From a bacterium (lineage in GTDB: Bacteria; Patescibacteriota; Saccharimonadia; Saccharimonadales; UBA4665): a DNA stretch of 52,444 nt. A model generated the notes under the pieces. That model ran no database searches. It was given only the letters and a program-made list of their open reading frames with translations, and had not been told where the DNA came from. A program made the position numbers and the translations under genes. Numbering within the stretch: position 1 is the stretch's first letter; each line of letters starts with the position of its first letter. Shown here piece by piece: positions 1 to 52,444 of the stretch. The stretch spans positions 4,426 through 56,869 of the forward strand of contig JAKBGO010000003.1 of the NCBI GenBank assembly GCA_021833065.1, in the 5' to 3' direction.

Positions 1-14
1 TTTGACGCAATACT

Positions 15-352
15 TGGCTCCGGGGACTGGATTCGAACCAGCGACCTAGTGGTTACACTTTACCCGAAATTTTCATTTCGGTGTGGACTATATCATCATC
101 CATTATTAAATGGATGCAAGGCGCTATCTGAAGGATTATTGTTAGGCTCACCTTCTAGTCTCTGAACCTTCTAAAGTCTTTTAACCTAACCTTAGCTTGG
201 CTGCGGATTACCATATCATATTGATTTAGGTTTCCCGCAATTCACCTTGTTTTCACCAACTAATTACTTAATTGGGCTGCACATTTTGAACTAAACACCA
301 TAAATTTTAATGTTTCGTACAGCCACCCGCTCTACCGCTGAGCTACCCCGGA
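15..352 (-). tRNA. tRNA-Asn(GUU) interrupted by a group I intron
   Basis: Read on the minus strand, the 5' exon (352-319, 34 nt) and 3' exon (55-15, 41 nt) join into a 75-nt cloverleaf. The acceptor arm pairs TCCGGGG with CCCCGGA, the discriminator is G, and CCA is encoded. The D stem is GCTC/GAGC, the anticodon stem GGTGG/CCACT, the anticodon loop CTGTTAA, and the T arm GCTGG-TTCGAAT-CCAGT. The reconstituted anticodon is GTT, and the G discriminator suits Asn. The intron splits the anticodon between its second and third bases. Identity depends on the splice sites, which are supported by a good P1 helix containing the expected U-G wobble. Confidence 0.93.
56..318 (-). ncRNA. Group I self-splicing intron (263 nt) in the tRNA-Asn anticodon loop
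   Basis: Core elements appear in order on the minus strand. A GCGGGAAACCT-type segment lies near 229-240, AATCCGCAGCCAAGC near 195-209, GTTCAGAGACTAGA at 154-167 and GATATAGTCC near 85-95. The last two supply the P7 pairing GACTA/TAGTC. The guide sequence GTGCAGCC (275-282) pairs with the exon-intron junction GGCTGTAC, placing a U-G wobble exactly at the 5' splice site. The intron ends in G. An AT-rich hairpin with arms CGAAAT/ATTTCG lies close to the 3' end. There is no room for a homing endonuclease. The small size and anticodon-loop site resemble known bacterial tRNA group I introns (IC3-like, inferred). Confidence 0.92.
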
Positions 353-411
353 ATATTAATGAACAGATTGAATTATACAGAATCTGAACTGTCCACGCAA
401 GTAATTATAGA

Positions 412-879
412 CTATGAATAAGTTGATTTTTTGAGGGCTTGTTTAATTGATTTATCTTGATCTTTCTTTTTCAGTGTTTGTCTTTTGTCGTAATTTTTCT
501 TTCCCTTTCCAAGACCAATCTTAACTTTTATAAATCTACCGTTTGTATATATTTCAAGAGGTATTATTGTTCTTCCCTGTGTCTTCTTTTCAATTAACTG
601 ATTTATCTCTTTTCGCTTTGCCAATATCTTTCGAGTTCGAGTTTTATCTTGATCGGTTATTATAATTCCATTGGTTCCATAAATAGAAGCGTTTATTAAA
701 AACAGCTCCCCGTCTTTAACTGTTATATATGAACCTTTAAGGTCTCCATGTCCTAATCTTAGACTTTTAACTTCTGCGCCCGTTAACTCAATGCCGACTG
801 TTAAGGTTTCCTCGATAGAATAATCGAAAGTGGCCCTTCGGTTAACAAGCTGGTGTCTGTTTTCATTTTTCTTCTTCAT
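412..879 (-). CDS. smpB: SsrA-binding protein SmpB
   Basis: SmpB binds tmRNA (SsrA) and brings it to stalled ribosomes for trans-translation. The 155-aa product has the family's normal length. The N-terminal RRATFDYSIEET and the strongly conserved TGAEVKSLRLGHGDLKGSYI stretch (about residues 34-53) mark the OB-fold core. The C-terminal tail is rich in Lys (KKKDQDKSIKQALKK), as expected of the helix that enters the decoding centre. It starts one base after the stop of the upstream glycoside hydrolase, so the two are probably cotranscribed. No recognisable tmRNA gene was seen nearby. Identification is confident from the sequence pattern alone. Confidence 0.96.
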   Translation of the reverse strand: MKKKNENRHQLVNRRATFDYSIEETLTVGIELTGAEVKSLRLGHGDLKGSYITVKDGELFLINASIYGTNGIIITDQDKTRTRKILAKRKEINQLIEKKTQGRTIIPLEIYTNGRFIKVKIGLGKGKKNYDKRQTLKKKDQDKSIKQALKKSTYS

Positions 880-880
880 G

Positions 881-1963
881 CTAATTTTTACTAAATTCTT
901 TTACGGCAACATTCCAAAGACTAGGATCGTGAAGTATTATCATACGGTAGTACCAATACTCCGCTCCCCACATATCTACTGATTTCATTCCTGTTTTTTT
1001 AGCGAACTCAAAACTATATTTCAAATCTGATGCATTCATTGTTTTATTTTGTTGAGCAAGATTAACTTGGGTAATCGATTTTCCATCGGGTGGCCAGGCT
1101 TCAGCTTGCATTTCGTCAATTACCATGTTTTTACCCAGTATTATTTTCTGAATACCGGCTAAAAAGGCGTAATACCATGATGGAAATGGATAGGTTAAGT
1201 ATTGGTGTGTAATATTTGCGTCCCAAACTCTCGTGTAAATAGATATCGAATACATATCGGGTTTCGGATTACCTAATGGAATTCCTATCGCATTATTACT
1301 TCTACCTACGATTATAGGATGCCTGTTGTCTAATGATTTCACCAAATTATATTCGTGAACAAGTCTTTGTCTACTAAAGTTGGTGCATGTTCCAAAGCCT
1401 CTCAAAAAGTATTCGTTTTCCAATTGATAGTTTTGTAAGGCAGGTGAATTTTTGTATCTATTAACGATGGCTTTGATGAATGCATAAAGCTGTTTTTCCC
1501 AAGTAGCAGTCGGTTCATTGACAGCCCAGCTAGGTATATGACATTCCGGCCAACGAGGTTGTCTTAGGCCGACCGTAAGTGTCACTTTTGCGCCGTATTG
1601 TTCGGCTAACTTAAATTGCCAATCGAGGAGCGAGAAATCATAACTCTTGGAAGTCGGAGCCAAATCGGACCAGTATGATGTCAATCTGAACTGTCTGACA
1701 CCTATATTAAGTAAGGACTGCATAGTTGATTGAGGATTTAAGCCAAGCGACTCAGCGTAATCTGGAACGAAACTAACTCCATAGGTAATTGGTACTTTGC
1801 TTTCTGAGTGGATATACCACTCAGCTATGGAATACATAAAAATACTTAGTATAAATATAAGAAATAGTAAAATTACGACAATTTTATGCCATAATCCTCC
1901 GGCAAAGTATTTTTTCAGCCAGTTAAGCAATTTCTTCAAGCTTTTCTTAAGTAGTTTTGTCAT
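881..1963 (-). CDS. Membrane-anchored glycoside hydrolase, clan GH-A (cellulase/GH5-like) fold
   Basis: The 360-aa product has a basic N-terminus, one hydrophobic anchor at about residues 27-46, and an extracytoplasmic TIM-barrel-like domain. The segment QLENEYF (E184) fits the Asn-Glu acid/base site after strand 4. VIDEMQAEAW (E284) fits the strand-7 nucleophile of clan GH-A retaining glycosidases. Aromatic residues typical of sugar sites surround both. The substrate cannot be read from the sequence; a role on host or own cell-wall glycans is a guess. The gene is divergent from the GT2 gene with only 17 bp between their start codons, and it is followed directly by smpB. Confidence 0.7.
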   Translation of the reverse strand: MTKLLKKSLKKLLNWLKKYFAGGLWHKIVVILLFLIFILSIFMYSIAEWYIHSESKVPITYGVSFVPDYAESLGLNPQSTMQSLLNIGVRQFRLTSYWSDLAPTSKSYDFSLLDWQFKLAEQYGAKVTLTVGLRQPRWPECHIPSWAVNEPTATWEKQLYAFIKAIVNRYKNSPALQNYQLENEYFLRGFGTCTNFSRQRLVHEYNLVKSLDNRHPIIVGRSNNAIGIPLGNPKPDMYSISIYTRVWDANITHQYLTYPFPSWYYAFLAGIQKIILGKNMVIDEMQAEAWPPDGKSITQVNLAQQNKTMNASDLKYSFEFAKKTGMKSVDMWGAEYWYYRMIILHDPSLWNVAVKEFSKN

Positions 1964-1968
1964 ATAAT
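1963..1968 (+). promoter_or_regulatory. Candidate -10 box for the GT2 gene
   Basis: A perfect TATAAT lies 12 bp before the GT2 ATG and overlaps the first codon of the divergent hydrolase gene. A start about 7 nt further on would give a leader of only a few nucleotides. No convincing -35 was found. Confidence 0.4.
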
Positions 1969-1980
1969 TAATCTATCCGA

Positions 1981-2772
1981 ATGAAAATAAGTATCGTTAT
2001 TCCAGTATACAATGAAGAAGACACATTGAGGTCATGTCTTAACTCGATAGCTTCACAGACAGTTAAACCTGATGAGGTAATCGTAGTTGACAATAATTCC
2101 ACCGATGCTTCGGCCCAAATAGCTACTCAATTTGATTTTGTGAAGTTAATAACAGAGGAAAAACAAGGCATAGCCCATGCCAGAAACGCCGGTTTCGACT
2201 ATGCCAACGGGGATGTCGTCGGTCGGATTGATGCCGATACAATTATCAATGATGACTGGGTCGAAACAATAATCGATATCTTCAGAAATCAAGGAATTAG
2301 CGCTGTATCCGGTCAAGTTGGTTATTATGATGGTCTGTGGCCAAGATTTAACAGTGTTATAGACAATTTCTTTAGATCACGACTATCTAATAAAATGCTG
2401 GGTAATCTATTCCTTTACGGAGCCAGTATGGCAATAACCAAAGATGCTTGGAAAAAAATAAGAAAGTTGGTTTGTACCAGCGATATTATCCATGAAGACC
2501 TGGATCTAGCTATTCATTTAAATAGTCTTAACTTGAGAGTAGCTTATTCAAACAATCTGAAGGCCAACGTATCTTGTAGGCGTTTTTCGCGTACCATAAC
2601 GGAAGTCTCCGATTATGCCAACAAAACTGTCACAACCTATAGATTGCACAATAAGAAGCTTAGCCCGTATTTTTATGTAATCTGGTCCTCGCTTTTTATT
2701 TTTTATTGGTATGTATTTATCAATGCCATTTTCTACAAGAAAGATTTAAAGCGGAAATTAGCCGGAGTTTAG
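1981..2772 (+). CDS. Family 2 glycosyltransferase with C-terminal membrane segment
   Basis: GT-A fold enzymes of this family transfer sugar from a nucleotide-sugar donor to a lipid or glycan acceptor on the cytoplasmic membrane face. The 263-aa product opens with ISIVIPVYNEEDTLRSCLNS and VIVVDNNSTD, the donor-binding start of GT2. It carries GRIDADT, a DxD-type metal site, near residue 80. A GASMAITKDAW segment and a later HEDLDL acidic motif fit the acceptor-side catalytic region. Residues of about 225-250 are aromatic and hydrophobic, giving one likely membrane anchor. The last 15 bp overlap the 3' end of the convergent kinase gene. Acceptor and sugar are unknown. Confidence 0.85.
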   Translation: MKISIVIPVYNEEDTLRSCLNSIASQTVKPDEVIVVDNNSTDASAQIATQFDFVKLITEEKQGIAHARNAGFDYANGDVVGRIDADTIINDDWVETIIDIFRNQGISAVSGQVGYYDGLWPRFNSVIDNFFRSRLSNKMLGNLFLYGASMAITKDAWKKIRKLVCTSDIIHEDLDLAIHLNSLNLRVAYSNNLKANVSCRRFSRTITEVSDYANKTVTTYRLHNKKLSPYFYVIWSSLFIFYWYVFINAIFYKKDLKRKLAGV

Positions 2773-3282
2773 GTTTAAAAGTTTTAAAATTTCTTCTTTA
2801 GTATGTCGGTTCCCGTCAATTTTTATCGGTTTTTCGTTATCGTCCGGTTTTTGAAATTTTCCGGCAATTTTATCAAAAGTAGAGTCGTCCATGGCGCCAA
2901 GAACTCTCAAATTGTCTTGATTGAAGTCCCGGTAAGCACGTTGTTTTGATATATTTTTGTCTGTAGTTAACCAAATCAGGACCGTTTCAGCATCGTTCTT
3001 CTTAGCTAAGTTTCTTAGGAAGTCCCGATCTTTTTTCAGATTAATATTGGTATCAAACACCACGTCCTCTCTTCTCTGGAGATATGTTTCAATTTCAACA
3101 TCCAGTTCACGATATAGTTCTTCGGTATCTGATTCGGTAAAATCTTGTCCGCCGAATCTTGCTTTTCTCTCTAAGTCCACCCAGATATGTCTGGCATTAG
3201 TACTGTCTTTTATTAGCAGAGCAGTTGTAGTCTTGCCGGCTCCCGGATAGCCAACAAATAAATAAAGTCTTGGTTTTCTCAT
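2758..3282 (-). CDS. P-loop ATPase/kinase (AAA_33-like)
   Basis: This 174-aa protein has a clear Walker A motif, FVGYPGAGKTTTALL, at residues 8-22. A second motif, DVVFDTN, near residue 75 resembles the Walker B region of small-molecule kinases related to polynucleotide, gluconate and zeta-type kinases. The later QRAYRD segment fits the arginine-bearing lid. The substrate cannot be assigned. Its start overlaps the stop of the upstream lipid-kinase gene by 4 bp, so the two are translationally coupled. Its 3' end overlaps the convergent GT2 gene by 15 bp. No toxin-antitoxin partner is visible next to it, so I do not call it a zeta toxin. Confidence 0.7.
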   Translation of the reverse strand: MRKPRLYLFVGYPGAGKTTTALLIKDSTNARHIWVDLERKARFGGQDFTESDTEELYRELDVEIETYLQRREDVVFDTNINLKKDRDFLRNLAKKNDAETVLIWLTTDKNISKQRAYRDFNQDNLRVLGAMDDSTFDKIAGKFQKPDDNEKPIKIDGNRHTKEEILKLLNLNSG

Positions 3283-4247
3283 GTAGATATAAGTATTTTA
3301 GCCGGTTTAACGGCATTTTTAAAACTTATCAGGTTTTCTTTCTCTTCTAGTAAGTCGACTTCGCCATCGGTTTGTGCCATTAGATTTTCACCGATTACGG
3401 TATAGCTGACAGCTTGGTCATTTTTTGCTCTTAGATCAGGTTTAAATTTTCTCTGAGTAATTATTCTACCAAGTATCGATGCGCTTATATCATCGAATTC
3501 GTATATCCCGAATTCACGATTTAAAATATTGATATCTGACTTAAAAATCAGTCCGAATCTTTCGGATTTTGTTGCTATTAAATCTTGGATATTTAAAAAT
3601 TCGTCATAGCGGGCTCCGTATTCCTTAGCTTGAAAAACCGGTGTCGTTAAAAGCTTGGCATCGACTATAGACAGAGTCTCTCTAACTATTCTGTAAGCCC
3701 TTGGTCCGGAAATCTTTTGTCTGACTTTGTTTATTTGAGCTGCCATTAAAGCTGTTCTTCCGATTGAGAAAACATTATAGGCAACTGCCCGCTTGTTTTC
3801 ATTAATGTCTACTTCGATTGGGTAAATAGATGCTTCTTCCAAAGAGGAAAGATTATACTCGAGAAGCTGAGGGTATTTTTTCGGAGTCTGTTTTTTTATA
3901 TTGTAGCTAATATCCCTAGCTCCGCCGTAATAATCAGTTATGATATTGTATGCATAAGGGTTATCTATTATTCGGGTGGCTTCAAGAGTGTGATTAATTG
4001 TACCGTCTCCTCCTAGGATAACGATTGCGGTAGGAGTTTCTGCGACGCCTCTTTGAACCAAACGATCGACCGATTCCTCGACATTCCGGCCGGACTCCAC
4101 GATCTCAACGTCTTTAGTAGTCTCTTCGCTAATAAATTGGGCCAAGCTGTTTGCAGCTTTAGACAAACCCCGGCGATTAGAATTGCCGACTATTAGAAAT
4201 TTGTCAATTTGGCTAATAGGTCCACTTTCGTAGGCTCTATGTTTCAT
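3279..4247 (-). CDS. Diacylglycerol kinase-like lipid kinase
   Basis: The 322-aa product carries the hallmark ATP-binding motif ILGGDGTINHTLEA near residues 77-90, typical of the DAGK catalytic domain (YegS/DgkB-like). These enzymes phosphorylate a lipid hydroxyl at the inner membrane leaflet. An N-terminal FLIVGNSNRRG strand and a second beta-rich half ending in AQTDGEVDLL, a conserved region in these kinases, complete a normal two-domain layout. No membrane segment is visible, as expected for peripheral soluble DAGKs. It overlaps the next gene by 4 bp. The exact lipid substrate is not determined by sequence. Confidence 0.82.
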   Translation of the reverse strand: MKHRAYESGPISQIDKFLIVGNSNRRGLSKAANSLAQFISEETTKDVEIVESGRNVEESVDRLVQRGVAETPTAIVILGGDGTINHTLEATRIIDNPYAYNIITDYYGGARDISYNIKKQTPKKYPQLLEYNLSSLEEASIYPIEVDINENKRAVAYNVFSIGRTALMAAQINKVRQKISGPRAYRIVRETLSIVDAKLLTTPVFQAKEYGARYDEFLNIQDLIATKSERFGLIFKSDINILNREFGIYEFDDISASILGRIITQRKFKPDLRAKNDQAVSYTVIGENLMAQTDGEVDLLEEKENLISFKNAVKPAKILIST

Positions 4248-4294
4248 TGCTATATTATATCATAAATAGCCTATTTTATCAATCCTTGAGTAGA

Positions 4295-4552
4295 TTATTT
4301 TATCAAGCTATGTTTTTTTAAAGAAGCATCGATTCTTGGTCTGTCAAAGCCAATAACAATGTCGCCTTCGATATCTAGTACGGGAATTCCCCGCTGGCCG
4401 CTTTTGTTAACTGCTTCCATTCCAAAATTAGGGTCTTTTTCAACATCGCGTTCCTCGTAAGCAACACCTGACTTAGTTAAATATTCCTTGGCGGCATGAC
4501 AAAAGGCACACCATACTGCACTGTATACAATTACTTTTGGTTGATTATCCAT
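4295..4552 (-). CDS. Glutaredoxin-like thiol-disulfide protein
   Basis: The 85-aa protein has a thioredoxin fold with a CxxC redox centre, VWCAFCHAAK (C15 and C18). The cis-proline segment is RGIPVLDI and a GFDRPRI segment follows; both are usual in NrdH/glutaredoxin-like proteins. It probably supplies electrons to a reductase such as ribonucleotide reductase, or repairs protein disulfides. The active-site CAFC differs from the CPYC of classical glutaredoxins and the CVQC of NrdH, so the electron donor is uncertain. It diverges from the ATP synthase operon, with 117 bp between the start codons. Confidence 0.85.
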   Translation of the reverse strand: MDNQPKVIVYSAVWCAFCHAAKEYLTKSGVAYEERDVEKDPNFGMEAVNKSGQRGIPVLDIEGDIVIGFDRPRIDASLKKHSLIK

Positions 4553-4669
4553 ATATTTATTAAAATTCCTATGCTCTTATCGTAAATGATTGTCATTAAT
4601 CAGTCAATAAACTATTACTTTTCAATCAAATATGTTAATCTGTTTATGAAAGTAAAAAGTATAATTTAA

Positions 4670-4939
4670 GTGGGTCAAAAAGCTTCTAAAGATTACCAAG
4701 TTCAAAAGATTTTTAATCTTTCGGTATTTGGTATGAGCCTACAGCTTTTAATTTCAATATTAGCGCCTTTATTCATTGGTTCAGCGATTGATAATCATTT
4801 TAAAACCAAACCTTTATACACATTAATTGGTTTAGTGGTTGGCATATCGCTGTCGGTTGTGGTTATATGGAATTCGTATAAGAGTTTAACCAGCAACACA
4901 TTACTGGATAATAAGATAAACAAGGAAGATAAGCAGTAA
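4670..4939 (+). CDS. AtpI-like F1Fo ATP synthase assembly protein
   Basis: This short 89-aa membrane protein has two hydrophobic segments (about residues 20-40 and 48-68) joined by FIGSAIDNHFKTKPLYTLIGLVVGISLSV. That spaced-glycine and Asp-Asn-Thr-Lys-Pro pattern belongs to the AtpI/ATPase_gene1 family, which assists c-ring assembly. It starts with GTG and lies 5 bp upstream of atpB as the first gene of the operon, the usual place for atpI. A TATAAT at 4660-4665 sits only 4 bp before the GTG, so the message may be leaderless or start elsewhere; a later ATG at 4732 would cut off the basic N-terminus. Confidence 0.72.
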   Translation: MGQKASKDYQVQKIFNLSVFGMSLQLLISILAPLFIGSAIDNHFKTKPLYTLIGLVVGISLSVVVIWNSYKSLTSNTLLDNKINKEDKQ

Positions 4940-4944
4940 ATATA

Positions 4945-5739
4945 ATGTTAGGAATGTTTAAGTTGATCGCCGACAGTGGCCCAATAGTTCATATTGCCCC
5001 GGGTGTTATTTTCCATATCGGCAAATATGCCATTACAAACTCTGAGTTTTATGGTTGGATTTCTCTAATAGTTATCTTTATATTGCTGGTAATTGCTGCT
5101 AGAAAAATAACTATTTTTCCTAAAAAGGGTCCACTTCAATTAGTCGAAGTAACCACTGAGTTTATTATCAATACCGTTGAAACAAGTTTTGAAGATAAAG
5201 ATAAAGCCAAAAAATATCGACCCTATTTCGTAACTTTGTTTTTCTTTATACTTCTCAATAACTGGCTTGGATTATTGCCTTTTGTCGGAGAGGGATTTAC
5301 GTTGATGGGTTTTCCAATACTAAGACCATTTACAGCAGATTTAAACGCTACCTTCGCGATGGGCGCGATTACTATGATTTATGTTTACTACTCTTCTATT
5401 AAGGAATCAGGTGGATTCATTGATTATTTAAAGCATTTTTTTGTCGGCAGTCCTAAAAATCCCCTATTTTTGATTATTGGAATACTTGAAATGATCACAG
5501 ACATCACTCGAGTTCTTAGTTTATCGCTTCGACTTTTCTTAAATATAGCTATCGGTGAAATCGTGATTGCTGTTTTTTCTTATTTGGGACATATCTTGGC
5601 ACCGCTAACAGCTCTTCCCTTTACCTTGATTGAACTTTTTGTTACGGCACTTCAAGCTTATATCTTTACAATATTATCAGTCATGTACCTTGCTATTGTT
5701 GTTAATCACAAGTCTGAGGAACACGCCGAAACGACTTGA
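4945..5739 (+). CDS. atpB: ATP synthase Fo subunit a
   Basis: The 264-aa integral membrane protein forms the proton half-channels and faces the c-ring. It has about five to six hydrophobic helices. The segment LSLSLRLFLNIAIGE carries the essential stator arginine that releases the proton from the c-subunit carboxylate. LLNNWLGLLPF and the final LQAYIFTILSVMYL stretches are typical of the family. The C-terminus ends in HKSEEHAETT, a slightly charged tail. It follows the AtpI-like gene by 5 bp and precedes the c-subunit gene by 78 bp. Confidence 0.96.
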   Translation: MLGMFKLIADSGPIVHIAPGVIFHIGKYAITNSEFYGWISLIVIFILLVIAARKITIFPKKGPLQLVEVTTEFIINTVETSFEDKDKAKKYRPYFVTLFFFILLNNWLGLLPFVGEGFTLMGFPILRPFTADLNATFAMGAITMIYVYYSSIKESGGFIDYLKHFFVGSPKNPLFLIIGILEMITDITRVLSLSLRLFLNIAIGEIVIAVFSYLGHILAPLTALPFTLIELFVTALQAYIFTILSVMYLAIVVNHKSEEHAETT

Positions 5740-5817
5740 TAGAATAGAAGATTTCTGGAACAATGTATAGGTAAAGACAATATTATAAAAAAGTAGAAAA
5801 AAGGAGTTTTAAAACAG

Positions 5818-6045
5818 ATGATTTTAGCTACAGCAGTTAATACGGCAATTATAGCCAAGGGTTTGATGATTGCCGGTGGATTTATTGGTCCAGGTATAGG
5901 TATTGGTTTAATTGGAGGCAACTACCTTCAAGCAGTTGGTCGAAACCCGGAAGCCGCTAAGTTTTTAGGACAGGCTTTGATTTTCGTAGCAATCGTAGAG
6001 TTGTTCGGTCTGCTCGCCTTTGCTTCAATCTTTATTGTCAAATAA
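5818..6045 (+). CDS. atpE: ATP synthase Fo subunit c
   Basis: This is the 75-aa c-ring hairpin. Helix 1 is glycine-rich (GPGIGIGLIGG), the polar loop contains GRNPEA, and helix 2 carries the ion-binding Glu in FVAIVELFGLL. Where Na+-translocating c subunits have Gln in helix 1 and Ser or Thr after the Glu, this protein has Ile and Leu, so it is predicted to be proton-coupled. An AAGGAG ribosome site lies about 11 nt before the ATG. The 78-bp spacer ahead is the longest gap in the operon, which may help the high translation needed for a multicopy subunit. Confidence 0.96.
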   Translation: MILATAVNTAIIAKGLMIAGGFIGPGIGIGLIGGNYLQAVGRNPEAAKFLGQALIFVAIVELFGLLAFASIFIVK

Positions 6046-6062
6046 GTTTTTAAAAATACGAG

Positions 6063-6593
6063 ATGGGTTTTATATTCAATAATTTTGCTTCTAATTCAAG
6101 CGGTTTATCCGCTCTTGGGGTTAGTGGTTCCGCTTTTATCATACAGTTAATAACTTTTATCTTGGGTTATTTGGTATTGAAAAAGTGGGCGTTTCAACCG
6201 ATTATTAGAATGCTTGATGAAAGACGGAAGAAAATTGAACAAGGAGTAACCCTTGGTGATCAAATGCTAAAAAAAGAAAAAGAATTGGAAGAAAAAGTAA
6301 GTCATGAACTTCATCAGTCCAGAATAAAAGCCGATAAAATTATTCTAGACGCTGAAGAATCGGCTAAAGATATCGTTAAAAAGGCTGAAGACGATGCTGT
6401 TTCAAAAGCCGACAACATCCTAAAAGAAGCTAAAGAAAAAATTAATTCCGAAGCATCGGTAATGAAACAGAAACTTGAATCAGACATCCTAAATCTTATC
6501 AGCGAAACTTCTGGCGCGATATTAAAGAAAAAACTTGATAGCAATGAAGACAAGGTCTTGATCGAGAAAACTTTAAAGGAACAACAGGTCTAG
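6063..6593 (+). CDS. atpF: ATP synthase Fo subunit b
   Basis: The 176-aa peripheral stalk subunit has one N-terminal membrane helix (about residues 22-42), then QPIIRMLDERRKKIEQG and a long, charged helical stretch. That stretch is rich in Lys, Glu and Ala with coiled-coil periodicity and runs to the C-terminus. This layout is the normal b-subunit dimer that holds the F1 head still through the delta subunit. The gene lies 17 bp after atpE and 3 bp before atpH. No second b or b' subunit gene is present, so a homodimer is expected. Confidence 0.94.
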   Translation: MGFIFNNFASNSSGLSALGVSGSAFIIQLITFILGYLVLKKWAFQPIIRMLDERRKKIEQGVTLGDQMLKKEKELEEKVSHELHQSRIKADKIILDAEESAKDIVKKAEDDAVSKADNILKEAKEKINSEASVMKQKLESDILNLISETSGAILKKKLDSNEDKVLIEKTLKEQQV

Positions 6594-6596
6594 ATT

Positions 6597-7004
6597 ATGT
6601 CAGCCGATAGATTAAAATTATCTAAGACAATAGCCAAAAAAAGTCTCGACGGTTCTATTAATAGTAGAAGGCTGAGTATGGCTGTAGCAGAATACGTTTT
6701 AAGCAATAATCTAATTGATGATCTTGAGTCAATAATCAGAGATGTTAGTGTTTATCGGCTGGCTGAAGGAGTGTTAGATGTTAAGCTCTACTCTGCTTTT
6801 CCGTTGGATAAAAACAGTCTCACTGGAATCAAAGCTTTGATTAAGTCTCATTTTCCTGAAACCAATAAAATAATCATTGATGAAATTACAGACAAGAGTT
6901 TAGTCGGTGGTGTAAAAATAGAGTTTCCAACCCATGTTTTGGATTTATCAGTAAAAAACAAATTGAATCAGTTGATTAGATTTACTTCAAAGGAAAGGAT
7001 TTAA
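6597..7004 (+). CDS. atpH: ATP synthase F1 subunit delta, short form
   Basis: The C-terminal [28 protein letters not shown] is the conserved end of delta/OSCP, which links the b stalk to the top of F1. At 135 aa it is about 40 residues shorter than usual delta subunits (about 175-180 aa). The missing part is from the N-terminal helical domain, which normally binds alpha-subunit N-termini. The start ATG at 6597 is 3 bp after the atpF stop and no upstream in-frame start exists within that gap. I therefore read this as a genuinely compact delta, though truncation cannot be excluded by eye. Confidence 0.85.
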
Positions 7005-7005
7005 A

Positions 7006-8547
7006 GTGCCCGATTTAACAATAAAACAATTATCTAGCGAAATTAAAGAAGCTATTAATTCGCTAAAGAATAAACCGGAAATTGCTTCAGTCGGAATCGT
7101 GACCAGAGTTGGTGATGGTATTGTTTGGATTTATGGCCTGACAGAATGTGGTTATAACGAAATGCTTGAAATAACAGCTGACGATGGCTCAATTGTTACG
7201 GCGTTTGCTTTTAACCTTGCCTATGATGAAATTGGTGCGGTTTTAATGGGCGATGACAGTCTAATTAAAGCCGGAGCTGAAGTAAAGTTATCGGGTAGAG
7301 TCTTGGAAGTTCCTGTTGGCAAGGAATTGATTGGAAGAGTTGTCGATCCGCTTGGACGACCGCTCGATGGCAATGGTCCGATTAATGCCAAGGAAACTTC
7401 CCGAGTAGAAAAGATAGCACCCGGTGTATTGGCTCGAAAAGGTGTTTTTGAGCCGCTGATGACCGGTATTATGGCGATTGATGCGATCGTACCTGTCGGA
7501 CGGGGCCAGAGAGAGTTGATAATCGGTGATCGTCAGACCGGTAAAACCGCCATTGCGATTGATGCAATGGTCAATCAGACCAAGCAAAAAACCGGCGTAA
7601 TCAATATCTATGTTGCTATAGGACAAAAATTATCTAAGGTAGCTGCATTGGAAGAAAGACTTCGAAAAGAAGGAGTAATGGATAATACGATTATCGTTGC
7701 AACCAGTCCAGCTGATCCGGCTGCCATGCTTTATCTAGCACCCTACACTGGTGCGACAATCGGTGAATATTTTAGAGATAATAGTATGCATGCCCTAATC
7801 GTTTATGATGATCTGACCAAGCACGCACAAGCTTATCGACAAATGTCATTGCTTTTGAGGCGACCACCAGGACGTGAAGCTTATCCTGGTGATGTTTTTT
7901 ATCTGCATTCCAGGCTACTTGAAAGAGCCGCAAAACTTAGCGATGATTTGGGTGGCGGATCATTAACTGCCCTGCCTATTATTGAAACTCAAGCCGGAGA
8001 CATTAGTGCCTATATTCCGACAAATGTCATTTCGATTACCGACGGACAAATATTCCTTGAAACAAACTTGTTCTATCAAGGTATAAGGCCGGCTATTTCG
8101 GTTGGATTATCGGTTTCAAGAGTTGGAGGTTCGGCTCAAACTAAAGCCATAAAATCTGTTGGTGGAGGTTTGAAATTGGACCTGGCTCAATTTAGAGAGT
8201 TAGCCTCATTCAGCCAATTTTCAACCGATTTGGATGCTGATACCAGAAAAACCATTGAAAGAGGTCAAAGATTAACCGAGTTATTAAAACAGCCACAATA
8301 TAGCCCATACTCAATCTGGCAGATGTACTCTTCTTTATATGCCGCTACAAACGGTGTTTTTGATAATATTCCGGTCGAAAAAATAAAACATGTTGAAGAT
8401 ATGTTCTTAAAAGAGCTAGAACTTTCAAAAGATTTGATTAAGCGTCTTAACACTGGTGATAAACCAAGTGACGATGACAATAAATCAATACTAAAAATCG
8501 CCAAAGAAGTATCTGATAGCTTTATAGATAAAGAGGATAAAAAATGA
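7006..8547 (+). CDS. atpA: ATP synthase F1 subunit alpha
   Basis: The 513-aa non-catalytic nucleotide-binding subunit alternates with beta in the F1 hexamer. The P-loop is GDRQTGKT at residues 174-181. The crown domain contains [11 protein letters not shown]. The region [17 protein letters not shown] carries the arginine finger serving the neighbouring beta site. It starts with GTG at 7006, one base after the atpH stop, behind an AAGGAAAGGA ribosome-binding region. It ends with an ATGA overlap into atpG, giving translational coupling. Length and domain order are normal. Confidence 0.98.
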
Positions 8548-9419
8548 CTTCAATTGTCGTTTTAAAAAGACGAATAAACTCTATTAAAGGTACACGTCAG
8601 ATAACAAAGGCGTTACAACTTGTTGCCGCATCAAAAATGAAAAAAGCTCAAGAATATGCCGCAAGGAGTCGAAGTTATTCCGACCTAGCATTTTCCTTGA
8701 TGCAGAAGCTATCTGGTATTAATGAATTGAAAAATTATGTCTTTTTTAAGGTAAGACCGATAAAAACAAAACTCTACATTGTCATTTCTTCCAATAGCGG
8801 ATTAGCAGGAGCCTATAACTCAAATATTCAACGTTTTTTTTCGAATTTGTTAAAGGAAGACCATGAAAATTCAGTGAAGGTTAAGGTTATAGCAATTGGT
8901 AATAAGGCTGCTCATTTTGCAAGACGGATTGAATCAATAGAGCTCCTTGCAGTCTATAACGATTTGGGTGAACAACCGACAGCTAATGACGTAAGGCCAA
9001 TACTTAATTCATTAATTAAAGAGTTTTTAAATGACTCAGTCGATCAAGTCGATATCATATACACGAAGTTTATTTCAAACATAACTCAACAGGTTGATAA
9101 AATCCAAGTTCTCCCGGCATCGACCGAAATTACATCGGAAACCGATCAACAAGTCGGACATTTTTCAAATTTCGAGCCTGATGTCGACAGCGTTATAAAT
9201 GAGATTACAACACGTCTGATTGAAGCGAGGTTATGGCAATCAATATTGGAAAGCTATGCCTCAGAACATTCAATGAGAATGATGGCCATGAAGAATGCAA
9301 CCGACAACGCTAAAGACTTAATCGATGATTATACTTTGGAATTAAACACAGCACGTCAAGCTGGTATTACTCAGGAACTTGCTGAAATTTCAGGTGGTGT
9401 CGAGGCAATGAAATCATAA
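8544..9419 (+). CDS. atpG: ATP synthase F1 subunit gamma
   Basis: The 291-aa central stalk subunit rotates inside the alpha3beta3 head. The N-terminal helix begins [30 protein letters not shown], and the C-terminal helix carries [39 protein letters not shown]. These two coiled-coil ends are the diagnostic, conserved parts of gamma. The middle domain is variable, as in other bacteria. It overlaps atpA by 4 bp and is followed by atpD after 18 bp. Confidence 0.97.
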
Positions 9420-9425
9420 ATTTAG

Positions 9426-10832
<1,407 letters not shown>

Positions 10833-10836
10833 AATA

Positions 10837-11265
10837 ATGTTTCATTTCAGATTGGTATCTCAGACTGGCACTAAATTCGATCAAGAAGTCGCTGAAGTTG
10901 TTTTACCTACTATGGACGGAGAAATCGGTGTCTTAACCGATCACATGCCTTTAGTAAGTGTTGTTAGCAACGGTGTCATTAGTATTCGAGAGAATCCAAA
11001 AGATAGTGATCGTAATATGACATTTTTTGCTACCAACGGTGGTGTTGTCGAAGTCGATAACAATAACTTAAATGTTCTAGTCGACGAGGCTGACCATGAA
11101 GATTCTATTAATGAAGCCGAAGCTCAGGCGGCATATGAGAAAGCTCAGAAGCTAAAATCTGAAGCTAAAGATCAAGTTAGTCTTGAGCATGCTCAAAAAA
11201 TGATAGACCGTCAAGCCGTTAGACTGCAAGTTGCCAGTCTAAAGCGCAGAAGACATCACAAGTAG
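10837..11265 (+). CDS. atpC: ATP synthase F1 subunit epsilon
   Basis: The 142-aa epsilon subunit couples gamma to the c-ring and can inhibit hydrolysis. The N-terminal beta-barrel includes VVLPTMDGEIGVLTDHMPLV, the conserved family signature. The C-terminal two-helix region is rich in Ala, Glu and Lys and ends in a basic KRRRHHK tail. It is the last gene of the ATP synthase operon. Its stop lies 6 bp from the end of the convergent mscL gene, with no clear terminator hairpin between them. Confidence 0.95.
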   Translation: MFHFRLVSQTGTKFDQEVAEVVLPTMDGEIGVLTDHMPLVSVVSNGVISIRENPKDSDRNMTFFATNGGVVEVDNNNLNVLVDEADHEDSINEAEAQAAYEKAQKLKSEAKDQVSLEHAQKMIDRQAVRLQVASLKRRRHHK

Positions 11266-11271
11266 ACAGTA

Positions 11272-11670
11272 TTATTTTACTTTAATCGTGCAAAAACTGC
11301 AGCGAGTGGCTTTTTTGGGTATGGTTGATAGACATTCCGGACATTTTTTAGTATCAGGTTCTGTTTGTAATTTAGCAATTTTCTGAAGTTTATTAACGGG
11401 CTGAACGACTAAGAAAAAGACAACGGTTGCTACTATTAAAAATGAGATTATGCTATTTAAAAAATCACCCCAATTTAAAATGAACCTCTTATCTATAACC
11501 CAAGTGCCTGAAATTAGATTACCGCTTTTATTAATACCTTTGATTAGAGGAGTAATAAAATCTTTAACCACACTCTGAACTACCGAATTAAACGCTGCTC
11601 CGACTACTACCGCGACTGCTAGATCAACTACATTGCCTTTTAATACGAACTTCTTGAATTCTTTAAACAT
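11272..11670 (-). CDS. mscL: Large-conductance mechanosensitive channel MscL with zinc ribbon tail
   Basis: MscL opens under membrane tension and releases solutes on osmotic downshock. The start is set at the ATG at 11670, giving MFKEFKKFVLKGNVVDLAVAVVVG, the canonical MscL N-terminus. A longer in-frame ATG at 11709 adds 13 atypical residues, and a -10 box at 11677-11682 lies inside that extension. Two membrane helices follow: the AVAVVVGAAFNSVV pore helix and SIISFLIVATVVFFLVV. The 132-aa protein ends in a CPEC-x10-CSFC zinc-ribbon-like motif in place of a simple cytoplasmic helix bundle. It diverges from the aquaporin gene. Confidence 0.95.
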   Translation of the reverse strand: MFKEFKKFVLKGNVVDLAVAVVVGAAFNSVVQSVVKDFITPLIKGINKSGNLISGTWVIDKRFILNWGDFLNSIISFLIVATVVFFLVVQPVNKLQKIAKLQTEPDTKKCPECLSTIPKKATRCSFCTIKVK

Positions 11671-11676
11671 GTAAAC

Positions 11677-11682
11677 ATTATA
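11677..11682 (-). promoter_or_regulatory. -10 box of mscL (probable leaderless message)
   Basis: TATAAT on the minus strand ends 6 bp before the mscL ATG. A transcription start at the usual distance falls on or next to the A of ATG. No strong -35 is visible. Confidence 0.55.
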
Positions 11683-11775
11683 TAACACTTGTAATCCGAT
11701 TTTTAACAAGGACTTTACAAATAGTCAACAAGGATGTAATCTTAAACTTATAAACTAAAGTGGAGGTTCCAAAAA

Positions 11776-12543
11776 ATGTTTGGAAAGAAAAACGTATCCG
11801 CTGTCGTAGCTGAGTTTCTCGGTACGGGAGTGTTAACAATGTTAGTGTTGAGCGTGCAAAGATCAACAATCGGCGTACCTTTTTTCGTCGCTGCAATTGC
11901 TGGTCTAACAATCTTTATGATGATGTTTGCTCTAATTGGTGTTTCTGGCGCCAACTTCAACCCAGCTCTGACTGTCGCACTTTGGACAGCTAGAAAAGCT
12001 TCAACAGCTCGTGCAGTATTTTATATTGCTGCTCAATTGCTAGGTGCTTGGGTAGCATACTACCTTTATACTTACTTAGTTGGTAGCAAGCTAACATTCA
12101 TCGGTGGACATTACACTGCTAGAATTTTAGTTGCCGAAGCCTTTGGTACAGCTTTATTTGGTTTTGCTTTTGCAGCCGTTGCACATCTAAATGTTTCTCG
12201 TTCAACCAAAGCCGCTGTTGCCGGTTTAGCTTTCATGGTAGCCATGGTAGCTTCTTCAACCGCTTCTATTGGTCTTGTTAACCCAGCATTGGCTCTAGGT
12301 GTCAGAGCTTGGGTTTGGGGAACATACGTACTTGGTCCAGTTCTAGGTGCTGTTTTAGGTGTTAATTTGTACAATCTATTCTTTGTCTTCAAGGGTGACG
12401 ATAAGGGAGAAGCTCTTGTTGCTGTAAATAACTATGATACTAATTTTACAGTTATCAACGAAGTTGCCGCTCCAAAAAAGCCAGCTTCTAAAGCAAAGAA
12501 ACCAGCCGCTAAGAAGTCTACTAAGAAAACTAGTCGACGATAA
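11776..12543 (+). CDS. Aquaporin-like MIP family channel with Lys/Ala-rich tail
   Basis: The 255-aa protein has six hydrophobic helices and two NPA half-helices: GANFNPALTVALW (about residues 58-70) and GLVNPALALGVRAW (about 170-183). This is the MIP fold used for water or small neutral solutes. The residue after the second NPA is Leu, whereas classical channels have the selectivity-filter Arg (NPAR). The last 25 or so residues (PKKPASKAKKPAAKKSTKKTSRR) form a highly basic, histone-H1-like cytoplasmic tail. The ribosome site GGAGG is strong. The gene is divergent from mscL, suggesting shared osmotic roles, and is followed by a terminator hairpin. Confidence 0.88.
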   Translation: MFGKKNVSAVVAEFLGTGVLTMLVLSVQRSTIGVPFFVAAIAGLTIFMMMFALIGVSGANFNPALTVALWTARKASTARAVFYIAAQLLGAWVAYYLYTYLVGSKLTFIGGHYTARILVAEAFGTALFGFAFAAVAHLNVSRSTKAAVAGLAFMVAMVASSTASIGLVNPALALGVRAWVWGTYVLGPVLGAVLGVNLYNLFFVFKGDDKGEALVAVNNYDTNFTVINEVAAPKKPASKAKKPAAKKSTKKTSRR

Positions 12544-12569
12544 TAAAAATTAGATAATACACTAACTAT

Positions 12570-12605
12570 AAATACCACTCGTTTATGGGGTGGTATTTTT
12601 ATTTA
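12570..12605 (+). terminator. Rho-independent terminator after the aquaporin gene
   Basis: The arms AAATACCAC (12570-12578) and GTGGTATTT (12590-12598) form a 9-bp stem with an 11-nt loop, followed by a T-rich tract on the plus strand. The hairpin overlaps the last codons and stop of the convergent helicase gene, so it may act weakly in both directions. Confidence 0.85.
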
Positions 12606-15600
12606 ACAAGTATTCTTCAAATTGTTTTATCCCTGCCTGAGTTTTACTAAAGTCAGGACTTGTAAAGTTGAGAGACATAATCTCACTCCAGACTGCAGTA
12701 ATTAGATTTTTTAATTTATCAAGTTCAACAGGGTTATTAATTAATTTTAATTCTTTAATTTCTCCGTCATCGTTCGGGTCTATGAAAATAACGGACATTG
12801 ATTCTACTCTGTAATCTTTAAACTGAGTAGTGTTTTTTAACAATAATTGATAAAAATAAAGTTGGTGTTGGTGAAGTAGTTTACTAGGGTCTTCATTCCA
12901 ATCTGAGACTGGCTTAGAAGTCTTATAATCCACTATTTGAATTGTTTTGGACTGTTTATCAATATTTATTCGATCAATTTTACCTTTAAGCTTAATAGCT
13001 TTATTTAATATAATTCCTTTATCGTTTAAAGAGTATTCATTGACTGATGGTTTGATCAACCACTCCCTTCGCTGTTTAAGAAACACATTTAAACTATTTT
13101 CACCTCTGATTTCCAATTCAGAGATAAGTCTTTTTGGGAGAGTTTGTTTTGATAAATTATTTTTGAAGCGAGAAATTATTTGCCCTATATCATTAAAATT
13201 AGGATCTTCCGCCAACTTATTACTCAACCATTCAATGGTATTATGGATTGAATTGCCGTAGGCTACCGATGGGCTTTGGGCAATCGGAAAACGTAGAATG
13301 TGATTTAAGAAAAAAACTTCCGGACCGGAGTTTACAAGATTTAGGTATGAGTTAAGATTGGTTGGTGTGAGAGCAAAATTTTCCAATTGTTTTCTGACGT
13401 ACGATTTAAATTGTTCGCCTGATAGTTCATCAAGATGACGTCGATGCCAGCTGTAGGATAATTCACTCATTTTTGTCAGGTTAGAGGTTTCTCCAATTTC
13501 TTCAACGAAAACACCTTCTTTCTCGATAAGAGGAGAAAACAGTCTCTCTTCGTTTATGAATTCATCTAAAAATGATAATGAGGTTGTCGGTCGCCCATTG
13601 GAATCACTAATTGAATTAATCAGATAAAGATTTGATTTTGCCCTTGACAGCGCCACGTACAGAAGCCTTAATTTTTCATTAGTATTATCAGTTAGATAAT
13701 TTAATATATTAAGAGTCGGCGGGAGTGAAAAACTATTTCTATTATTAATTTTTGTGTCATTCCAGGTTGCCTCATTAATATTTAAAAGTATGACATTGTC
13801 GAATTCACGACCTTTGGCCTTGTGAGCGGTAAGAAGTTCCAGTTTTATCTCGTCGTCTTTCAGTTCATCACTTGATAATATTATTTGATCATTTTCTATA
13901 TTGAGATCTATGAAGTCTACAAATTCAGCTATAGACAATACTTTGCGCTTAGATTTCTGATACTGTCTAAATTTCTTTCTAAGAACATAGATATTATCTA
14001 TTAACAAATGAAAACCTTTAAAGTCACTGTATTTACCGAAATAATACTCAAAAAAACCGGAGGTATATCTAGTTTCATTATATATTTTTGAGCCAATAAT
14101 AAAGTCAATAATCTCATCGGCGCTGTAAAACTCAGTTCTCTGGGCTAAAGAATTAATAAATTTGGCAAAGGGTTTCGTTTTGGGATTTTTTAGCAGTACA
14201 AGGTTCCACGGCAATTTATCTGAGTATGATTTGTGGGCTATTTCTGCTATGAATTCGGTTTCTAATTCTAGGAACGGATAAGATATAACATGAGACCATA
14301 AATAGTCTTCATCAGCCATATTATTTTCGGGATTAGATAGTTTTGTGATTAATCTAGTAATTGTAATGATTTGTCCGATGAACGGGTCTTTCAAAATATC
14401 GTCACGTCTTTCGTAAATTATCGGGATCGAGCTTTCTTTTAAATATGGTACTAGATCCTCAAGATATTTATGCTTAGGAGCTATAACGGCAACAGTTTCG
14501 TTTTTTTCAATCGAGTCTCTTGAGACCTTGCTTATAAAATTATATTGATCAATTTCTTGCATAAAGTTAATTCTGGAAATTTTTGATGAGTTAAACTTTG
14601 TTTGCTTCGATTGATAAAGATCATCTCTTTTAATAGGAATTTCGGTGATTAATTTATCAGAAATTTTTTCAGAAATTTTTCCAAACAAATTAATAATTTT
14701 TTCCGAGGACCGATAATTTTCCGAAAGTGAAACCACCTTTACATCGCGGTACGTATTGTAGAACTTAACCATATGGGAATAGTTTGCTCCCTGAAAACTA
14801 AATATTGCCTGATTATCGTCTCCCACGATCATAATGTTTGGTTTGCCTTCGTTGACGGGGTTATCAACAAGCAAATTTGCCAGTTTAAACTGAGCCTCGT
14901 TACTGTCCTGAAATTCGTCAATCATAATATATTGATATTTTTCTTGGATTGTATATTTTAGCTCAAGATCTTTTTCCAGTTTATCGATTACTTCAATAAT
15001 CATGTCGGAATAATCAATCATTTGTTTTTCTTTGAGATCATTATTGTAGTTTTCGAAAACTTCAACCATATTAGATAAGATTTTATATTGGTTTTCCCAC
15101 TTGATATTAAATAAATTCCGACTATTTTTCTTTAGCCAGTTACTTTTAAATAAAGTCATTGGTTTAGTGGAGTTTAGTTCAATAAAATCAGCAATCGCCT
15201 TAGAAAGGTCTTGATGAAAATAATAAGCAAGATTTTTAATAGTCAAGTTCGATAATGTTGTGCTGTATTCTAGTTTGACAGAAACAGCTTTTATTTTTTC
15301 TAAAGCAATAATTGATTTTTTACTTATTTTTATTAAGTTATCACTTTCCTGCTCAAAATATTTGTTTATTTCATTTATAAAATTTAGGTCGGATTCTACG
15401 ATAGTTTTTAAATCTTTAGGACTGATAAGATTATTCTTCAGCGAACCGATTAATCCGTTGATTTTGTTTAATTGCTCTTTATTTTTAAGCTTATTGTTGT
15501 AAGGAAGATTTTGTTGGATGTTCTTAATTAGCTCTATCGAATTCAAGCTGTCGATTGGCTCGAACGATAGAAAATTATCAAAATAAAATGAGTTATCTTT

Positions 15601-15897
15601 GATTACTAGCGATCCAAAACTGTGATACGTCATAATGTTAACCCGGTAAGCATCAGTCCCTATTAATGTGAATAGTCTTTGTCTCATAGTTTTAGCTGCT
15701 GAATCCGTATAAGTTAAACAGAGTATGTTTTCGGCTAATGTATCAGTGTTTTCTAGTATGTAGGCTATTCTTGTCGTTAACAGTTGCGTTTTACCCGTTC
15801 CCGGACCGGCCAAAACCATTAGCGGTCCTTCGGTCGTTTTAACGGCTTCAAGTTGAGATGGATTTAACTTGTCTAAAGCCTCGGTATAGTTGCTCAT
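12583..15897 (-). CDS. UvrD/Rep-family DNA helicase fused to a PD-(D/E)XK nuclease domain
   Basis: The 1104-aa SF1 helicase has Walker A MVLAGPGTGKTQLLTTRIAYIL (about residues 27-48), Walker B YIMIDEFQDSNEAQF, motif III GDDNQAIFSFQGA, and motif VI LLYVALSRAKSNLY. The C-terminal 250 residues add GNSIHNTIEWL and LKGKIDRI...IQIVDYKTSK, the RecB/AddB-like PD-(D/E)XK nuclease core. Such fused proteins process double-strand breaks like AddAB or act as single-polypeptide helicase-nucleases. No separate AddA, AddB, RecC or RecD gene is next to it. Its 3' end overlaps the aquaporin terminator. It lies 34 bp downstream of the NDH-2 start side of the cluster in a minus-strand run with ndh. Confidence 0.9.
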   Translation of the reverse strand: MSNYTEALDKLNPSQLEAVKTTEGPLMVLAGPGTGKTQLLTTRIAYILENTDTLAENILCLTYTDSAAKTMRQRLFTLIGTDAYRVNIMTYHSFGSLVIKDNSFYFDNFLSFEPIDSLNSIELIKNIQQNLPYNNKLKNKEQLNKINGLIGSLKNNLISPKDLKTIVESDLNFINEINKYFEQESDNLIKISKKSIIALEKIKAVSVKLEYSTTLSNLTIKNLAYYFHQDLSKAIADFIELNSTKPMTLFKSNWLKKNSRNLFNIKWENQYKILSNMVEVFENYNNDLKEKQMIDYSDMIIEVIDKLEKDLELKYTIQEKYQYIMIDEFQDSNEAQFKLANLLVDNPVNEGKPNIMIVGDDNQAIFSFQGANYSHMVKFYNTYRDVKVVSLSENYRSSEKIINLFGKISEKISDKLITEIPIKRDDLYQSKQTKFNSSKISRINFMQEIDQYNFISKVSRDSIEKNETVAVIAPKHKYLEDLVPYLKESSIPIIYERRDDILKDPFIGQIITITRLITKLSNPENNMADEDYLWSHVISYPFLELETEFIAEIAHKSYSDKLPWNLVLLKNPKTKPFAKFINSLAQRTEFYSADEIIDFIIGSKIYNETRYTSGFFEYYFGKYSDFKGFHLLIDNIYVLRKKFRQYQKSKRKVLSIAEFVDFIDLNIENDQIILSSDELKDDEIKLELLTAHKAKGREFDNVILLNINEATWNDTKINNRNSFSLPPTLNILNYLTDNTNEKLRLLYVALSRAKSNLYLINSISDSNGRPTTSLSFLDEFINEERLFSPLIEKEGVFVEEIGETSNLTKMSELSYSWHRRHLDELSGEQFKSYVRKQLENFALTPTNLNSYLNLVNSGPEVFFLNHILRFPIAQSPSVAYGNSIHNTIEWLSNKLAEDPNFNDIGQIISRFKNNLSKQTLPKRLISELEIRGENSLNVFLKQRREWLIKPSVNEYSLNDKGIILNKAIKLKGKIDRINIDKQSKTIQIVDYKTSKPVSDWNEDPSKLLHQHQLYFYQLLLKNTTQFKDYRVESMSVIFIDPNDDGEIKELKLINNPVELDKLKNLITAVWSEIMSLNFTSPDFSKTQAGIKQFEEYLLNKNTTP

Positions 15898-15931
15898 AGT
15901 CTCTTTCTATTTGTGGAATATAGTGTTAAAA

Positions 15932-17131
15932 CTAGGATTTGATTTGACATCGGTGACAATGTTTTGGTTCACCCTTAAAACTTCTGAACCAAAATTTCAG
16001 TGCTGAACCGAATGGGAGTAATTTGAGATATCCGTCTAAGTCACCTAGCTCTCGTAAGATTGAACTAAAAAAACCGAAAATGACAACATTTTTATAAATA
16101 GTTGCTGCCCATCTTTTTCCTACCGGTATAACTGAGAAAGGAATTTTTGGCTGGTAAGGTTTTAGGTATTTATTTTTTTTCCAGCGGACCAAATTTTTGG
16201 CAACAAATTTTCCATCATTTAAAGCTGTTTGAGCAAGTCCGCTATATGGGGTGTTAGCATTATCGCCAATCACATAAACATTGTCTTCAGCTTGTAGATA
16301 TACGTCGACGCTAACTTTGCCTCTTTTGGTCATAACAAAATTATTGTTTTTATAAAACGGATTGGTTGAGACCCCGGCCGTCCATACTACTGTTTTGGAA
16401 TCAAATGCCTGGTTGTTTATGAATAACTGGCTGTCGCTTAGTGATGTGACGGCACTGTTTAGTTTTATATTGACACCCAAAATTGAAAGTCTTCGGCTTA
16501 TTTGTCTGGAGAAATTTCGGTCGAAGTTAGGCAATAATCTTTCTCTCGCTTCCACTAATTCGACATGGACTGCTCTTCTTTTGATTCCGTGGATTTTCAT
16601 CAAGTAATGTATATAGCCCGGTAATCTTGAGGCCAGTTCTATGCCGGTTGGGCCGGCGCCTACGACAAAGTAATTTTTGTCGGGTTCACCGTTTTGAATT
16701 AAATAGTCGTGGAGGTGGTGGTTATATGTTAAAACTTCCTTCTCGCTTTTAACTGAGTAAGAGTATTTATCCAGACCTTCAATTCCAAAATAATTAGTTA
16801 CTTCACCCATTGCTAATATTAATTTGTCGTATTGCAAGTTAGTATTATCAGACAGCAACAGTGTTTGATTGCTACGATCAAAACTAGTAGCTTCACCTTC
16901 GATTACTTTCACCTTTCTATTCTTGAAAATGTCTGACAGTTTAATAGAAGTCATAGAACTTCTTTGACCGATTGCTGTATGAAATAGTGTTGGGTAGTAA
17001 ATTAGGTAAGTTAATTTTGAAATTAGTGTAATGTCGAATAAATCAGGATGATTACTTAAAAGTAAAGCAGATCTGACTCCTCCAAATCCTCCACCAACTA
17101 TCACAACGTGTGTTTTTTTATTTACGCTCAT
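15932..17131 (-). CDS. ndh: Type II NADH:quinone oxidoreductase (NDH-2)
   Basis: The 399-aa flavoprotein has an N-terminal FAD-binding VVIVGGGFGGVRSALLL and a second Rossmann motif, FVVGAGPTGIELASRL, for NADH. VYVIGDNANTPYSGLAQTALNDGK is the conserved FAD/quinone-site segment of NDH-2. It oxidises NADH and reduces membrane quinone without pumping protons. The C-terminal part includes hydrophobic-amphipathic stretches suited to membrane binding and ends in a small HCHRC cluster. It diverges from the FAD-dehydrogenase/cyo operon, so it is placed to feed the bo3 oxidase. The promoter on its own side is well formed and close to the ATG. Confidence 0.92.
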   Translation of the reverse strand: MSVNKKTHVVIVGGGFGGVRSALLLSNHPDLFDITLISKLTYLIYYPTLFHTAIGQRSSMTSIKLSDIFKNRKVKVIEGEATSFDRSNQTLLLSDNTNLQYDKLILAMGEVTNYFGIEGLDKYSYSVKSEKEVLTYNHHLHDYLIQNGEPDKNYFVVGAGPTGIELASRLPGYIHYLMKIHGIKRRAVHVELVEARERLLPNFDRNFSRQISRRLSILGVNIKLNSAVTSLSDSQLFINNQAFDSKTVVWTAGVSTNPFYKNNNFVMTKRGKVSVDVYLQAEDNVYVIGDNANTPYSGLAQTALNDGKFVAKNLVRWKKNKYLKPYQPKIPFSVIPVGKRWAATIYKNVVIFGFFSSILRELGDLDGYLKLLPFGSALKFWFRSFKGEPKHCHRCQIKS

Positions 17132-17140
17132 CTGTTAAAT

Positions 17141-17169
17141 ATTCTATCAAATCTGATTGATGATGTAAA
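17141..17169 (-). promoter_or_regulatory. Promoter of ndh
   Basis: The minus strand carries TTTACA (17169-17164), a 17-bp spacer and TAGAAT (17146-17141). Both boxes match 5 of 6 consensus positions. The predicted start falls within about 3 nt of the ndh ATG, so the transcript would be nearly leaderless. Confidence 0.65.
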
Positions 17170-17192
17170 AAATATTTAAATCGGTTATGTTT

Positions 17193-17201
17193 TGTTATAA
17201 T
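17193..17201 (+). promoter_or_regulatory. Extended -10 promoter of the FAD-dehydrogenase/cyo operon
   Basis: TGTTATAAT is an extended -10 (TGn followed by a perfect TATAAT). It lies 10 bp before the ATG at 17212, implying a very short leader. No good -35 is seen, as is common for extended -10 promoters. Confidence 0.55.
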
Positions 17202-17211
17202 ACTTTTTGTT

Positions 17212-18876
17212 ATGGATAAATTTGCTGATGAACTTAAAAAGACCGGATTTAAAGGTGAAACCGATTTCACAGAAAATACACTGGAATTTTATTCTCACGA
17301 CGCATCGTTGTTTGAGATTAAGCCTTCGATTGTTGTTTTCCCAAAAGACAATGACGACGTTAAGAAACTTGTAACCTTAGTTAAGGACAATAAAAAATTC
17401 AACAAAGATTTATCGATTACTTCGAGATCAGCCGGTACTGACATGGCCGGCGGTGCAATCAATGATTCTGTAATCATAGATTTTACTAAACATTTCAATA
17501 AAGTTGAGTCAGTTTCGTCGACGGAAGCAACGGCACAGCCAGGTGTATTCTATAGAGACTTTGAAAAGGAAACATTAAAGCACAACGCTTTGATGCCGAG
17601 TTACCCGGCTTCTAGAGACTTAGCAGCAGTCGGCGGTATTGCTGCCAATAATTCCGGTGGTGAAAAGTCACTGGAGTATGGTAAAACCACCGAATACGTC
17701 AAAAAACTCCACGTTGTACTGGCTGACGGTAACGAATATGTCCTAAAACCAATCCATAAAGATCAATTAGACGAAATTATGTCTCAAGATAATTTTATCT
17801 CAGATATTTATAGAAAAATTTATCAACTGTGTGAAAAAAATTATGATCTTATCAAATCCGCTAAACCGAAAGTAAGCAAAAACTCCATGGGTTATAACTT
17901 ATGGGATGTCTGGGATCGTGATACTAAACTTTTTGATATTACCAAGCTAATAGTCGGTTCCGAGGGAACGCTTGGAGTTATGACCGACATAACATTCAGA
18001 TTGGTTCCCTATAAACCACATAGTGGTTTGTTGGTTTTATTTCTGAGAGATATTGACGCTTTAGGGGAGATAATACCAAAGGTCTTAGAATATCACCCCG
18101 CTACATTTGAAAGTTTTGACGATCAAACCCTTATCCTTTCGATAAAATTTATGGCCAGTTTTTTGAAAATGCTAGGTCTTAAAAAATTCATAAAGTTACT
18201 TTTTAGTCTTATTCCTGATGGTCTACAGCTAATCAAGGGCATACCAAAGCTTATTTTAATGGTAGAATTTAATGCCGATTCAGAAGATGAAGTTAGGCAG
18301 AAGGTCAGACAACTGCATAAAGAATTAAAAAAACATAGAGCTCGATATGAGATAAACGGTTTCGAAGAGGATCCTACTGAAGGTTCATCCGAGAAGTTTT
18401 GGATTATGCGACGCCAAAGTTTTCAACTGCTAAGATCGAAAGTTAAAGACAAACATACTGCCCCATTTATCGATGATCTAATAGTCAGGCCTGAATTTCT
18501 GACTAAATTCCTCCCTAAACTCCGAAAGATTATAAAAAAATATAAGTTGTTTGCCACTATCGCAGGACACATGGGCGATGGTAACTTTCACATTATCCCG
18601 TTAATGAAACTTGAGGACGAAAAAGAACGAGCAAAATTATTGCCTGCCATGAAAGAGGTTAATGAATTAGTTCTTAAATTTGAAGGTTCACTGTCAGGTG
18701 AACATAATGATGGTTTAGTCCGTGGTCCTTGGCTTAAAAACCAGTTTGGCGACGAGGTATTAGGATTATTCAAAGAAGTTAAGGAAATATTTGATCCTGA
18801 AAATATTTTCAACCCTCACAAAAAAGCCGACGCAGACTGGGATTATACTTTCTCTCACATTCGCGATCATTTTTAG
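17212..18876 (+). CDS. FAD-linked D-2-hydroxyacid dehydrogenase (D-lactate/glycolate oxidase GlcD-like)
   Basis: The 554-aa protein has the PCMH FAD-binding fold. The N-terminal half carries SRSAGTDMAGGAIND and YPASRDLAAVGGIAANNSGGEKSLEYGKT, and a GSEGTLGVMTDITFRL segment follows. The C-terminal oxidase half has AGHMGDGNFHIIPLM and SGEHNDGLVRGPWL, typical of D-lactate dehydrogenase (cytochrome-type) and GlcD subunits. The enzyme would oxidise a D-2-hydroxyacid, most likely D-lactate, and pass electrons to quinone. There is no C-terminal Fe-S domain and no GlcE/GlcF gene nearby. It opens the gene run leading into cyoABCDE with a 2-bp gap, which supports a role as an electron donor to the oxidase. 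The substrate is inferred. Confidence 0.82.
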   Translation: MDKFADELKKTGFKGETDFTENTLEFYSHDASLFEIKPSIVVFPKDNDDVKKLVTLVKDNKKFNKDLSITSRSAGTDMAGGAINDSVIIDFTKHFNKVESVSSTEATAQPGVFYRDFEKETLKHNALMPSYPASRDLAAVGGIAANNSGGEKSLEYGKTTEYVKKLHVVLADGNEYVLKPIHKDQLDEIMSQDNFISDIYRKIYQLCEKNYDLIKSAKPKVSKNSMGYNLWDVWDRDTKLFDITKLIVGSEGTLGVMTDITFRLVPYKPHSGLLVLFLRDIDALGEIIPKVLEYHPATFESFDDQTLILSIKFMASFLKMLGLKKFIKLLFSLIPDGLQLIKGIPKLILMVEFNADSEDEVRQKVRQLHKELKKHRARYEINGFEEDPTEGSSEKFWIMRRQSFQLLRSKVKDKHTAPFIDDLIVRPEFLTKFLPKLRKIIKKYKLFATIAGHMGDGNFHIIPLMKLEDEKERAKLLPAMKEVNELVLKFEGSLSGEHNDGLVRGPWLKNQFGDEVLGLFKEVKEIFDPENIFNPHKKADADWDYTFSHIRDHF

Positions 18877-18878
18877 AT

Positions 18879-19784
18879 ATGGATCGAATTATTGATAATT
18901 CGAAAAGTACAAATAAACTGATAATAAAAATATTTGCTATTTTCTGGATAGTCGATGGTTTACTTCAATTACAACCTAGACTTCTATCGAAAGATTTCAT
19001 TGATAAAGTTATCAACCCGTTATTTATTAATAATCATACGGTGCTCCAGTTAGCCGCTAGTCGTCTAAGCCACATCTTTTTATTACAACCACTTCTTTTC
19101 GGATTATTAATAGCCTTAATTCAAATAACAATCGGAATAATGGTATTTAGCAACCGATACAGAAGAATTGGTCTTGTAATTTCAGTTCTGTGGTCATTGT
19201 TTATTTGGTTATTCGGACAAAATGCCGGTGGAATATTCTCTCATCAGATAAACCCTCTGCAATCTTCGCCCGGCCCGGCTGTATTTTATACTTTGATAAG
19301 CATTTATTTTCTATTAAGTCAGAATAAGCATGAATTAATTACTTATCTTGTTCTGTTTTTTTCTTGGTCTTTATTTTGGTTAGTTCAAATGTTTACTATA
19401 TTGATAAATCCCGGATTGATTCGAATGGGTATTATGATGAAGCTAAATAACAATATTCCCAGCTATCTCTTATCGCTCAACAGATCAATTCAAAACTTTT
19501 CTTTATCTCATATTAATCTTGTAATTCTCTTATTGTTGTTTATTCCTCTGATTGCGATTCTATCTGTTTTCTTTAACAGAAAATTTAACATCTATATTAG
19601 CCCGATTTGGATATCATATCTAATTTTTATTTTCGTCTATTTTCAAAATCTTGGAAGCTATTATACGGGTCTAATGACTGATATCGGGATAATGCCAATT
19701 ATTATTTTTATCGGATTCCAACTATTCGATTCCGGTAAAAATTTCAATTTGATAGTAAATAAATTAGAAAAGAAATTATTTTAA
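18879..19784 (+). CDS. Uncharacterised polytopic membrane protein in the cyo operon
   Basis: I do not recognise this 301-aa protein. It has about seven to eight hydrophobic segments separated by short polar loops. One loop contains FGQNAGGIFSHQINPLQSSPGPA, whose Asn-Ala-Gly-Gly-Ile-Phe core resembles a pattern I associate with unnamed actinobacterial-type membrane proteins, without a known role. It carries no heme-ligand His pairs or redox Cys motifs that I can see. It sits between the FAD-linked dehydrogenase and cyoA (2 bp and 29 bp gaps), so it is probably cotranscribed with them. A part in oxidase assembly, quinone handling or substrate entry is possible but unproved. Confidence 0.6.
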   Translation: MDRIIDNSKSTNKLIIKIFAIFWIVDGLLQLQPRLLSKDFIDKVINPLFINNHTVLQLAASRLSHIFLLQPLLFGLLIALIQITIGIMVFSNRYRRIGLVISVLWSLFIWLFGQNAGGIFSHQINPLQSSPGPAVFYTLISIYFLLSQNKHELITYLVLFFSWSLFWLVQMFTILINPGLIRMGIMMKLNNNIPSYLLSLNRSIQNFSLSHINLVILLLLFIPLIAILSVFFNRKFNIYISPIWISYLIFIFVYFQNLGSYYTGLMTDIGIMPIIIFIGFQLFDSGKNFNLIVNKLEKKLF

Positions 19785-19813
19785 AAAAATAATATAATAG
19801 AATTTAAATTGAG

Positions 19814-20728
19814 ATGAAACATAAGAATAAAAAATATCTAATCATTTTCTTGATTTTTTTACTTTTAGTGGTTTTTTATTATTACCTATCGACTCTAAAT
19901 TTTGAAGTTTTAAATCCGAAAGGAACAATTGCGCTTCAGGAAAAGCATTTAATCTATATAGCAGTTGGCTTGTCGTTGTTTGTGGTAATACCTGTATATG
20001 TGCTTTTAATATCGTTTGCCTACAAATATAGAGCATCCAACAAAAACGCCGACTATAAACCTAATTGGGATAAAAATGGATTGCTTGAAACAATTTGGTG
20101 GGTGATACCTTCCATATTAATCGCCATTCTTGGATATTTCACTTGGACTTATTCCCACACTCTTGATCCGTTTAAGCCCATTAGTAGTGGTGACCCTTCT
20201 AATAATTTGAAAATAGAAGTAATTTCATTGGATTGGAGATGGTTATTTATTTATCCCAATCAAAAAATTGCTACTATAAACTACTTTAAAATGCCCGTAA
20301 ACACTAACGTATCATTCTATATTACTTCTGACGCTCCAATGAATTCTTTTTGGATTCCTCAATTGGCAGGCCAAATTTATTCGATGCCCGGAATGAATAC
20401 CGAATTACATCTATCGTCGTTTCAAGTCGGAGTTTACAGAGGTCTCTCTGCCAATCTGAGTGGTGTTGGCTTTTCTTCAATGAATTTCAATGCCGATGTT
20501 GTTACTACTTCTGAATTCAATAACTGGGTTAGCCAAATTAAATCATTGAACGCAACGAATCTAACATACCAAGAGTTCCAAAAAATCGCTAAACCAACAG
20601 TTGATTCTAAAATCCTTAATTTTTCTAAAGCCGATCCCTCTATTTATGCTAAGCTAATAGATAGCTATATGAGCCCGGTGGAAAAAAATAATACAAATCA
20701 AAGCCCAATTCAGAATATGGTAATGTAA
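19814..20728 (+). CDS. cyoA: Cytochrome bo3 quinol oxidase subunit II
   Basis: The 304-aa subunit II has an N-terminal hydrophobic segment (9-29), two further membrane helices (about 46-70 and 90-112), and a periplasmic cupredoxin-like domain. The C-terminal region reads VYRGLSANLSGVGFSSMNFNADVV, the quinol-oxidase version, and lacks the Cys, His and Met ligands of CuA. That argues for quinol instead of cytochrome c as donor. No lipobox Cys is present, unlike the lipoprotein CyoA of E. coli. A TATAAT at 19793-19798 lies 15 bp before the ATG and may be an internal promoter. It is directly followed by cyoB. Confidence 0.93.
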   Translation: MKHKNKKYLIIFLIFLLLVVFYYYLSTLNFEVLNPKGTIALQEKHLIYIAVGLSLFVVIPVYVLLISFAYKYRASNKNADYKPNWDKNGLLETIWWVIPSILIAILGYFTWTYSHTLDPFKPISSGDPSNNLKIEVISLDWRWLFIYPNQKIATINYFKMPVNTNVSFYITSDAPMNSFWIPQLAGQIYSMPGMNTELHLSSFQVGVYRGLSANLSGVGFSSMNFNADVVTTSEFNNWVSQIKSLNATNLTYQEFQKIAKPTVDSKILNFSKADPSIYAKLIDSYMSPVEKNNTNQSPIQNMVM

Positions 20729-22714
20729 ATGTTGTATTTCGCCTCCTTTTTCTTAGGTAAACTCAATCGACACGCCATACCGACAGATATGGTAACTTTA
20801 GGTGCAGCTGTATCAATAGTTCTTGGCCTTATTTTCGGAGCTATTTTGATAACCTATTTTCATAAATGGAAGTATTTATGGAAAGAATGGTTAACTAGCG
20901 TTGATCATAAAAAAATCGGTATCATGTATATTATTGTTGCCGTATTAATGTTAATCAGAGGTGGCGTTGATGCATTGATGCTTAGGGGGCAGCAGGCTAC
21001 ATCCGTCGGTGTTCATCATGGTTATTTGTCAAGTTCTACTTTCGCTCAAGTATTTTCTGCACACGGTACAATTATGATATTTTTTGCCGCCATGGGACTA
21101 ATGTTTGGCATTATAAATCTCGTTTTACCACTTCAAATAGGTTCTAGGGATGTTGCCTTTCCTTTCATGAATCTGACTAGTTTTTGGTTATTCGTAGCTG
21201 GAATGGTTCTTGTTAATGTTTCATTGGGAATCGGAGATTTTTCAGCAGCTGGATGGCTTGCTTATCCGCCTTTATCAGAGCTCAGGTATAGTCCAACCGT
21301 CGGAGTCGATTACTGGATATGGAGTCTTGAAATTGCTGGAATTGGTAGTCTGCTTTCAGGTGTTAATTTCTTCACTACAATACTAAAAACCAGAGCCCCT
21401 GGTATGAGTTTAACCAAAATGCCAATGTTTGCATGGAGTGTTCTTTGTACTACATCACTAATTATTTTTGCTTTTCCTATATTGACAGTTACACTTACTT
21501 TACTTTATCTGGACAGAACAATGGGTATGCATTTTTTTACTGCGGCTGCCGGTGGAAATATGATGATGTATGTAAATCTGATCTGGGCATGGGGCCACCC
21601 TGAAGTCTATATTTTAATTCTTCCAGCTTTTGGTATTTTTTCGGAAATAGTCGCGACTTTTTCTCACAAAAGACTTTTTGGATACCGAACAATGGTAGGA
21701 GCCTTAGTATCGATTACTGTACTTTCATTTACCGTTTGGCTACACCATTTTTTCACAATGGGTGCAGGAGCAGATGTTAACGGGTTTTTCGGAATTATGA
21801 CGATGGTAATAGCAATACCAACTGGAGTTAAAATTTTTAACTGGCTTTTTACGATGTATAAAGGTAGAATTAAGTTCTCCCAGAGCATGTTATGGTTTTT
21901 CGGATTTGTCGGTTTGTTTACTGTAGGCGGTGTGGCTGGTGTAATACTAGCTATGCCTCCAGCCGATTTCCAGCTACATAACAGTCTCTTTTTGGTTGCA
22001 CATTTTCACACAATGATTGTTGGTGGAGTTTTATTCGGGTACTTCGCGGGTCTTAGTTATTGGTTTCCCAAGATTTTTGGATATAAACTGAATGAAAAAT
22101 TAGGTAGAATATCGTTTTATCTCTGGTTTAGCGGATTTTTATTGGCTTTTGTTCCTTTGTATATACTAGGTCTGCTCGGTGCTACGAGACGAATAGATCA
22201 TTATAGTGCATCTCTAGGATGGCAACCTCTGTTTATTATCGCCGGATTAGGTGTTTTAGTGATAGCTTCCGGTGTGTTTATGATGATTATTCAACATTTG
22301 GTAAGCTTTATAAATCGGGATAAATTAAAAGATAAAACCGGTGATCCTTGGAATGGAAAAACACTTGAATGGTCTGTCTCATCGCCCGCCCCCTTTTATA
22401 ATTTTGCCAGCATACCTGTAGTTCATAGCCGCGACTTTTATTGGGATATAAAAAATATCATCAAACATGAACCAAAAGAAATTACTGATGTATTAATGCC
22501 CAAAAACTCAAATCATGCTCCAATTATTGGTTTTATTTCAATACTATTTGGTTTTTCTATGGTGTGGCATATCTGGTGGCTATCGCTTGTCAGCCTATTA
22601 TTGATTATCATTGTTATCTTCAATAGATTTAACGATGAAAACCCTAATTATTTATTAAGAGCCGAAGAAATTATAGAAATTGAGCAAAGTCACTTAAGAT
22701 TAAAGGAATCATAG
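20729..22714 (+). CDS. cyoB: Cytochrome bo3 quinol oxidase subunit I
   Basis: The 661-aa catalytic subunit aligns with E. coli CyoB (663 aa, from memory) at a constant offset of +6. Low-spin heme ligands H112 and H427, high-spin heme ligand H425, and CuB ligands H290, H339 and H340 are all present, as is the cross-linked Tyr Y294. Proton-path residues D141, E292 and K368 are also kept. At the quinol site R77, D81 and Q107 remain, but the position of E. coli H98 is T104. About 15 membrane helices are predicted. It reduces O2 to water and pumps protons. It starts immediately after cyoA. Confidence 0.96.
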   Translation: MLYFASFFLGKLNRHAIPTDMVTLGAAVSIVLGLIFGAILITYFHKWKYLWKEWLTSVDHKKIGIMYIIVAVLMLIRGGVDALMLRGQQATSVGVHHGYLSSSTFAQVFSAHGTIMIFFAAMGLMFGIINLVLPLQIGSRDVAFPFMNLTSFWLFVAGMVLVNVSLGIGDFSAAGWLAYPPLSELRYSPTVGVDYWIWSLEIAGIGSLLSGVNFFTTILKTRAPGMSLTKMPMFAWSVLCTTSLIIFAFPILTVTLTLLYLDRTMGMHFFTAAAGGNMMMYVNLIWAWGHPEVYILILPAFGIFSEIVATFSHKRLFGYRTMVGALVSITVLSFTVWLHHFFTMGAGADVNGFFGIMTMVIAIPTGVKIFNWLFTMYKGRIKFSQSMLWFFGFVGLFTVGGVAGVILAMPPADFQLHNSLFLVAHFHTMIVGGVLFGYFAGLSYWFPKIFGYKLNEKLGRISFYLWFSGFLLAFVPLYILGLLGATRRIDHYSASLGWQPLFIIAGLGVLVIASGVFMMIIQHLVSFINRDKLKDKTGDPWNGKTLEWSVSSPAPFYNFASIPVVHSRDFYWDIKNIIKHEPKEITDVLMPKNSNHAPIIGFISILFGFSMVWHIWWLSLVSLLLIIIVIFNRFNDENPNYLLRAEEIIEIEQSHLRLKES

Positions 22715-22715
22715 C

Positions 22716-23351
22716 ATGACCGCAACTTCCCAACAATTCGAAATTGAACATGTTTCTTTAGCTGATTTACGCAAAGAAGAATCCCCGTCAATTTTTGAAA
22801 ATGTCAGTTTCGGATTTTTTGTTTATCTAATGACTGATCTAGTGCTTTTTGCTAGTTTATTTGCAGTTTATGCCGTACTCCATAAAAATATTGCCAATGG
22901 CCCAAGTGGGTATAATATTTTCAATTTAAACACTGTATTGGCTGAAACACTACTTCTTTTAACCAGTAGTTTTACATGCGGTCTAACGCTATTATCCCTA
23001 CGAACTAAGAAAAAAATAACTGTATTAACTAACTTGGCTGTAACATTTTTGTTGGGACTGGGATTTTTGTTAATTGAAATCAATGAATTTCACCATCTTG
23101 TGTCCATCGGTGACAGTTGGCGTGTTAGTGGATTTTTAAGTAGTTTCTTCACTTTGGTTGGTACTCATGGTCTTCATATAACTATCGGTCTGATATGGAT
23201 GATCTATCTGGCATTTCGTCTTTATAAAACAGGTTTTAGTAGAGCAAACCTAAGAAGGTTTACGATTTTCACTTTATTTTGGCATTTTTTAGATGTTATT
23301 TGGATATTTATCTTCACAGTTGTTTATTTAATGGGGATGCTTAAACTATGA
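22716..23351 (+). CDS. cyoC: Cytochrome bo3 quinol oxidase subunit III
   Basis: The 211-aa membrane protein has five predicted helices, as in other CyoC proteins. The conserved segments FGFFVYLMTDLVLFASLFAVYAVL, the EINEFHHLV loop and FTLVGTHGLHITIGLIWM, where the final His pair is characteristic, identify subunit III. FWHFLDVIWIFIFTVVYL near the end is also typical. It supports stability of subunit I and proton uptake. It lies 1 bp after cyoB and ends with an ATGA overlap into cyoD. Confidence 0.95.
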   Translation: MTATSQQFEIEHVSLADLRKEESPSIFENVSFGFFVYLMTDLVLFASLFAVYAVLHKNIANGPSGYNIFNLNTVLAETLLLLTSSFTCGLTLLSLRTKKKITVLTNLAVTFLLGLGFLLIEINEFHHLVSIGDSWRVSGFLSSFFTLVGTHGLHITIGLIWMIYLAFRLYKTGFSRANLRRFTIFTLFWHFLDVIWIFIFTVVYLMGMLKL

Positions 23352-23719
23352 AAACAAAGATTTATCAAACTCCTTCGCACCCTGATGCTAACTTAAAACA
23401 ATACATACTCGGGTATACAGTATCAGTACTATTCACATTAAGTGCATTTTTTCTAGTAAAAAACACAGTATTTACCAGGAATGTATTGGAATACGTGGTT
23501 GCTTCTCTGGCAATTTCTCAATTCATTATTCAAATAGTATTCTTTTTGCATTTATTCAATGAAAGAAATCCTCGTTTCCGCTTGCTAGTTTTTCTTTTGA
23601 TGCTTGCTATAGTTCTTATTTTGGTGGTTGGTTCACTCTGGATTATGGCAAATCTAAACCATAATATGACATTACCGTCTCAGATACGATACATGAATAA
23701 CCAAGGAGGTGGTTTTTGA
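23348..23719 (+). CDS. cyoD: Cytochrome bo3 quinol oxidase subunit IV
   Basis: The 123-aa small membrane subunit has three hydrophobic helices with the typical order. QYILGYTVSVLFTLSAFFLV comes first, then FIIQIVFFLHLF with its conserved His, then LIL-rich helix 3 with GSLWIMANLNHNM. CyoD assists CuB insertion and assembly of the oxidase. The start overlaps the cyoC stop, and its own stop TGA lies within TTGA, where cyoE begins. The strong ribosome site AGGAGGT near its 3' end serves cyoE. Confidence 0.92.
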   Translation: MKTKIYQTPSHPDANLKQYILGYTVSVLFTLSAFFLVKNTVFTRNVLEYVVASLAISQFIIQIVFFLHLFNERNPRFRLLVFLLMLAIVLILVVGSLWIMANLNHNMTLPSQIRYMNNQGGGF

Positions 23720-24576
23720 TTACCAGCAAACTAAAGAGTTATTATAGATTAACAAAACCCGGTATTGTTTATGCTAATACATTTAGTGCTTTAGCCGGCT
23801 ACCTTTATGCTACAAGTTGGCACATCCATTTAAGTAAGCTAATTGGACTAGTTTTTGGAACCGCTCTGCTGATTGCATCAGCGTGTGTTTATAATAATTA
23901 CTTGGACATACCGATAGACAAAGTAATGTCAAGAACGGCGAAACGAGAATTACCTACCTCCAAGATTTCAGTTAAATCGGCTAAAATTTATCTGTATGTT
24001 CTGCTTATAATATCACTTATATTACTCTCAATTTACACTAATTTTCTGACTGTAGTTATCGGCATACTTTCATATCTATCCTATGTGTTCATTTACGGTT
24101 ATTTTAAGAGATATTCTAAGTGGGGCACGCTGGTTGGTAGCTTTCCTGGAGCAGCTTCACTGATTGCCGGTTATGTCGCTTACAAGAATCAACTTGATTT
24201 AGCAGTATTCTTTCTACTGCTTATCATGATAGCTTGGCAGATGGCTCATTTCTATGCAATCGCTATCTATCGTTATGATGATTATCGGAAGGCGAATCTA
24301 CCTGTATGGCCGGTTACCGAAGGGGTTGCCAATACAATCAAGTGGATATTCTTCTATATGGTCTTATTTATGTTTGCTAATATCGGTCTTAGCTTATTTG
24401 CTAATGCCGGTTTCACCTATTTGTTTGTAATGTTAGTTATCTCGTATTTATGGATTTATTTATCAGTAAAAAAAGTTTCTAAAGTGAGTGATGAAATTTG
24501 GGCTAAACAAGTTTTTAAACATTCTCTGATGGTAAACATCGGTTTCCTGATTACGCTGGCTTTAGTGCGTGTCTAA
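23716..24576 (+). CDS. cyoE: Protoheme IX farnesyltransferase (heme O synthase)
   Basis: CyoE attaches farnesyl to heme B, making the heme O needed at the high-spin site of the oxidase. The 286-aa UbiA-family membrane protein has NNYLDIPIDKVMSRTAKRELP (about residues 55-75), the Mg-prenyl-diphosphate-binding NxxxD/RT motif. A second acidic loop, YRYDDYRKANLPVWPV, lies near residue 190. About eight to nine helices are visible. The start is TTG at 23716, chosen because a perfect AGGAGGT (23704-23710) sits 5 bp upstream and the start overlaps the cyoD stop. It ends the cyo operon, 4 bp from the convergent sensor-kinase gene. Confidence 0.94.
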   Translation: MITSKLKSYYRLTKPGIVYANTFSALAGYLYATSWHIHLSKLIGLVFGTALLIASACVYNNYLDIPIDKVMSRTAKRELPTSKISVKSAKIYLYVLLIISLILLSIYTNFLTVVIGILSYLSYVFIYGYFKRYSKWGTLVGSFPGAASLIAGYVAYKNQLDLAVFFLLLIMIAWQMAHFYAIAIYRYDDYRKANLPVWPVTEGVANTIKWIFFYMVLFMFANIGLSLFANAGFTYLFVMLVISYLWIYLSVKKVSKVSDEIWAKQVFKHSLMVNIGFLITLALVRV

Positions 24577-24580
24577 TTTC

Positions 24581-25585
24581 TTACTTTAAAGGTAAGAAGA
24601 CTTTCACCGTAGTTCCTTTGTTTTCATGGCTAGAAATTACGATATTCCCCGAATGTAAATCTACGATTGATTTTGCAATTGATAATCCCAGTCCATACCC
24701 TTCACTTTGTTTGTTTCTAGACAAATCTGCCTGGTAAAACCTCTCGAATACTAATTTAAGCTGATCTTTCTTGATCCCAATTCCTTGGTCTTTTATAGTT
24801 ATTAAGGCCTGTTTCTTATCTTCTTTGGTGGATGAAATCTTAATACTTGTCCCTGGCTTGCTATATTTAATTGAATTGTCGAGTAAAATTACTAGGAGTT
24901 GTATTAGCGAATCCTTATTTCCATAAACATTAAGTTTCAAGGTGTCATCTGATAAGATTTTAATATCTTTTTTATCTGCCAGTATTTTAACTGCATTAAT
25001 AGAGTCGGTAATTAATTGGTCGGTTGGCACTAATCCAAATTCTGATCTTAGTTCATCATTTTCCAGTTTTGTAAGTTTTAATATGTTATTAATAAGTGCC
25101 TCTATCTTTCCGACTTCTTCAAGATTTGATTTTATCGTCTGTCTTAGCTCTTTGGCAGTTGAATTATCGTTCATTAGCACAACTTCATCTTCCATCTTTA
25201 ATGCAGTCAGAGGAGTTCTTAACTCGTGTGACACGTTTGCCGTAAAGATTTTTTGCTGATGGTGAGCTTCTTCTATCGGCGATAAGGTTTTACGAGCCAA
25301 CAGATAACTTGCAAAACCTGCAGAAACTAAAACAATTATGTTAAAGGTGAGAAGTCTGATTATGATAATGTGCTCTTCGTATCTTAGGTCCTGATTAGGG
25401 TGTAGTAAGGATTCATTTTGAAATATAGGGTATTGATTATAGATTCGAGCAGATTCCCTCTTTAATCCATCAGACAGTTCAGAAGAAACGACATTGTATA
25501 AGGCAAAACTAAACATGACACTGATTGCCATGACTATAGCTAGATACCAGAATGTCAGTTGTATATAGGCTTTTTTAAACATCAA
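24581..25585 (-). CDS. Sensor histidine kinase
   Basis: The 334-aa membrane kinase has two transmembrane helices (about 12-32 and 75-97) around a short extracytoplasmic loop of about 40 residues. It has no clear HAMP domain. The dimerisation and phosphoacceptor site is FTANVSHELRTPLTAL (H120). The ATPase boxes are LLDNSIKYSKPG (N), IKDQGIGI (G1), VFERFYQAD (F) and GYGLGLSIAKSIV (G2). The start overlaps the regulator stop by 4 bp, so the pair is coupled. The small sensor loop means the stimulus may be in the membrane. The placement next to the cyo operon and cytochrome b suggests regulation of respiration, which is inference. Confidence 0.93.
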   Translation of the reverse strand: MMFKKAYIQLTFWYLAIVMAISVMFSFALYNVVSSELSDGLKRESARIYNQYPIFQNESLLHPNQDLRYEEHIIIIRLLTFNIIVLVSAGFASYLLARKTLSPIEEAHHQQKIFTANVSHELRTPLTALKMEDEVVLMNDNSTAKELRQTIKSNLEEVGKIEALINNILKLTKLENDELRSEFGLVPTDQLITDSINAVKILADKKDIKILSDDTLKLNVYGNKDSLIQLLVILLDNSIKYSKPGTSIKISSTKEDKKQALITIKDQGIGIKKDQLKLVFERFYQADLSRNKQSEGYGLGLSIAKSIVDLHSGNIVISSHENKGTTVKVFLPLK

Positions 25586-26265
25586 TTATCCGTTTTTAAG
25601 ATATAGCCGAATCCTCTTTTAGTATGAATTAGTTTTGGTAACTTTGGAAAAGGCCTGTCAATTTTATTTCTTAAATAACCAATATATACCTCTATAGTAT
25701 TTACTAAAATGTCGGATTCCTCATTCCAGACATGAGAAATTATCATGTCTTTGGTTAAAACCTGGTTCGGATGATGCATCATGTACTCTAACAATGAAAA
25801 TTCTTTATTAGTCAGCTCAATCGTCCGTTTGTTTCTTATGACCTGAAACGTAATTGGATCAAGGCTTAAATCGGCTATTTTAATTATGTTTCCAACGCTC
25901 TGTTTAGGTCTCCTAAGAAGTGCTCTGACTCGAGCATACAATTCTTCGAAGGAAAAAGGTTTTACCAAGTAATCATCGGCTCCCGAGTTTAAACCCTCTA
26001 CTTTATCGCCAATAGTACCTCTAGCAGTCAACATTATTATTGGGGTTGTTACACCCTCGTCCCTCAAGCTTTTGCATAGTTCTACACCATCGTATTTTCC
26101 AGGTAACATCCTATCCAAAACGATTAGATCATAGGATTGGTCAAGACCGTAGCTATAGCCACTGTCTCCGTCTAATACACTATCTACTACATAGCCCTTA
26201 ATTTCCAATCCTTTTTTAATTGCACTAGCTATCTTAGGCTCATCTTCGATTACCAATATTTTCAT
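25582..26265 (-). CDS. OmpR/PhoB-family response regulator
   Basis: The 227-aa protein has an N-terminal receiver domain: acidic pocket VIEDEP, phospho-acceptor D51 in LIVLDRMLPG, the Thr in MLTARG, and Lys in YLVKPFSFEEL. The C-terminal winged-helix DNA-binding domain includes LTNKEFSLLEYMMHHPNQVLT and VYIGYLRNKID, ending LIHTKRGFGYIL. It would bind direct repeats and activate or repress target genes once phosphorylated by the neighbouring kinase. It precedes the kinase gene in the same unit. A 14-bp palindrome lies 39 bp upstream of its start and may be involved in autoregulation. Confidence 0.94.
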   Translation of the reverse strand: MKILVIEDEPKIASAIKKGLEIKGYVVDSVLDGDSGYSYGLDQSYDLIVLDRMLPGKYDGVELCKSLRDEGVTTPIIMLTARGTIGDKVEGLNSGADDYLVKPFSFEELYARVRALLRRPKQSVGNIIKIADLSLDPITFQVIRNKRTIELTNKEFSLLEYMMHHPNQVLTKDMIISHVWNEESDILVNTIEVYIGYLRNKIDRPFPKLPKLIHTKRGFGYILKTDN

Positions 26266-26303
26266 AATTTAATAACTAATTTACTTAATTATTATAAGAT
26301 TTT

Positions 26304-26317
26304 GCTTAAATTTAAGC
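26304..26317. repeat. Perfect 14-bp palindrome upstream of the response regulator
   Basis: GCTTAAATTTAAGC is a perfect inverted repeat in the 206-bp gap between the regulator and the CHAP gene. A second CTTAA copy lies 21 bp away (26284-26288), two helical turns apart, as expected of tandem OmpR-type sites. Function is inferred. AT-richness makes chance palindromes more likely. Confidence 0.35.
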
Positions 26318-26471
26318 TACAAACTATCTGTAGACATTTTATATAAGTTTTGGTATTTTAAAACTGTACATCAAAAATAAAAATGCACTTTCGGCGACAA
26401 ACAGCAAATACTTTCAGATTAGTTTACTTTAAGCGACTATTAATGACTTTTTCTATAGCTTAGTAATCCTG

Positions 26472-27362
26472 GTGTCTCTGGGCACTTTTTCATCTTTTGC
26501 CCAAACAAATGACATTAACATTACTATGATTAAATCTGATCATTCAAATTCATGTCTTACTGTATTTAAAGCCAACAATGTTAATCTTAGTCAATGCTCA
26601 CGAAGTTTAAACCAGAATTTTGCACCTAATCTGGGTGAGCTTGTATCTAATAAATTATGTCTAACCAATAATAACTTAAAATTCTATTTATCAACTTGCA
26701 CTAATTCTCCTAATCAAATCTTTTTACTGACGGGCAGTAAAATATTAAATCCGTTAACGAATGAGTGTTTGGATAGCAGAAGTTCAGTACTTAAATTGTC
26801 GGCCTGCTCAGATTCAGCCGATAATCTAAACTTTACTGTTATTCAATATTCGAATAATAGACAGGTAGCGTTTAAGCCCTTTAATTGTCTTTCATATAAT
26901 AACGTTAATCTCAGATTATCGTGTAACACCTTATTGCAATGGTACGAATGGAATACGAATTCCGCCAATCACTACCAATTACTTTCCAATTATACTGACG
27001 GTAATTCTTACGAAGAATGGTGCGCTGACTTTGTCAGTTATATCTATATGCAATCGGGGATTCCTTTTAAATACGGCGAAAGAAACAATTGGGATGAATA
27101 CAATGCCAATTACATTCAAAATCAAAACTTAACATTTCATCAGGCAAGTTCAGGATATATACCAAAATCCGGTGATATAGCATTTTTCGACTACCCAGGG
27201 GGTCATGTTGAAATGGTGGCAATCGGTGGAAAGAAACCAACATTTATCTATGGCGATTCGGCTACAATTGACTCTCAAACTGGAAATGGCGATATGGCTA
27301 CTAACTCCAAATTGTCAGATGGAAATATTGGAAATGTAACATACTACCTATCTATTAATTAA
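26472..27362 (+). CDS. Secreted ricin-lectin plus CHAP amidase/endopeptidase protein (start uncertain)
   Basis: The N-terminal about 150 residues show ricin-B-like lectin repeats with paired Cys and CLT/CLD-type motifs (NSCLTVF, NKLCLTNN, NECLDSRS). The C-terminal about 120 residues form a CHAP domain with catalytic C184 in EEWCADFVSYIY and H245 in PGGHVEMV. CHAP enzymes cut peptidoglycan peptides; the lectin would hold wall glycans. The GTG at 26472 cuts through a signal peptide. The in-frame upstream codons NDFFYSLVILVSLGTFSSFAQ would complete it, but the only ATG (26443) is in another frame unless one T is added in a T run. An ATT at 26439 is in frame. The stop follows normally. Confidence 0.8.
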   Translation: MSLGTFSSFAQTNDINITMIKSDHSNSCLTVFKANNVNLSQCSRSLNQNFAPNLGELVSNKLCLTNNNLKFYLSTCTNSPNQIFLLTGSKILNPLTNECLDSRSSVLKLSACSDSADNLNFTVIQYSNNRQVAFKPFNCLSYNNVNLRLSCNTLLQWYEWNTNSANHYQLLSNYTDGNSYEEWCADFVSYIYMQSGIPFKYGERNNWDEYNANYIQNQNLTFHQASSGYIPKSGDIAFFDYPGGHVEMVAIGGKKPTFIYGDSATIDSQTGNGDMATNSKLSDGNIGNVTYYLSIN

Positions 27363-27388
27363 ATTTAAAGCATAAGTGGCTCATTCGA

Positions 27389-27416
27389 TTGACTTTAAAT
27401 CAGTTAAGTGTATAAA
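27389..27416 (+). promoter_or_regulatory. Promoter of the cytochrome b gene
   Basis: TTGACT (27389-27394), a 16-bp spacer and TATAAA (27411-27416) lie 24 bp before the ATG. A purine-rich AAGGGAG ribosome site follows. Both boxes match 5 of 6 consensus positions. Confidence 0.65.
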
Positions 27417-27439
27417 GGAAGTTAAGGGAGAAAAATAAA

Positions 27440-29215
27440 ATGTTAAAAACCATCTCAAGTATTATAAACATGGATAATCCAGGCCATTACTATCATTGGT
27501 CTATAGTGACTATCTCAGCTGCGAATTTGATATTAATTTTTCTAATGGTACTAGTTTTCTTACTAGCTTTAATTTTACCCTTCCCTGGTTCTAAAACTAA
27601 ATTCTTAGAAGAAACAAGGGAAATTGAACATGAGCATGATCATGAAATGTCTACTATTAAATCCGATATGTGGACTGCAAAGATTAGGAATTTATGGTTA
27701 CGTTTTCTTCCCCCAAATAAATTAATACCTGATTCACAACCGGCTTATGTTTCGTCTTGGATTTATGTTTTTGGTGTTGCTACATTAGCCGCACTTTTTA
27801 TGGTTATAGTATCAGGATTTGCCTTGGCTATTGGAGGTGTTGACTGGTGGCATACAACTACTCTTGGACATTTTTTTAACAGTATCCATCTGTGGTCTGT
27901 AGAGTTGTTTATGGCATTTATGGTAATTCACTTATGGGGTAAGTTTTGGATGGCAGCTTGGCGCGGCAAAAGAGCTTTAACTTGGATAACCGGCGTTCTG
28001 GCATTTTTAATTTCAGTTATAGCAGCTTTCACGGGTTACCTTTCTCAGCAAAATTTCGATTCTCAATGGATTGCAACTAACGGGAAAGATGCCATTAATG
28101 CGACCGGTATCGGTGCCTTCTTCAATCTTATGAACTTTGGTCAAATGATCACCTGGCATATAGTCTTAATACCACTTGCCTTAGTGGCATTGGTAGGAGG
28201 TCACATACTACTGGTTAGAATCAGAGGTGTTTCTCATCCCCTACCCGTTAAATCGCCACGCGGTCACCAAGCTAAAATTGCCCAAAAAATAGCTGATGAA
28301 AAAGACTGGACTGGTCCAAAGAGAAAATATGACATCATCAAAGAAGGTACCTTTGCAGTTGTCGTAGTATTTTTACTTGTCTTTGGTCTATCGCTCTTGT
28401 TATCATCCCCAGACAAACCACCTGTCACTGTCCAAAGTTGGGCCAATATAGCACCTGCCGATTTTATGGGCACGGTCGTTAGTGAACTCAATGGTACTAG
28501 TGAAACTGCTAATTATGGTCCACCCTACAATAATGGCACTCATAACGTACAGACAATTATAGTATCACCCCAGTTATTTTCAGGTATTCGTCAGCCTATC
28601 GATAGCGCAAACACGTTCGTAATTAGTCCTCTAACTAAACTTTCAATTAATAACCCTAGTCTTAAAATCGCTTTGAGTGAATATACTTCATCATCCAATA
28701 GCACAAAGCAGTTCTGGCTTAAAAACTATTCAGACGCTTTAAATAAACTATCTTTTTCCAATAACAAGATTTTCGTTCCCAATGGTAACTATGGTCCTAT
28801 AGGTGTCATCGTTTCCTCTGAGCTTGATTATGCAAGATCGGGTGCTATCGACACTGCTTTACTGGCGCAGCAACCATTCTACGGTTCAAACTATACCAAA
28901 CCACTGTTATTCCTAGAGGATGGTAGTTACTTCTCTTCATTGGCGCAAAAAGAGCACCTGATAGGGACTCAGTGGGGGGTTATGAATGAAACTGGTAGTT
29001 ATCCAGGCCAACCTTGGTTATGGCTATACACACTTTGGTACCAGATTCCTAGCTTTAGCTCATCAGCCAATGTAGACTTGATAGCTATTTTGATGACCTT
29101 GGTATCAACAATATTGTTAATGATGATTCCATTTATTCCAGTTCTTAGAGATATACCAAGATACATTCCAGTTCATAAATTAATTTATCGATCTTGGAAT
29201 AAATCAAACAAATAA
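27440..29215 (+). CDS. Di-heme cytochrome b (N-terminal cytochrome b/b6 domain) with large extracytoplasmic C-terminal region
   Basis: In this 591-aa protein the b-type heme ligands are visible as H150-x13-H164 in SIHLWSVELFMAFMVIH and H240-x14-H255 in WHIVLIPLALVALVGGH. This is the four-helix di-heme bundle of bc/b6f cytochrome b. The N-terminus adds one helix (about 25-48) and a His-rich EHEHDHE loop. After a fifth helix near 308-325, residues of about 330-545 are polar and Asn/Ser-rich, probably outside the membrane, and a last helix follows. No PEWY motif is seen, and no Rieske or cytochrome c1 gene is nearby. It could pass electrons between quinone and an unknown partner. The preceding neighbours are the two-component pair and the CHAP gene. 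Confidence 0.85.
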   Translation: MLKTISSIINMDNPGHYYHWSIVTISAANLILIFLMVLVFLLALILPFPGSKTKFLEETREIEHEHDHEMSTIKSDMWTAKIRNLWLRFLPPNKLIPDSQPAYVSSWIYVFGVATLAALFMVIVSGFALAIGGVDWWHTTTLGHFFNSIHLWSVELFMAFMVIHLWGKFWMAAWRGKRALTWITGVLAFLISVIAAFTGYLSQQNFDSQWIATNGKDAINATGIGAFFNLMNFGQMITWHIVLIPLALVALVGGHILLVRIRGVSHPLPVKSPRGHQAKIAQKIADEKDWTGPKRKYDIIKEGTFAVVVVFLLVFGLSLLLSSPDKPPVTVQSWANIAPADFMGTVVSELNGTSETANYGPPYNNGTHNVQTIIVSPQLFSGIRQPIDSANTFVISPLTKLSINNPSLKIALSEYTSSSNSTKQFWLKNYSDALNKLSFSNNKIFVPNGNYGPIGVIVSSELDYARSGAIDTALLAQQPFYGSNYTKPLLFLEDGSYFSSLAQKEHLIGTQWGVMNETGSYPGQPWLWLYTLWYQIPSFSSSANVDLIAILMTLVSTILLMMIPFIPVLRDIPRYIPVHKLIYRSWNKSNK

Positions 29216-29222
29216 AAGATTA

Positions 29223-30515
29223 TTATCTTTCAATAACAGAATTTCGCTCTGGTCCTACGCCAATCTTTTTAATCGGGATACCAAGTTCTTTTTCAATGAA
29301 CTCAATAAATTCTCTGGCTTGATGAGGCAGCTCGCTGTACTTTCGAATATGACTAATATCTTCTTTCCATGAAGTAAATTCTCTGTATATTGGAGTACAC
29401 TTACTTAATAAATTTGCAGAACTTGGCGCGTATACTATATTCTTTCCGTCAAGAATATACTCGGTTGCTATCTTGAAAGTGTCACCGAATCTTGGTACGT
29501 GATCTAACTTAGTCAAATATAATTCGTCCACGCCATTTAATTGAATAGCCTTTCTGATTTCAACTAAATCAAGATATCCAAGCCTCCTTGGTCTTTTCGT
29601 TGTTGCCCCATATTCACTGTCGGTTTGGCCAAATTCACCCCTAATATTCTGTGCAATTTGTTCATCTGTGATTTCTGTTACGAAAGGTCCACCGCCTACA
29701 TGTGATTTAATAGCTTTGATTACCATGCTTACTTTGGAAACGCTTTTAGGGGAAATACCAAGTCCGTCCAATAACCCAGTTACTGTTGTTGATGATGATG
29801 TGACGTATGGATACATACCGTGACTTATATCAAGCCAAAAAGCCTGAGCACCTTCTCCTAGTATGTTCTCACCATTTAACAGCCTTTGATTTATTAAATC
29901 GACAGTGTCTTGGATGTATGGTTTTAAGTTTTCAGTAGCTTTAAGCCAAACTTTTACTTCATTTTCAAGCTCTTGTTCTGTTCTTTTCAGATCAGTTTGG
30001 AAATTACTATTTACATCAATAAGTAGCTCTAGTGCTTTGGCATATAGTTCTTTAGGAAAATATACCGATTCCATTCTATAACCCTCTCTTGTATATTTAT
30101 CTCCGGCTACAAAGGCTATACCTGATTTAGTACTTCCTTGTGCGTTTTGACTATTTTCACGAAGTAAATCTAATGATAAGTGATGAGGCATTACCAAGTG
30201 GGCTGAGCTGCTGATAACAAGGTTTTTTGTACTAACATCAATCCCGGCAGATATTAAACTGTTTATTTCATTTGTTAGTTTTATCGGGTCAACAAAAACA
30301 CCGTTTCCGATTATATTGAGAATATGAGGATGAACTATCCCAGAAGGGATTTGGTGAAGGGCTATAGGGTTCATAGATTCCGGCGCTACTGTGTGACCAG
30401 CATTGGCACCACCGTTGCCACGTGCTACAACTGTATAATCAGGGGCTATCAAATCAACAAAGCGACCCTTACCTTCATCTCCTCGTTGTCCACCAACTAT
30501 TACATGAAAAGGCAT
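29223..30515 (-). CDS. purA: Adenylosuccinate synthetase-like protein (divergent PurA)
   Basis: The 430-aa GTP-dependent ligase has VGGQRGDEGKGRFVD at its N-terminus and GNGGANAGHTV shortly after. These are the phosphate loop with catalytic Asp and Lys, and the conserved His. It would join Asp to IMP on the way to AMP. Differences from classical PurA include Arg in place of the Trp of GQWGDEGKGK and an altered GSTKSGIAF segment where GRGIGP is usual. The catalytic Asp that PurZ-type paralogues lack is present, so I keep PurA. No other purine genes are close, which fits a salvage role, but that is an inference. It is convergent with cytochrome b. Confidence 0.8.
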   Translation of the reverse strand: MPFHVIVGGQRGDEGKGRFVDLIAPDYTVVARGNGGANAGHTVAPESMNPIALHQIPSGIVHPHILNIIGNGVFVDPIKLTNEINSLISAGIDVSTKNLVISSSAHLVMPHHLSLDLLRENSQNAQGSTKSGIAFVAGDKYTREGYRMESVYFPKELYAKALELLIDVNSNFQTDLKRTEQELENEVKVWLKATENLKPYIQDTVDLINQRLLNGENILGEGAQAFWLDISHGMYPYVTSSSTTVTGLLDGLGISPKSVSKVSMVIKAIKSHVGGGPFVTEITDEQIAQNIRGEFGQTDSEYGATTKRPRRLGYLDLVEIRKAIQLNGVDELYLTKLDHVPRFGDTFKIATEYILDGKNIVYAPSSANLLSKCTPIYREFTSWKEDISHIRKYSELPHQAREFIEFIEKELGIPIKKIGVGPERNSVIER

Positions 30516-30524
30516 AACCTATAG

Positions 30525-30553
30525 AGAATACACTCTAATTTTTGAATAATCAA
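30525..30553 (-). promoter_or_regulatory. Promoter of purA-like gene
   Basis: Minus strand TTGATT (30553-30548), a 17-bp spacer and TATTCT (30530-30525) end 9 bp before the ATG, giving a predicted leader of a few nucleotides. Box matches are moderate (5 and 4 of 6). Confidence 0.45.
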
Positions 30554-30562
30554 TTGCTTTTT

Positions 30563-31681
30563 TTAGCCACCAACATATCCGCCGGTATATTGGAATAAGA
30601 AATAAGCCCATAGGATAGAGCTGGCCGCCAAAATTATTGGATAAGCATTTTTATTATCTTTGAATTTATCAAAAAACATTAAAGGTAAGGCAAAATCCAT
30701 CAAGACATATCGGTTGTAGCCACCAAACTGTCCGCCTACTAGAGGTAAGAGTAAAAATAATAAACTATACAGAGAAAGTATCTTATCTCTATTCCACCAA
30801 TAGATTACCGATACAGTGACTAAAAGTATCATAAGTACATTCAACCACCCCATATCGGCTATATAGTGTGATAAGCTCCAATGAAACCAACCCAAATGTT
30901 GTTGAGAGTAGATAAAAGCCAGAGCGTCACCAAATTTTTTATTTAAAAAGATCATATAACTAATTAATCCAATCATACCCAGTATAAAGGTAGTTAGTAA
31001 TTTATTTTTTGATATTTTATTTCTATATAGAATCATTAGAACTAATAAAAGACCAAATAGACCAGTTATATGCGTTACCGTAGCTATTCCTATAAGTGTT
31101 CCAGAAAGTAAATATTTATTTTTATTGGCATAATTCCAAGCCGCAAGAATTAATAAAGCAAGCATGGGTTCGCTATAACTTGCAACTAAAAATATCCCAG
31201 TCGGAAACAAAATAAACAATAGAACAGCGTTTATACCAGATAAGCTATCTTTAAATTTATATCTTGTCTTAATTATTTTAATAAGGAAGAAGATTGACCC
31301 TATCAAACAAAGCCACGAAACAATTAGCCCAGAATCTAGTAAAGACGGCACCATGATGTGTATAAATCTCGCTGATAAGGGATATCCAGGGAATAAATTA
31401 GTTTGAGACCTAGTTTGATAACCATTTAAAGATATATTTAAATAGTCTGGGCCATCCCAGTTTGACAAAATTTTTAAAGGATTATTCGGCTCTAGAACAT
31501 ATCTCGCATGGCTATCTGGATTTAACGGAACAACCTTATTATTTGAATAACCTAAGAAAGTAGCGAATGAAATCAAAAGAATACCCAACAAAGAAGCCAA
31601 TAAAATATCATGTCTAAAAAGTAAAGATCTTAGATTTGATATGTAAGCAAACACTTTACGTCTTTTATCTTTCGACCTCAT
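30563..31681 (-). CDS. GT-C membrane mannosyltransferase-like protein (PIG-V-like)
   Basis: The 372-aa multi-pass protein has about nine to ten hydrophobic helices. Its first extracytoplasmic loop reads NWDGPDYLNISLNGYQT and NLFPGYPL, the WDG-x-x-YL...GY...FPxYP pattern of PIG-V-type mannosyltransferases, which use lipid-linked sugar donors outside the membrane. The Asp of WDG is the likely catalytic acidic residue of the GT-C fold. The glycan acceptor is unknown. A TATTAT -10 box ends 6 bp before the ATG. It is followed by the purA promoter and gene on the same strand. Confidence 0.75.
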   Translation of the reverse strand: MRSKDKRRKVFAYISNLRSLLFRHDILLASLLGILLISFATFLGYSNNKVVPLNPDSHARYVLEPNNPLKILSNWDGPDYLNISLNGYQTRSQTNLFPGYPLSARFIHIMVPSLLDSGLIVSWLCLIGSIFFLIKIIKTRYKFKDSLSGINAVLLFILFPTGIFLVASYSEPMLALLILAAWNYANKNKYLLSGTLIGIATVTHITGLFGLLLVLMILYRNKISKNKLLTTFILGMIGLISYMIFLNKKFGDALAFIYSQQHLGWFHWSLSHYIADMGWLNVLMILLVTVSVIYWWNRDKILSLYSLLFLLLPLVGGQFGGYNRYVLMDFALPLMFFDKFKDNKNAYPIILAASSILWAYFLFQYTGGYVGG

Positions 31682-31687
31682 TTGTCT

Positions 31688-31693
31688 ATAATA
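31688..31693 (-). promoter_or_regulatory. Candidate -10 box of the PIG-V-like gene
   Basis: Minus strand TATTAT ends 6 bp before the ATG, so transcription would begin at or next to the start codon. No clear -35 was found. Confidence 0.4.
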
Positions 31694-31763
31694 TCATTTT
31701 TAAGATTTCGAGTTATTTGGATTTATGACGAACTTTTGTGTTCTGTAAATTCAAGATTCAAAT

Positions 31764-31838
31764 TGGCTGGGATGGAGGGATTCGAACCCCCGAATGCCAG
31801 GACCAAAACCTGGTGCCTTACCACTTGGCTACATCCCA
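31764..31838 (-). tRNA. tRNA-Gln(UUG)
   Basis: The minus strand folds into a 75-nt cloverleaf. The acceptor pairs TGGGATG with CATCCCA, the discriminator is G and CCA is encoded. The anticodon stem is CCAGG/CCTGG with loop TTTTGGT, anticodon TTG. The T arm is GGGGG-TTCGAAT-CCCTC. There is no intron, unlike tRNA-Asn in this window. Confidence 0.95.
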
Positions 31839-31927
31839 ATAACTAAGTTTTAATTTTACAATATAAGATGTTTAATCACAATTATTAATCAATAGTTTAT
31901 AATATAATCTAACAAATTATTTATATT

Positions 31928-32866
31928 ATGAAAAAAGAATCCCAAAAGTCCTTCGAAGACTATATATTTCCTTTGAATTTAAACGGTCTAGAAGGACGAA
32001 TGTTAAAACTTCCATCCTCTAATAAAAGGAAAAAGGCTGATATCCTATTTATTTATGGACATCACTCAAATATTGAAAGATGGAAGGGTTTAATTGAAGT
32101 CTTAAGTGACTTTGGAAATGTCACAGTAACGGATTTACCGGGTTTTGGAGGGATGGATAGTTTTTATAAAATTCACAAAAAACCCACAATAGATAACTTT
32201 GCCGACTATTTAGCAACTTTTATTAAACTAAGGTACTCTAATCATAAAATTTCTATAATTGGCTTGAGTTTTGGCTTTGTTATTGTAACAAGGATGCTAC
32301 AAAGACATCCTAGTTTGGTTGGCAAGGTTGAGCTGCTAGTAAGTATCGTTGGTTTTACTCACAAAGATGATTTTACCTTTTCAAAATCTAGAAAACGAGG
32401 ATACCTCCTCGGTACAAATTTATTTAACGGATACTTTCCATCAAAAATTTTTAGATATCTGTTTCTAAATAAATTCGTACTGCAAAAGATTTATTCTAAG
32501 ACTCACAACGCCAAACATAAATTTAAAAATATAAATTCCCAAGAAGATTTCAACCGTTTAATAAATTTTGAAATCGAACTTTGGCATTGTAATGATGTTA
32601 GAACTTGGATGTATACGACAATAGAGTTTTTGAATTTAGATAACTGTAATAAGAGGATTAACCTACCTGTATGGCATGTTATGACTAAAAACGATAACTA
32701 TTTCGATCCTAAAATTGTTGAACAACATATGAAAGTTATTTTTACAGATTTCAATAAGACTGTTTCAAATTCAGATAACCATGCTCCAAGTGTCATACTA
32801 GATAAAAAGTCCGCTCAAAGTTTAGTACCTAATAAATTAAAATTGCAGTTAAATAAGTTAAAATAA
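31928..32866 (+). CDS. Alpha/beta hydrolase
   Basis: The 312-aa protein shows the alpha/beta hydrolase layout: strand LFIYGHHSNIERW forming the oxyanion region, DLPGFGGMD, and the nucleophile elbow IGLSFGFVIV with Ser in G-x-S-x-G near residue 113. The late acid is in TKNDNYFD and the His in SDNHAPSV near the end, so the catalytic triad is plausible. The substrate is unknown. It is 4 bp ahead of the first of two GT4 genes, so a role in handling glycolipid or surface polysaccharide intermediates is suggested only by context. TATAAT copies at 31898-31908 are the likely -10 region. Confidence 0.78.
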   Translation: MKKESQKSFEDYIFPLNLNGLEGRMLKLPSSNKRKKADILFIYGHHSNIERWKGLIEVLSDFGNVTVTDLPGFGGMDSFYKIHKKPTIDNFADYLATFIKLRYSNHKISIIGLSFGFVIVTRMLQRHPSLVGKVELLVSIVGFTHKDDFTFSKSRKRGYLLGTNLFNGYFPSKIFRYLFLNKFVLQKIYSKTHNAKHKFKNINSQEDFNRLINFEIELWHCNDVRTWMYTTIEFLNLDNCNKRINLPVWHVMTKNDNYFDPKIVEQHMKVIFTDFNKTVSNSDNHAPSVILDKKSAQSLVPNKLKLQLNKLK

Positions 32867-32870
32867 AGAT

Positions 32871-34001
32871 ATGGAAAAGAAACTAAGGATCGGTTTAGTA
32901 TGTCCGTATGATATTTTTTCGGAAGGTGGAGTCCAATTCGTCGTAAAACATCTTTATTCTTATTTAGTGAAAAGAGGTCATTACGTCAAAATAATCACTC
33001 CCTACCCTATTGGTAATACTGACATGTCTAAGATGAGCTCAAAGGATGTCATATTCATTGGTAAATCTAGAGATTTTCGTTCTCCTCTGCATACAACAGT
33101 CCAAATATCCAGCTCGGCAGACGATAAAGAAATTCGGCAGGTACTAAAAAATGAAAAGTTTGATTTAATAAATTACCATGAGCCATGGGTTCCGTTTTTA
33201 TCAAAACAAATTTTAACCCATTCTACTTCAATTAATATAGGAACTTTTCATGCCAAAATTCCGGACACAAGATTAATCAAAGGTTTGGTAAAAAGCCTCA
33301 ATCCATATCTTAAGTCGGTCGCCAAAAATCTAGATGGTTTCACAGCGGTTTCCCATGCTGCCGCCGAGCATATCAATACTCTAACTGATAGAGAGATTAA
33401 AATAATATCTAATTTTATAGAATTGTCTGAATATCAGATGAATACTAAAAAGGATAAATCCGAGAATAAAACAATTCTATATATAGGACGGTTAGAAACA
33501 AGAAAAGGGGTAAGATATTTATTAGATGCATTTTCCCTTATAAACGAAAAATACGATAATCTTGAACTAATTATTGGTGGCGATGGTCCTAAGAAGAAGG
33601 TTCTGATAGATCAAGCTGAGGATTTAAACCTAAAAAACGTTAAGTTCCTAGGCAAGGTTACGTCTGCTCAAAAAGGGGACTTATTAAATAAGGCGGACTT
33701 ATTCTGTTCTCCTGCTATTTACGGTGAAAGTTTTGGTATCGTACTTCTTGAAGCAATGGCTGCTAACATTCCAATTGTCTGTGGAGATAATCCGGGATAC
33801 AAAGAACTCATGAAAGACATAGGTGTATTTTCCGTAGTTGACGTTAAAAATAAACAGGACTTTGCTAATCGACTGGAACTGCTTTTATTTAATACATCTT
33901 TGATTAAAATCTTTCAAGATTGGGAAAAGGAGTACGTCAAACTTTTCAATGAAAACAATGTGCTGGCTAGTTATGAAAGTTACTTCCTGAGCGTTAAATA
34001 A
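32871..34001 (+). CDS. Family 4 glycosyltransferase (GT-B fold), first copy
   Basis: The 376-aa protein has IGLVCPYDIFSEGGVQFVVKHL at the N-terminus, the typical acceptor-side start of GT4 enzymes including PimA-type mannosyltransferases. The C-terminal donor domain carries ILYIGRLETRKGVRYLLDAF, IGGDGPKKK, and the E-x7-E motif PAIYGESFGIVLLEAMA. GDNPGYKELMKD follows. It transfers a nucleotide-activated hexose to a lipid or glycan acceptor at the inner membrane face. Together with the next gene it may add successive sugars, as PimA and PimB do in actinobacterial phosphatidylinositol mannoside synthesis; that analogy is inference. Confidence 0.88.
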   Translation: MEKKLRIGLVCPYDIFSEGGVQFVVKHLYSYLVKRGHYVKIITPYPIGNTDMSKMSSKDVIFIGKSRDFRSPLHTTVQISSSADDKEIRQVLKNEKFDLINYHEPWVPFLSKQILTHSTSINIGTFHAKIPDTRLIKGLVKSLNPYLKSVAKNLDGFTAVSHAAAEHINTLTDREIKIISNFIELSEYQMNTKKDKSENKTILYIGRLETRKGVRYLLDAFSLINEKYDNLELIIGGDGPKKKVLIDQAEDLNLKNVKFLGKVTSAQKGDLLNKADLFCSPAIYGESFGIVLLEAMAANIPIVCGDNPGYKELMKDIGVFSVVDVKNKQDFANRLELLLFNTSLIKIFQDWEKEYVKLFNENNVLASYESYFLSVK

Positions 34002-34006
34002 ACACT

Positions 34007-35185
34007 ATGAAAAGTCTAAATATTGGATTTGTTTTTGACGATTCAATGGATAGATTGGATGGTGTACAGCAATATATTAATACTTTAGCTGAATATTACA
34101 CTTCAAAAGGACATAAAGTATTTTATTTCGTAGGTGAAACTAAAAACTCTAAGTACGAAAATCTCTATTCATTTTCTAAAAATTTGAGAATCCGCTTTAA
34201 TCGAAATACCGTATCGATTCCTTATAAATCATTTAAATACAGTCAAATTGAAAAGACTCTTGATGCGCTTATGATAGATGTATTTCATGTTCAGATGCCT
34301 TTTTCTCCTATCATGTCATCCAAAGTAATTAGATATGCCAGCAAACGAGGGATAACCGTAATAGGTACTTTTCATATTCTCGGATATAATAAATTACAAT
34401 CAGTGGCAACCAAGCTACTTGGAGTTATAACTAAAAAGTCACTTAATTATTTTTCAAAAATCTATTCAATCTCTTCACCTGCTCAATCATTTTCGAGTCA
34501 TTACTACGGTATTAAATCAGATATTCTAGGAGCACCGATTGATATTAAAAAATTTAAGTCCTCTAAAACCCTTGATTATAAGTCAATTGATATTTTAAAT
34601 CTCGGTCGGTTAGTTAAGAGAAAAGCAACAATCGATTTATTAACTGCTTTAAAAATTTTGCGAAATAAACACCCCGAAAGTTATCAATCTATAAATTCAG
34701 TCAAAATAGCCGGATCGGGTTATTTGTCCGAAAAACTCCAAACTTATGTCAAAAAGAATCATTTGGATGATAAAATTTCCTTTTTGGGATTCGTCAGTGA
34801 GGAAGATAAAATAAATTTATTTGCTAATTCCCAGATATCAGTATTTCCATCAAGAGGGGGTGAAAGTTTCGGCATTGTCCTGATAGAAGCTCTTTCTAGT
34901 GGTACTACGCTAGTTTTGGCAGCCGATAATCCAGGATACCGCTCTGTCCTTGGCATTTTAAAAACTCAGTTATTTCCGGTTAAAAACCCAGATAAATTAG
35001 CCGAAAAACTAAATTATTATATTAACTCACCGGAAAAAATATTTAATTCCTTAAACGAATCTCGAAGAATAGTTAAATCCTACGATGTTAATTATGTTGG
35101 TAGCAAAATATTATCGGACATTTATTCTCTGATTGCCAAACATAAAGATGAGTGTCATAATATCGCCAAGGAACATAATGGATAA
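34007..35185 (+). CDS. Family 4 glycosyltransferase (GT-B fold), second copy
   Basis: The 392-aa paralogue of the preceding gene starts IGFVFDDSMDRLDGVQQYINTLAEYY. Its donor domain has ILNLGRLVKRKATIDLLTALKIL, the E-x7-E region SRGGESFGIVLIEALS and ADNPGYRSVL. The two copies differ enough that they likely act on different acceptors. It is 5 bp downstream of the first GT4, and its last 8 bp overlap the start of the AI-2E-type gene. The reaction is a glycosyl transfer at the membrane surface; donor and acceptor cannot be read from the sequence. Confidence 0.86.
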   Translation: MKSLNIGFVFDDSMDRLDGVQQYINTLAEYYTSKGHKVFYFVGETKNSKYENLYSFSKNLRIRFNRNTVSIPYKSFKYSQIEKTLDALMIDVFHVQMPFSPIMSSKVIRYASKRGITVIGTFHILGYNKLQSVATKLLGVITKKSLNYFSKIYSISSPAQSFSSHYYGIKSDILGAPIDIKKFKSSKTLDYKSIDILNLGRLVKRKATIDLLTALKILRNKHPESYQSINSVKIAGSGYLSEKLQTYVKKNHLDDKISFLGFVSEEDKINLFANSQISVFPSRGGESFGIVLIEALSSGTTLVLAADNPGYRSVLGILKTQLFPVKNPDKLAEKLNYYINSPEKIFNSLNESRRIVKSYDVNYVGSKILSDIYSLIAKHKDECHNIAKEHNG

Positions 35186-36242
35186 TCAAAAAAATAAAGT
35201 AGAATTTACAGTAAGCATCAATACAATTATTAAAATTACTTTGATAGTTCTTCTGGTTCTTATAATAATAAACTTTTTTCATAAAGTTGCTCATGCCCTT
35301 TTTCTGATCTTTTCAGCATTTTTTTTAGCATTAGCTCTGAATTCACCGGTTCACTGGATAAGTTCTAAAATTCCTGGAAAAAGAAAAGGAAGCAGGGCCA
35401 TTGCCACTTCTATTTCGTACCTTTTGGTTATTATTATTTTAGGAAGTTTTCTTTCATACATAACACCTCCCCTTGTTAAACAAACTCAAAATTTAATTTC
35501 GTCTGCACCCACATTTATTAACGATATTCATAATTCTAAAAGCCCCGTGGGTTCATTCATTAGAAGGTACAACCTAGAAAAACAAGTTACTCAGTTTTCA
35601 ACACAATTAGAAAACAGGCTCCAAAATTCTACGGACACTGCTTTTTCTACAGTTTCTCACGTTTCTAGCAGTCTATTTTCTATGGTAACTATCCTTGTAC
35701 TAACATTTATGATGCTTGTCGAAAGTCCTAAATGGCTTAAATTCTTTTCTAGATTTATACCTGGACGAAACAAATTGAAGCTAAACGCTATCAGCAAAGA
35801 AATGTATGATGTCATAAGAGGCTTCGTAAACGGACAAGTACTATTGTCGCTTATCGCATCACTGCTTATTTTGCCTGCGTTATTGGTTCTTCATATTGGA
35901 TATCCGGCAGCTCTTATTTTTATAGTGTTTATCTGTGGACTTATTCCAATGGTTGGGCATACGATAGGAGCAATTATTGTAACTTCTGTAGCACTATTTC
36001 ATTCTCTTACTTCAGGTATCGCGATATTAGTCTACTATATTCTATACCAACAAATAGAAAACTACTTAATCCAACCTAAAATTCAGGCTAATACAACTAA
36101 TTTAACCCCTCTCATGGTATTGGTTTCTTTAGTAATTGGGGTGAGTTTTGGCGGACTATTAGGTGGTCTAGTGGCAATTCCAATAGCAGGTTGTTTGAAA
36201 ATTTTAGTCCTTGATGTATTGAAAGAAAGAAAGTTTTTATAA
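35178..36242 (+). CDS. AI-2E family membrane protein (TqsA/PerM-like)
   Basis: With the start at 35178, chosen because AAGGAA lies 5 bp ahead, the protein has 354 residues. It shows the family layout: two adjacent N-terminal helices (about 15-65), a cytoplasmic-like middle stretch, helix VTILVLTFMMLVESP, and LILPALLVLHIGYPAALIFIVFICGLIPMVGHTIGA. That last glycine- and proline-rich stretch, with LLGGLVAIPIAG at the end, is diagnostic. Family members include efflux and Na+/Li+ antiport proteins, so autoinducer transport should not be assumed. Its stop overlaps the convergent cysS end by 6 bp. Confidence 0.85.
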   Translation: MDNQKNKVEFTVSINTIIKITLIVLLVLIIINFFHKVAHALFLIFSAFFLALALNSPVHWISSKIPGKRKGSRAIATSISYLLVIIILGSFLSYITPPLVKQTQNLISSAPTFINDIHNSKSPVGSFIRRYNLEKQVTQFSTQLENRLQNSTDTAFSTVSHVSSSLFSMVTILVLTFMMLVESPKWLKFFSRFIPGRNKLKLNAISKEMYDVIRGFVNGQVLLSLIASLLILPALLVLHIGYPAALIFIVFICGLIPMVGHTIGAIIVTSVALFHSLTSGIAILVYYILYQQIENYLIQPKIQANTTNLTPLMVLVSLVIGVSFGGLLGGLVAIPIAGCLKILVLDVLKERKFL

Positions 36243-37628
36243 ATAAAACCAATAAGTTGCGTTTTTGGTATCGTTTAATCCTACACCGTTGGCCATAAGT
36301 TTACTTCTAATTTCATCCGATTTAGCCCAGTTTTTATCTTGTTTAAATCTTTCTCTGTCTTGTATTAGCCTATAGTCGGTATCAGATAAGTTATCTATAA
36401 TAGATAACTTAGTTCCCAGCATTTGATCAATAAACTCTAAATACTCGTTAAATTCTCTTTTAGATACGTTTTCCGTAGTCGATAAAACATAGTTGAAAGA
36501 TGCATCGATGTCGCTTAATGCCTTTGGTGTATTTAAATCGTCTCTTAGATCATTTAAGATGTTTTCGCGGTATTTATCAAATACGCCGTCGCTTGACGAA
36601 TTGTCCGATAGTTGCCACTTTAAAGCAGCTGCCTGTAACCATGATCGCAATCTATTACTAGTGGCTTCTAATCCATCTAGTTTAAAATTTGCCTGATTTC
36701 TATAACTTGACTCTAAAATATGCAGTCTGATTGTCTCAGGTTTATATCCTAGATCTTCAAGCTGTTCAATGGTATAGCCATTGCCCAGAGACTTGGATAT
36801 TTTCTGATTATCAATCATTACATGATTAGAGTGAAACCAGTAATTAGCGGGAATCTTGCCCGTTAGAGACATGCTTTGAGCTATTTCGTTTGTATGATGC
36901 ACTGGGATATGGTCAATGCCACCGCTGTGTATATCAAAATTATCCCCTAAATATTTAATGCTCATTGCTGAACATTCAATATGCCAACCTGGAAAACCAG
37001 TTCCCCATGGTGAATCCCATTCCATATCTCTCTTAGAGTTTTTGGGTGAGAATTTCCAAAGCGCAAAATCTGAGTTATTCTTTTTGTTTTTATTAAAATC
37101 AACCCGTATACCGGCTATTTGTTCATCGGTATCTAATTGTGCAAAATCTTGATATTTCGGGAATTTTGAAGTATCAAAATATATACCGTCATCAATCTTG
37201 TAAGTAAAACCACCTTCTTCCAGTTTTTTTATTAAATCAATTTGTTCATTAATATGATCTGTTGCACGAGGCATAATATCTGGCTTGGTAATATTCAATT
37301 TTGCAAGTCCATGCAGAAAATCTTTCGTATAATATTCAGCAATTTCCCAAGCGGTTTTATTTTTGCTTTCAGCGCTTTTCTGAAGTTTGTCTTCACCTTC
37401 GTCTGCGTCACTGGTCAAGTGTCCGACATCAGTAATATTTACGATCCATTTCACTTTACCGAAATCATGTCTAAGCAATCTGACTAAAATATCGTTCCTA
37501 ACGTATGTATACCAGTGTCCTATATGTGACTTTTCATAGACCGTAGGTCCACAGGTATAAACGCCGATAACTTCGTTATTAGGCTTAAATTCTTGAACTG
37601 TTCTTGTTAGGGTATTGTATAGATTCAT
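36237..37628 (-). CDS. cysS: Cysteinyl-tRNA synthetase
   Basis: The 463-aa class I synthetase has the HIGH motif as SHIGHW with the first Zn-binding Cys in YTCGPTVY. Further zinc ligands sit in HIECSAM and in VHHTNE (His and Glu). KISKSLGNG is the KMSKS loop. It charges tRNA-Cys. All zinc ligands known from the E. coli enzyme appear to be kept, in contrast with DnaX and RecR upstream in the same gene run. It is the last gene of the dnaX-dnaB-...-cysS run and lies 1 bp after nrnA. A mycothiol ligase MshC can look similar, but the full C-terminal tRNA-binding region favours CysS. Confidence 0.95.
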   Translation of the reverse strand: MNLYNTLTRTVQEFKPNNEVIGVYTCGPTVYEKSHIGHWYTYVRNDILVRLLRHDFGKVKWIVNITDVGHLTSDADEGEDKLQKSAESKNKTAWEIAEYYTKDFLHGLAKLNITKPDIMPRATDHINEQIDLIKKLEEGGFTYKIDDGIYFDTSKFPKYQDFAQLDTDEQIAGIRVDFNKNKKNNSDFALWKFSPKNSKRDMEWDSPWGTGFPGWHIECSAMSIKYLGDNFDIHSGGIDHIPVHHTNEIAQSMSLTGKIPANYWFHSNHVMIDNQKISKSLGNGYTIEQLEDLGYKPETIRLHILESSYRNQANFKLDGLEATSNRLRSWLQAAALKWQLSDNSSSDGVFDKYRENILNDLRDDLNTPKALSDIDASFNYVLSTTENVSKREFNEYLEFIDQMLGTKLSIIDNLSDTDYRLIQDRERFKQDKNWAKSDEIRSKLMANGVGLNDTKNATYWFYL

Positions 37629-37629
37629 T

Positions 37630-38634
37630 TTATAAATTATCTAACAATTGACTAGTTTTTAAAATCAATTTGTCTTTAAAATCACTAAAGCTTACGGGCT
37701 TAATATTGAAACCACTGGCATATTCATGTCCGCCTCCATCAAAAATATCAGCTAACTTCGATGCAACAGGATATTTATTATTGCATCTGATTGAGCCTGT
37801 CAGATGTCCGTCTTGATAAACTTTTAATACTATACTCGTTTTTACTCCCGATATTCCTAAAATTTCCGGATGCATTAAAGGTCCCTGGTTATATAGAGGA
37901 CTAAATTTAGTGATATCATCTTGATTTAAAATAAGAACACCGATCTCATTGTTTTTGTAAAATTCAGTTCTCCTTATTAGATCGGCCTTGTAATTAAAGA
38001 CACTTACAGGGTAGGAGGAGTATTCTCTCCTGCGTTCATCTATATCACTTCTATTAACCCCAAGATCGATAATATCAGCAACAATTCGATAAGTTTCTGG
38101 TAATGCAAGTTGATTTGAGAGACCCTGTGTATCGCCCAATATAGAAATTAGTACTGATTCGAGAAATAAATTGTTTGTTTTATATGAATTTTGTTTTGCT
38201 AATTCAAAAATAATTTGTCCGGTAGATGCTTTATCTTCTAAAACTATTGAAAGTGCAGCAAAATCTAGTTTCTGGTTAACCGTAGCGTGGTGGTCTATAA
38301 CTACTACTGGTTTATCTTTGATTCTATTAAGATGATTCAAATCAATTATTTTTTTAATTAATGTAGTAGTTGATACGTCTACAAAAATTGTCATATCGAA
38401 TTGGTCAAATAAAACATCGGACACCCTATCCCAGCCTCTAACATATTTTAGATAATCAGGCATAGTTACTGCGCAGTACAAAAAACTATTCTTTCCCATT
38501 TCCATCAATAATTGCTCTAAGGCAATGGCACTGCCAAGACTATCGGCATCAGGGTTATCCGCCTGTATTATTAAAATATTACGATGATTAGATAATAAAT
38601 CATCAAAATGGGAATATAATTGATTTTCGTTCAT
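37630..38634 (-). CDS. DHH-family phosphoesterase, NrnA-like nanoRNase/pAp phosphatase
   Basis: The 334-aa protein contains DNPDADSLGSAIAL near residue 26, the first Mn-binding motif, and VVIDHHATVNQ near 114, the DHH motif. A C-terminal DHHA1 domain ends with the GGGHEYASGF motif. Such enzymes degrade 2-5-nt RNAs and hydrolyse pAp or cyclic-dinucleotide products. The precise substrate cannot be told by sequence, but the length and motif order favour NrnA. It lies between recR (3 bp upstream) and cysS (1 bp downstream), a tightly packed arrangement. Confidence 0.88.
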   Translation of the reverse strand: MNENQLYSHFDDLLSNHRNILIIQADNPDADSLGSAIALEQLLMEMGKNSFLYCAVTMPDYLKYVRGWDRVSDVLFDQFDMTIFVDVSTTTLIKKIIDLNHLNRIKDKPVVVIDHHATVNQKLDFAALSIVLEDKASTGQIIFELAKQNSYKTNNLFLESVLISILGDTQGLSNQLALPETYRIVADIIDLGVNRSDIDERRREYSSYPVSVFNYKADLIRRTEFYKNNEIGVLILNQDDITKFSPLYNQGPLMHPEILGISGVKTSIVLKVYQDGHLTGSIRCNNKYPVASKLADIFDGGGHEYASGFNIKPVSFSDFKDKLILKTSQLLDNL

Positions 38635-38637
38635 AAT

Positions 38638-39249
38638 TTAAAATGATTGCCGATTCTCCAATGCTCTAGTGAGAGTTATTTGATCGGCATACTCAATATC
38701 CAATCCTATCGGAAGGCCTCTGGCTAATTTTGTTACTTCTACGTCCGGATAGAGCTCTTTTATTTGTTTTTGTAAGTATAACGAGGTTGTTTCACCTTCA
38801 ACACTAGTATTCGTAGCAAGTATAATTTCATTCACATGATCCGTTTTTATCCTATTTATAAGTTCTCTGATGTGAAGATTTTCGGCGTGTATATCATCTA
38901 ATGGTGATATTAATCCCCCTAATACGTGATATGTGCCAGTGAACTTGTTTGTCTTTTCCATAGCCAATATATCAAATGGTTCTGCTACAACAGCAACTAT
39001 CTGTTTGTTTCTGCTTGAATCTTTATAAAGAGATGATAAATCTTCATCGGAAGATATGATTGCGAATGTTATCGGACAAAATTTAATGTTATTTTTTATG
39101 CCGCTCAAAGAACGTGATAATTTATCTACTGATGAACCAGACTGTTTAAGTAAATAATAAGCGTAACGTTCGGCTGTTTTTTGTCCTACTCCGGGGAGGA
39201 GCGTAAATGCGTCAATTAATTCCTGTAATGGTTTAGGAAGAACATTCAT
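38638..39249 (-). CDS. recR: Recombination protein RecR without a zinc finger
   Basis: The 203-aa protein starts LPKPLQELIDAFTLLPGVGQKTAERYAYYLL, the helix-hairpin-helix of RecR. The Toprim domain is VAVVAEPFDILAME and EIILATNTSVEGETTSLYL. RecR with RecO and RecF loads RecA on gaps. Between these domains RecR usually has four Cys binding zinc. Here the region NIKFCPITFAIISSDEDLSS has one Cys and the whole protein has only that one, so zinc binding is lost. The gene order ybaB-recR is classical, and dnaX lies further upstream, separated by dnaB and a GT-C gene. Confidence 0.93.
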   Translation of the reverse strand: MNVLPKPLQELIDAFTLLPGVGQKTAERYAYYLLKQSGSSVDKLSRSLSGIKNNIKFCPITFAIISSDEDLSSLYKDSSRNKQIVAVVAEPFDILAMEKTNKFTGTYHVLGGLISPLDDIHAENLHIRELINRIKTDHVNEIILATNTSVEGETTSLYLQKQIKELYPDVEVTKLARGLPIGLDIEYADQITLTRALENRQSF

Positions 39250-39259
39250 TAATTTAACT

Positions 39260-39553
39260 TTAGAATCCCAGACTACTCAAGGCTCCCATCATTGGCTGCA
39301 TCTCAGATGCTGCCAATTTCTGGCTTTCTGAAATTGCATCTCTTACTGCTTCTTCCAGCCAAATTTCTAGATCCTCTAACTCATCAAAATTTATCAGATC
39401 TTTATCTAGCGTAATCTTTTTAATTTTCTGTTCACCATTAATCTCAACTTTAACGGCTCCATCACCTTTTTCTACGGTTATAATCTTTTTAGCGAGCTCT
39501 TTTTGAATTTTACGAGCCTTCAATAGCATCTTGGTTTGATCAAACTTATTCAT
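39260..39553 (-). CDS. YbaB/EbfC nucleoid-associated protein
   Basis: The 97-aa protein has the YbaB pattern: N-terminal helix KMLLKARKIQKELAKKIITVEKGDGAVKVEINGEQKIKKITLD, then a C-terminal helix with EEAVRDAISESQKLAA. The family forms DNA-binding dimers and is usually encoded between dnaX and recR, as here. The function is modest chromosome binding or regulation and is known only from a few members. It starts 29 bp after the GT-C gene and precedes recR by 10 bp. No catalytic features are expected. Confidence 0.9.
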   Translation of the reverse strand: MNKFDQTKMLLKARKIQKELAKKIITVEKGDGAVKVEINGEQKIKKITLDKDLINFDELEDLEIWLEEAVRDAISESQKLAASEMQPMMGALSSLGF

Positions 39554-39581
39554 ATCTGCTCCTTTTTCTTACTATATATTA

Positions 39582-40769
39582 TCAGTTTATACGGTGTAAA
39601 TCAAAAAGCTGGATGGTGTTCTGATTATATTTCCAAGCTACAAAATAGCTTCTATAGTTATAAAATACAGCACTAAATATCAGTAAAGAAATTAAACTGT
39701 AGGCAACAAATTTAGCTATTTTGTTGACTGGGAATTGCTTTGTCCACAATAATAAAAAGCTATGTAATCCCGAGATAGCTATAAAGAACATCACTGTAGA
39801 CATAGCCAAAACCATTTCACTGTTAAAAAAGGTTAATAGGTAAGACAGTATTAGTAAGGATAAAATTAATTTAGACCTGTTAGCATCAAAGTTTTTTACA
39901 AAAAAGATTAATCCTAAGATAAAGAAAATTATCATAAATCCGCTAAGTATTGGTGTCCCAGGCAACCACATTGATTGATTAGATAGACCGCTCAGAAATA
40001 CTTTTTTAAATGGATCTATGTAGGTTGAATAGTATTTCAGACTATGTATCTGAAAGCCATTAGCACCGAGAAAATAATATATATTATTAAATTTATCGGC
40101 TATATGTCTGACAATAAATGGTACCCAGAATAGTCCTAATATAAGTGAAAATAACACCTTTAAAGTATTAATGTCCTTTTTTAGGAGTGTAAGTAGATTT
40201 TTTCGATTGAAATATAAAGACAGTACTACAAACCAAATTCCTCCAGGAATCAAAATAATCAAACTAAAAACAAATAAGGCCAGGTATAGCCTACTATTTT
40301 TTATAACCGTACTTGTCAATATTCTTACATAGAATAGACACGGGATTATTAATAAATAAATTATCAAATAAGATTCATAGCGCCCAAGATGAAGTAACAA
40401 TGGCCAAGATATCAATAATAGAGAAGATATTATGGCGATAAAATTTCCGTGCCATTTTTTTACAATGTAATATGACAGAGTTAATATTAAAAAAGCGAAA
40501 GAAATGGAAGGTATTTTTAAAATTATTGGGCTAAACTGTACCTGTATAGATTTAATTAAATATAAAAAAACTTTATATAATAAAAAATATCCGTTGTGCC
40601 AGATATTACTGAGGTATGAATAACTGACTAAGGTATTGTTTTTATTCAAAATGGTATTAGGAAAAGGAAAGCTGCCAATCTTATAAAAATATGAACCGCA
40701 AAATACTATAAAAAGTGAAATGAAAGTGAAATTATGTCTTATGATTGATGTTATTTTTTTCTTCATCAA
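39582..40769 (-). CDS. Polytopic membrane protein, probable GT-C glycosyltransferase
   Basis: The 395-aa protein has about ten to twelve hydrophobic helices and few charged residues. The layout resembles lipid-linked-sugar transferases of the ArnT/PMT type (dolichyl-phosphate-mannose-like). The first loop, after IFCGSYFYKIGSFPFPN, lacks a clear DxD or EEA motif, so the fold assignment is weak. It overlaps dnaB by 4 bp and precedes ybaB by 28 bp, so it is embedded in a replication-recombination gene run. There is no sign of a pseudogene. Function and substrate are unknown. Confidence 0.5.
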   Translation of the reverse strand: MMKKKITSIIRHNFTFISLFIVFCGSYFYKIGSFPFPNTILNKNNTLVSYSYLSNIWHNGYFLLYKVFLYLIKSIQVQFSPIILKIPSISFAFLILTLSYYIVKKWHGNFIAIISSLLLISWPLLLHLGRYESYLIIYLLIIPCLFYVRILTSTVIKNSRLYLALFVFSLIILIPGGIWFVVLSLYFNRKNLLTLLKKDINTLKVLFSLILGLFWVPFIVRHIADKFNNIYYFLGANGFQIHSLKYYSTYIDPFKKVFLSGLSNQSMWLPGTPILSGFMIIFFILGLIFFVKNFDANRSKLILSLLILSYLLTFFNSEMVLAMSTVMFFIAISGLHSFLLLWTKQFPVNKIAKFVAYSLISLLIFSAVFYNYRSYFVAWKYNQNTIQLFDLHRIN

Positions 40770-42109
40770 GAATCCATATTAGTATGTTTTCTATCTACCG
40801 ATCTGAATCTTTGTTTATCGTTATCAAAATATAGCTCAACTTTACCGGTTGGACCATTTCTATGTTTTTTTATGTATATATCCGTTATTTTTTGTCTGTC
40901 AGTATCTGGTTTATAATATTCTTCTCTGTAAATAAACATGACAACATCGGCATCTTGTTCTATGGAGCCGGACTCTCTAAGATCGGCAAGTTGAGGTATC
41001 TGTGGTGAGCGATTTTCAACCGAACGGCTAAGCTGCGATAAAGCTAGAACAGGTACGTTAAGCTCTCTGGCGATTATCTTGAGACCTCTGGATATTTCCG
41101 ATATTTCCTGAACTCTATTACCGTCGCTATTCGACCTTGTTCCTGACATTAATTGGAGATAATCGACTATAATAAGTCCAATATCGCGTTTATGTGATTC
41201 TCTACGTGCTTTTGTTCTAAGATCATTTATTGTAATACCTGGAGAATCATCTATGAATATTTGTGCCTCACTTAGCGTACCTAAAGCGTTTCCTATTTTC
41301 TCAAAATCAGCGTCGGTTAATGTTCCGGTTCTCAGGTTAAAGGCATTAACACCTGATTCCATAGCAAGCAATCTGTCAACTAATTGCTCTTTAGACATTT
41401 CTAAAGAAAATACTAGGACAGGTTTCTGCGATGATACAGCGACTTTATGAGCAAAATTAAGCGCCAAAGCAGTTTTTCCCATCGATGGTCTGGCTGCCAG
41501 TACCAACAAATCAGATCTTTGAAATCCCGCCAGCATATTGTCTAAATCCGTAAAACCGGTGGGAATACCTCTAATCTTTTTTTTATCTTTATGCAGTTCA
41601 TCCAAACGATCAAAACTCTCAGACAGGATTGATTCAAGTGAGACAATATTTTGTTTAATTTGATTTTGAGAAACATCAAAAATTTTAGTTTCGGATTCTT
41701 CAACTAATTGATTTAAATCCTTGCTTTCATCTTTAACCAGTTCGTTTATTTCATTAGAAGCTATTATCAAACGCCTTCTGAATGATTTCTGGACTACTAT
41801 ATTGGCATAATCCTCTACGTGAGATGCGGTCGGAACAAAATTTGTGATTTCTGTCAGATAGGTCGGTCCACCGGCAACTTCTAATTCTTTAATATTTTTT
41901 AATTGATTTGAAACTGTTAAAACATCAATTGCCTGATGGGAATCGTAGAGCTTAGACATTGCTTTATAAATAGCTCTGTTTCTTGGGTCAAAAAAATCAT
42001 TTTCAGTAACTTTATCTGCAATCTTAACAATAGCATCGGGATCAATTAATATTGCACCTAAGAGGCTAACTTCTGCTTCTATGTTATTTGGTTCGTTCTT
42101 TTCCGCCAT
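40766..42109 (-). CDS. dnaB: Replicative DNA helicase DnaB
   Basis: The 447-aa hexameric helicase has the N-terminal NIEAEVSLLGAILID domain and the C-terminal RecA-like core. Walker A is LAARPSMGKTALALNFA near residue 205, Walker B is IGLIIVDYLQLM, and QEISEISRGLK and SQLSRSVENR follow. It unwinds DNA ahead of the replisome and recruits primase. Length and motifs are normal, and no intein is visible. It is 9 bp downstream of dnaX. Having dnaB adjacent to dnaX is not the usual textbook order, but it keeps replication genes together. Confidence 0.97.
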   Translation of the reverse strand: MAEKNEPNNIEAEVSLLGAILIDPDAIVKIADKVTENDFFDPRNRAIYKAMSKLYDSHQAIDVLTVSNQLKNIKELEVAGGPTYLTEITNFVPTASHVEDYANIVVQKSFRRRLIIASNEINELVKDESKDLNQLVEESETKIFDVSQNQIKQNIVSLESILSESFDRLDELHKDKKKIRGIPTGFTDLDNMLAGFQRSDLLVLAARPSMGKTALALNFAHKVAVSSQKPVLVFSLEMSKEQLVDRLLAMESGVNAFNLRTGTLTDADFEKIGNALGTLSEAQIFIDDSPGITINDLRTKARRESHKRDIGLIIVDYLQLMSGTRSNSDGNRVQEISEISRGLKIIARELNVPVLALSQLSRSVENRSPQIPQLADLRESGSIEQDADVVMFIYREEYYKPDTDRQKITDIYIKKHRNGPTGKVELYFDNDKQRFRSVDRKHTNMDS

Positions 42110-42118
42110 AATTATATC

Positions 42119-43582
42119 CTATGAAATTTCAGAATCACCCTGAAAGAATTCAGCACCCTTAAAAACTTCAAACACTTCTTTGGTATCGATTGTAGCTTTC
42201 GTGTCACTAATTATATCATTATCTTCTGGTTGGTTTTTTTCTAAAACTAACTCTTTATCGAATGAACTTATAATTTTAATGTTAGAAGCACCTAATTCAG
42301 TGAGAATATCTGAAATAATTTTAAAGTTTTTGGAGTTATTAAGTTGGTTCGAGTAAAATTTATATCTAAACATCACTTCAACCGTATCCTCGTCTATAAA
42401 ACTAACTTTTGACATCATTAATGTACTGTAAAGTGTTGTATGACTATTTTTAAGATTTTTAAGTAACTGATCCCAGACTGATTTAATGTCCACTTTTTCA
42501 GTAACTGTTTTATCTAACTTTACAATACTTGCATCTTTTTTAGAGTTATCTTTAACCAGCATATCAGGTATTTGTTTAATTTTTTTATCAGAATACTGAT
42601 TGACGGGTTTATCTATATCTAATAATTCTTCAGAAAGTATAATTTTTAAGTAATCTTTAAAGTACGGTTTATTACCAATTTCTAAGAGTTTCCAAATCAA
42701 TTTAATAATGATTTTAGCCTCTGAGGGTTCTATATTGTCATCAATTAATCTGTTTTTCATATTCTTAATCATTGAAGATACCAATACTTTAATGTCAGTG
42801 CCGCTATTGGCAAGTTCATCGATTTTTGTAAACACTTTATTAGTGTTAAGCGTCTTATGTAAAACACCGTCAATAATAAAATTCACTTCTTTTTCAGAAG
42901 GTAAACCTATTAGTTCGGAGACGTCGTTAACTTTAATATTTTTAGACATTGATGACAGTTGATCTAAAATGTTTATGGCATCCCTTAATCCACCTTCAGA
43001 TAATTCAGCTATCAACGATAAGGCATCCTCAGATACAACTATGTCCTCTTTTTTTGCAATGTAATTTAATCTTGATACAATCGTGGGGATTTCATGTGGT
43101 TTAAAAATAAATTTTTGAGTCCTACTGATTATAGTTTCAGGCACTTTACCGACATCCGTTGTGGCTAAAATAAAAATTACATGGGCTGGAGGTTCTTCTA
43201 ATAATTTGAGTAGAGCATTAAAGGCAGGCAAAGTAAGCATATGAACTTCATCAATAATATAAACTTTGTATTTAGCATAGGATGGAGCGATAGTTGATTT
43301 CTCTCTAAGATCTCGAATTTCATCAATACCTCTGTTACTGGCTCCATCGATCTCTATAATATCTACATGATTATCTTCTAGTTTGTATTCCAAGTTATTA
43401 ATTTGATGAGCAAAGATACGAGCTACCGATGTTTTACCTACTCCTCTAGGACCGACAAATAGATAGGCATGGCTTATTTTTGAATCTTTTATAGAATTAG
43501 TTAGAGTTTTGACAATAGAATCCTGCCCAACGACATCACTCAAACTATTTGATCTGTACTTACGATATAAAGCTTGCCTCAT
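42119..43582 (-). CDS. dnaX: DNA polymerase III subunit gamma/tau lacking its zinc module
   Basis: The 487-aa clamp loader ATPase has Walker A VGPRGVGKTSVARIFA at residues 43-58. Walker B is VYIIDEVHMLTLPAFNALLKLLEEPP, and sensor 1 with the arginine motif is LATTDVGKVPETIISRTQKF. In most bacteria a four-Cys zinc module lies between the P-loop helix and DLIEIDAAS. Here HQINNLEYKLEDNHVDIIEIDGAS runs straight through, and the segment I read (residues 1-230) contains no Cys. The C-terminal third is variable, as in other tau/gamma subunits. It heads the run dnaX-dnaB-GT-C-ybaB-recR-nrnA-cysS. Confidence 0.95.
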   Translation of the reverse strand: MRQALYRKYRSNSLSDVVGQDSIVKTLTNSIKDSKISHAYLFVGPRGVGKTSVARIFAHQINNLEYKLEDNHVDIIEIDGASNRGIDEIRDLREKSTIAPSYAKYKVYIIDEVHMLTLPAFNALLKLLEEPPAHVIFILATTDVGKVPETIISRTQKFIFKPHEIPTIVSRLNYIAKKEDIVVSEDALSLIAELSEGGLRDAINILDQLSSMSKNIKVNDVSELIGLPSEKEVNFIIDGVLHKTLNTNKVFTKIDELANSGTDIKVLVSSMIKNMKNRLIDDNIEPSEAKIIIKLIWKLLEIGNKPYFKDYLKIILSEELLDIDKPVNQYSDKKIKQIPDMLVKDNSKKDASIVKLDKTVTEKVDIKSVWDQLLKNLKNSHTTLYSTLMMSKVSFIDEDTVEVMFRYKFYSNQLNNSKNFKIISDILTELGASNIKIISSFDKELVLEKNQPEDNDIISDTKATIDTKEVFEVFKGAEFFQGDSEIS

Positions 43583-43642
43583 TTGTATTAATTTTATTAC
43601 AGTTTAAGTGATTAAACTATATTAAAAGTAATGCAAACTGCA

Positions 43643-44158
43643 CTATAGCGCAGCTTCCAGAGCTGCCCACTCTGTATTAGAATCGTCTTCCGGGACATTA
43701 ATACTGACTTGATCACCAGGTTTTGCTTTAAAGTAAGTAACAGATGCTAGCAAAACTCTTAATTTTTTATTATTAACATCCACAAAATAGTGACCGTTTT
43801 CTAATTTCAAAGTACCTACTAGTTGCTTTCTAGCAATAGGACCTATCTGTTTATATAGAAAGGCACCATCGTCCCCGATAGTTAATTTAAGTATATCTCC
43901 TTGAACCAATTTAGATTTAGAAGCATAATTTGCAGGAACCGGATAAGTTTTATTATCGGAACCAACCATGTTCTGACCATCAAAAACGCCTTCAATGATT
44001 TTTCCGGCGATAGGTTCTTCGCTAGTCTCTTTTTTAGCTTCGGATAAATCAGGTCCTATAATGGAATAAATTAACTCATGAGCCGCAGCTAAATTAGTTT
44101 CAGCTTCGGATATTAGATTAAGTATTCTTTTTACTTGTTTATCTGGGATATCAGGCAT
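43643..44158 (-). CDS. Uncharacterised 171-aa protein with operator-like promoter
   Basis: I do not recognise a named family. The N-terminal about 45 residues are helical and amphipathic (DKQVKRILNLISEAETNLAAAHELIYSII). The C-terminal 110 are beta-rich and glycine-spaced (IAGKIIEGVFDGQNMVGSDNKTYPVPANYASKSKLVQGDILKLTI), which looks like a small OB- or beta-barrel-type domain. No Cys, membrane segment or signal peptide is seen. The gene sits between rplJ/rplL and dnaX, behind its own promoter flanked by a 14-bp inverted repeat. An AAGGAG lies about 23 nt upstream of the ATG, too far to be ideal. A nucleic-acid role is a guess from the fold and neighbours. Confidence 0.6.
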   Translation of the reverse strand: MPDIPDKQVKRILNLISEAETNLAAAHELIYSIIGPDLSEAKKETSEEPIAGKIIEGVFDGQNMVGSDNKTYPVPANYASKSKLVQGDILKLTIGDDGAFLYKQIGPIARKQLVGTLKLENGHYFVDVNNKKLRVLLASVTYFKAKPGDQVSINVPEDDSNTEWAALEAAL

Positions 44159-44202
44159 GTTGATTTTTGGTTTGTTTTTCTTCCCAACTCCTTACTAGTT
44201 GT

Positions 44203-44252
44203 AAAATATCACAGTTATCGATGCAAGTCAAAGTCCTACATCAATAACTGTG
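44203..44252 (-). promoter_or_regulatory. Promoter with large inverted repeat upstream of the 171-aa gene
   Basis: Minus strand TTGACT (44231-44226), a 17-bp spacer and TATTTT (44208-44203) form a promoter. One arm of an inverted repeat (44210-44223) lies between the two boxes and the other (44239-44252) just upstream of the -35. The arms match at 13 of 14 positions. A consensus DnaA box TTATCCACA overlaps the outer arm (44257-44249, minus). It could instead help end rplL transcription, but there is no good T tract. Confidence 0.6.
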
Positions 44253-44284
44253 GATAAAATACGTTATATATTTATCAGAATAGA

Positions 44285-44695
44285 CTAGGCTAGTTCTACT
44301 GTAGCACCGGCTTCTTCTAGAACTTTCTTAGCGTTTTCTGCGTCTTCCTTCTTAGCTTTTTCTAAAACTACTTTAGGAGCACCGTCTACTAAAGCTTTTG
44401 CTTCTCCTAGACCAAGACCTGTAATGTCCTTAACAGCCTTAATGACGGCTACTTTTTGACTACCAGCGTCTTTTAGGGTTACATCGTATTCACTTTTTGC
44501 ACTTTCTTCTGCAGCGCCTTCACCACCGGCAACAGGTGCAGCTACTGCTACTGCTGCTGGTGCAGCTGAAACATCCCAGTACTCTTCTAAGAAATGTACG
44601 AATTTAGAAATTTCAAGAGCTGACATTTTGTCTAATTCTTTTACGATAGACTCAAACTCTTTTGGTACTTCCGCTTTTTTATCTTCTGTTGACAT
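44285..44695 (-). CDS. rplL: 50S ribosomal protein L7/L12
   Basis: The 136-aa stalk protein has a helical N-terminal dimerisation domain and an Ala/Gly/Val-rich flexible hinge (about residues 43-65). The C-terminal domain [44 protein letters not shown] binds translation factors. This is the canonical L7/L12 plan. It is 12 bp downstream of rplJ and behind a strong ribosome site. The family normally forms dimers on L10; the hinge is slightly long. Confidence 0.97.
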
Positions 44696-44707
44696 ATAAT
44701 TCTCCTT

Positions 44708-45238
44708 TTACTTAATTGAATTTGAACGTGCGTTTAATACATTCATAAAGCCCGTTAAGTTGCCTTGCAATACACCCACAAAACCAGTTAATGGAGCCGC
44801 CAAAGTACCAACAAGCATAGCTTGTAATTGTTTTTTGTTGGGCAGCTTAGATAATTCAACTACTGATTGAGCATCAATAAATGTACCATCTGAAAGGTAC
44901 GCACCAGCAAACTGTATCGAAGGGATTGTCTTAGAAAGCTTAGCTAGAAGCTGAGCCGGAGCCAATTCATCTTCGGTATTGAAGGCGTACATTAACATAT
45001 CTTTTAGCTCCGAAGTATCAGTGTCCTTGAATTTATCAATATTTTTCAAGGATTGGATTACTAGTCGGTTCTTAAAGACTTTAATAAATGTGTTTGATTC
45101 CTTGGCACTTAAGCGGATTTCATGTAAATCTTTGACACTACTACCTTTATAGTGAGCTAAAACCACAACTTTTGAGTTGTTAAACAAATCAGTAGCTTCA
45201 CTGATCAATTGATTTTTTTGTAATTTTGTTAAAGCCAT
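44708..45238 (-). CDS. rplJ: 50S ribosomal protein L10
   Basis: The 176-aa stalk base protein has VVVLAHYKGSSVKDLHEIRLSAKES and KVFKNRLVIQSLKNID in the globular domain that binds 23S rRNA. The C-terminal helix, toward LQGNLTGFMNVLNARS, carries L7/L12 dimers. It autoregulates the rplJL operon in many bacteria by binding its leader RNA, and a 150-nt leader lies upstream here. The upstream promoter is strong. The gene order rplJ-rplL is the normal one, though rplK and rplA are about 5 kb away instead of adjacent. Confidence 0.96.
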   Translation of the reverse strand: MALTKLQKNQLISEATDLFNNSKVVVLAHYKGSSVKDLHEIRLSAKESNTFIKVFKNRLVIQSLKNIDKFKDTDTSELKDMLMYAFNTEDELAPAQLLAKLSKTIPSIQFAGAYLSDGTFIDAQSVVELSKLPNKKQLQAMLVGTLAAPLTGFVGVLQGNLTGFMNVLNARSNSIK

Positions 45239-45388
45239 TTAGTATCCTTTTAAATGCTTAAAATATGCAGTATCGACCTTTATTTGCTGCAATATAGGCT
45301 GCACAATGAGATTTTATCGTTCAATAAAAGCCTCGGTGACAAATTAAGTTTATCGTAATAATAAACAGTCACTGTCATTAGCAACTTA
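45239..45388 (-). promoter_or_regulatory. Candidate L10 leader RNA of rplJL
   Basis: The approximately 150-nt 5' leader predicted from the rplJ promoter contains AGGCT...AGCCT paired arms around an inner TTTTAT/ATAAAA hairpin. CACCGAGGCT lies at its 5' side and GTGCAGCCT at its 3' side. This fits an L10-binding kink-turn leader. It was judged by eye; no covariance model was run. Confidence 0.55.
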
Positions 45389-45394
45389 GGTACT

Positions 45395-45423
45395 ATTTTA
45401 AACCTATTTCATTGTGAAGTCAA
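45395..45423 (-). promoter_or_regulatory. Promoter of rplJL
   Basis: Minus strand TTGACT (45423-45418), a 17-bp spacer and TAAAAT (45400-45395) match 5 of 6 at each box. Transcription would start near 45388. It lies 16 bp past the end of the upstream Tmk-ThyX-like gene, so rplJL has its own signal. Confidence 0.75.
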
Positions 45424-45439
45424 TCTGTAAACCGCGAAT

Positions 45440-47221
45440 TTAAAAAAGCGACGGAAACTTATCCTTTACTTGATCAATCAATTGTTTTTTGAAAATTATA
45501 ATTTCATTATCATAATCGAATGAATTCAACTTTAAAAGTTTCTTTATCTGGTATAAATTAAATTTTATTTTCACACGGACCAGATTTCCCCAAAGAAGAC
45601 CATAGCTTATAAGATCTTCCTGCCCGGTTTCTGATAAAATTTTTTGCAGTAATAGACTTAAATCAAAAGCTTTCTCGTAATCATTAATATCCTCGTCAGA
45701 ATTTAAAAATGAAGGGAGTTTGTATCCGTAGCGAGGGCTAAGTGTCTGAAGAGTTACTTCATCGAAAACTTGTTCATTAATTAAAATTCTTAGACTGTAA
45801 ATACTCATATAGCACTCAACCATTACAAAACTATTATCGTACAAATTACTATCGAGTTTTCCGGATATGTAGTTAGTTAATATATTTGTCTTTTGTTCGA
45901 AATCGAGTTTATCGAGAATACCGACAGTCTCATCAAAATCTAAACCCGAAAATTTATATAAACTATTAGATAGAATACTAAATTCATTTTTCGGATAAAA
46001 ATCTATAACCTTTAAATCTAAGTTACTGAAATTATCATACTTTTTACCGAAAAAATTATCTGAAATATTTTTCAATAAGTTCGGCTCAAGACTTAATTTC
46101 TGTCCGGTATGGTATTTTTTATCAAAGATAAGATTGTCGATTAATTTGTTAACTTCGGCCAAATTTAAGTATCCCATTTCATTTTTTAAATCATTATTTT
46201 CACTAGGGTCTAAACTGATAACAGAATGAGTTTTTAAAGATAGAGGGATAATCTTTTCTAATAGTTTAACTTCCAAATTATTTGAATATCTACTACTAAG
46301 TTTTATATAGATATTTTTCAAATCATTGATAACATTTAAATAATCTTTTTTAAGTTTTGGGGAAATCTCTTTTGGTATATAAATCTCATCTTTCAATTGA
46401 AGTGGACTTTCTTTAGTGTTAATGAATTCCAGCTTTGTTTTTTTATGCAAAGACCACAGTGACAGGTAAAAATTAATTAGTCCAGAAAATTCGGTAATGT
46501 ATAGGTCGTAAGTATTAAAATCAAAATTTATTTCTTTTGATGAAATAATTAATTGTCGGTAAATATCTTCAATGTTTTTCCTGTATGAAAGCCTATAACC
46601 AGACAATGTTTTAGTTATTTCAATGTTTTGAGATGTTAGCTCTTTTTTGTTTTTAGTCTGCTTTTTCCTTGAAATGAACTGTGTAATGATGTTTAAGTTT
46701 TTCTGATAGTTATCATCCACGTTAACAATTATTAAATCAATTTCATTCGATACTTTTTTATAAAATTCAAGTTGTTTTTTATTTTTTTTAAAATTAGGCG
46801 TGGTTAAAATCACAGAAAAATCGGGTTTAAATTCAGCAATTCCATTTTTTAAGATTTTAAAATATTCTTCGTATCTATTATTTTCTGAATAATAGTCATA
46901 AATATTCGATAATAGGTTAATATAAGAATTCGTAACAATGCAATCTATGCCGGCTTCATTATATTTCTTAATTTTCTTTAAAATGCGAGTAAATACTGCA
47001 TTATACAGATGTAAATTAGTTATAAAATCTATATCGATTTCAATTGAACTTTCAATTCTTGATAAAATATTAACCAGGATATCGTCGTACTGATCTATTG
47101 ATGAGAATACTTTAACAAGAGTATTTTTTTTGGATATAAAGCTTGATATTTCTTTTATATAATTATTTTTCTCGATACCACCAACCGATTCAATAACAAT
47201 ACATTTTCCCTGTTTAATCAT
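45440..47221 (-). CDS. Degenerate thymidylate kinase-ThyX-like fusion protein
   Basis: The 593-aa protein has an N-terminal domain (about 1-195) with the layout of thymidylate kinase: IVIESVGGIEKNNYI in place of the P-loop, VTNSYINLLSNIY where DRY is expected, and FKPDFSVIL. The P-loop Gly and Thr and the DR pair are lost. The rest (about 205-593) looks like two ThyX-like repeats. One reads YIKLSSRYSN...LEKIIPLSLKTH; the other reads SLRILINEQV...LSPRYGYKLP then GQEDLISYGLLWGN, with NEQ where RHR belongs. Both enzyme activities may be absent. It overlaps dcd by 8 bp, which keeps it in the thymidylate context. Possible structural or regulatory role; unverified. Confidence 0.55.
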   Translation of the reverse strand: MIKQGKCIVIESVGGIEKNNYIKEISSFISKKNTLVKVFSSIDQYDDILVNILSRIESSIEIDIDFITNLHLYNAVFTRILKKIKKYNEAGIDCIVTNSYINLLSNIYDYYSENNRYEEYFKILKNGIAEFKPDFSVILTTPNFKKNKKQLEFYKKVSNEIDLIIVNVDDNYQKNLNIITQFISRKKQTKNKKELTSQNIEITKTLSGYRLSYRKNIEDIYRQLIISSKEINFDFNTYDLYITEFSGLINFYLSLWSLHKKTKLEFINTKESPLQLKDEIYIPKEISPKLKKDYLNVINDLKNIYIKLSSRYSNNLEVKLLEKIIPLSLKTHSVISLDPSENNDLKNEMGYLNLAEVNKLIDNLIFDKKYHTGQKLSLEPNLLKNISDNFFGKKYDNFSNLDLKVIDFYPKNEFSILSNSLYKFSGLDFDETVGILDKLDFEQKTNILTNYISGKLDSNLYDNSFVMVECYMSIYSLRILINEQVFDEVTLQTLSPRYGYKLPSFLNSDEDINDYEKAFDLSLLLQKILSETGQEDLISYGLLWGNLVRVKIKFNLYQIKKLLKLNSFDYDNEIIIFKKQLIDQVKDKFPSLF

Positions 47222-47924
47222 ATATAGAGTTTTTTATTTTTGATGGAAAAGTTCGATTATCCATGTAAGCTTTAGGCAACATAGAATCAGGCGACCATGT
47301 TCTGATTATTTCATCTAAATTCGTACCTTTTTGGTACTTACCGCTAAAACCACCCCTGCCTAATCCATAGTTACCTTCAACTTCACCAGTCTCGTGAAAT
47401 ATTGCCTGCGCTATTCTTTCGCCAACAGGTAATAGAATAGTTTCCCGATCATTCAAATTAAAAATTTCTAGAGTTAGTCTGTTAATATATCCGGGATCTA
47501 TCCATCCGGCGTCAAAACAAACAGCAATACCGTTCCTACCCCAACTTGAACGAGATCTTATTTCACAAGCTCCAGGAGGCAGAATGCCAAAAAATTCAAC
47601 GGTGTGGGCAAGTATTCTCTCTTTAGGTTTTAAGCTAATCACGGGATGATCTGGAGGTATGTTTTTAACTAAACTAAAACCATTTTGTTTTGCCCATTCG
47701 GAATGAGTAACAGCTTTATACGGCCCATCGAAATATCTCGCTACGTCATCTTTATCAAAGGGATTATAAATTGTTCTTTCATCTTTTTTCTCAATTCTAT
47801 AGTAATAATATCCCAACGTGACATCCAGACTTGCCTCAGAAACATGCTTTTCTTGATAAGGATGACAGATAATATGTTTTTCATCGATAGCCTTTTTAAT
47901 ATCAATGTTTGAATATACCGACAT
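47214..47924 (-). CDS. dcd: dCTP deaminase-like protein
   Basis: The 236-aa trimeric nucleotidase-fold enzyme has ACEIRSRSSWGRNGI and DAGWIDPGYINRLTLEIFN, the phosphate-binding Ser/Arg and the catalytic Glu region of Dcd. ERIAQAIFHETGEVEGNYGLGRGGFSGKYQKG is the C-terminal substrate-covering segment. It deaminates dCTP to dUTP for dTMP synthesis. It is some 40 residues longer than E. coli Dcd, with an inserted stretch near residues 50-95. It starts the gene pair with the Tmk-ThyX-like gene and diverges from the MprF-like gene. Confidence 0.86.
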   Translation of the reverse strand: MSVYSNIDIKKAIDEKHIICHPYQEKHVSEASLDVTLGYYYYRIEKKDERTIYNPFDKDDVARYFDGPYKAVTHSEWAKQNGFSLVKNIPPDHPVISLKPKERILAHTVEFFGILPPGACEIRSRSSWGRNGIAVCFDAGWIDPGYINRLTLEIFNLNDRETILLPVGERIAQAIFHETGEVEGNYGLGRGGFSGKYQKGTNLDEIIRTWSPDSMLPKAYMDNRTFPSKIKNSIYD

Positions 47925-48068
47925 ATTACCCTCTTTTAAAATTAAGTTTATATCATTAAATCATTTGATTCAATAAAGTAATAAATATGATTAATAATCA
48001 AAATTCTTATGTTATATTGTATAATCTATTCTTTTATATAAAAAAACCATATACTATTAGAGAAAAAT

Positions 48069-49730
48069 ATGAAAAAAAATTTAAAAATTTATTTGATATC
48101 ATCCCTTATCGTACTTCACGGTATTTTTCTCTTAATAATCTCGTTAGATAAAGATTTCACTTATAAAAAATATCTTTTGCAATCATCATTTTTCGTTAAT
48201 TTCTCAGTTCTTCTCGGACTTAGTTTAGTATTTCTGAGTATTCAGCTTCTTAGAGCAAAAAAGAATGCCTGGATTATCGGAATCACTCTTTACATAACAA
48301 TGACAGTTCTGTTTATTTATGATGAGTTTTTCAAAAGAACACCTTACATAGGCAAAGTGACCTTACTTAAAGGCGTTAATTTAATTTTTTTGGTACTTCT
48401 AATCTACTTTCTCACCAAATGGCGTAAATTATATAAAGTCAAGAGTGATATTACGAGCCTTAGGTTTGGGTTATTGATTTTTACTATAGTAATGATAATT
48501 ATGATAATTTACGGAGTTTCGGGATTCATGTTGATGGACAAATCCGATTTTCACCGTGAACTTAATTTTACAACATCGTTACACTACACAATTGACCAGT
48601 TTAACATAACAACACAACCCCTTAGACCCTATACTAAAAAAGCTAGGTTATTTATGGATTCTTTATCAACGGTTAGTTTTCTGGCTATTGTATATGGATT
48701 ATTCGCTATTTTTCAACCGATTCGTTTTAGGTACGAAGATCAGTCTGACTCTCGTAAATCAATGGAAAATTTACTAAACTATTCGGGTTCAGAAAGTGAA
48801 GATTTTTTTAAAATTTGGCCACACGATAAAAAGTATTATTTGTACGAAGATCTTAAAGCCGGACTAGCCTACAAAGTATCCAAGGGGATGGCAATATGCC
48901 TCGGTGATCCGGTTGGTGATTCTAGAAAATTTAAAAAATTGATTACTAATTTTCAAAAAGATTGTTACATCAATAATTGGAATGTTTCATTCGTGCATGC
49001 CACCGACAAATATCTTAAAATATATAAAACACTAGGTTTCAATAATCAATTAATAGGTCAGGAAGCCGTAGTTGATATAAATGTTTTCTCAAATGTAACA
49101 TCGAAAAATAAATACTTTAGACACATATCTAACAAATTTATTAAGCAGTCATACAGCTGCGAAATACTTACACCTCCACACAACGAAGCAGTCTTAAATC
49201 GATTGGAAGAAGTATCGAAACAATGGCTATCTATTCCTGGACGATCAGAAAGAGGATTCGCAATGGGTTACTTCTCTCGTGAATATATGAATATGTGTCG
49301 GGTTTATGTAGTTAGGGACGCTGCATCAACGATTCAGGCATTTATTAACCTTATACCGGCCGAATTCGATAAAGAGGAAGCGACATATGATCTACTCAGG
49401 CATTCGACAAATCAAATAGGTAATATTAATGACTACTTAATTATAAATTTTATAGAATATTTGAAAAATAATGGTTACAAAAAATTAAATATGGGACTAT
49501 CTCCGCTATCAGGCATTGATGAAAACAAAACCAAAGACTTCAGTCTTATAAACACCTTGCTAAAACTTGTCTATGCGAACGGCAATCGATTCTATTCCTT
49601 TCAAGGTTTATATAGATTCAAAAGTAAATACGAACCGACTTGGCGGAATCGTTATGTTGTTTTTCGAGGGCCTAGCTTTAGCGGTTTTATTAAAACAATG
49701 AACGCTTTAGTAAAAGCGATGCATATTTAA
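48069..49730 (+). CDS. MprF-like protein with C-terminal DUF2156 aminoacyltransferase domain
   Basis: The first about 230 residues of this 553-aa protein hold about six hydrophobic helices, which is far fewer than the 14 of full MprF flippase-synthases. The cytoplasmic C-terminal domain has LKAGLAYKVSKGMAICLGDPVGD, a FVHATDKYLKIYKTLGF segment and RFKSKYEPTWRNRYVVF, the DUF2156/GNAT-like signature. In MprF this domain adds Lys or Ala from tRNA to phosphatidylglycerol, altering surface charge. The acceptor and amino acid are unknown here. Its TATAAT is at 48020-48025. The last 4 bp overlap the rplA end. Confidence 0.82.
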   Translation: MKKNLKIYLISSLIVLHGIFLLIISLDKDFTYKKYLLQSSFFVNFSVLLGLSLVFLSIQLLRAKKNAWIIGITLYITMTVLFIYDEFFKRTPYIGKVTLLKGVNLIFLVLLIYFLTKWRKLYKVKSDITSLRFGLLIFTIVMIIMIIYGVSGFMLMDKSDFHRELNFTTSLHYTIDQFNITTQPLRPYTKKARLFMDSLSTVSFLAIVYGLFAIFQPIRFRYEDQSDSRKSMENLLNYSGSESEDFFKIWPHDKKYYLYEDLKAGLAYKVSKGMAICLGDPVGDSRKFKKLITNFQKDCYINNWNVSFVHATDKYLKIYKTLGFNNQLIGQEAVVDINVFSNVTSKNKYFRHISNKFIKQSYSCEILTPPHNEAVLNRLEEVSKQWLSIPGRSERGFAMGYFSREYMNMCRVYVVRDAASTIQAFINLIPAEFDKEEATYDLLRHSTNQIGNINDYLIINFIEYLKNNGYKKLNMGLSPLSGIDENKTKDFSLINTLLKLVYANGNRFYSFQGLYRFKSKYEPTWRNRYVVFRGPSFSGFIKTMNALVKAMHI

Positions 49731-50617
49731 AGTAGATCTGTTGTATCTAGCTTAATTGAAGGTCCCATCGTTGTGGTTAGAAAAGCGCTTTTAATAAATG
49801 CAGTTTTAACTGATGAAGGCTTGTTGGATTTTAGGTTTGTCAAAAAAGAATTTATATTATCAACAAGTTTATTTTCATCAAAGCTCACTTTTCCAACAGG
49901 TAAATGAACTATTCCATAGGAGTCTACCCGATATTCAACCTTACCGCTCTTAGATTCATTTATCGCTTTATTTATGTCAGTTGTAACAGTACCACTCTTA
50001 GGATTAGGCATTACTCCTCTTGGACCTAGAATTCTGGCATATTTACTAAGCTTAGGCATAAGATCAGGGGTTGTAATCAGAATGTCAAAGTCTATGATAT
50101 TTTTATCTAGGGAACCAAAAATGTCCTCCTTTATATAAATATCGGCGCCTGAATCTTTGGCAAGTTTACTATCTTCGGTCAGAACAGCAATAGTTATCTT
50201 CTTACCAGTTCCAAAAGGTAGTATAAACGTATCTCTGACATTCTGGTCAGCCTGCTTTGGGTTAACGTTTAACCTGACATGGATTTCAACACTTCCGTCA
50301 AATTTAGTCGTTGATGTTTTTTTGACTAATTGAACAGCGTCGTTTAATTTGTAATCCTTTTCCTTATCTATCAGATTAGCTGATTTCCTGTATTTTTTAG
50401 AACGTCTCTCAAGTAAGGACCTAGTCTTTATTGTTAGTACAGTTTTTTCAGATGTCGACTTGTCTGCGTGAAGCTTTCGTTCTTCCTTAGTTATCTTTTC
50501 TTCTTTTTCTTTAATTGATTTTGCGCTTCTTTTACCTGCCTTGGCTACAGTTTTTTCTGTCATTTCCGGTGCAAGTTCTACAGAACTATCAACTTTCTTA
50601 ACTTTTTCTTCGTTCAT
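49727..50617 (-). CDS. rplA: 50S ribosomal protein L1 with N-terminal extension
   Basis: The 296-aa product contains the L1 core from about residue 72 (RRSKKYRKSANLID onward). It carries DGSVEIHVRLNVNPKQADQNVR, GPRGVMPNPKSGTVT and the GKVEYRVDSYGIVHLPVGK segment. L1 forms the mobile stalk that handles deacylated tRNA at the E site. The first about 70 residues are an unusual Lys/Glu-rich extension without clear fold (KSIKEKEEKITKEERK). The ribosome site AAGGAG is in front of the chosen ATG, so the extension is likely translated. It follows rplK by 51 bp. Confidence 0.95.
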   Translation of the reverse strand: MNEEKVKKVDSSVELAPEMTEKTVAKAGKRSAKSIKEKEEKITKEERKLHADKSTSEKTVLTIKTRSLLERRSKKYRKSANLIDKEKDYKLNDAVQLVKKTSTTKFDGSVEIHVRLNVNPKQADQNVRDTFILPFGTGKKITIAVLTEDSKLAKDSGADIYIKEDIFGSLDKNIIDFDILITTPDLMPKLSKYARILGPRGVMPNPKSGTVTTDINKAINESKSGKVEYRVDSYGIVHLPVGKVSFDENKLVDNINSFLTNLKSNKPSSVKTAFIKSAFLTTTMGPSIKLDTTDLL

Positions 50618-50668
50618 ATTTACTCCTTGTGGTTTTAACGATTAAATAAATCTCCCACTTATTAATTA

Positions 50669-51097
50669 TTACTCTAATTCAACACCCATTGATCTAGCCG
50701 TGCCTGCCACCATTTTTTTAACAGCCTCTATATCATCTGTGTTCATATCTTTTGCTTTTGCTTCGGCTATTTCAGTGAGTGCAGCCTGGCTTAATTTCTT
50801 TGAAACTTTTTCGCTATTTGGTCTTCCTGATCCTTTATCTATACCTAGTTTCGATCTAATTTGGTCGTCGGTAGGTGTAGATACAACTCTAAAGGACATT
50901 GTTTTATCTTCATAGATAGCTATATGGACTGTTAGATCTTTGCCCATCATGTCCTTAGTCTGTTCGTTGAATGGTGTAATAAAATCCATCATATTAACAC
51001 CATACTGTCCTAGAGTACTACCAACCGGTGGGGCTGCACTAGCTTGCCCACCTTTAATTTTCATTTTCAGATTTGCCTTAATTACTTTTTCCGCCAT
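50669..51097 (-). CDS. rplK: 50S ribosomal protein L11
   Basis: The 142-aa protein has LKMKIKGGQASAAPPVGSTLGQYGVNMMDFI, the flexible N-terminal domain that meets elongation factors and thiopeptide antibiotics. The C-terminal rRNA-binding part reads DIEAVKKMVAGTARSMGVELE. Length and pattern are normal. It follows nusG by 20 bp and precedes rplA, the standard secE-nusG-rplK-rplA order. Nothing unusual was seen. Confidence 0.97.
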   Translation of the reverse strand: MAEKVIKANLKMKIKGGQASAAPPVGSTLGQYGVNMMDFITPFNEQTKDMMGKDLTVHIAIYEDKTMSFRVVSTPTDDQIRSKLGIDKGSGRPNSEKVSKKLSQAALTEIAEAKAKDMNTDDIEAVKKMVAGTARSMGVELE

Positions 51098-51117
51098 ATA
51101 AATACCTTCTCTTAAAA

Positions 51118-51675
51118 TTATACCTTTTTAACTTGTAAGCTATCAAGCTCTACCGGAGTCTCTCGTCCAAACATATTGACCAATACTTTAAGTTTACCTT
51201 TTTGGGGATCTATATCGCTAATACTGCCATCAAAACTTTTAAAAGGTCCGTCAATTATGTTAACGACATCACCAATCTTGAAATCAATTTTATGCTTTGG
51301 TTGTTCCAATCCCATCCTTTTCTTGATTTTTTCAATTTCGGACATTTCTACGGGAGTGGGATCACTTCCACTACCTACAAACCCTGTTACCCCTGGTGTA
51401 TTTCTAACTGTGTACCAAGCATCCTCAGAAAGCTTCATATTAACCAACACGTAACCCTGGAAGATTTTCTTTTCAGCTATTCTTCGTTTACCGTTTTTTA
51501 TTTCAATCATTTTTTCTTTAGGTACTAATACATCAAAAATTTTATCTCCCATATCAAGAGACTCTATTCTTTGCTTAATACTTTCGGCAACCTTTTCCTC
51601 GTAACCGGAGTATGTATGGATAGCATACCATCTCTTAGATGTCTCATCATATCTTTTGGTGCTTGTTGCTGACAT
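51118..51675 (-). CDS. nusG: Transcription termination/antitermination protein NusG
   Basis: The 185-aa protein has the NGN domain (RWYAIHTYSGYEEKVAESIKQRIES; FPGYVLVNM-like FQGYVLVNM; WYTVRNTPGVTGFVG) and a C-terminal KOW domain (IGDVVNIIDGPFKSFDGSISDID). It binds RNA polymerase and couples transcription to translation or Rho. The start at MSATSTKRYDET is consistent with the usual short N-terminus. It lies 14 bp after secE and 20 bp before rplK. Confidence 0.97.
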   Translation of the reverse strand: MSATSTKRYDETSKRWYAIHTYSGYEEKVAESIKQRIESLDMGDKIFDVLVPKEKMIEIKNGKRRIAEKKIFQGYVLVNMKLSEDAWYTVRNTPGVTGFVGSGSDPTPVEMSEIEKIKKRMGLEQPKHKIDFKIGDVVNIIDGPFKSFDGSISDIDPQKGKLKVLVNMFGRETPVELDSLQVKKV

Positions 51676-51689
51676 ATGAAATGTTTTCC

Positions 51690-52052
51690 TTATTTTAATA
51701 ATATTACTTTAAAGACTCTACTTAATCCGGCATCAACTAATGCGATAGAGACGCCAAAAAAAACAGCGAATATGATTACTGCTACAGTTAGCTGGCGACT
51801 TAATTTGAAATTAGGCCAGGTGACTTGTTTAAGCTCTATCCAACTATTGCGAAGATAAATAGGTAGTAAAATCATACCGATTATTTTAAAAACTTTCGAT
51901 ACAGCCGTATTTTTCTTGATACGTTTAGTCTTAGTTTTGGAAGTTCGTTTATTGCTTGAAGAAGCTTTTTTACTAGAACTTTCTGATATTGCCTCAAACT
52001 TATCTCTAAGACTGATGTTTGAAGATTTAACTTTATCGGTTTTCTTAACCAT
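51690..52052 (-). CDS. secE: Preprotein translocase subunit SecE with basic N-terminal extension
   Basis: The 120-aa protein ends in the SecE core: YLRNSWIELKQVTWPNFKLSRQLTVAVIIFAVFFGVSIALVDAGLSRVF. An amphipathic helix with the WP motif is followed by one transmembrane helix. SecE clamps SecY in the translocon. About 65 residues upstream are basic and Ser/Lys-rich without helices spanning the membrane, so it is a single-helix SecE with an extended soluble N-terminus. AGGAG lies 5 bp before the ATG. A terminator-like hairpin lies just ahead of the ribosome site. Confidence 0.94.
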   Translation of the reverse strand: MVKKTDKVKSSNISLRDKFEAISESSSKKASSSNKRTSKTKTKRIKKNTAVSKVFKIIGMILLPIYLRNSWIELKQVTWPNFKLSRQLTVAVIIFAVFFGVSIALVDAGLSRVFKVILLK

Positions 52053-52059
52053 ATCTCTC

Positions 52060-52092
52060 CTAAAAAATAAAACCTACAATAAATTGTAGGTT
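52060..52092 (-). terminator. Terminator-like hairpin in the secE leader
   Basis: On the minus strand AACCTACAA (52092-52084), loop TTTA and TTGTAGGTT (52079-52071) form a 9-bp stem followed by TTATTTTTT. The U tract ends only a few bases before the secE ribosome site, so it could be an attenuator of secE-nusG-rplKA or the end of an upstream transcript. Confidence 0.75.
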
Positions 52093-52103
52093 CATACTTG
52101 TCA

Positions 52104-52132
52104 ATACTATCATTTTGAATGAAATAGGTCAA
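52104..52132 (-). promoter_or_regulatory. Candidate promoter of secE operon
   Basis: Minus strand TTGACC (52132-52127), a 17-bp spacer and TAGTAT (52109-52104) would start a transcript that includes the leader hairpin. A second set, TTGACA (52104-52099) with TATTGT (52081-52076) at 17 bp, overlaps the hairpin and would start after most of it. Which is used is unknown. Confidence 0.45.
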
Positions 52133-52178
52133 TAAGGGTTTGTCTACTTAAGCCAAAAGTAATAAGATTATAGTGATT

Positions 52179-52444
52179 ATGGTTGAAAGCTTATCTTTAA
52201 CTCTTATTCCGGCATTTTCAATTATAGAAATCCTAACTTTATTGGTGTTTAAGGCTAGATTCTTCAATTATATTTTATTATCGTTATCAGGATCTGCAGT
52301 AATTATTTTCGCTCTATTTAGTTCTTCTCCAATATTTTTCACTGTATTTTTATTTTTTAGTATTTATCGGATTGTTAATTTATTTCGCGGAACTAAACAA
52401 TACTCAAAAAAATTAAAAAACTCCATTATCAATTCAAGCATCAG
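52179..52444 (+). CDS. Partial membrane protein ORF, cut by the window end
   Basis: From the ATG at 52179 an open frame runs to the window end (88 codons, MVESLSLTLIPAFSIIEILTLL...). The visible part has two to three hydrophobic helices, and a positively charged RIVNLFRGTKQYSKKLKN segment follows. I do not recognise the family. It diverges from secE with about 126 bp between starts. It is too short for an assignment and has no stop within the window. Confidence 0.55.
   Translation, partial: MVESLSLTLIPAFSIIEILTLLVFKARFFNYILLSLSGSAVIIFALFSSSPIFFTVFLFFSIYRIVNLFRGTKQYSKKLKNSIINSSI

Follow-up and report, generated by a model that had tools for sequence, protein, structure and literature searches.

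We asked what interrupts the anticodon of the tRNA-Asn(GUU) gene that is found on the minus strand at positions 15-352 of the window (that is, of the whole stretch of 52,444 nucleotides that was analysed), and how a working tRNA could be made from it. The answer that we favour, with a probability of roughly 95%, is that this region holds a group I ribozyme, predicted to be self-splicing, which lies between anticodon positions 35 and 36 at a site used by a putatively homing intron family. A split gene of this kind had been proposed in a first-pass annotation of the sequence, and every part named there was found where it had been placed. The features of the locus are as follows.

15-55, minus strand: tRNA-Asn 3' exon, from position 36 through the encoded CCA (sequence; ARAGORN cloverleaf of the spliced gene)
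56-318, minus strand: group I intron, 263 nt, ACGAAAC... to ...AAAGUG, with the omega-G at 56 (RF00028 match; exact 263-nt insert relative to congeners)
56-249, minus strand: catalytic core and 3' part of the intron, P3 to P9 including the P3/P7 pseudoknot (pair counts)
256-275, minus strand: P2, 8 bp, with a GUAA tetraloop (covariation, 8 of 8 pairs changed on both sides)
275-282, minus strand: internal guide sequence GUGCAGCC (sequence; fold; GCAGC conserved in 18 of 18 aligned introns)
281-318, minus strand: 38-nt 5' segment with the P1 loop and an extra stem, up to the guide GCAGC, no ORF (site of the ORF in a congener and other relatives)
319-352, minus strand: tRNA-Asn(GUU) 5' exon, positions 1-35, with the 3' end ...GGGUGGCUGU (U35) (sequence; ARAGORN cloverleaf of the spliced gene)
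412-879, minus strand: smpB, upstream of tRNA-Asn on the same strand (PF01668, E 4e-45; synteny with two congeners)

When positions 352-319 (TCCGGGGTAGCTCAGCGGTAGAGCGGGTGGCTGT on the minus strand) are joined to positions 55-15 (TAACCACTAGGTCGCTGGTTCGAATCCAGTCCCCGGAGCCA on the minus strand), the product is a 75-nt tRNA-Asn(GUU) with an encoded CCA. With the exons joined, ARAGORN reports a tRNA-Asn(gtt) of 75 bases and a full cloverleaf in which every arm is paired, in agreement with the cloverleaf that had been drawn from the sequence; the unspliced gene was not called by ARAGORN in place. Since ordinary tRNA annotation misses a gene that is split in this way, genomes of this kind seem to be without a tRNA-Asn. 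Around the Rfam match, we also tried all combinations of a 5' cut that follows a T and a 3' cut that follows a G. The cut between U35 and U36 (intron 318-56, 263 nt) gave tRNA-Asn(GUU). Among the alternative splice pairs, those whose product folded yielded tRNAs in which the anticodon was a different one or malformed. A consensus scan for a sigma-70 promoter of the tRNA-Asn gene found none.

The Rfam model for group I introns (RF00028) matches positions 298-64 over its whole length with 108.8 bits (E 2e-27, cut-off 50); a search with a group I model had been asked for by the annotation. P1 consists of 8 bp, in which the last six nucleotides of the 5' exon and the first two of the intron (GGCUGU|AC) are paired with the guide sequence and a U-G wobble stands at the 5' splice site; the same helix is formed when this segment is folded freely. 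The 3' end of the intron, ...AAAGUG, provides the omega-G, and the junction restores GUU. Both this terminal G and the 8-bp P1 with its wobble had been noticed before, and they hold. Between the nucleotides 5' of the guide sequence and the UAA of the 3' exon, an inspection by eye showed no clear pairing, and thus no evident P10.

For the covariation analysis, 18 introns from position 35|36 of tRNA-Asn were aligned, the structure from P2 to P9 was written from the intron of the window, and the pairs were then counted. Standard pairs are formed in 93.3% of the cells (shuffled mean 75.9), a figure that is favoured by the derivation of the structure from one of the 18 sequences, whereas the double changes are not favoured to such an extent. 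Such changes on both sides were seen in 39 of the 55 pairs, and the covariation score was 0.490, compared to 0.171 after shuffling, while slid controls did not exceed 0.103. P3 and P4 are 100% paired, with four pairs of P3 changed on both sides. P7, a pairing that the annotation had also recognised, is 98.9% paired and hardly varies, which fits its role as the guanosine site.

Two congeners (G006 and G003) have an intronless tRNA-Asn next after smpB. The alignment of the window with these genomes is interrupted behind U35 and continues after exactly 263 bases, which shows the empty site directly. Together, the empty sites in the two congeners and the covariation in the 18 introns put the presence of an intron far beyond chance. 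One could suspect that an assembly artefact, or a contaminant joined to the contig, has produced the arrangement, as the window begins right behind a scaffold gap of 10 N, close beside the tRNA. The entire tRNA nonetheless lies within sequence and shares one gap-free stretch with smpB, the congeners show the same arrangement without the intron, and a sister intron is present in another assembly of the genus (support 99/96); we regard an artefact as extremely improbable.

The source assembly, from an ultra-small bacterium of the Saccharibacteria type (Patescibacteria), comprises 664 kb and is 83.9% complete. Apart from the intron of the window, this genome has no group I match. There are 38 tRNA matches, none of those typed being Asn, and the pattern of an intronless tRNA-Asn is absent; the search for another copy, suggested along with the intron, thus came out negative in an 84%-complete genome, and this incompleteness leaves room for a second tRNA-Asn. 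Congeners have a single match for the intronless gene. These counts bear on the idea that the insert is decayed and does not splice, in which case the gene would be a pseudogene and another tRNA-Asn would lie elsewhere. The missing part of the genome could hide such a copy, and decay does occur in this group, given that in one relative (L039) the ORF is frameshifted and the omega-G is missing. On the other hand, the intron of the window retains the core, P1 with its U-G pair, the omega-G and perfect exons, and neither the genome itself nor the congeners, with their single intronless match, point to a second tRNA-Asn. We consider a decayed insert very unlikely.

Next, we looked for introns at the same site with a pattern for the 3' junction which no intronless tRNA-Asn gene can satisfy. 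Fifteen records among the GTDB contigs contain it, mostly from Saccharibacteria; the others come from Candidatus Subteraquimicrobium, Candidatus Oleimmundimicrobium and an Actinomycetota bacterium. In summary, about 20 other genomes host an intron at this site, and 20 distinct introns were examined in full. The joined exons of the records that were checked give tRNA-Asn(GUU), each with its own, host-specific sequence. Of the 93 genomes in the family of the window, 12 show the intron junction and 26 the intronless pattern, with no genome showing both. A looser junction pattern is found in 14 of 393 genomes of the order, while the junction occurs in 2 of 380 genomes of the phylum (one belonging to another class) and in 4 of 36 genomes of the class of the Actinomycetota genome. 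All these prevalence figures are lower bounds, since sequence variants escape the strict patterns, which leave 55 of the 93 family genomes unclassified; examples are L046, with a variant T-stem, and L116, with a variant intron end.

In seven of the 20 introns (L078, L079, L046, L082, L109, L112 and L116), the P1 loop contains an intact ORF of about 100 amino acids, L078 being the ORF-bearing intron of the window's own genus. The ORF has an HNH-like motif, HH...CANCHRxxH, with one variant reading CSNCHDxxH. As the scores against Pfam HNH (14.6-18 bits) lie below the cut-off of 21.4, the HNH assignment rests on this motif. The HNH-type proteins that were compared share 54-78% pairwise identity and span two phyla. 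The intron L039 (G095:C32:15830-16067 and upstream), also at the same site of a tRNA-Asn, has an A as its last base in place of the omega-G, and its frameshift is in the HNH-type ORF; it is possibly a decaying copy, or possibly a sequencing error. The intron of the window has no ORF, its 38-nt segment shows no clear ORF remnant, and no relative of the HNH-type protein is found in its genome.

In the viral collection, the intron-containing 3' junction had no match, and hence we saw no phage carrier. IMG/VR contigs do encode relatives of the HNH-type protein, with 35-57% identity. For example, the contigs L125-L128 encode a protein that is 57% identical to the HNH-type protein over about 75 residues.

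In our reading, the same-site introns make up a putative homing family, and the window would hold a member that lacks the ORF. In the intron tree, this copy is sister to the ORF-bearing copy of the congener (99/96). The rRNA-type introns included in the tree form a separate long branch. When all same-site introns were held as one clade, the tree was not rejected (p-AU 0.234), which settles a single clade neither way. Instead of homing, the introns could have been inherited vertically from a common ancestor and lost many times, an explanation that competes only with the mobility part of our reading. All copies sit in one gene at one site, and the Actinomycetota copies group together, apart from those of Saccharibacteria (87/70), which would fit vertical descent or one old transfer. 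Within the genus, however, 2 of 7 genomes have the intron-junction pattern and 5 of 7 are intronless, so that presence and absence alternate at one site among close relatives; furthermore, several introns encode the HNH-type ORF, and introns are present in two distant phyla. Vertical descent with losses appears to us unlikely, yet worth serious attention, and a transfer of tRNA-Asn introns across phyla is possible.

For the intron of the window, the anatomy suggests the following course of splicing. The pre-tRNA-Asn would be transcribed from the minus strand, the guide sequence would keep the last bases of the 5' exon in place in P1, with the U-G pair, and guanosine would attack after U35. The freed U35 would then attack after the omega-G (position 56), joining the exons and restoring GUU. 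Where the P1 loop contains an HNH-type ORF, its product is presumably a homing endonuclease, which would cut intronless tRNA-Asn genes and let the intron copy itself in. Because the intron of the window has no ORF, we see it as a resident or post-mobile copy, whose persistence would depend on splicing.

The hosts that the literature consulted names for bacterial tRNA group I introns are tRNA-Leu, tRNA-fMet and tRNA-Ile2, with 37/38 as the common site. Compared with these, it was fair to call Asn a less usual host. The annotation did not include the HNH-type ORFs of related introns, the variation in intron presence within the genus or the copies in Actinomycetota. Other bacterial tRNA group I introns belong to subgroup IC3, and the present one may resemble this tRNA type. 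The introns of cyanobacterial and plastid tRNA-Leu(UAA) and of cyanobacterial tRNA-fMet are likewise small group I introns residing in the anticodon loop of a tRNA, but the tRNA is another one and so is the position (mostly 37/38), a distinction made from published descriptions. The tRNA-Ile2 introns of Azoarcus, Acidovorax and Burkholderia are further group I introns of bacterial tRNAs, and ordinary tRNA finders overlook them too, but they differ in tRNA and phylum. A 2025 preprint reportedly deals with tRNA introns in Patescibacteria and may well describe the 35|36 site of tRNA-Asn, and for this reason we claim the present intron only as a further case of a known kind. In CPR genomes, group I introns in tRNAs have been mentioned in passing (PMC8172020), and those in 16S and 23S rRNA have been detailed together with their homing endonucleases (PMC11270868). 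The rRNA introns share with ours the phylum-level hosts and the combination of group I intron and homing endonuclease; however, they reside in rRNA, and LAGLIDADG is prominent and HNH unmentioned (PMC11270868).

Other group I introns were seen along the way. In the same order, a genome contains one in a CAU-anticodon tRNA (L047, G079:C14, about 32.3-33.1 kb; tRNA-Met according to ARAGORN); it seems to interrupt the tRNA between positions 33 and 34, and a long upstream segment precedes its core. Four genomes of the window's family (G041, G051, G057 and G015) have 4 to 11 group I matches each, compared to one in the window's genome; many are clustered within a few kilobases and, judging by flanking motifs, at least part of them lie in 23S rRNA genes. 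In an Actinomycetota genome with an HNH-bearing tRNA-Asn intron, a weaker group I match (L114, G504:C17:2971-3203) adjoins the conserved 23S rRNA motif GGTCCTAAGGTAGCGAAATTCC.

As a tentative picture, which we hold to be possible though somewhat short of probable, a tRNA-Asn intron family specialised on the 35|36 site, with its own small HNH homing endonuclease, may have been passed between Patescibacteria and deep-branching Actinomycetota, going through gain, ORF loss and decay, and some reduced genomes may depend wholly on a ribozyme for asparagine decoding. Introns with an intact ORF, without an ORF, or with a broken ORF and no omega-G, together with the intronless congeners, make up a compact natural series for the homing cycle of gain and loss in reduced genomes. 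If tRNA-Asn is indeed a single-copy gene in this organism, all decoding of asparagine in the cell has to pass through a selfish RNA.

Follow-up and report, generated by a model that had tools for sequence, protein, structure and literature searches.

Thymidylate synthases of the ThyX type carry the canonical motif RHRxxSxNxxSxRY. Domain-duplicated (tandem) ThyX proteins of Chloroflexi and other organisms have been mentioned as uncharacterised (PMC3224940). In Mycobacterium tuberculosis, thyX is essential even with thyA present, and the authors concluded that its essential function is something besides dTMP synthesis (PMC3352284); whether ThyX has a role beyond making dTMP has been a question since that finding. 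Genetics is now possible in the Saccharibacteria lineage with S. epibionticum (PMC10633639). In the open-access literature, with most subscription journals lying outside the search, we found no description of a fusion of thymidylate kinase (Tmk) with ThyX, or of a dead ThyX fusion, in Patescibacteria.

P0001, encoded in a 52,444-nt stretch of DNA (the window), is an ortholog of a Tmk-ThyX-ThyX fusion of Saccharimonadia. Among 60 genomes of the same order, 55 have a match, mostly an intact fusion of about 780–810 aa in the dcd–L10 interval. In its intact form, the protein begins with a thymidylate kinase and continues with two ThyX units, about 775 aa in total (774 aa for L149 in genome G032). 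The gene order nusG-L11-L1-dcd-fusion-L10-L7/L12-x171-dnaX-dnaB is conserved, and P0001 occupies the corresponding place between dcd and rplJ (L10). Both halves of P0001 are homologous to the intact fusion, with genus and family matches on residues 1–145 and 277–592, and a seed profile gives 123 bits against P0001. The orthology thus follows from the conserved gene order, the shared 8-nt overlap with dcd and the matches in related genomes. P0001 is too divergent for a scan of genome contigs with this single protein, which gave no relative; the relatives were recovered by a scan with the adjacent dcd.

The surroundings of the gene are shown in Table 1. A 171-aa protein in the L7/L12–dnaX interval (43643–44158, minus strand) shows about 58–85% identity across the order and has no Pfam match. 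The dcd–L1 interval encodes, on the opposite strand (48069–49730, plus strand), a protein of 553 aa whose C-terminal domain is that of a phosphatidylglycerol lysyltransferase (PF09924). No Rfam family was found within 38000–52444 and no tandem repeat around P0001, and the promoter and terminator counts are not above those of shuffled sequences.

Table 1. Positions of P0001, its parts and its neighbours in the window
Feature	Position	Strand	Basis or remark
Pseudo-Tmk/pseudo-ThyX fusion ORF (P0001)	45440..47221	−	593 aa, ATG start; orthology by homology and synteny
Thymidylate-kinase fold, catalytically degenerate, residues 1–187	46661..47221	−	Structure comparison, Z 18.8 to dTMP kinases
Degenerate P-loop, residues 12–20, SVGGIEKNN (intact: GPEGVGKTT)	47162..47188	−	Family alignment
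Degenerate DR(N/S)Y motif, residues 97–100, TNSY	46922..46933	−	Family alignment
ThyX unit 1 remnant, about residues 230–345, EQSTRY site lost	46187..46534	−	Invariant-position count; low model confidence over much of the remnant
Unit 2, a complete but catalytically degenerate ThyX fold, residues 381–593	45443..46081	−	Model and Z 15.8 to T. maritima ThyX
Retained YPKNE segment, residues 409–413	45983..45997	−	P 96%, N 89%, E 100% in dead copies
NEQ, residues 482–484, where ThyX has RHR	45770..45778	−	Family alignment
Retained QTLSPRYGY, residues 492–500	45722..45748	−	Q 89%, P 86%, R 82%, G 89% in dead copies
Retained LWGNLVR segment, residues 543–549 (family LxGHxxR)	45575..45595	−	L 100%, G 100%, R 93% in dead copies
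dcd, dCTP deaminase, directly upstream of P0001	47214..47924	−	PF22769, E 3.4e-31; adjacency conserved
8 nt shared by the end of dcd and the start of the fusion	47214..47221	−	Overlap equally long in 35 intact copies and 3 doubly dead ones
L7/L12 and L10 genes, downstream of P0001	44285..45238	−	Conserved synteny

The folds of P0001 should be distinguished from its catalytic motifs. Profile and sequence searches gave no match of P0001 to Pfam, NCBIfam or PDB sequences. In the model of the whole protein (pLDDT 74), the N-terminal domain (first 190 residues) superimposes on dTMP kinases over 181 residues with an rmsd of 3.2 at best, and unit 2 modelled alone (pLDDT 87.7, pTM 0.80) superimposes on T. 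maritima ThyX (TM0449) over 181 residues with an rmsd of 3.1, the first unrelated fold having a Z of 4.1; intact relatives were included in the alignments on which these models are built, so that the fold match partly reflects those relatives. Judged as a Tmk (PF02223/TIGR00041), P0001 has the fold but neither the Walker-A P-loop GxxxxGK[ST] nor the DR(N/S/Y) substrate motif, and it does not reach the curated profile cut-off. Judged as a ThyX (PF02511/TIGR02170), its unit 2 has the fold but not the RHR...SxRY motif, of which SPRY alone is left in the second half, and the curated cut-off is again not reached. The kinase domain keeps 15 of the 33 positions that are at least 90% conserved in intact fusions; of the near-invariant positions, unit 1 retains 18 of 95 and unit 2 retains 24 of 86. 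The original prediction had placed the reading frame exactly and named its overlap with dcd, and its account of a dead kinase of Tmk layout joined to dead ThyX in a full frame beside dcd, with NEQ for RHR ahead of SPRYGY, agrees with the folds and the lost motifs. Its division of the remaining about 390 residues into two tandem ThyX units stands for unit 2, which is complete, but unit 1 is a low-confidence remnant.

A separate tmk and thyX, for which a search had been proposed, are located at a second locus of the same genome (G000; 664 kb, 84% complete), where a 311-aa protein (P0003) is followed by a 219-aa Tmk (G000:C16:2813-4401). The genome search by Pfam detected no ThyA and no ThyX, and beyond P0003 and the adjoining Tmk no other thymidylate synthase or Tmk was found in G000. 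P0003 is a ThyX (PF02511, 8e-12; phrog_85, 2e-66) with about 40% identity to the ThyX proteins of many phages, and 1023 phage records match it (G000:C16:2813-3745, L063). The parts of P0003 are circularly permuted: an RHR-like THRVFSRNSASSRA is located at residues 36–49, and residues 226–269 align to residues 32–73 of T. maritima ThyX. P0003 has homologs in G001 and G052 and a fragmented one in G039. The sister genome G001 has the same pair of permuted ThyX and Tmk. In G052, which belongs to another family, dcd is closely preceded by the homologous permuted ThyX and closely followed by a dead remnant of 443 aa. The standalone Tmk of G000 scores 132 bits against PF02223 despite a Thr residue in place of the Walker lysine. 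Its P-loop (L063:3745-4401; also in G001) reads GLDGAGTTTQ, and that of the standalone Tmk of G006 reads GTDGAGTTTQ, again with Thr in place of the expected Walker lysine.

In none of the 11 intact-fusion genomes checked was ThyA, or a ThyX outside the fusion, detected. Dead ThyX copies occur together with the permuted ThyX (G000 and G052), with a separate live-motif tandem ThyX (G006, G059, G100 and G120) or with ThyA (G010). In G100 (L109), the live-motif tandem ThyX and the dead fusion flank dcd, one on each side. G002, G003 and G004 combine a dead fusion with a standalone Tmk; neither ThyA nor a live ThyX nor a thymidine kinase was found in these three genomes, and a search of 607 kb of G003 sequence with ThyA, permuted-ThyX and tandem-ThyX profiles gave the dead fusion only. 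The dcd gene is intact in G002 and G004. Salvage by thymidine kinase in G002–G004 was considered and rejected: outside G040 the PF00265 matches are weak and partial, and they fall with similar scores in most genomes on ORFs of about 360 aa, which we take to be RecA. Annotation of such genomes calls for caution, as the protein is invisible to Pfam and NCBIfam, and G002–G004 appear to be without a thymidylate synthase altogether.

The dead copies are of two grades. The kinase motif is kept beside a dead ThyX in the f36 and g55 clades, G006, G010, G034 and L211, whereas kinase and ThyX are both dead in the window, G002–G004, G037, G052, G102, G071 and probably G144. In f36 (L108-L117, L128, L134, L136) and g55 (L120-L122), a kinase with, in most copies, an intact P-loop is fused to a dead ThyX body. 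A concatenated tree of nine markers places ThyX-dead copies at six or more separate positions. In the genus itself, G005, whose copy is intact, clusters with ThyX-dead G006 and adjoins G002–G004, the window falling outside. This nesting of an intact copy among dead ones implies either several losses or one loss and a regain, and the losses within the genus may be separate events. In G046, ThyA is present and no fusion was detected; since no Tmk was found there either, the fusion locus may be absent merely from the assembly.

The positions of the substitutions in the dead sister copies should be noted, since they bear on whether the frame is simply decaying. Between dead G002 and G004 (658 codons, one gap), dN is 0.175, dS 1.19 and omega 0.147, and between dead G002 and G003 (232 codons) omega is 0.038; in two of the three comparisons dS lies close to 1 or exceeds it. 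The differences at codon positions 1, 2 and 3 number 135, 77 and 265 (third-position excess, p 5e-26), and the skew is repeated in the kinase, the unit-1 remnant and unit 2, indicating that every domain is constrained. In the same species, the standalone Tmk with intact motifs has an omega of 0.17–0.25, above that of the dead fusion, and dcd in G002/G004 has 0.032. In a neutral simulation with the base composition of the window, none of 1000 frames of 593 codons is open at 0.1 substitutions per site, and all are closed by about 80% identity. Low dN/dS and the simulation exclude a simple relic for these sister copies. These values measure selection on G002, G003 and G004; for the window gene, the argument is indirect, from the open frame and the retained motifs, and in the f36 and g55 clades dN/dS is saturated and mostly unusable. 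P0001 itself has the lowest GC content of the window ORFs (26.5%, against a mean of 35%) and about 20% identity to intact fusions, i.e., very fast evolution, which is compatible with partial relaxation. Together with the existence of replacement genes and the loss of all motifs in the window copy, these features are what would be expected of an old gene drifting after its replacement and having acquired no stop so far. We regard such decay as unlikely in view of the constraint on the sisters, the rapid closure of neutral frames, the retained motifs of unit 2 and the long life of dead clades such as f36. Orthologues that keep their motifs, which the original prediction had coupled with decay of this copy as evidence against it, do exist, but the decay part is not borne out by the sisters' dN/dS of 0.04–0.15. 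It is scarcely credible that the frame stays open solely to let its translation shield the downstream L10-L7/L12 genes from polarity. The location between dcd and rplJ and the translational overlap with dcd fit such a role, but it would select against stops and not for an amino-acid sequence, whereas all domains show a low dN/dS and many lineages retain the same residues.

We compared 66 intact fusions, 28 ThyX-dead copies and 13 standalone tandem ThyX proteins whose liveness is inferred from their motifs. The dead group has lost about 95 positions that the two live groups have in common. Contrarily to these, P410, N412, E413, Y422, Q492 and S/T495-P-R-Y-G-Y500 (window numbering) are kept in the dead copies, as are P503, F519, S522, L525, L543, G545, R549 and P590. 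Some of these residues lack conservation in the standalone live-motif tandem ThyX, notably the arginine of PRY, which is found in 100% of the intact fusions and 82% of the dead copies. The simplest reading of this sequence pattern is that the retained unit-2 surface would serve something besides dTMP synthesis, and part of the residue set may be needed just for folding. A new catalytic activity, which the original prediction had also entertained, is very unlikely: the retained QTLSPRYGY does match the position of the SxRY half of the canonical motif, but most residues common to all live-motif ThyX copies are gone, and no new invariant polar set specific to the dead copies was seen. The other suggestion, a structural or allosteric partner of dNTP synthesis and specifically of dCTP deaminase, draws on the adjacency and 8-nt overlap with dcd, conserved for live and dead copies, and on the intact, constrained dcd of G002/G004, although no thymidylate synthase was found in G002–G004. 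Dead copies persist, however, with no dcd at the locus (the g55 clade, G010, G037, G061 and G059), and dcd is undetected in the G037 genome and seen in G010 at no better than E 4e-4. These copies weaken a dcd-specific or obligatory partnership, which we judge improbable, and a general partnership in dNTP synthesis loses ground where no synthase is found at all.

Taken together, P0001 is probably a pseudoenzyme under selection with a noncatalytic role. The essential thyX of M. tuberculosis is a precedent for such a role. The fuller account, which we also think likely, is that it derives from the Tmk-ThyX-ThyX fusion and was kept for a noncatalytic function of the ThyX body after a replacement operon took both of its jobs. 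An acquired operon of phage-type, circularly permuted ThyX and standalone Tmk would have taken over both catalytic activities, and the old fusion would have been kept by selection for the noncatalytic function, which live fusions probably share. PxNE, QxxTPRYGY and LxGHxxR would make up a surface that most likely binds a protein partner or a nucleotide, and the pseudoenzyme would act as a scaffold or sensor within the gene cluster of dTTP supply and replication. That this binding role is specifically that of a scaffold or nucleotide sensor around dTTP supply is a tentative proposal, on balance doubtful. A wider generalization has a somewhat better chance, though short of even: a second function of the ThyX body, independent of thymidylate synthesis, may be required in Saccharimonadia, the fusion turning into a pseudoenzyme repeatedly once another synthase takes over, with the TPRYGY/PxNE surface, which standalone tandem ThyX does not conserve, as the site. 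Removal of the catalytic motifs several times, with the rest under selection, amounts to a natural separation of two ThyX roles, and the retained residues are a short list of candidates for the second one.

Compared with the intact fusion (e.g., L149/G032; TIGR00041 and PF02511), P0001 has the same gene position, domain order and Tmk and ThyX folds, and shares the PxNE, QxxTPRYGY and LxGHxxR residues, but it has lost the P-loop, the DR motif, EQSTRY, RHR and most of unit 1. The phage-type permuted ThyX (phrog_85) represented by P0003 differs in being a separate gene with its RHR-like motif near the N-terminus, and would supply the thymidylate synthase activity expected to be lost from P0001. 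The domain-duplicated ThyX of Chloroflexi, compared by its description, resembles the P0001 family in having two ThyX units per chain; no kinase domain is mentioned for it, and it is reported as the only thymidylate synthase of most of those organisms (PMC3224940). The ThyX proteins of Corynebacterium glutamicum (PDB 3fnn, 3ge9) and M. tuberculosis (PMC3352284), which have a weak or no demonstrated synthase role beside ThyA, share the fold of P0001 unit 2 (Z about 14.7–14.9) but are single-domain proteins not fused to a kinase. For the M. tuberculosis enzyme, synthase activity has been measured and structures with FAD and a dUMP analogue have been solved, alongside the proposal of an essential non-synthase function (PMC3352284). 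The families are known, while the Tmk-ThyX-ThyX architecture appears to be new, as does its repeated turning into a pseudoenzyme under selection.
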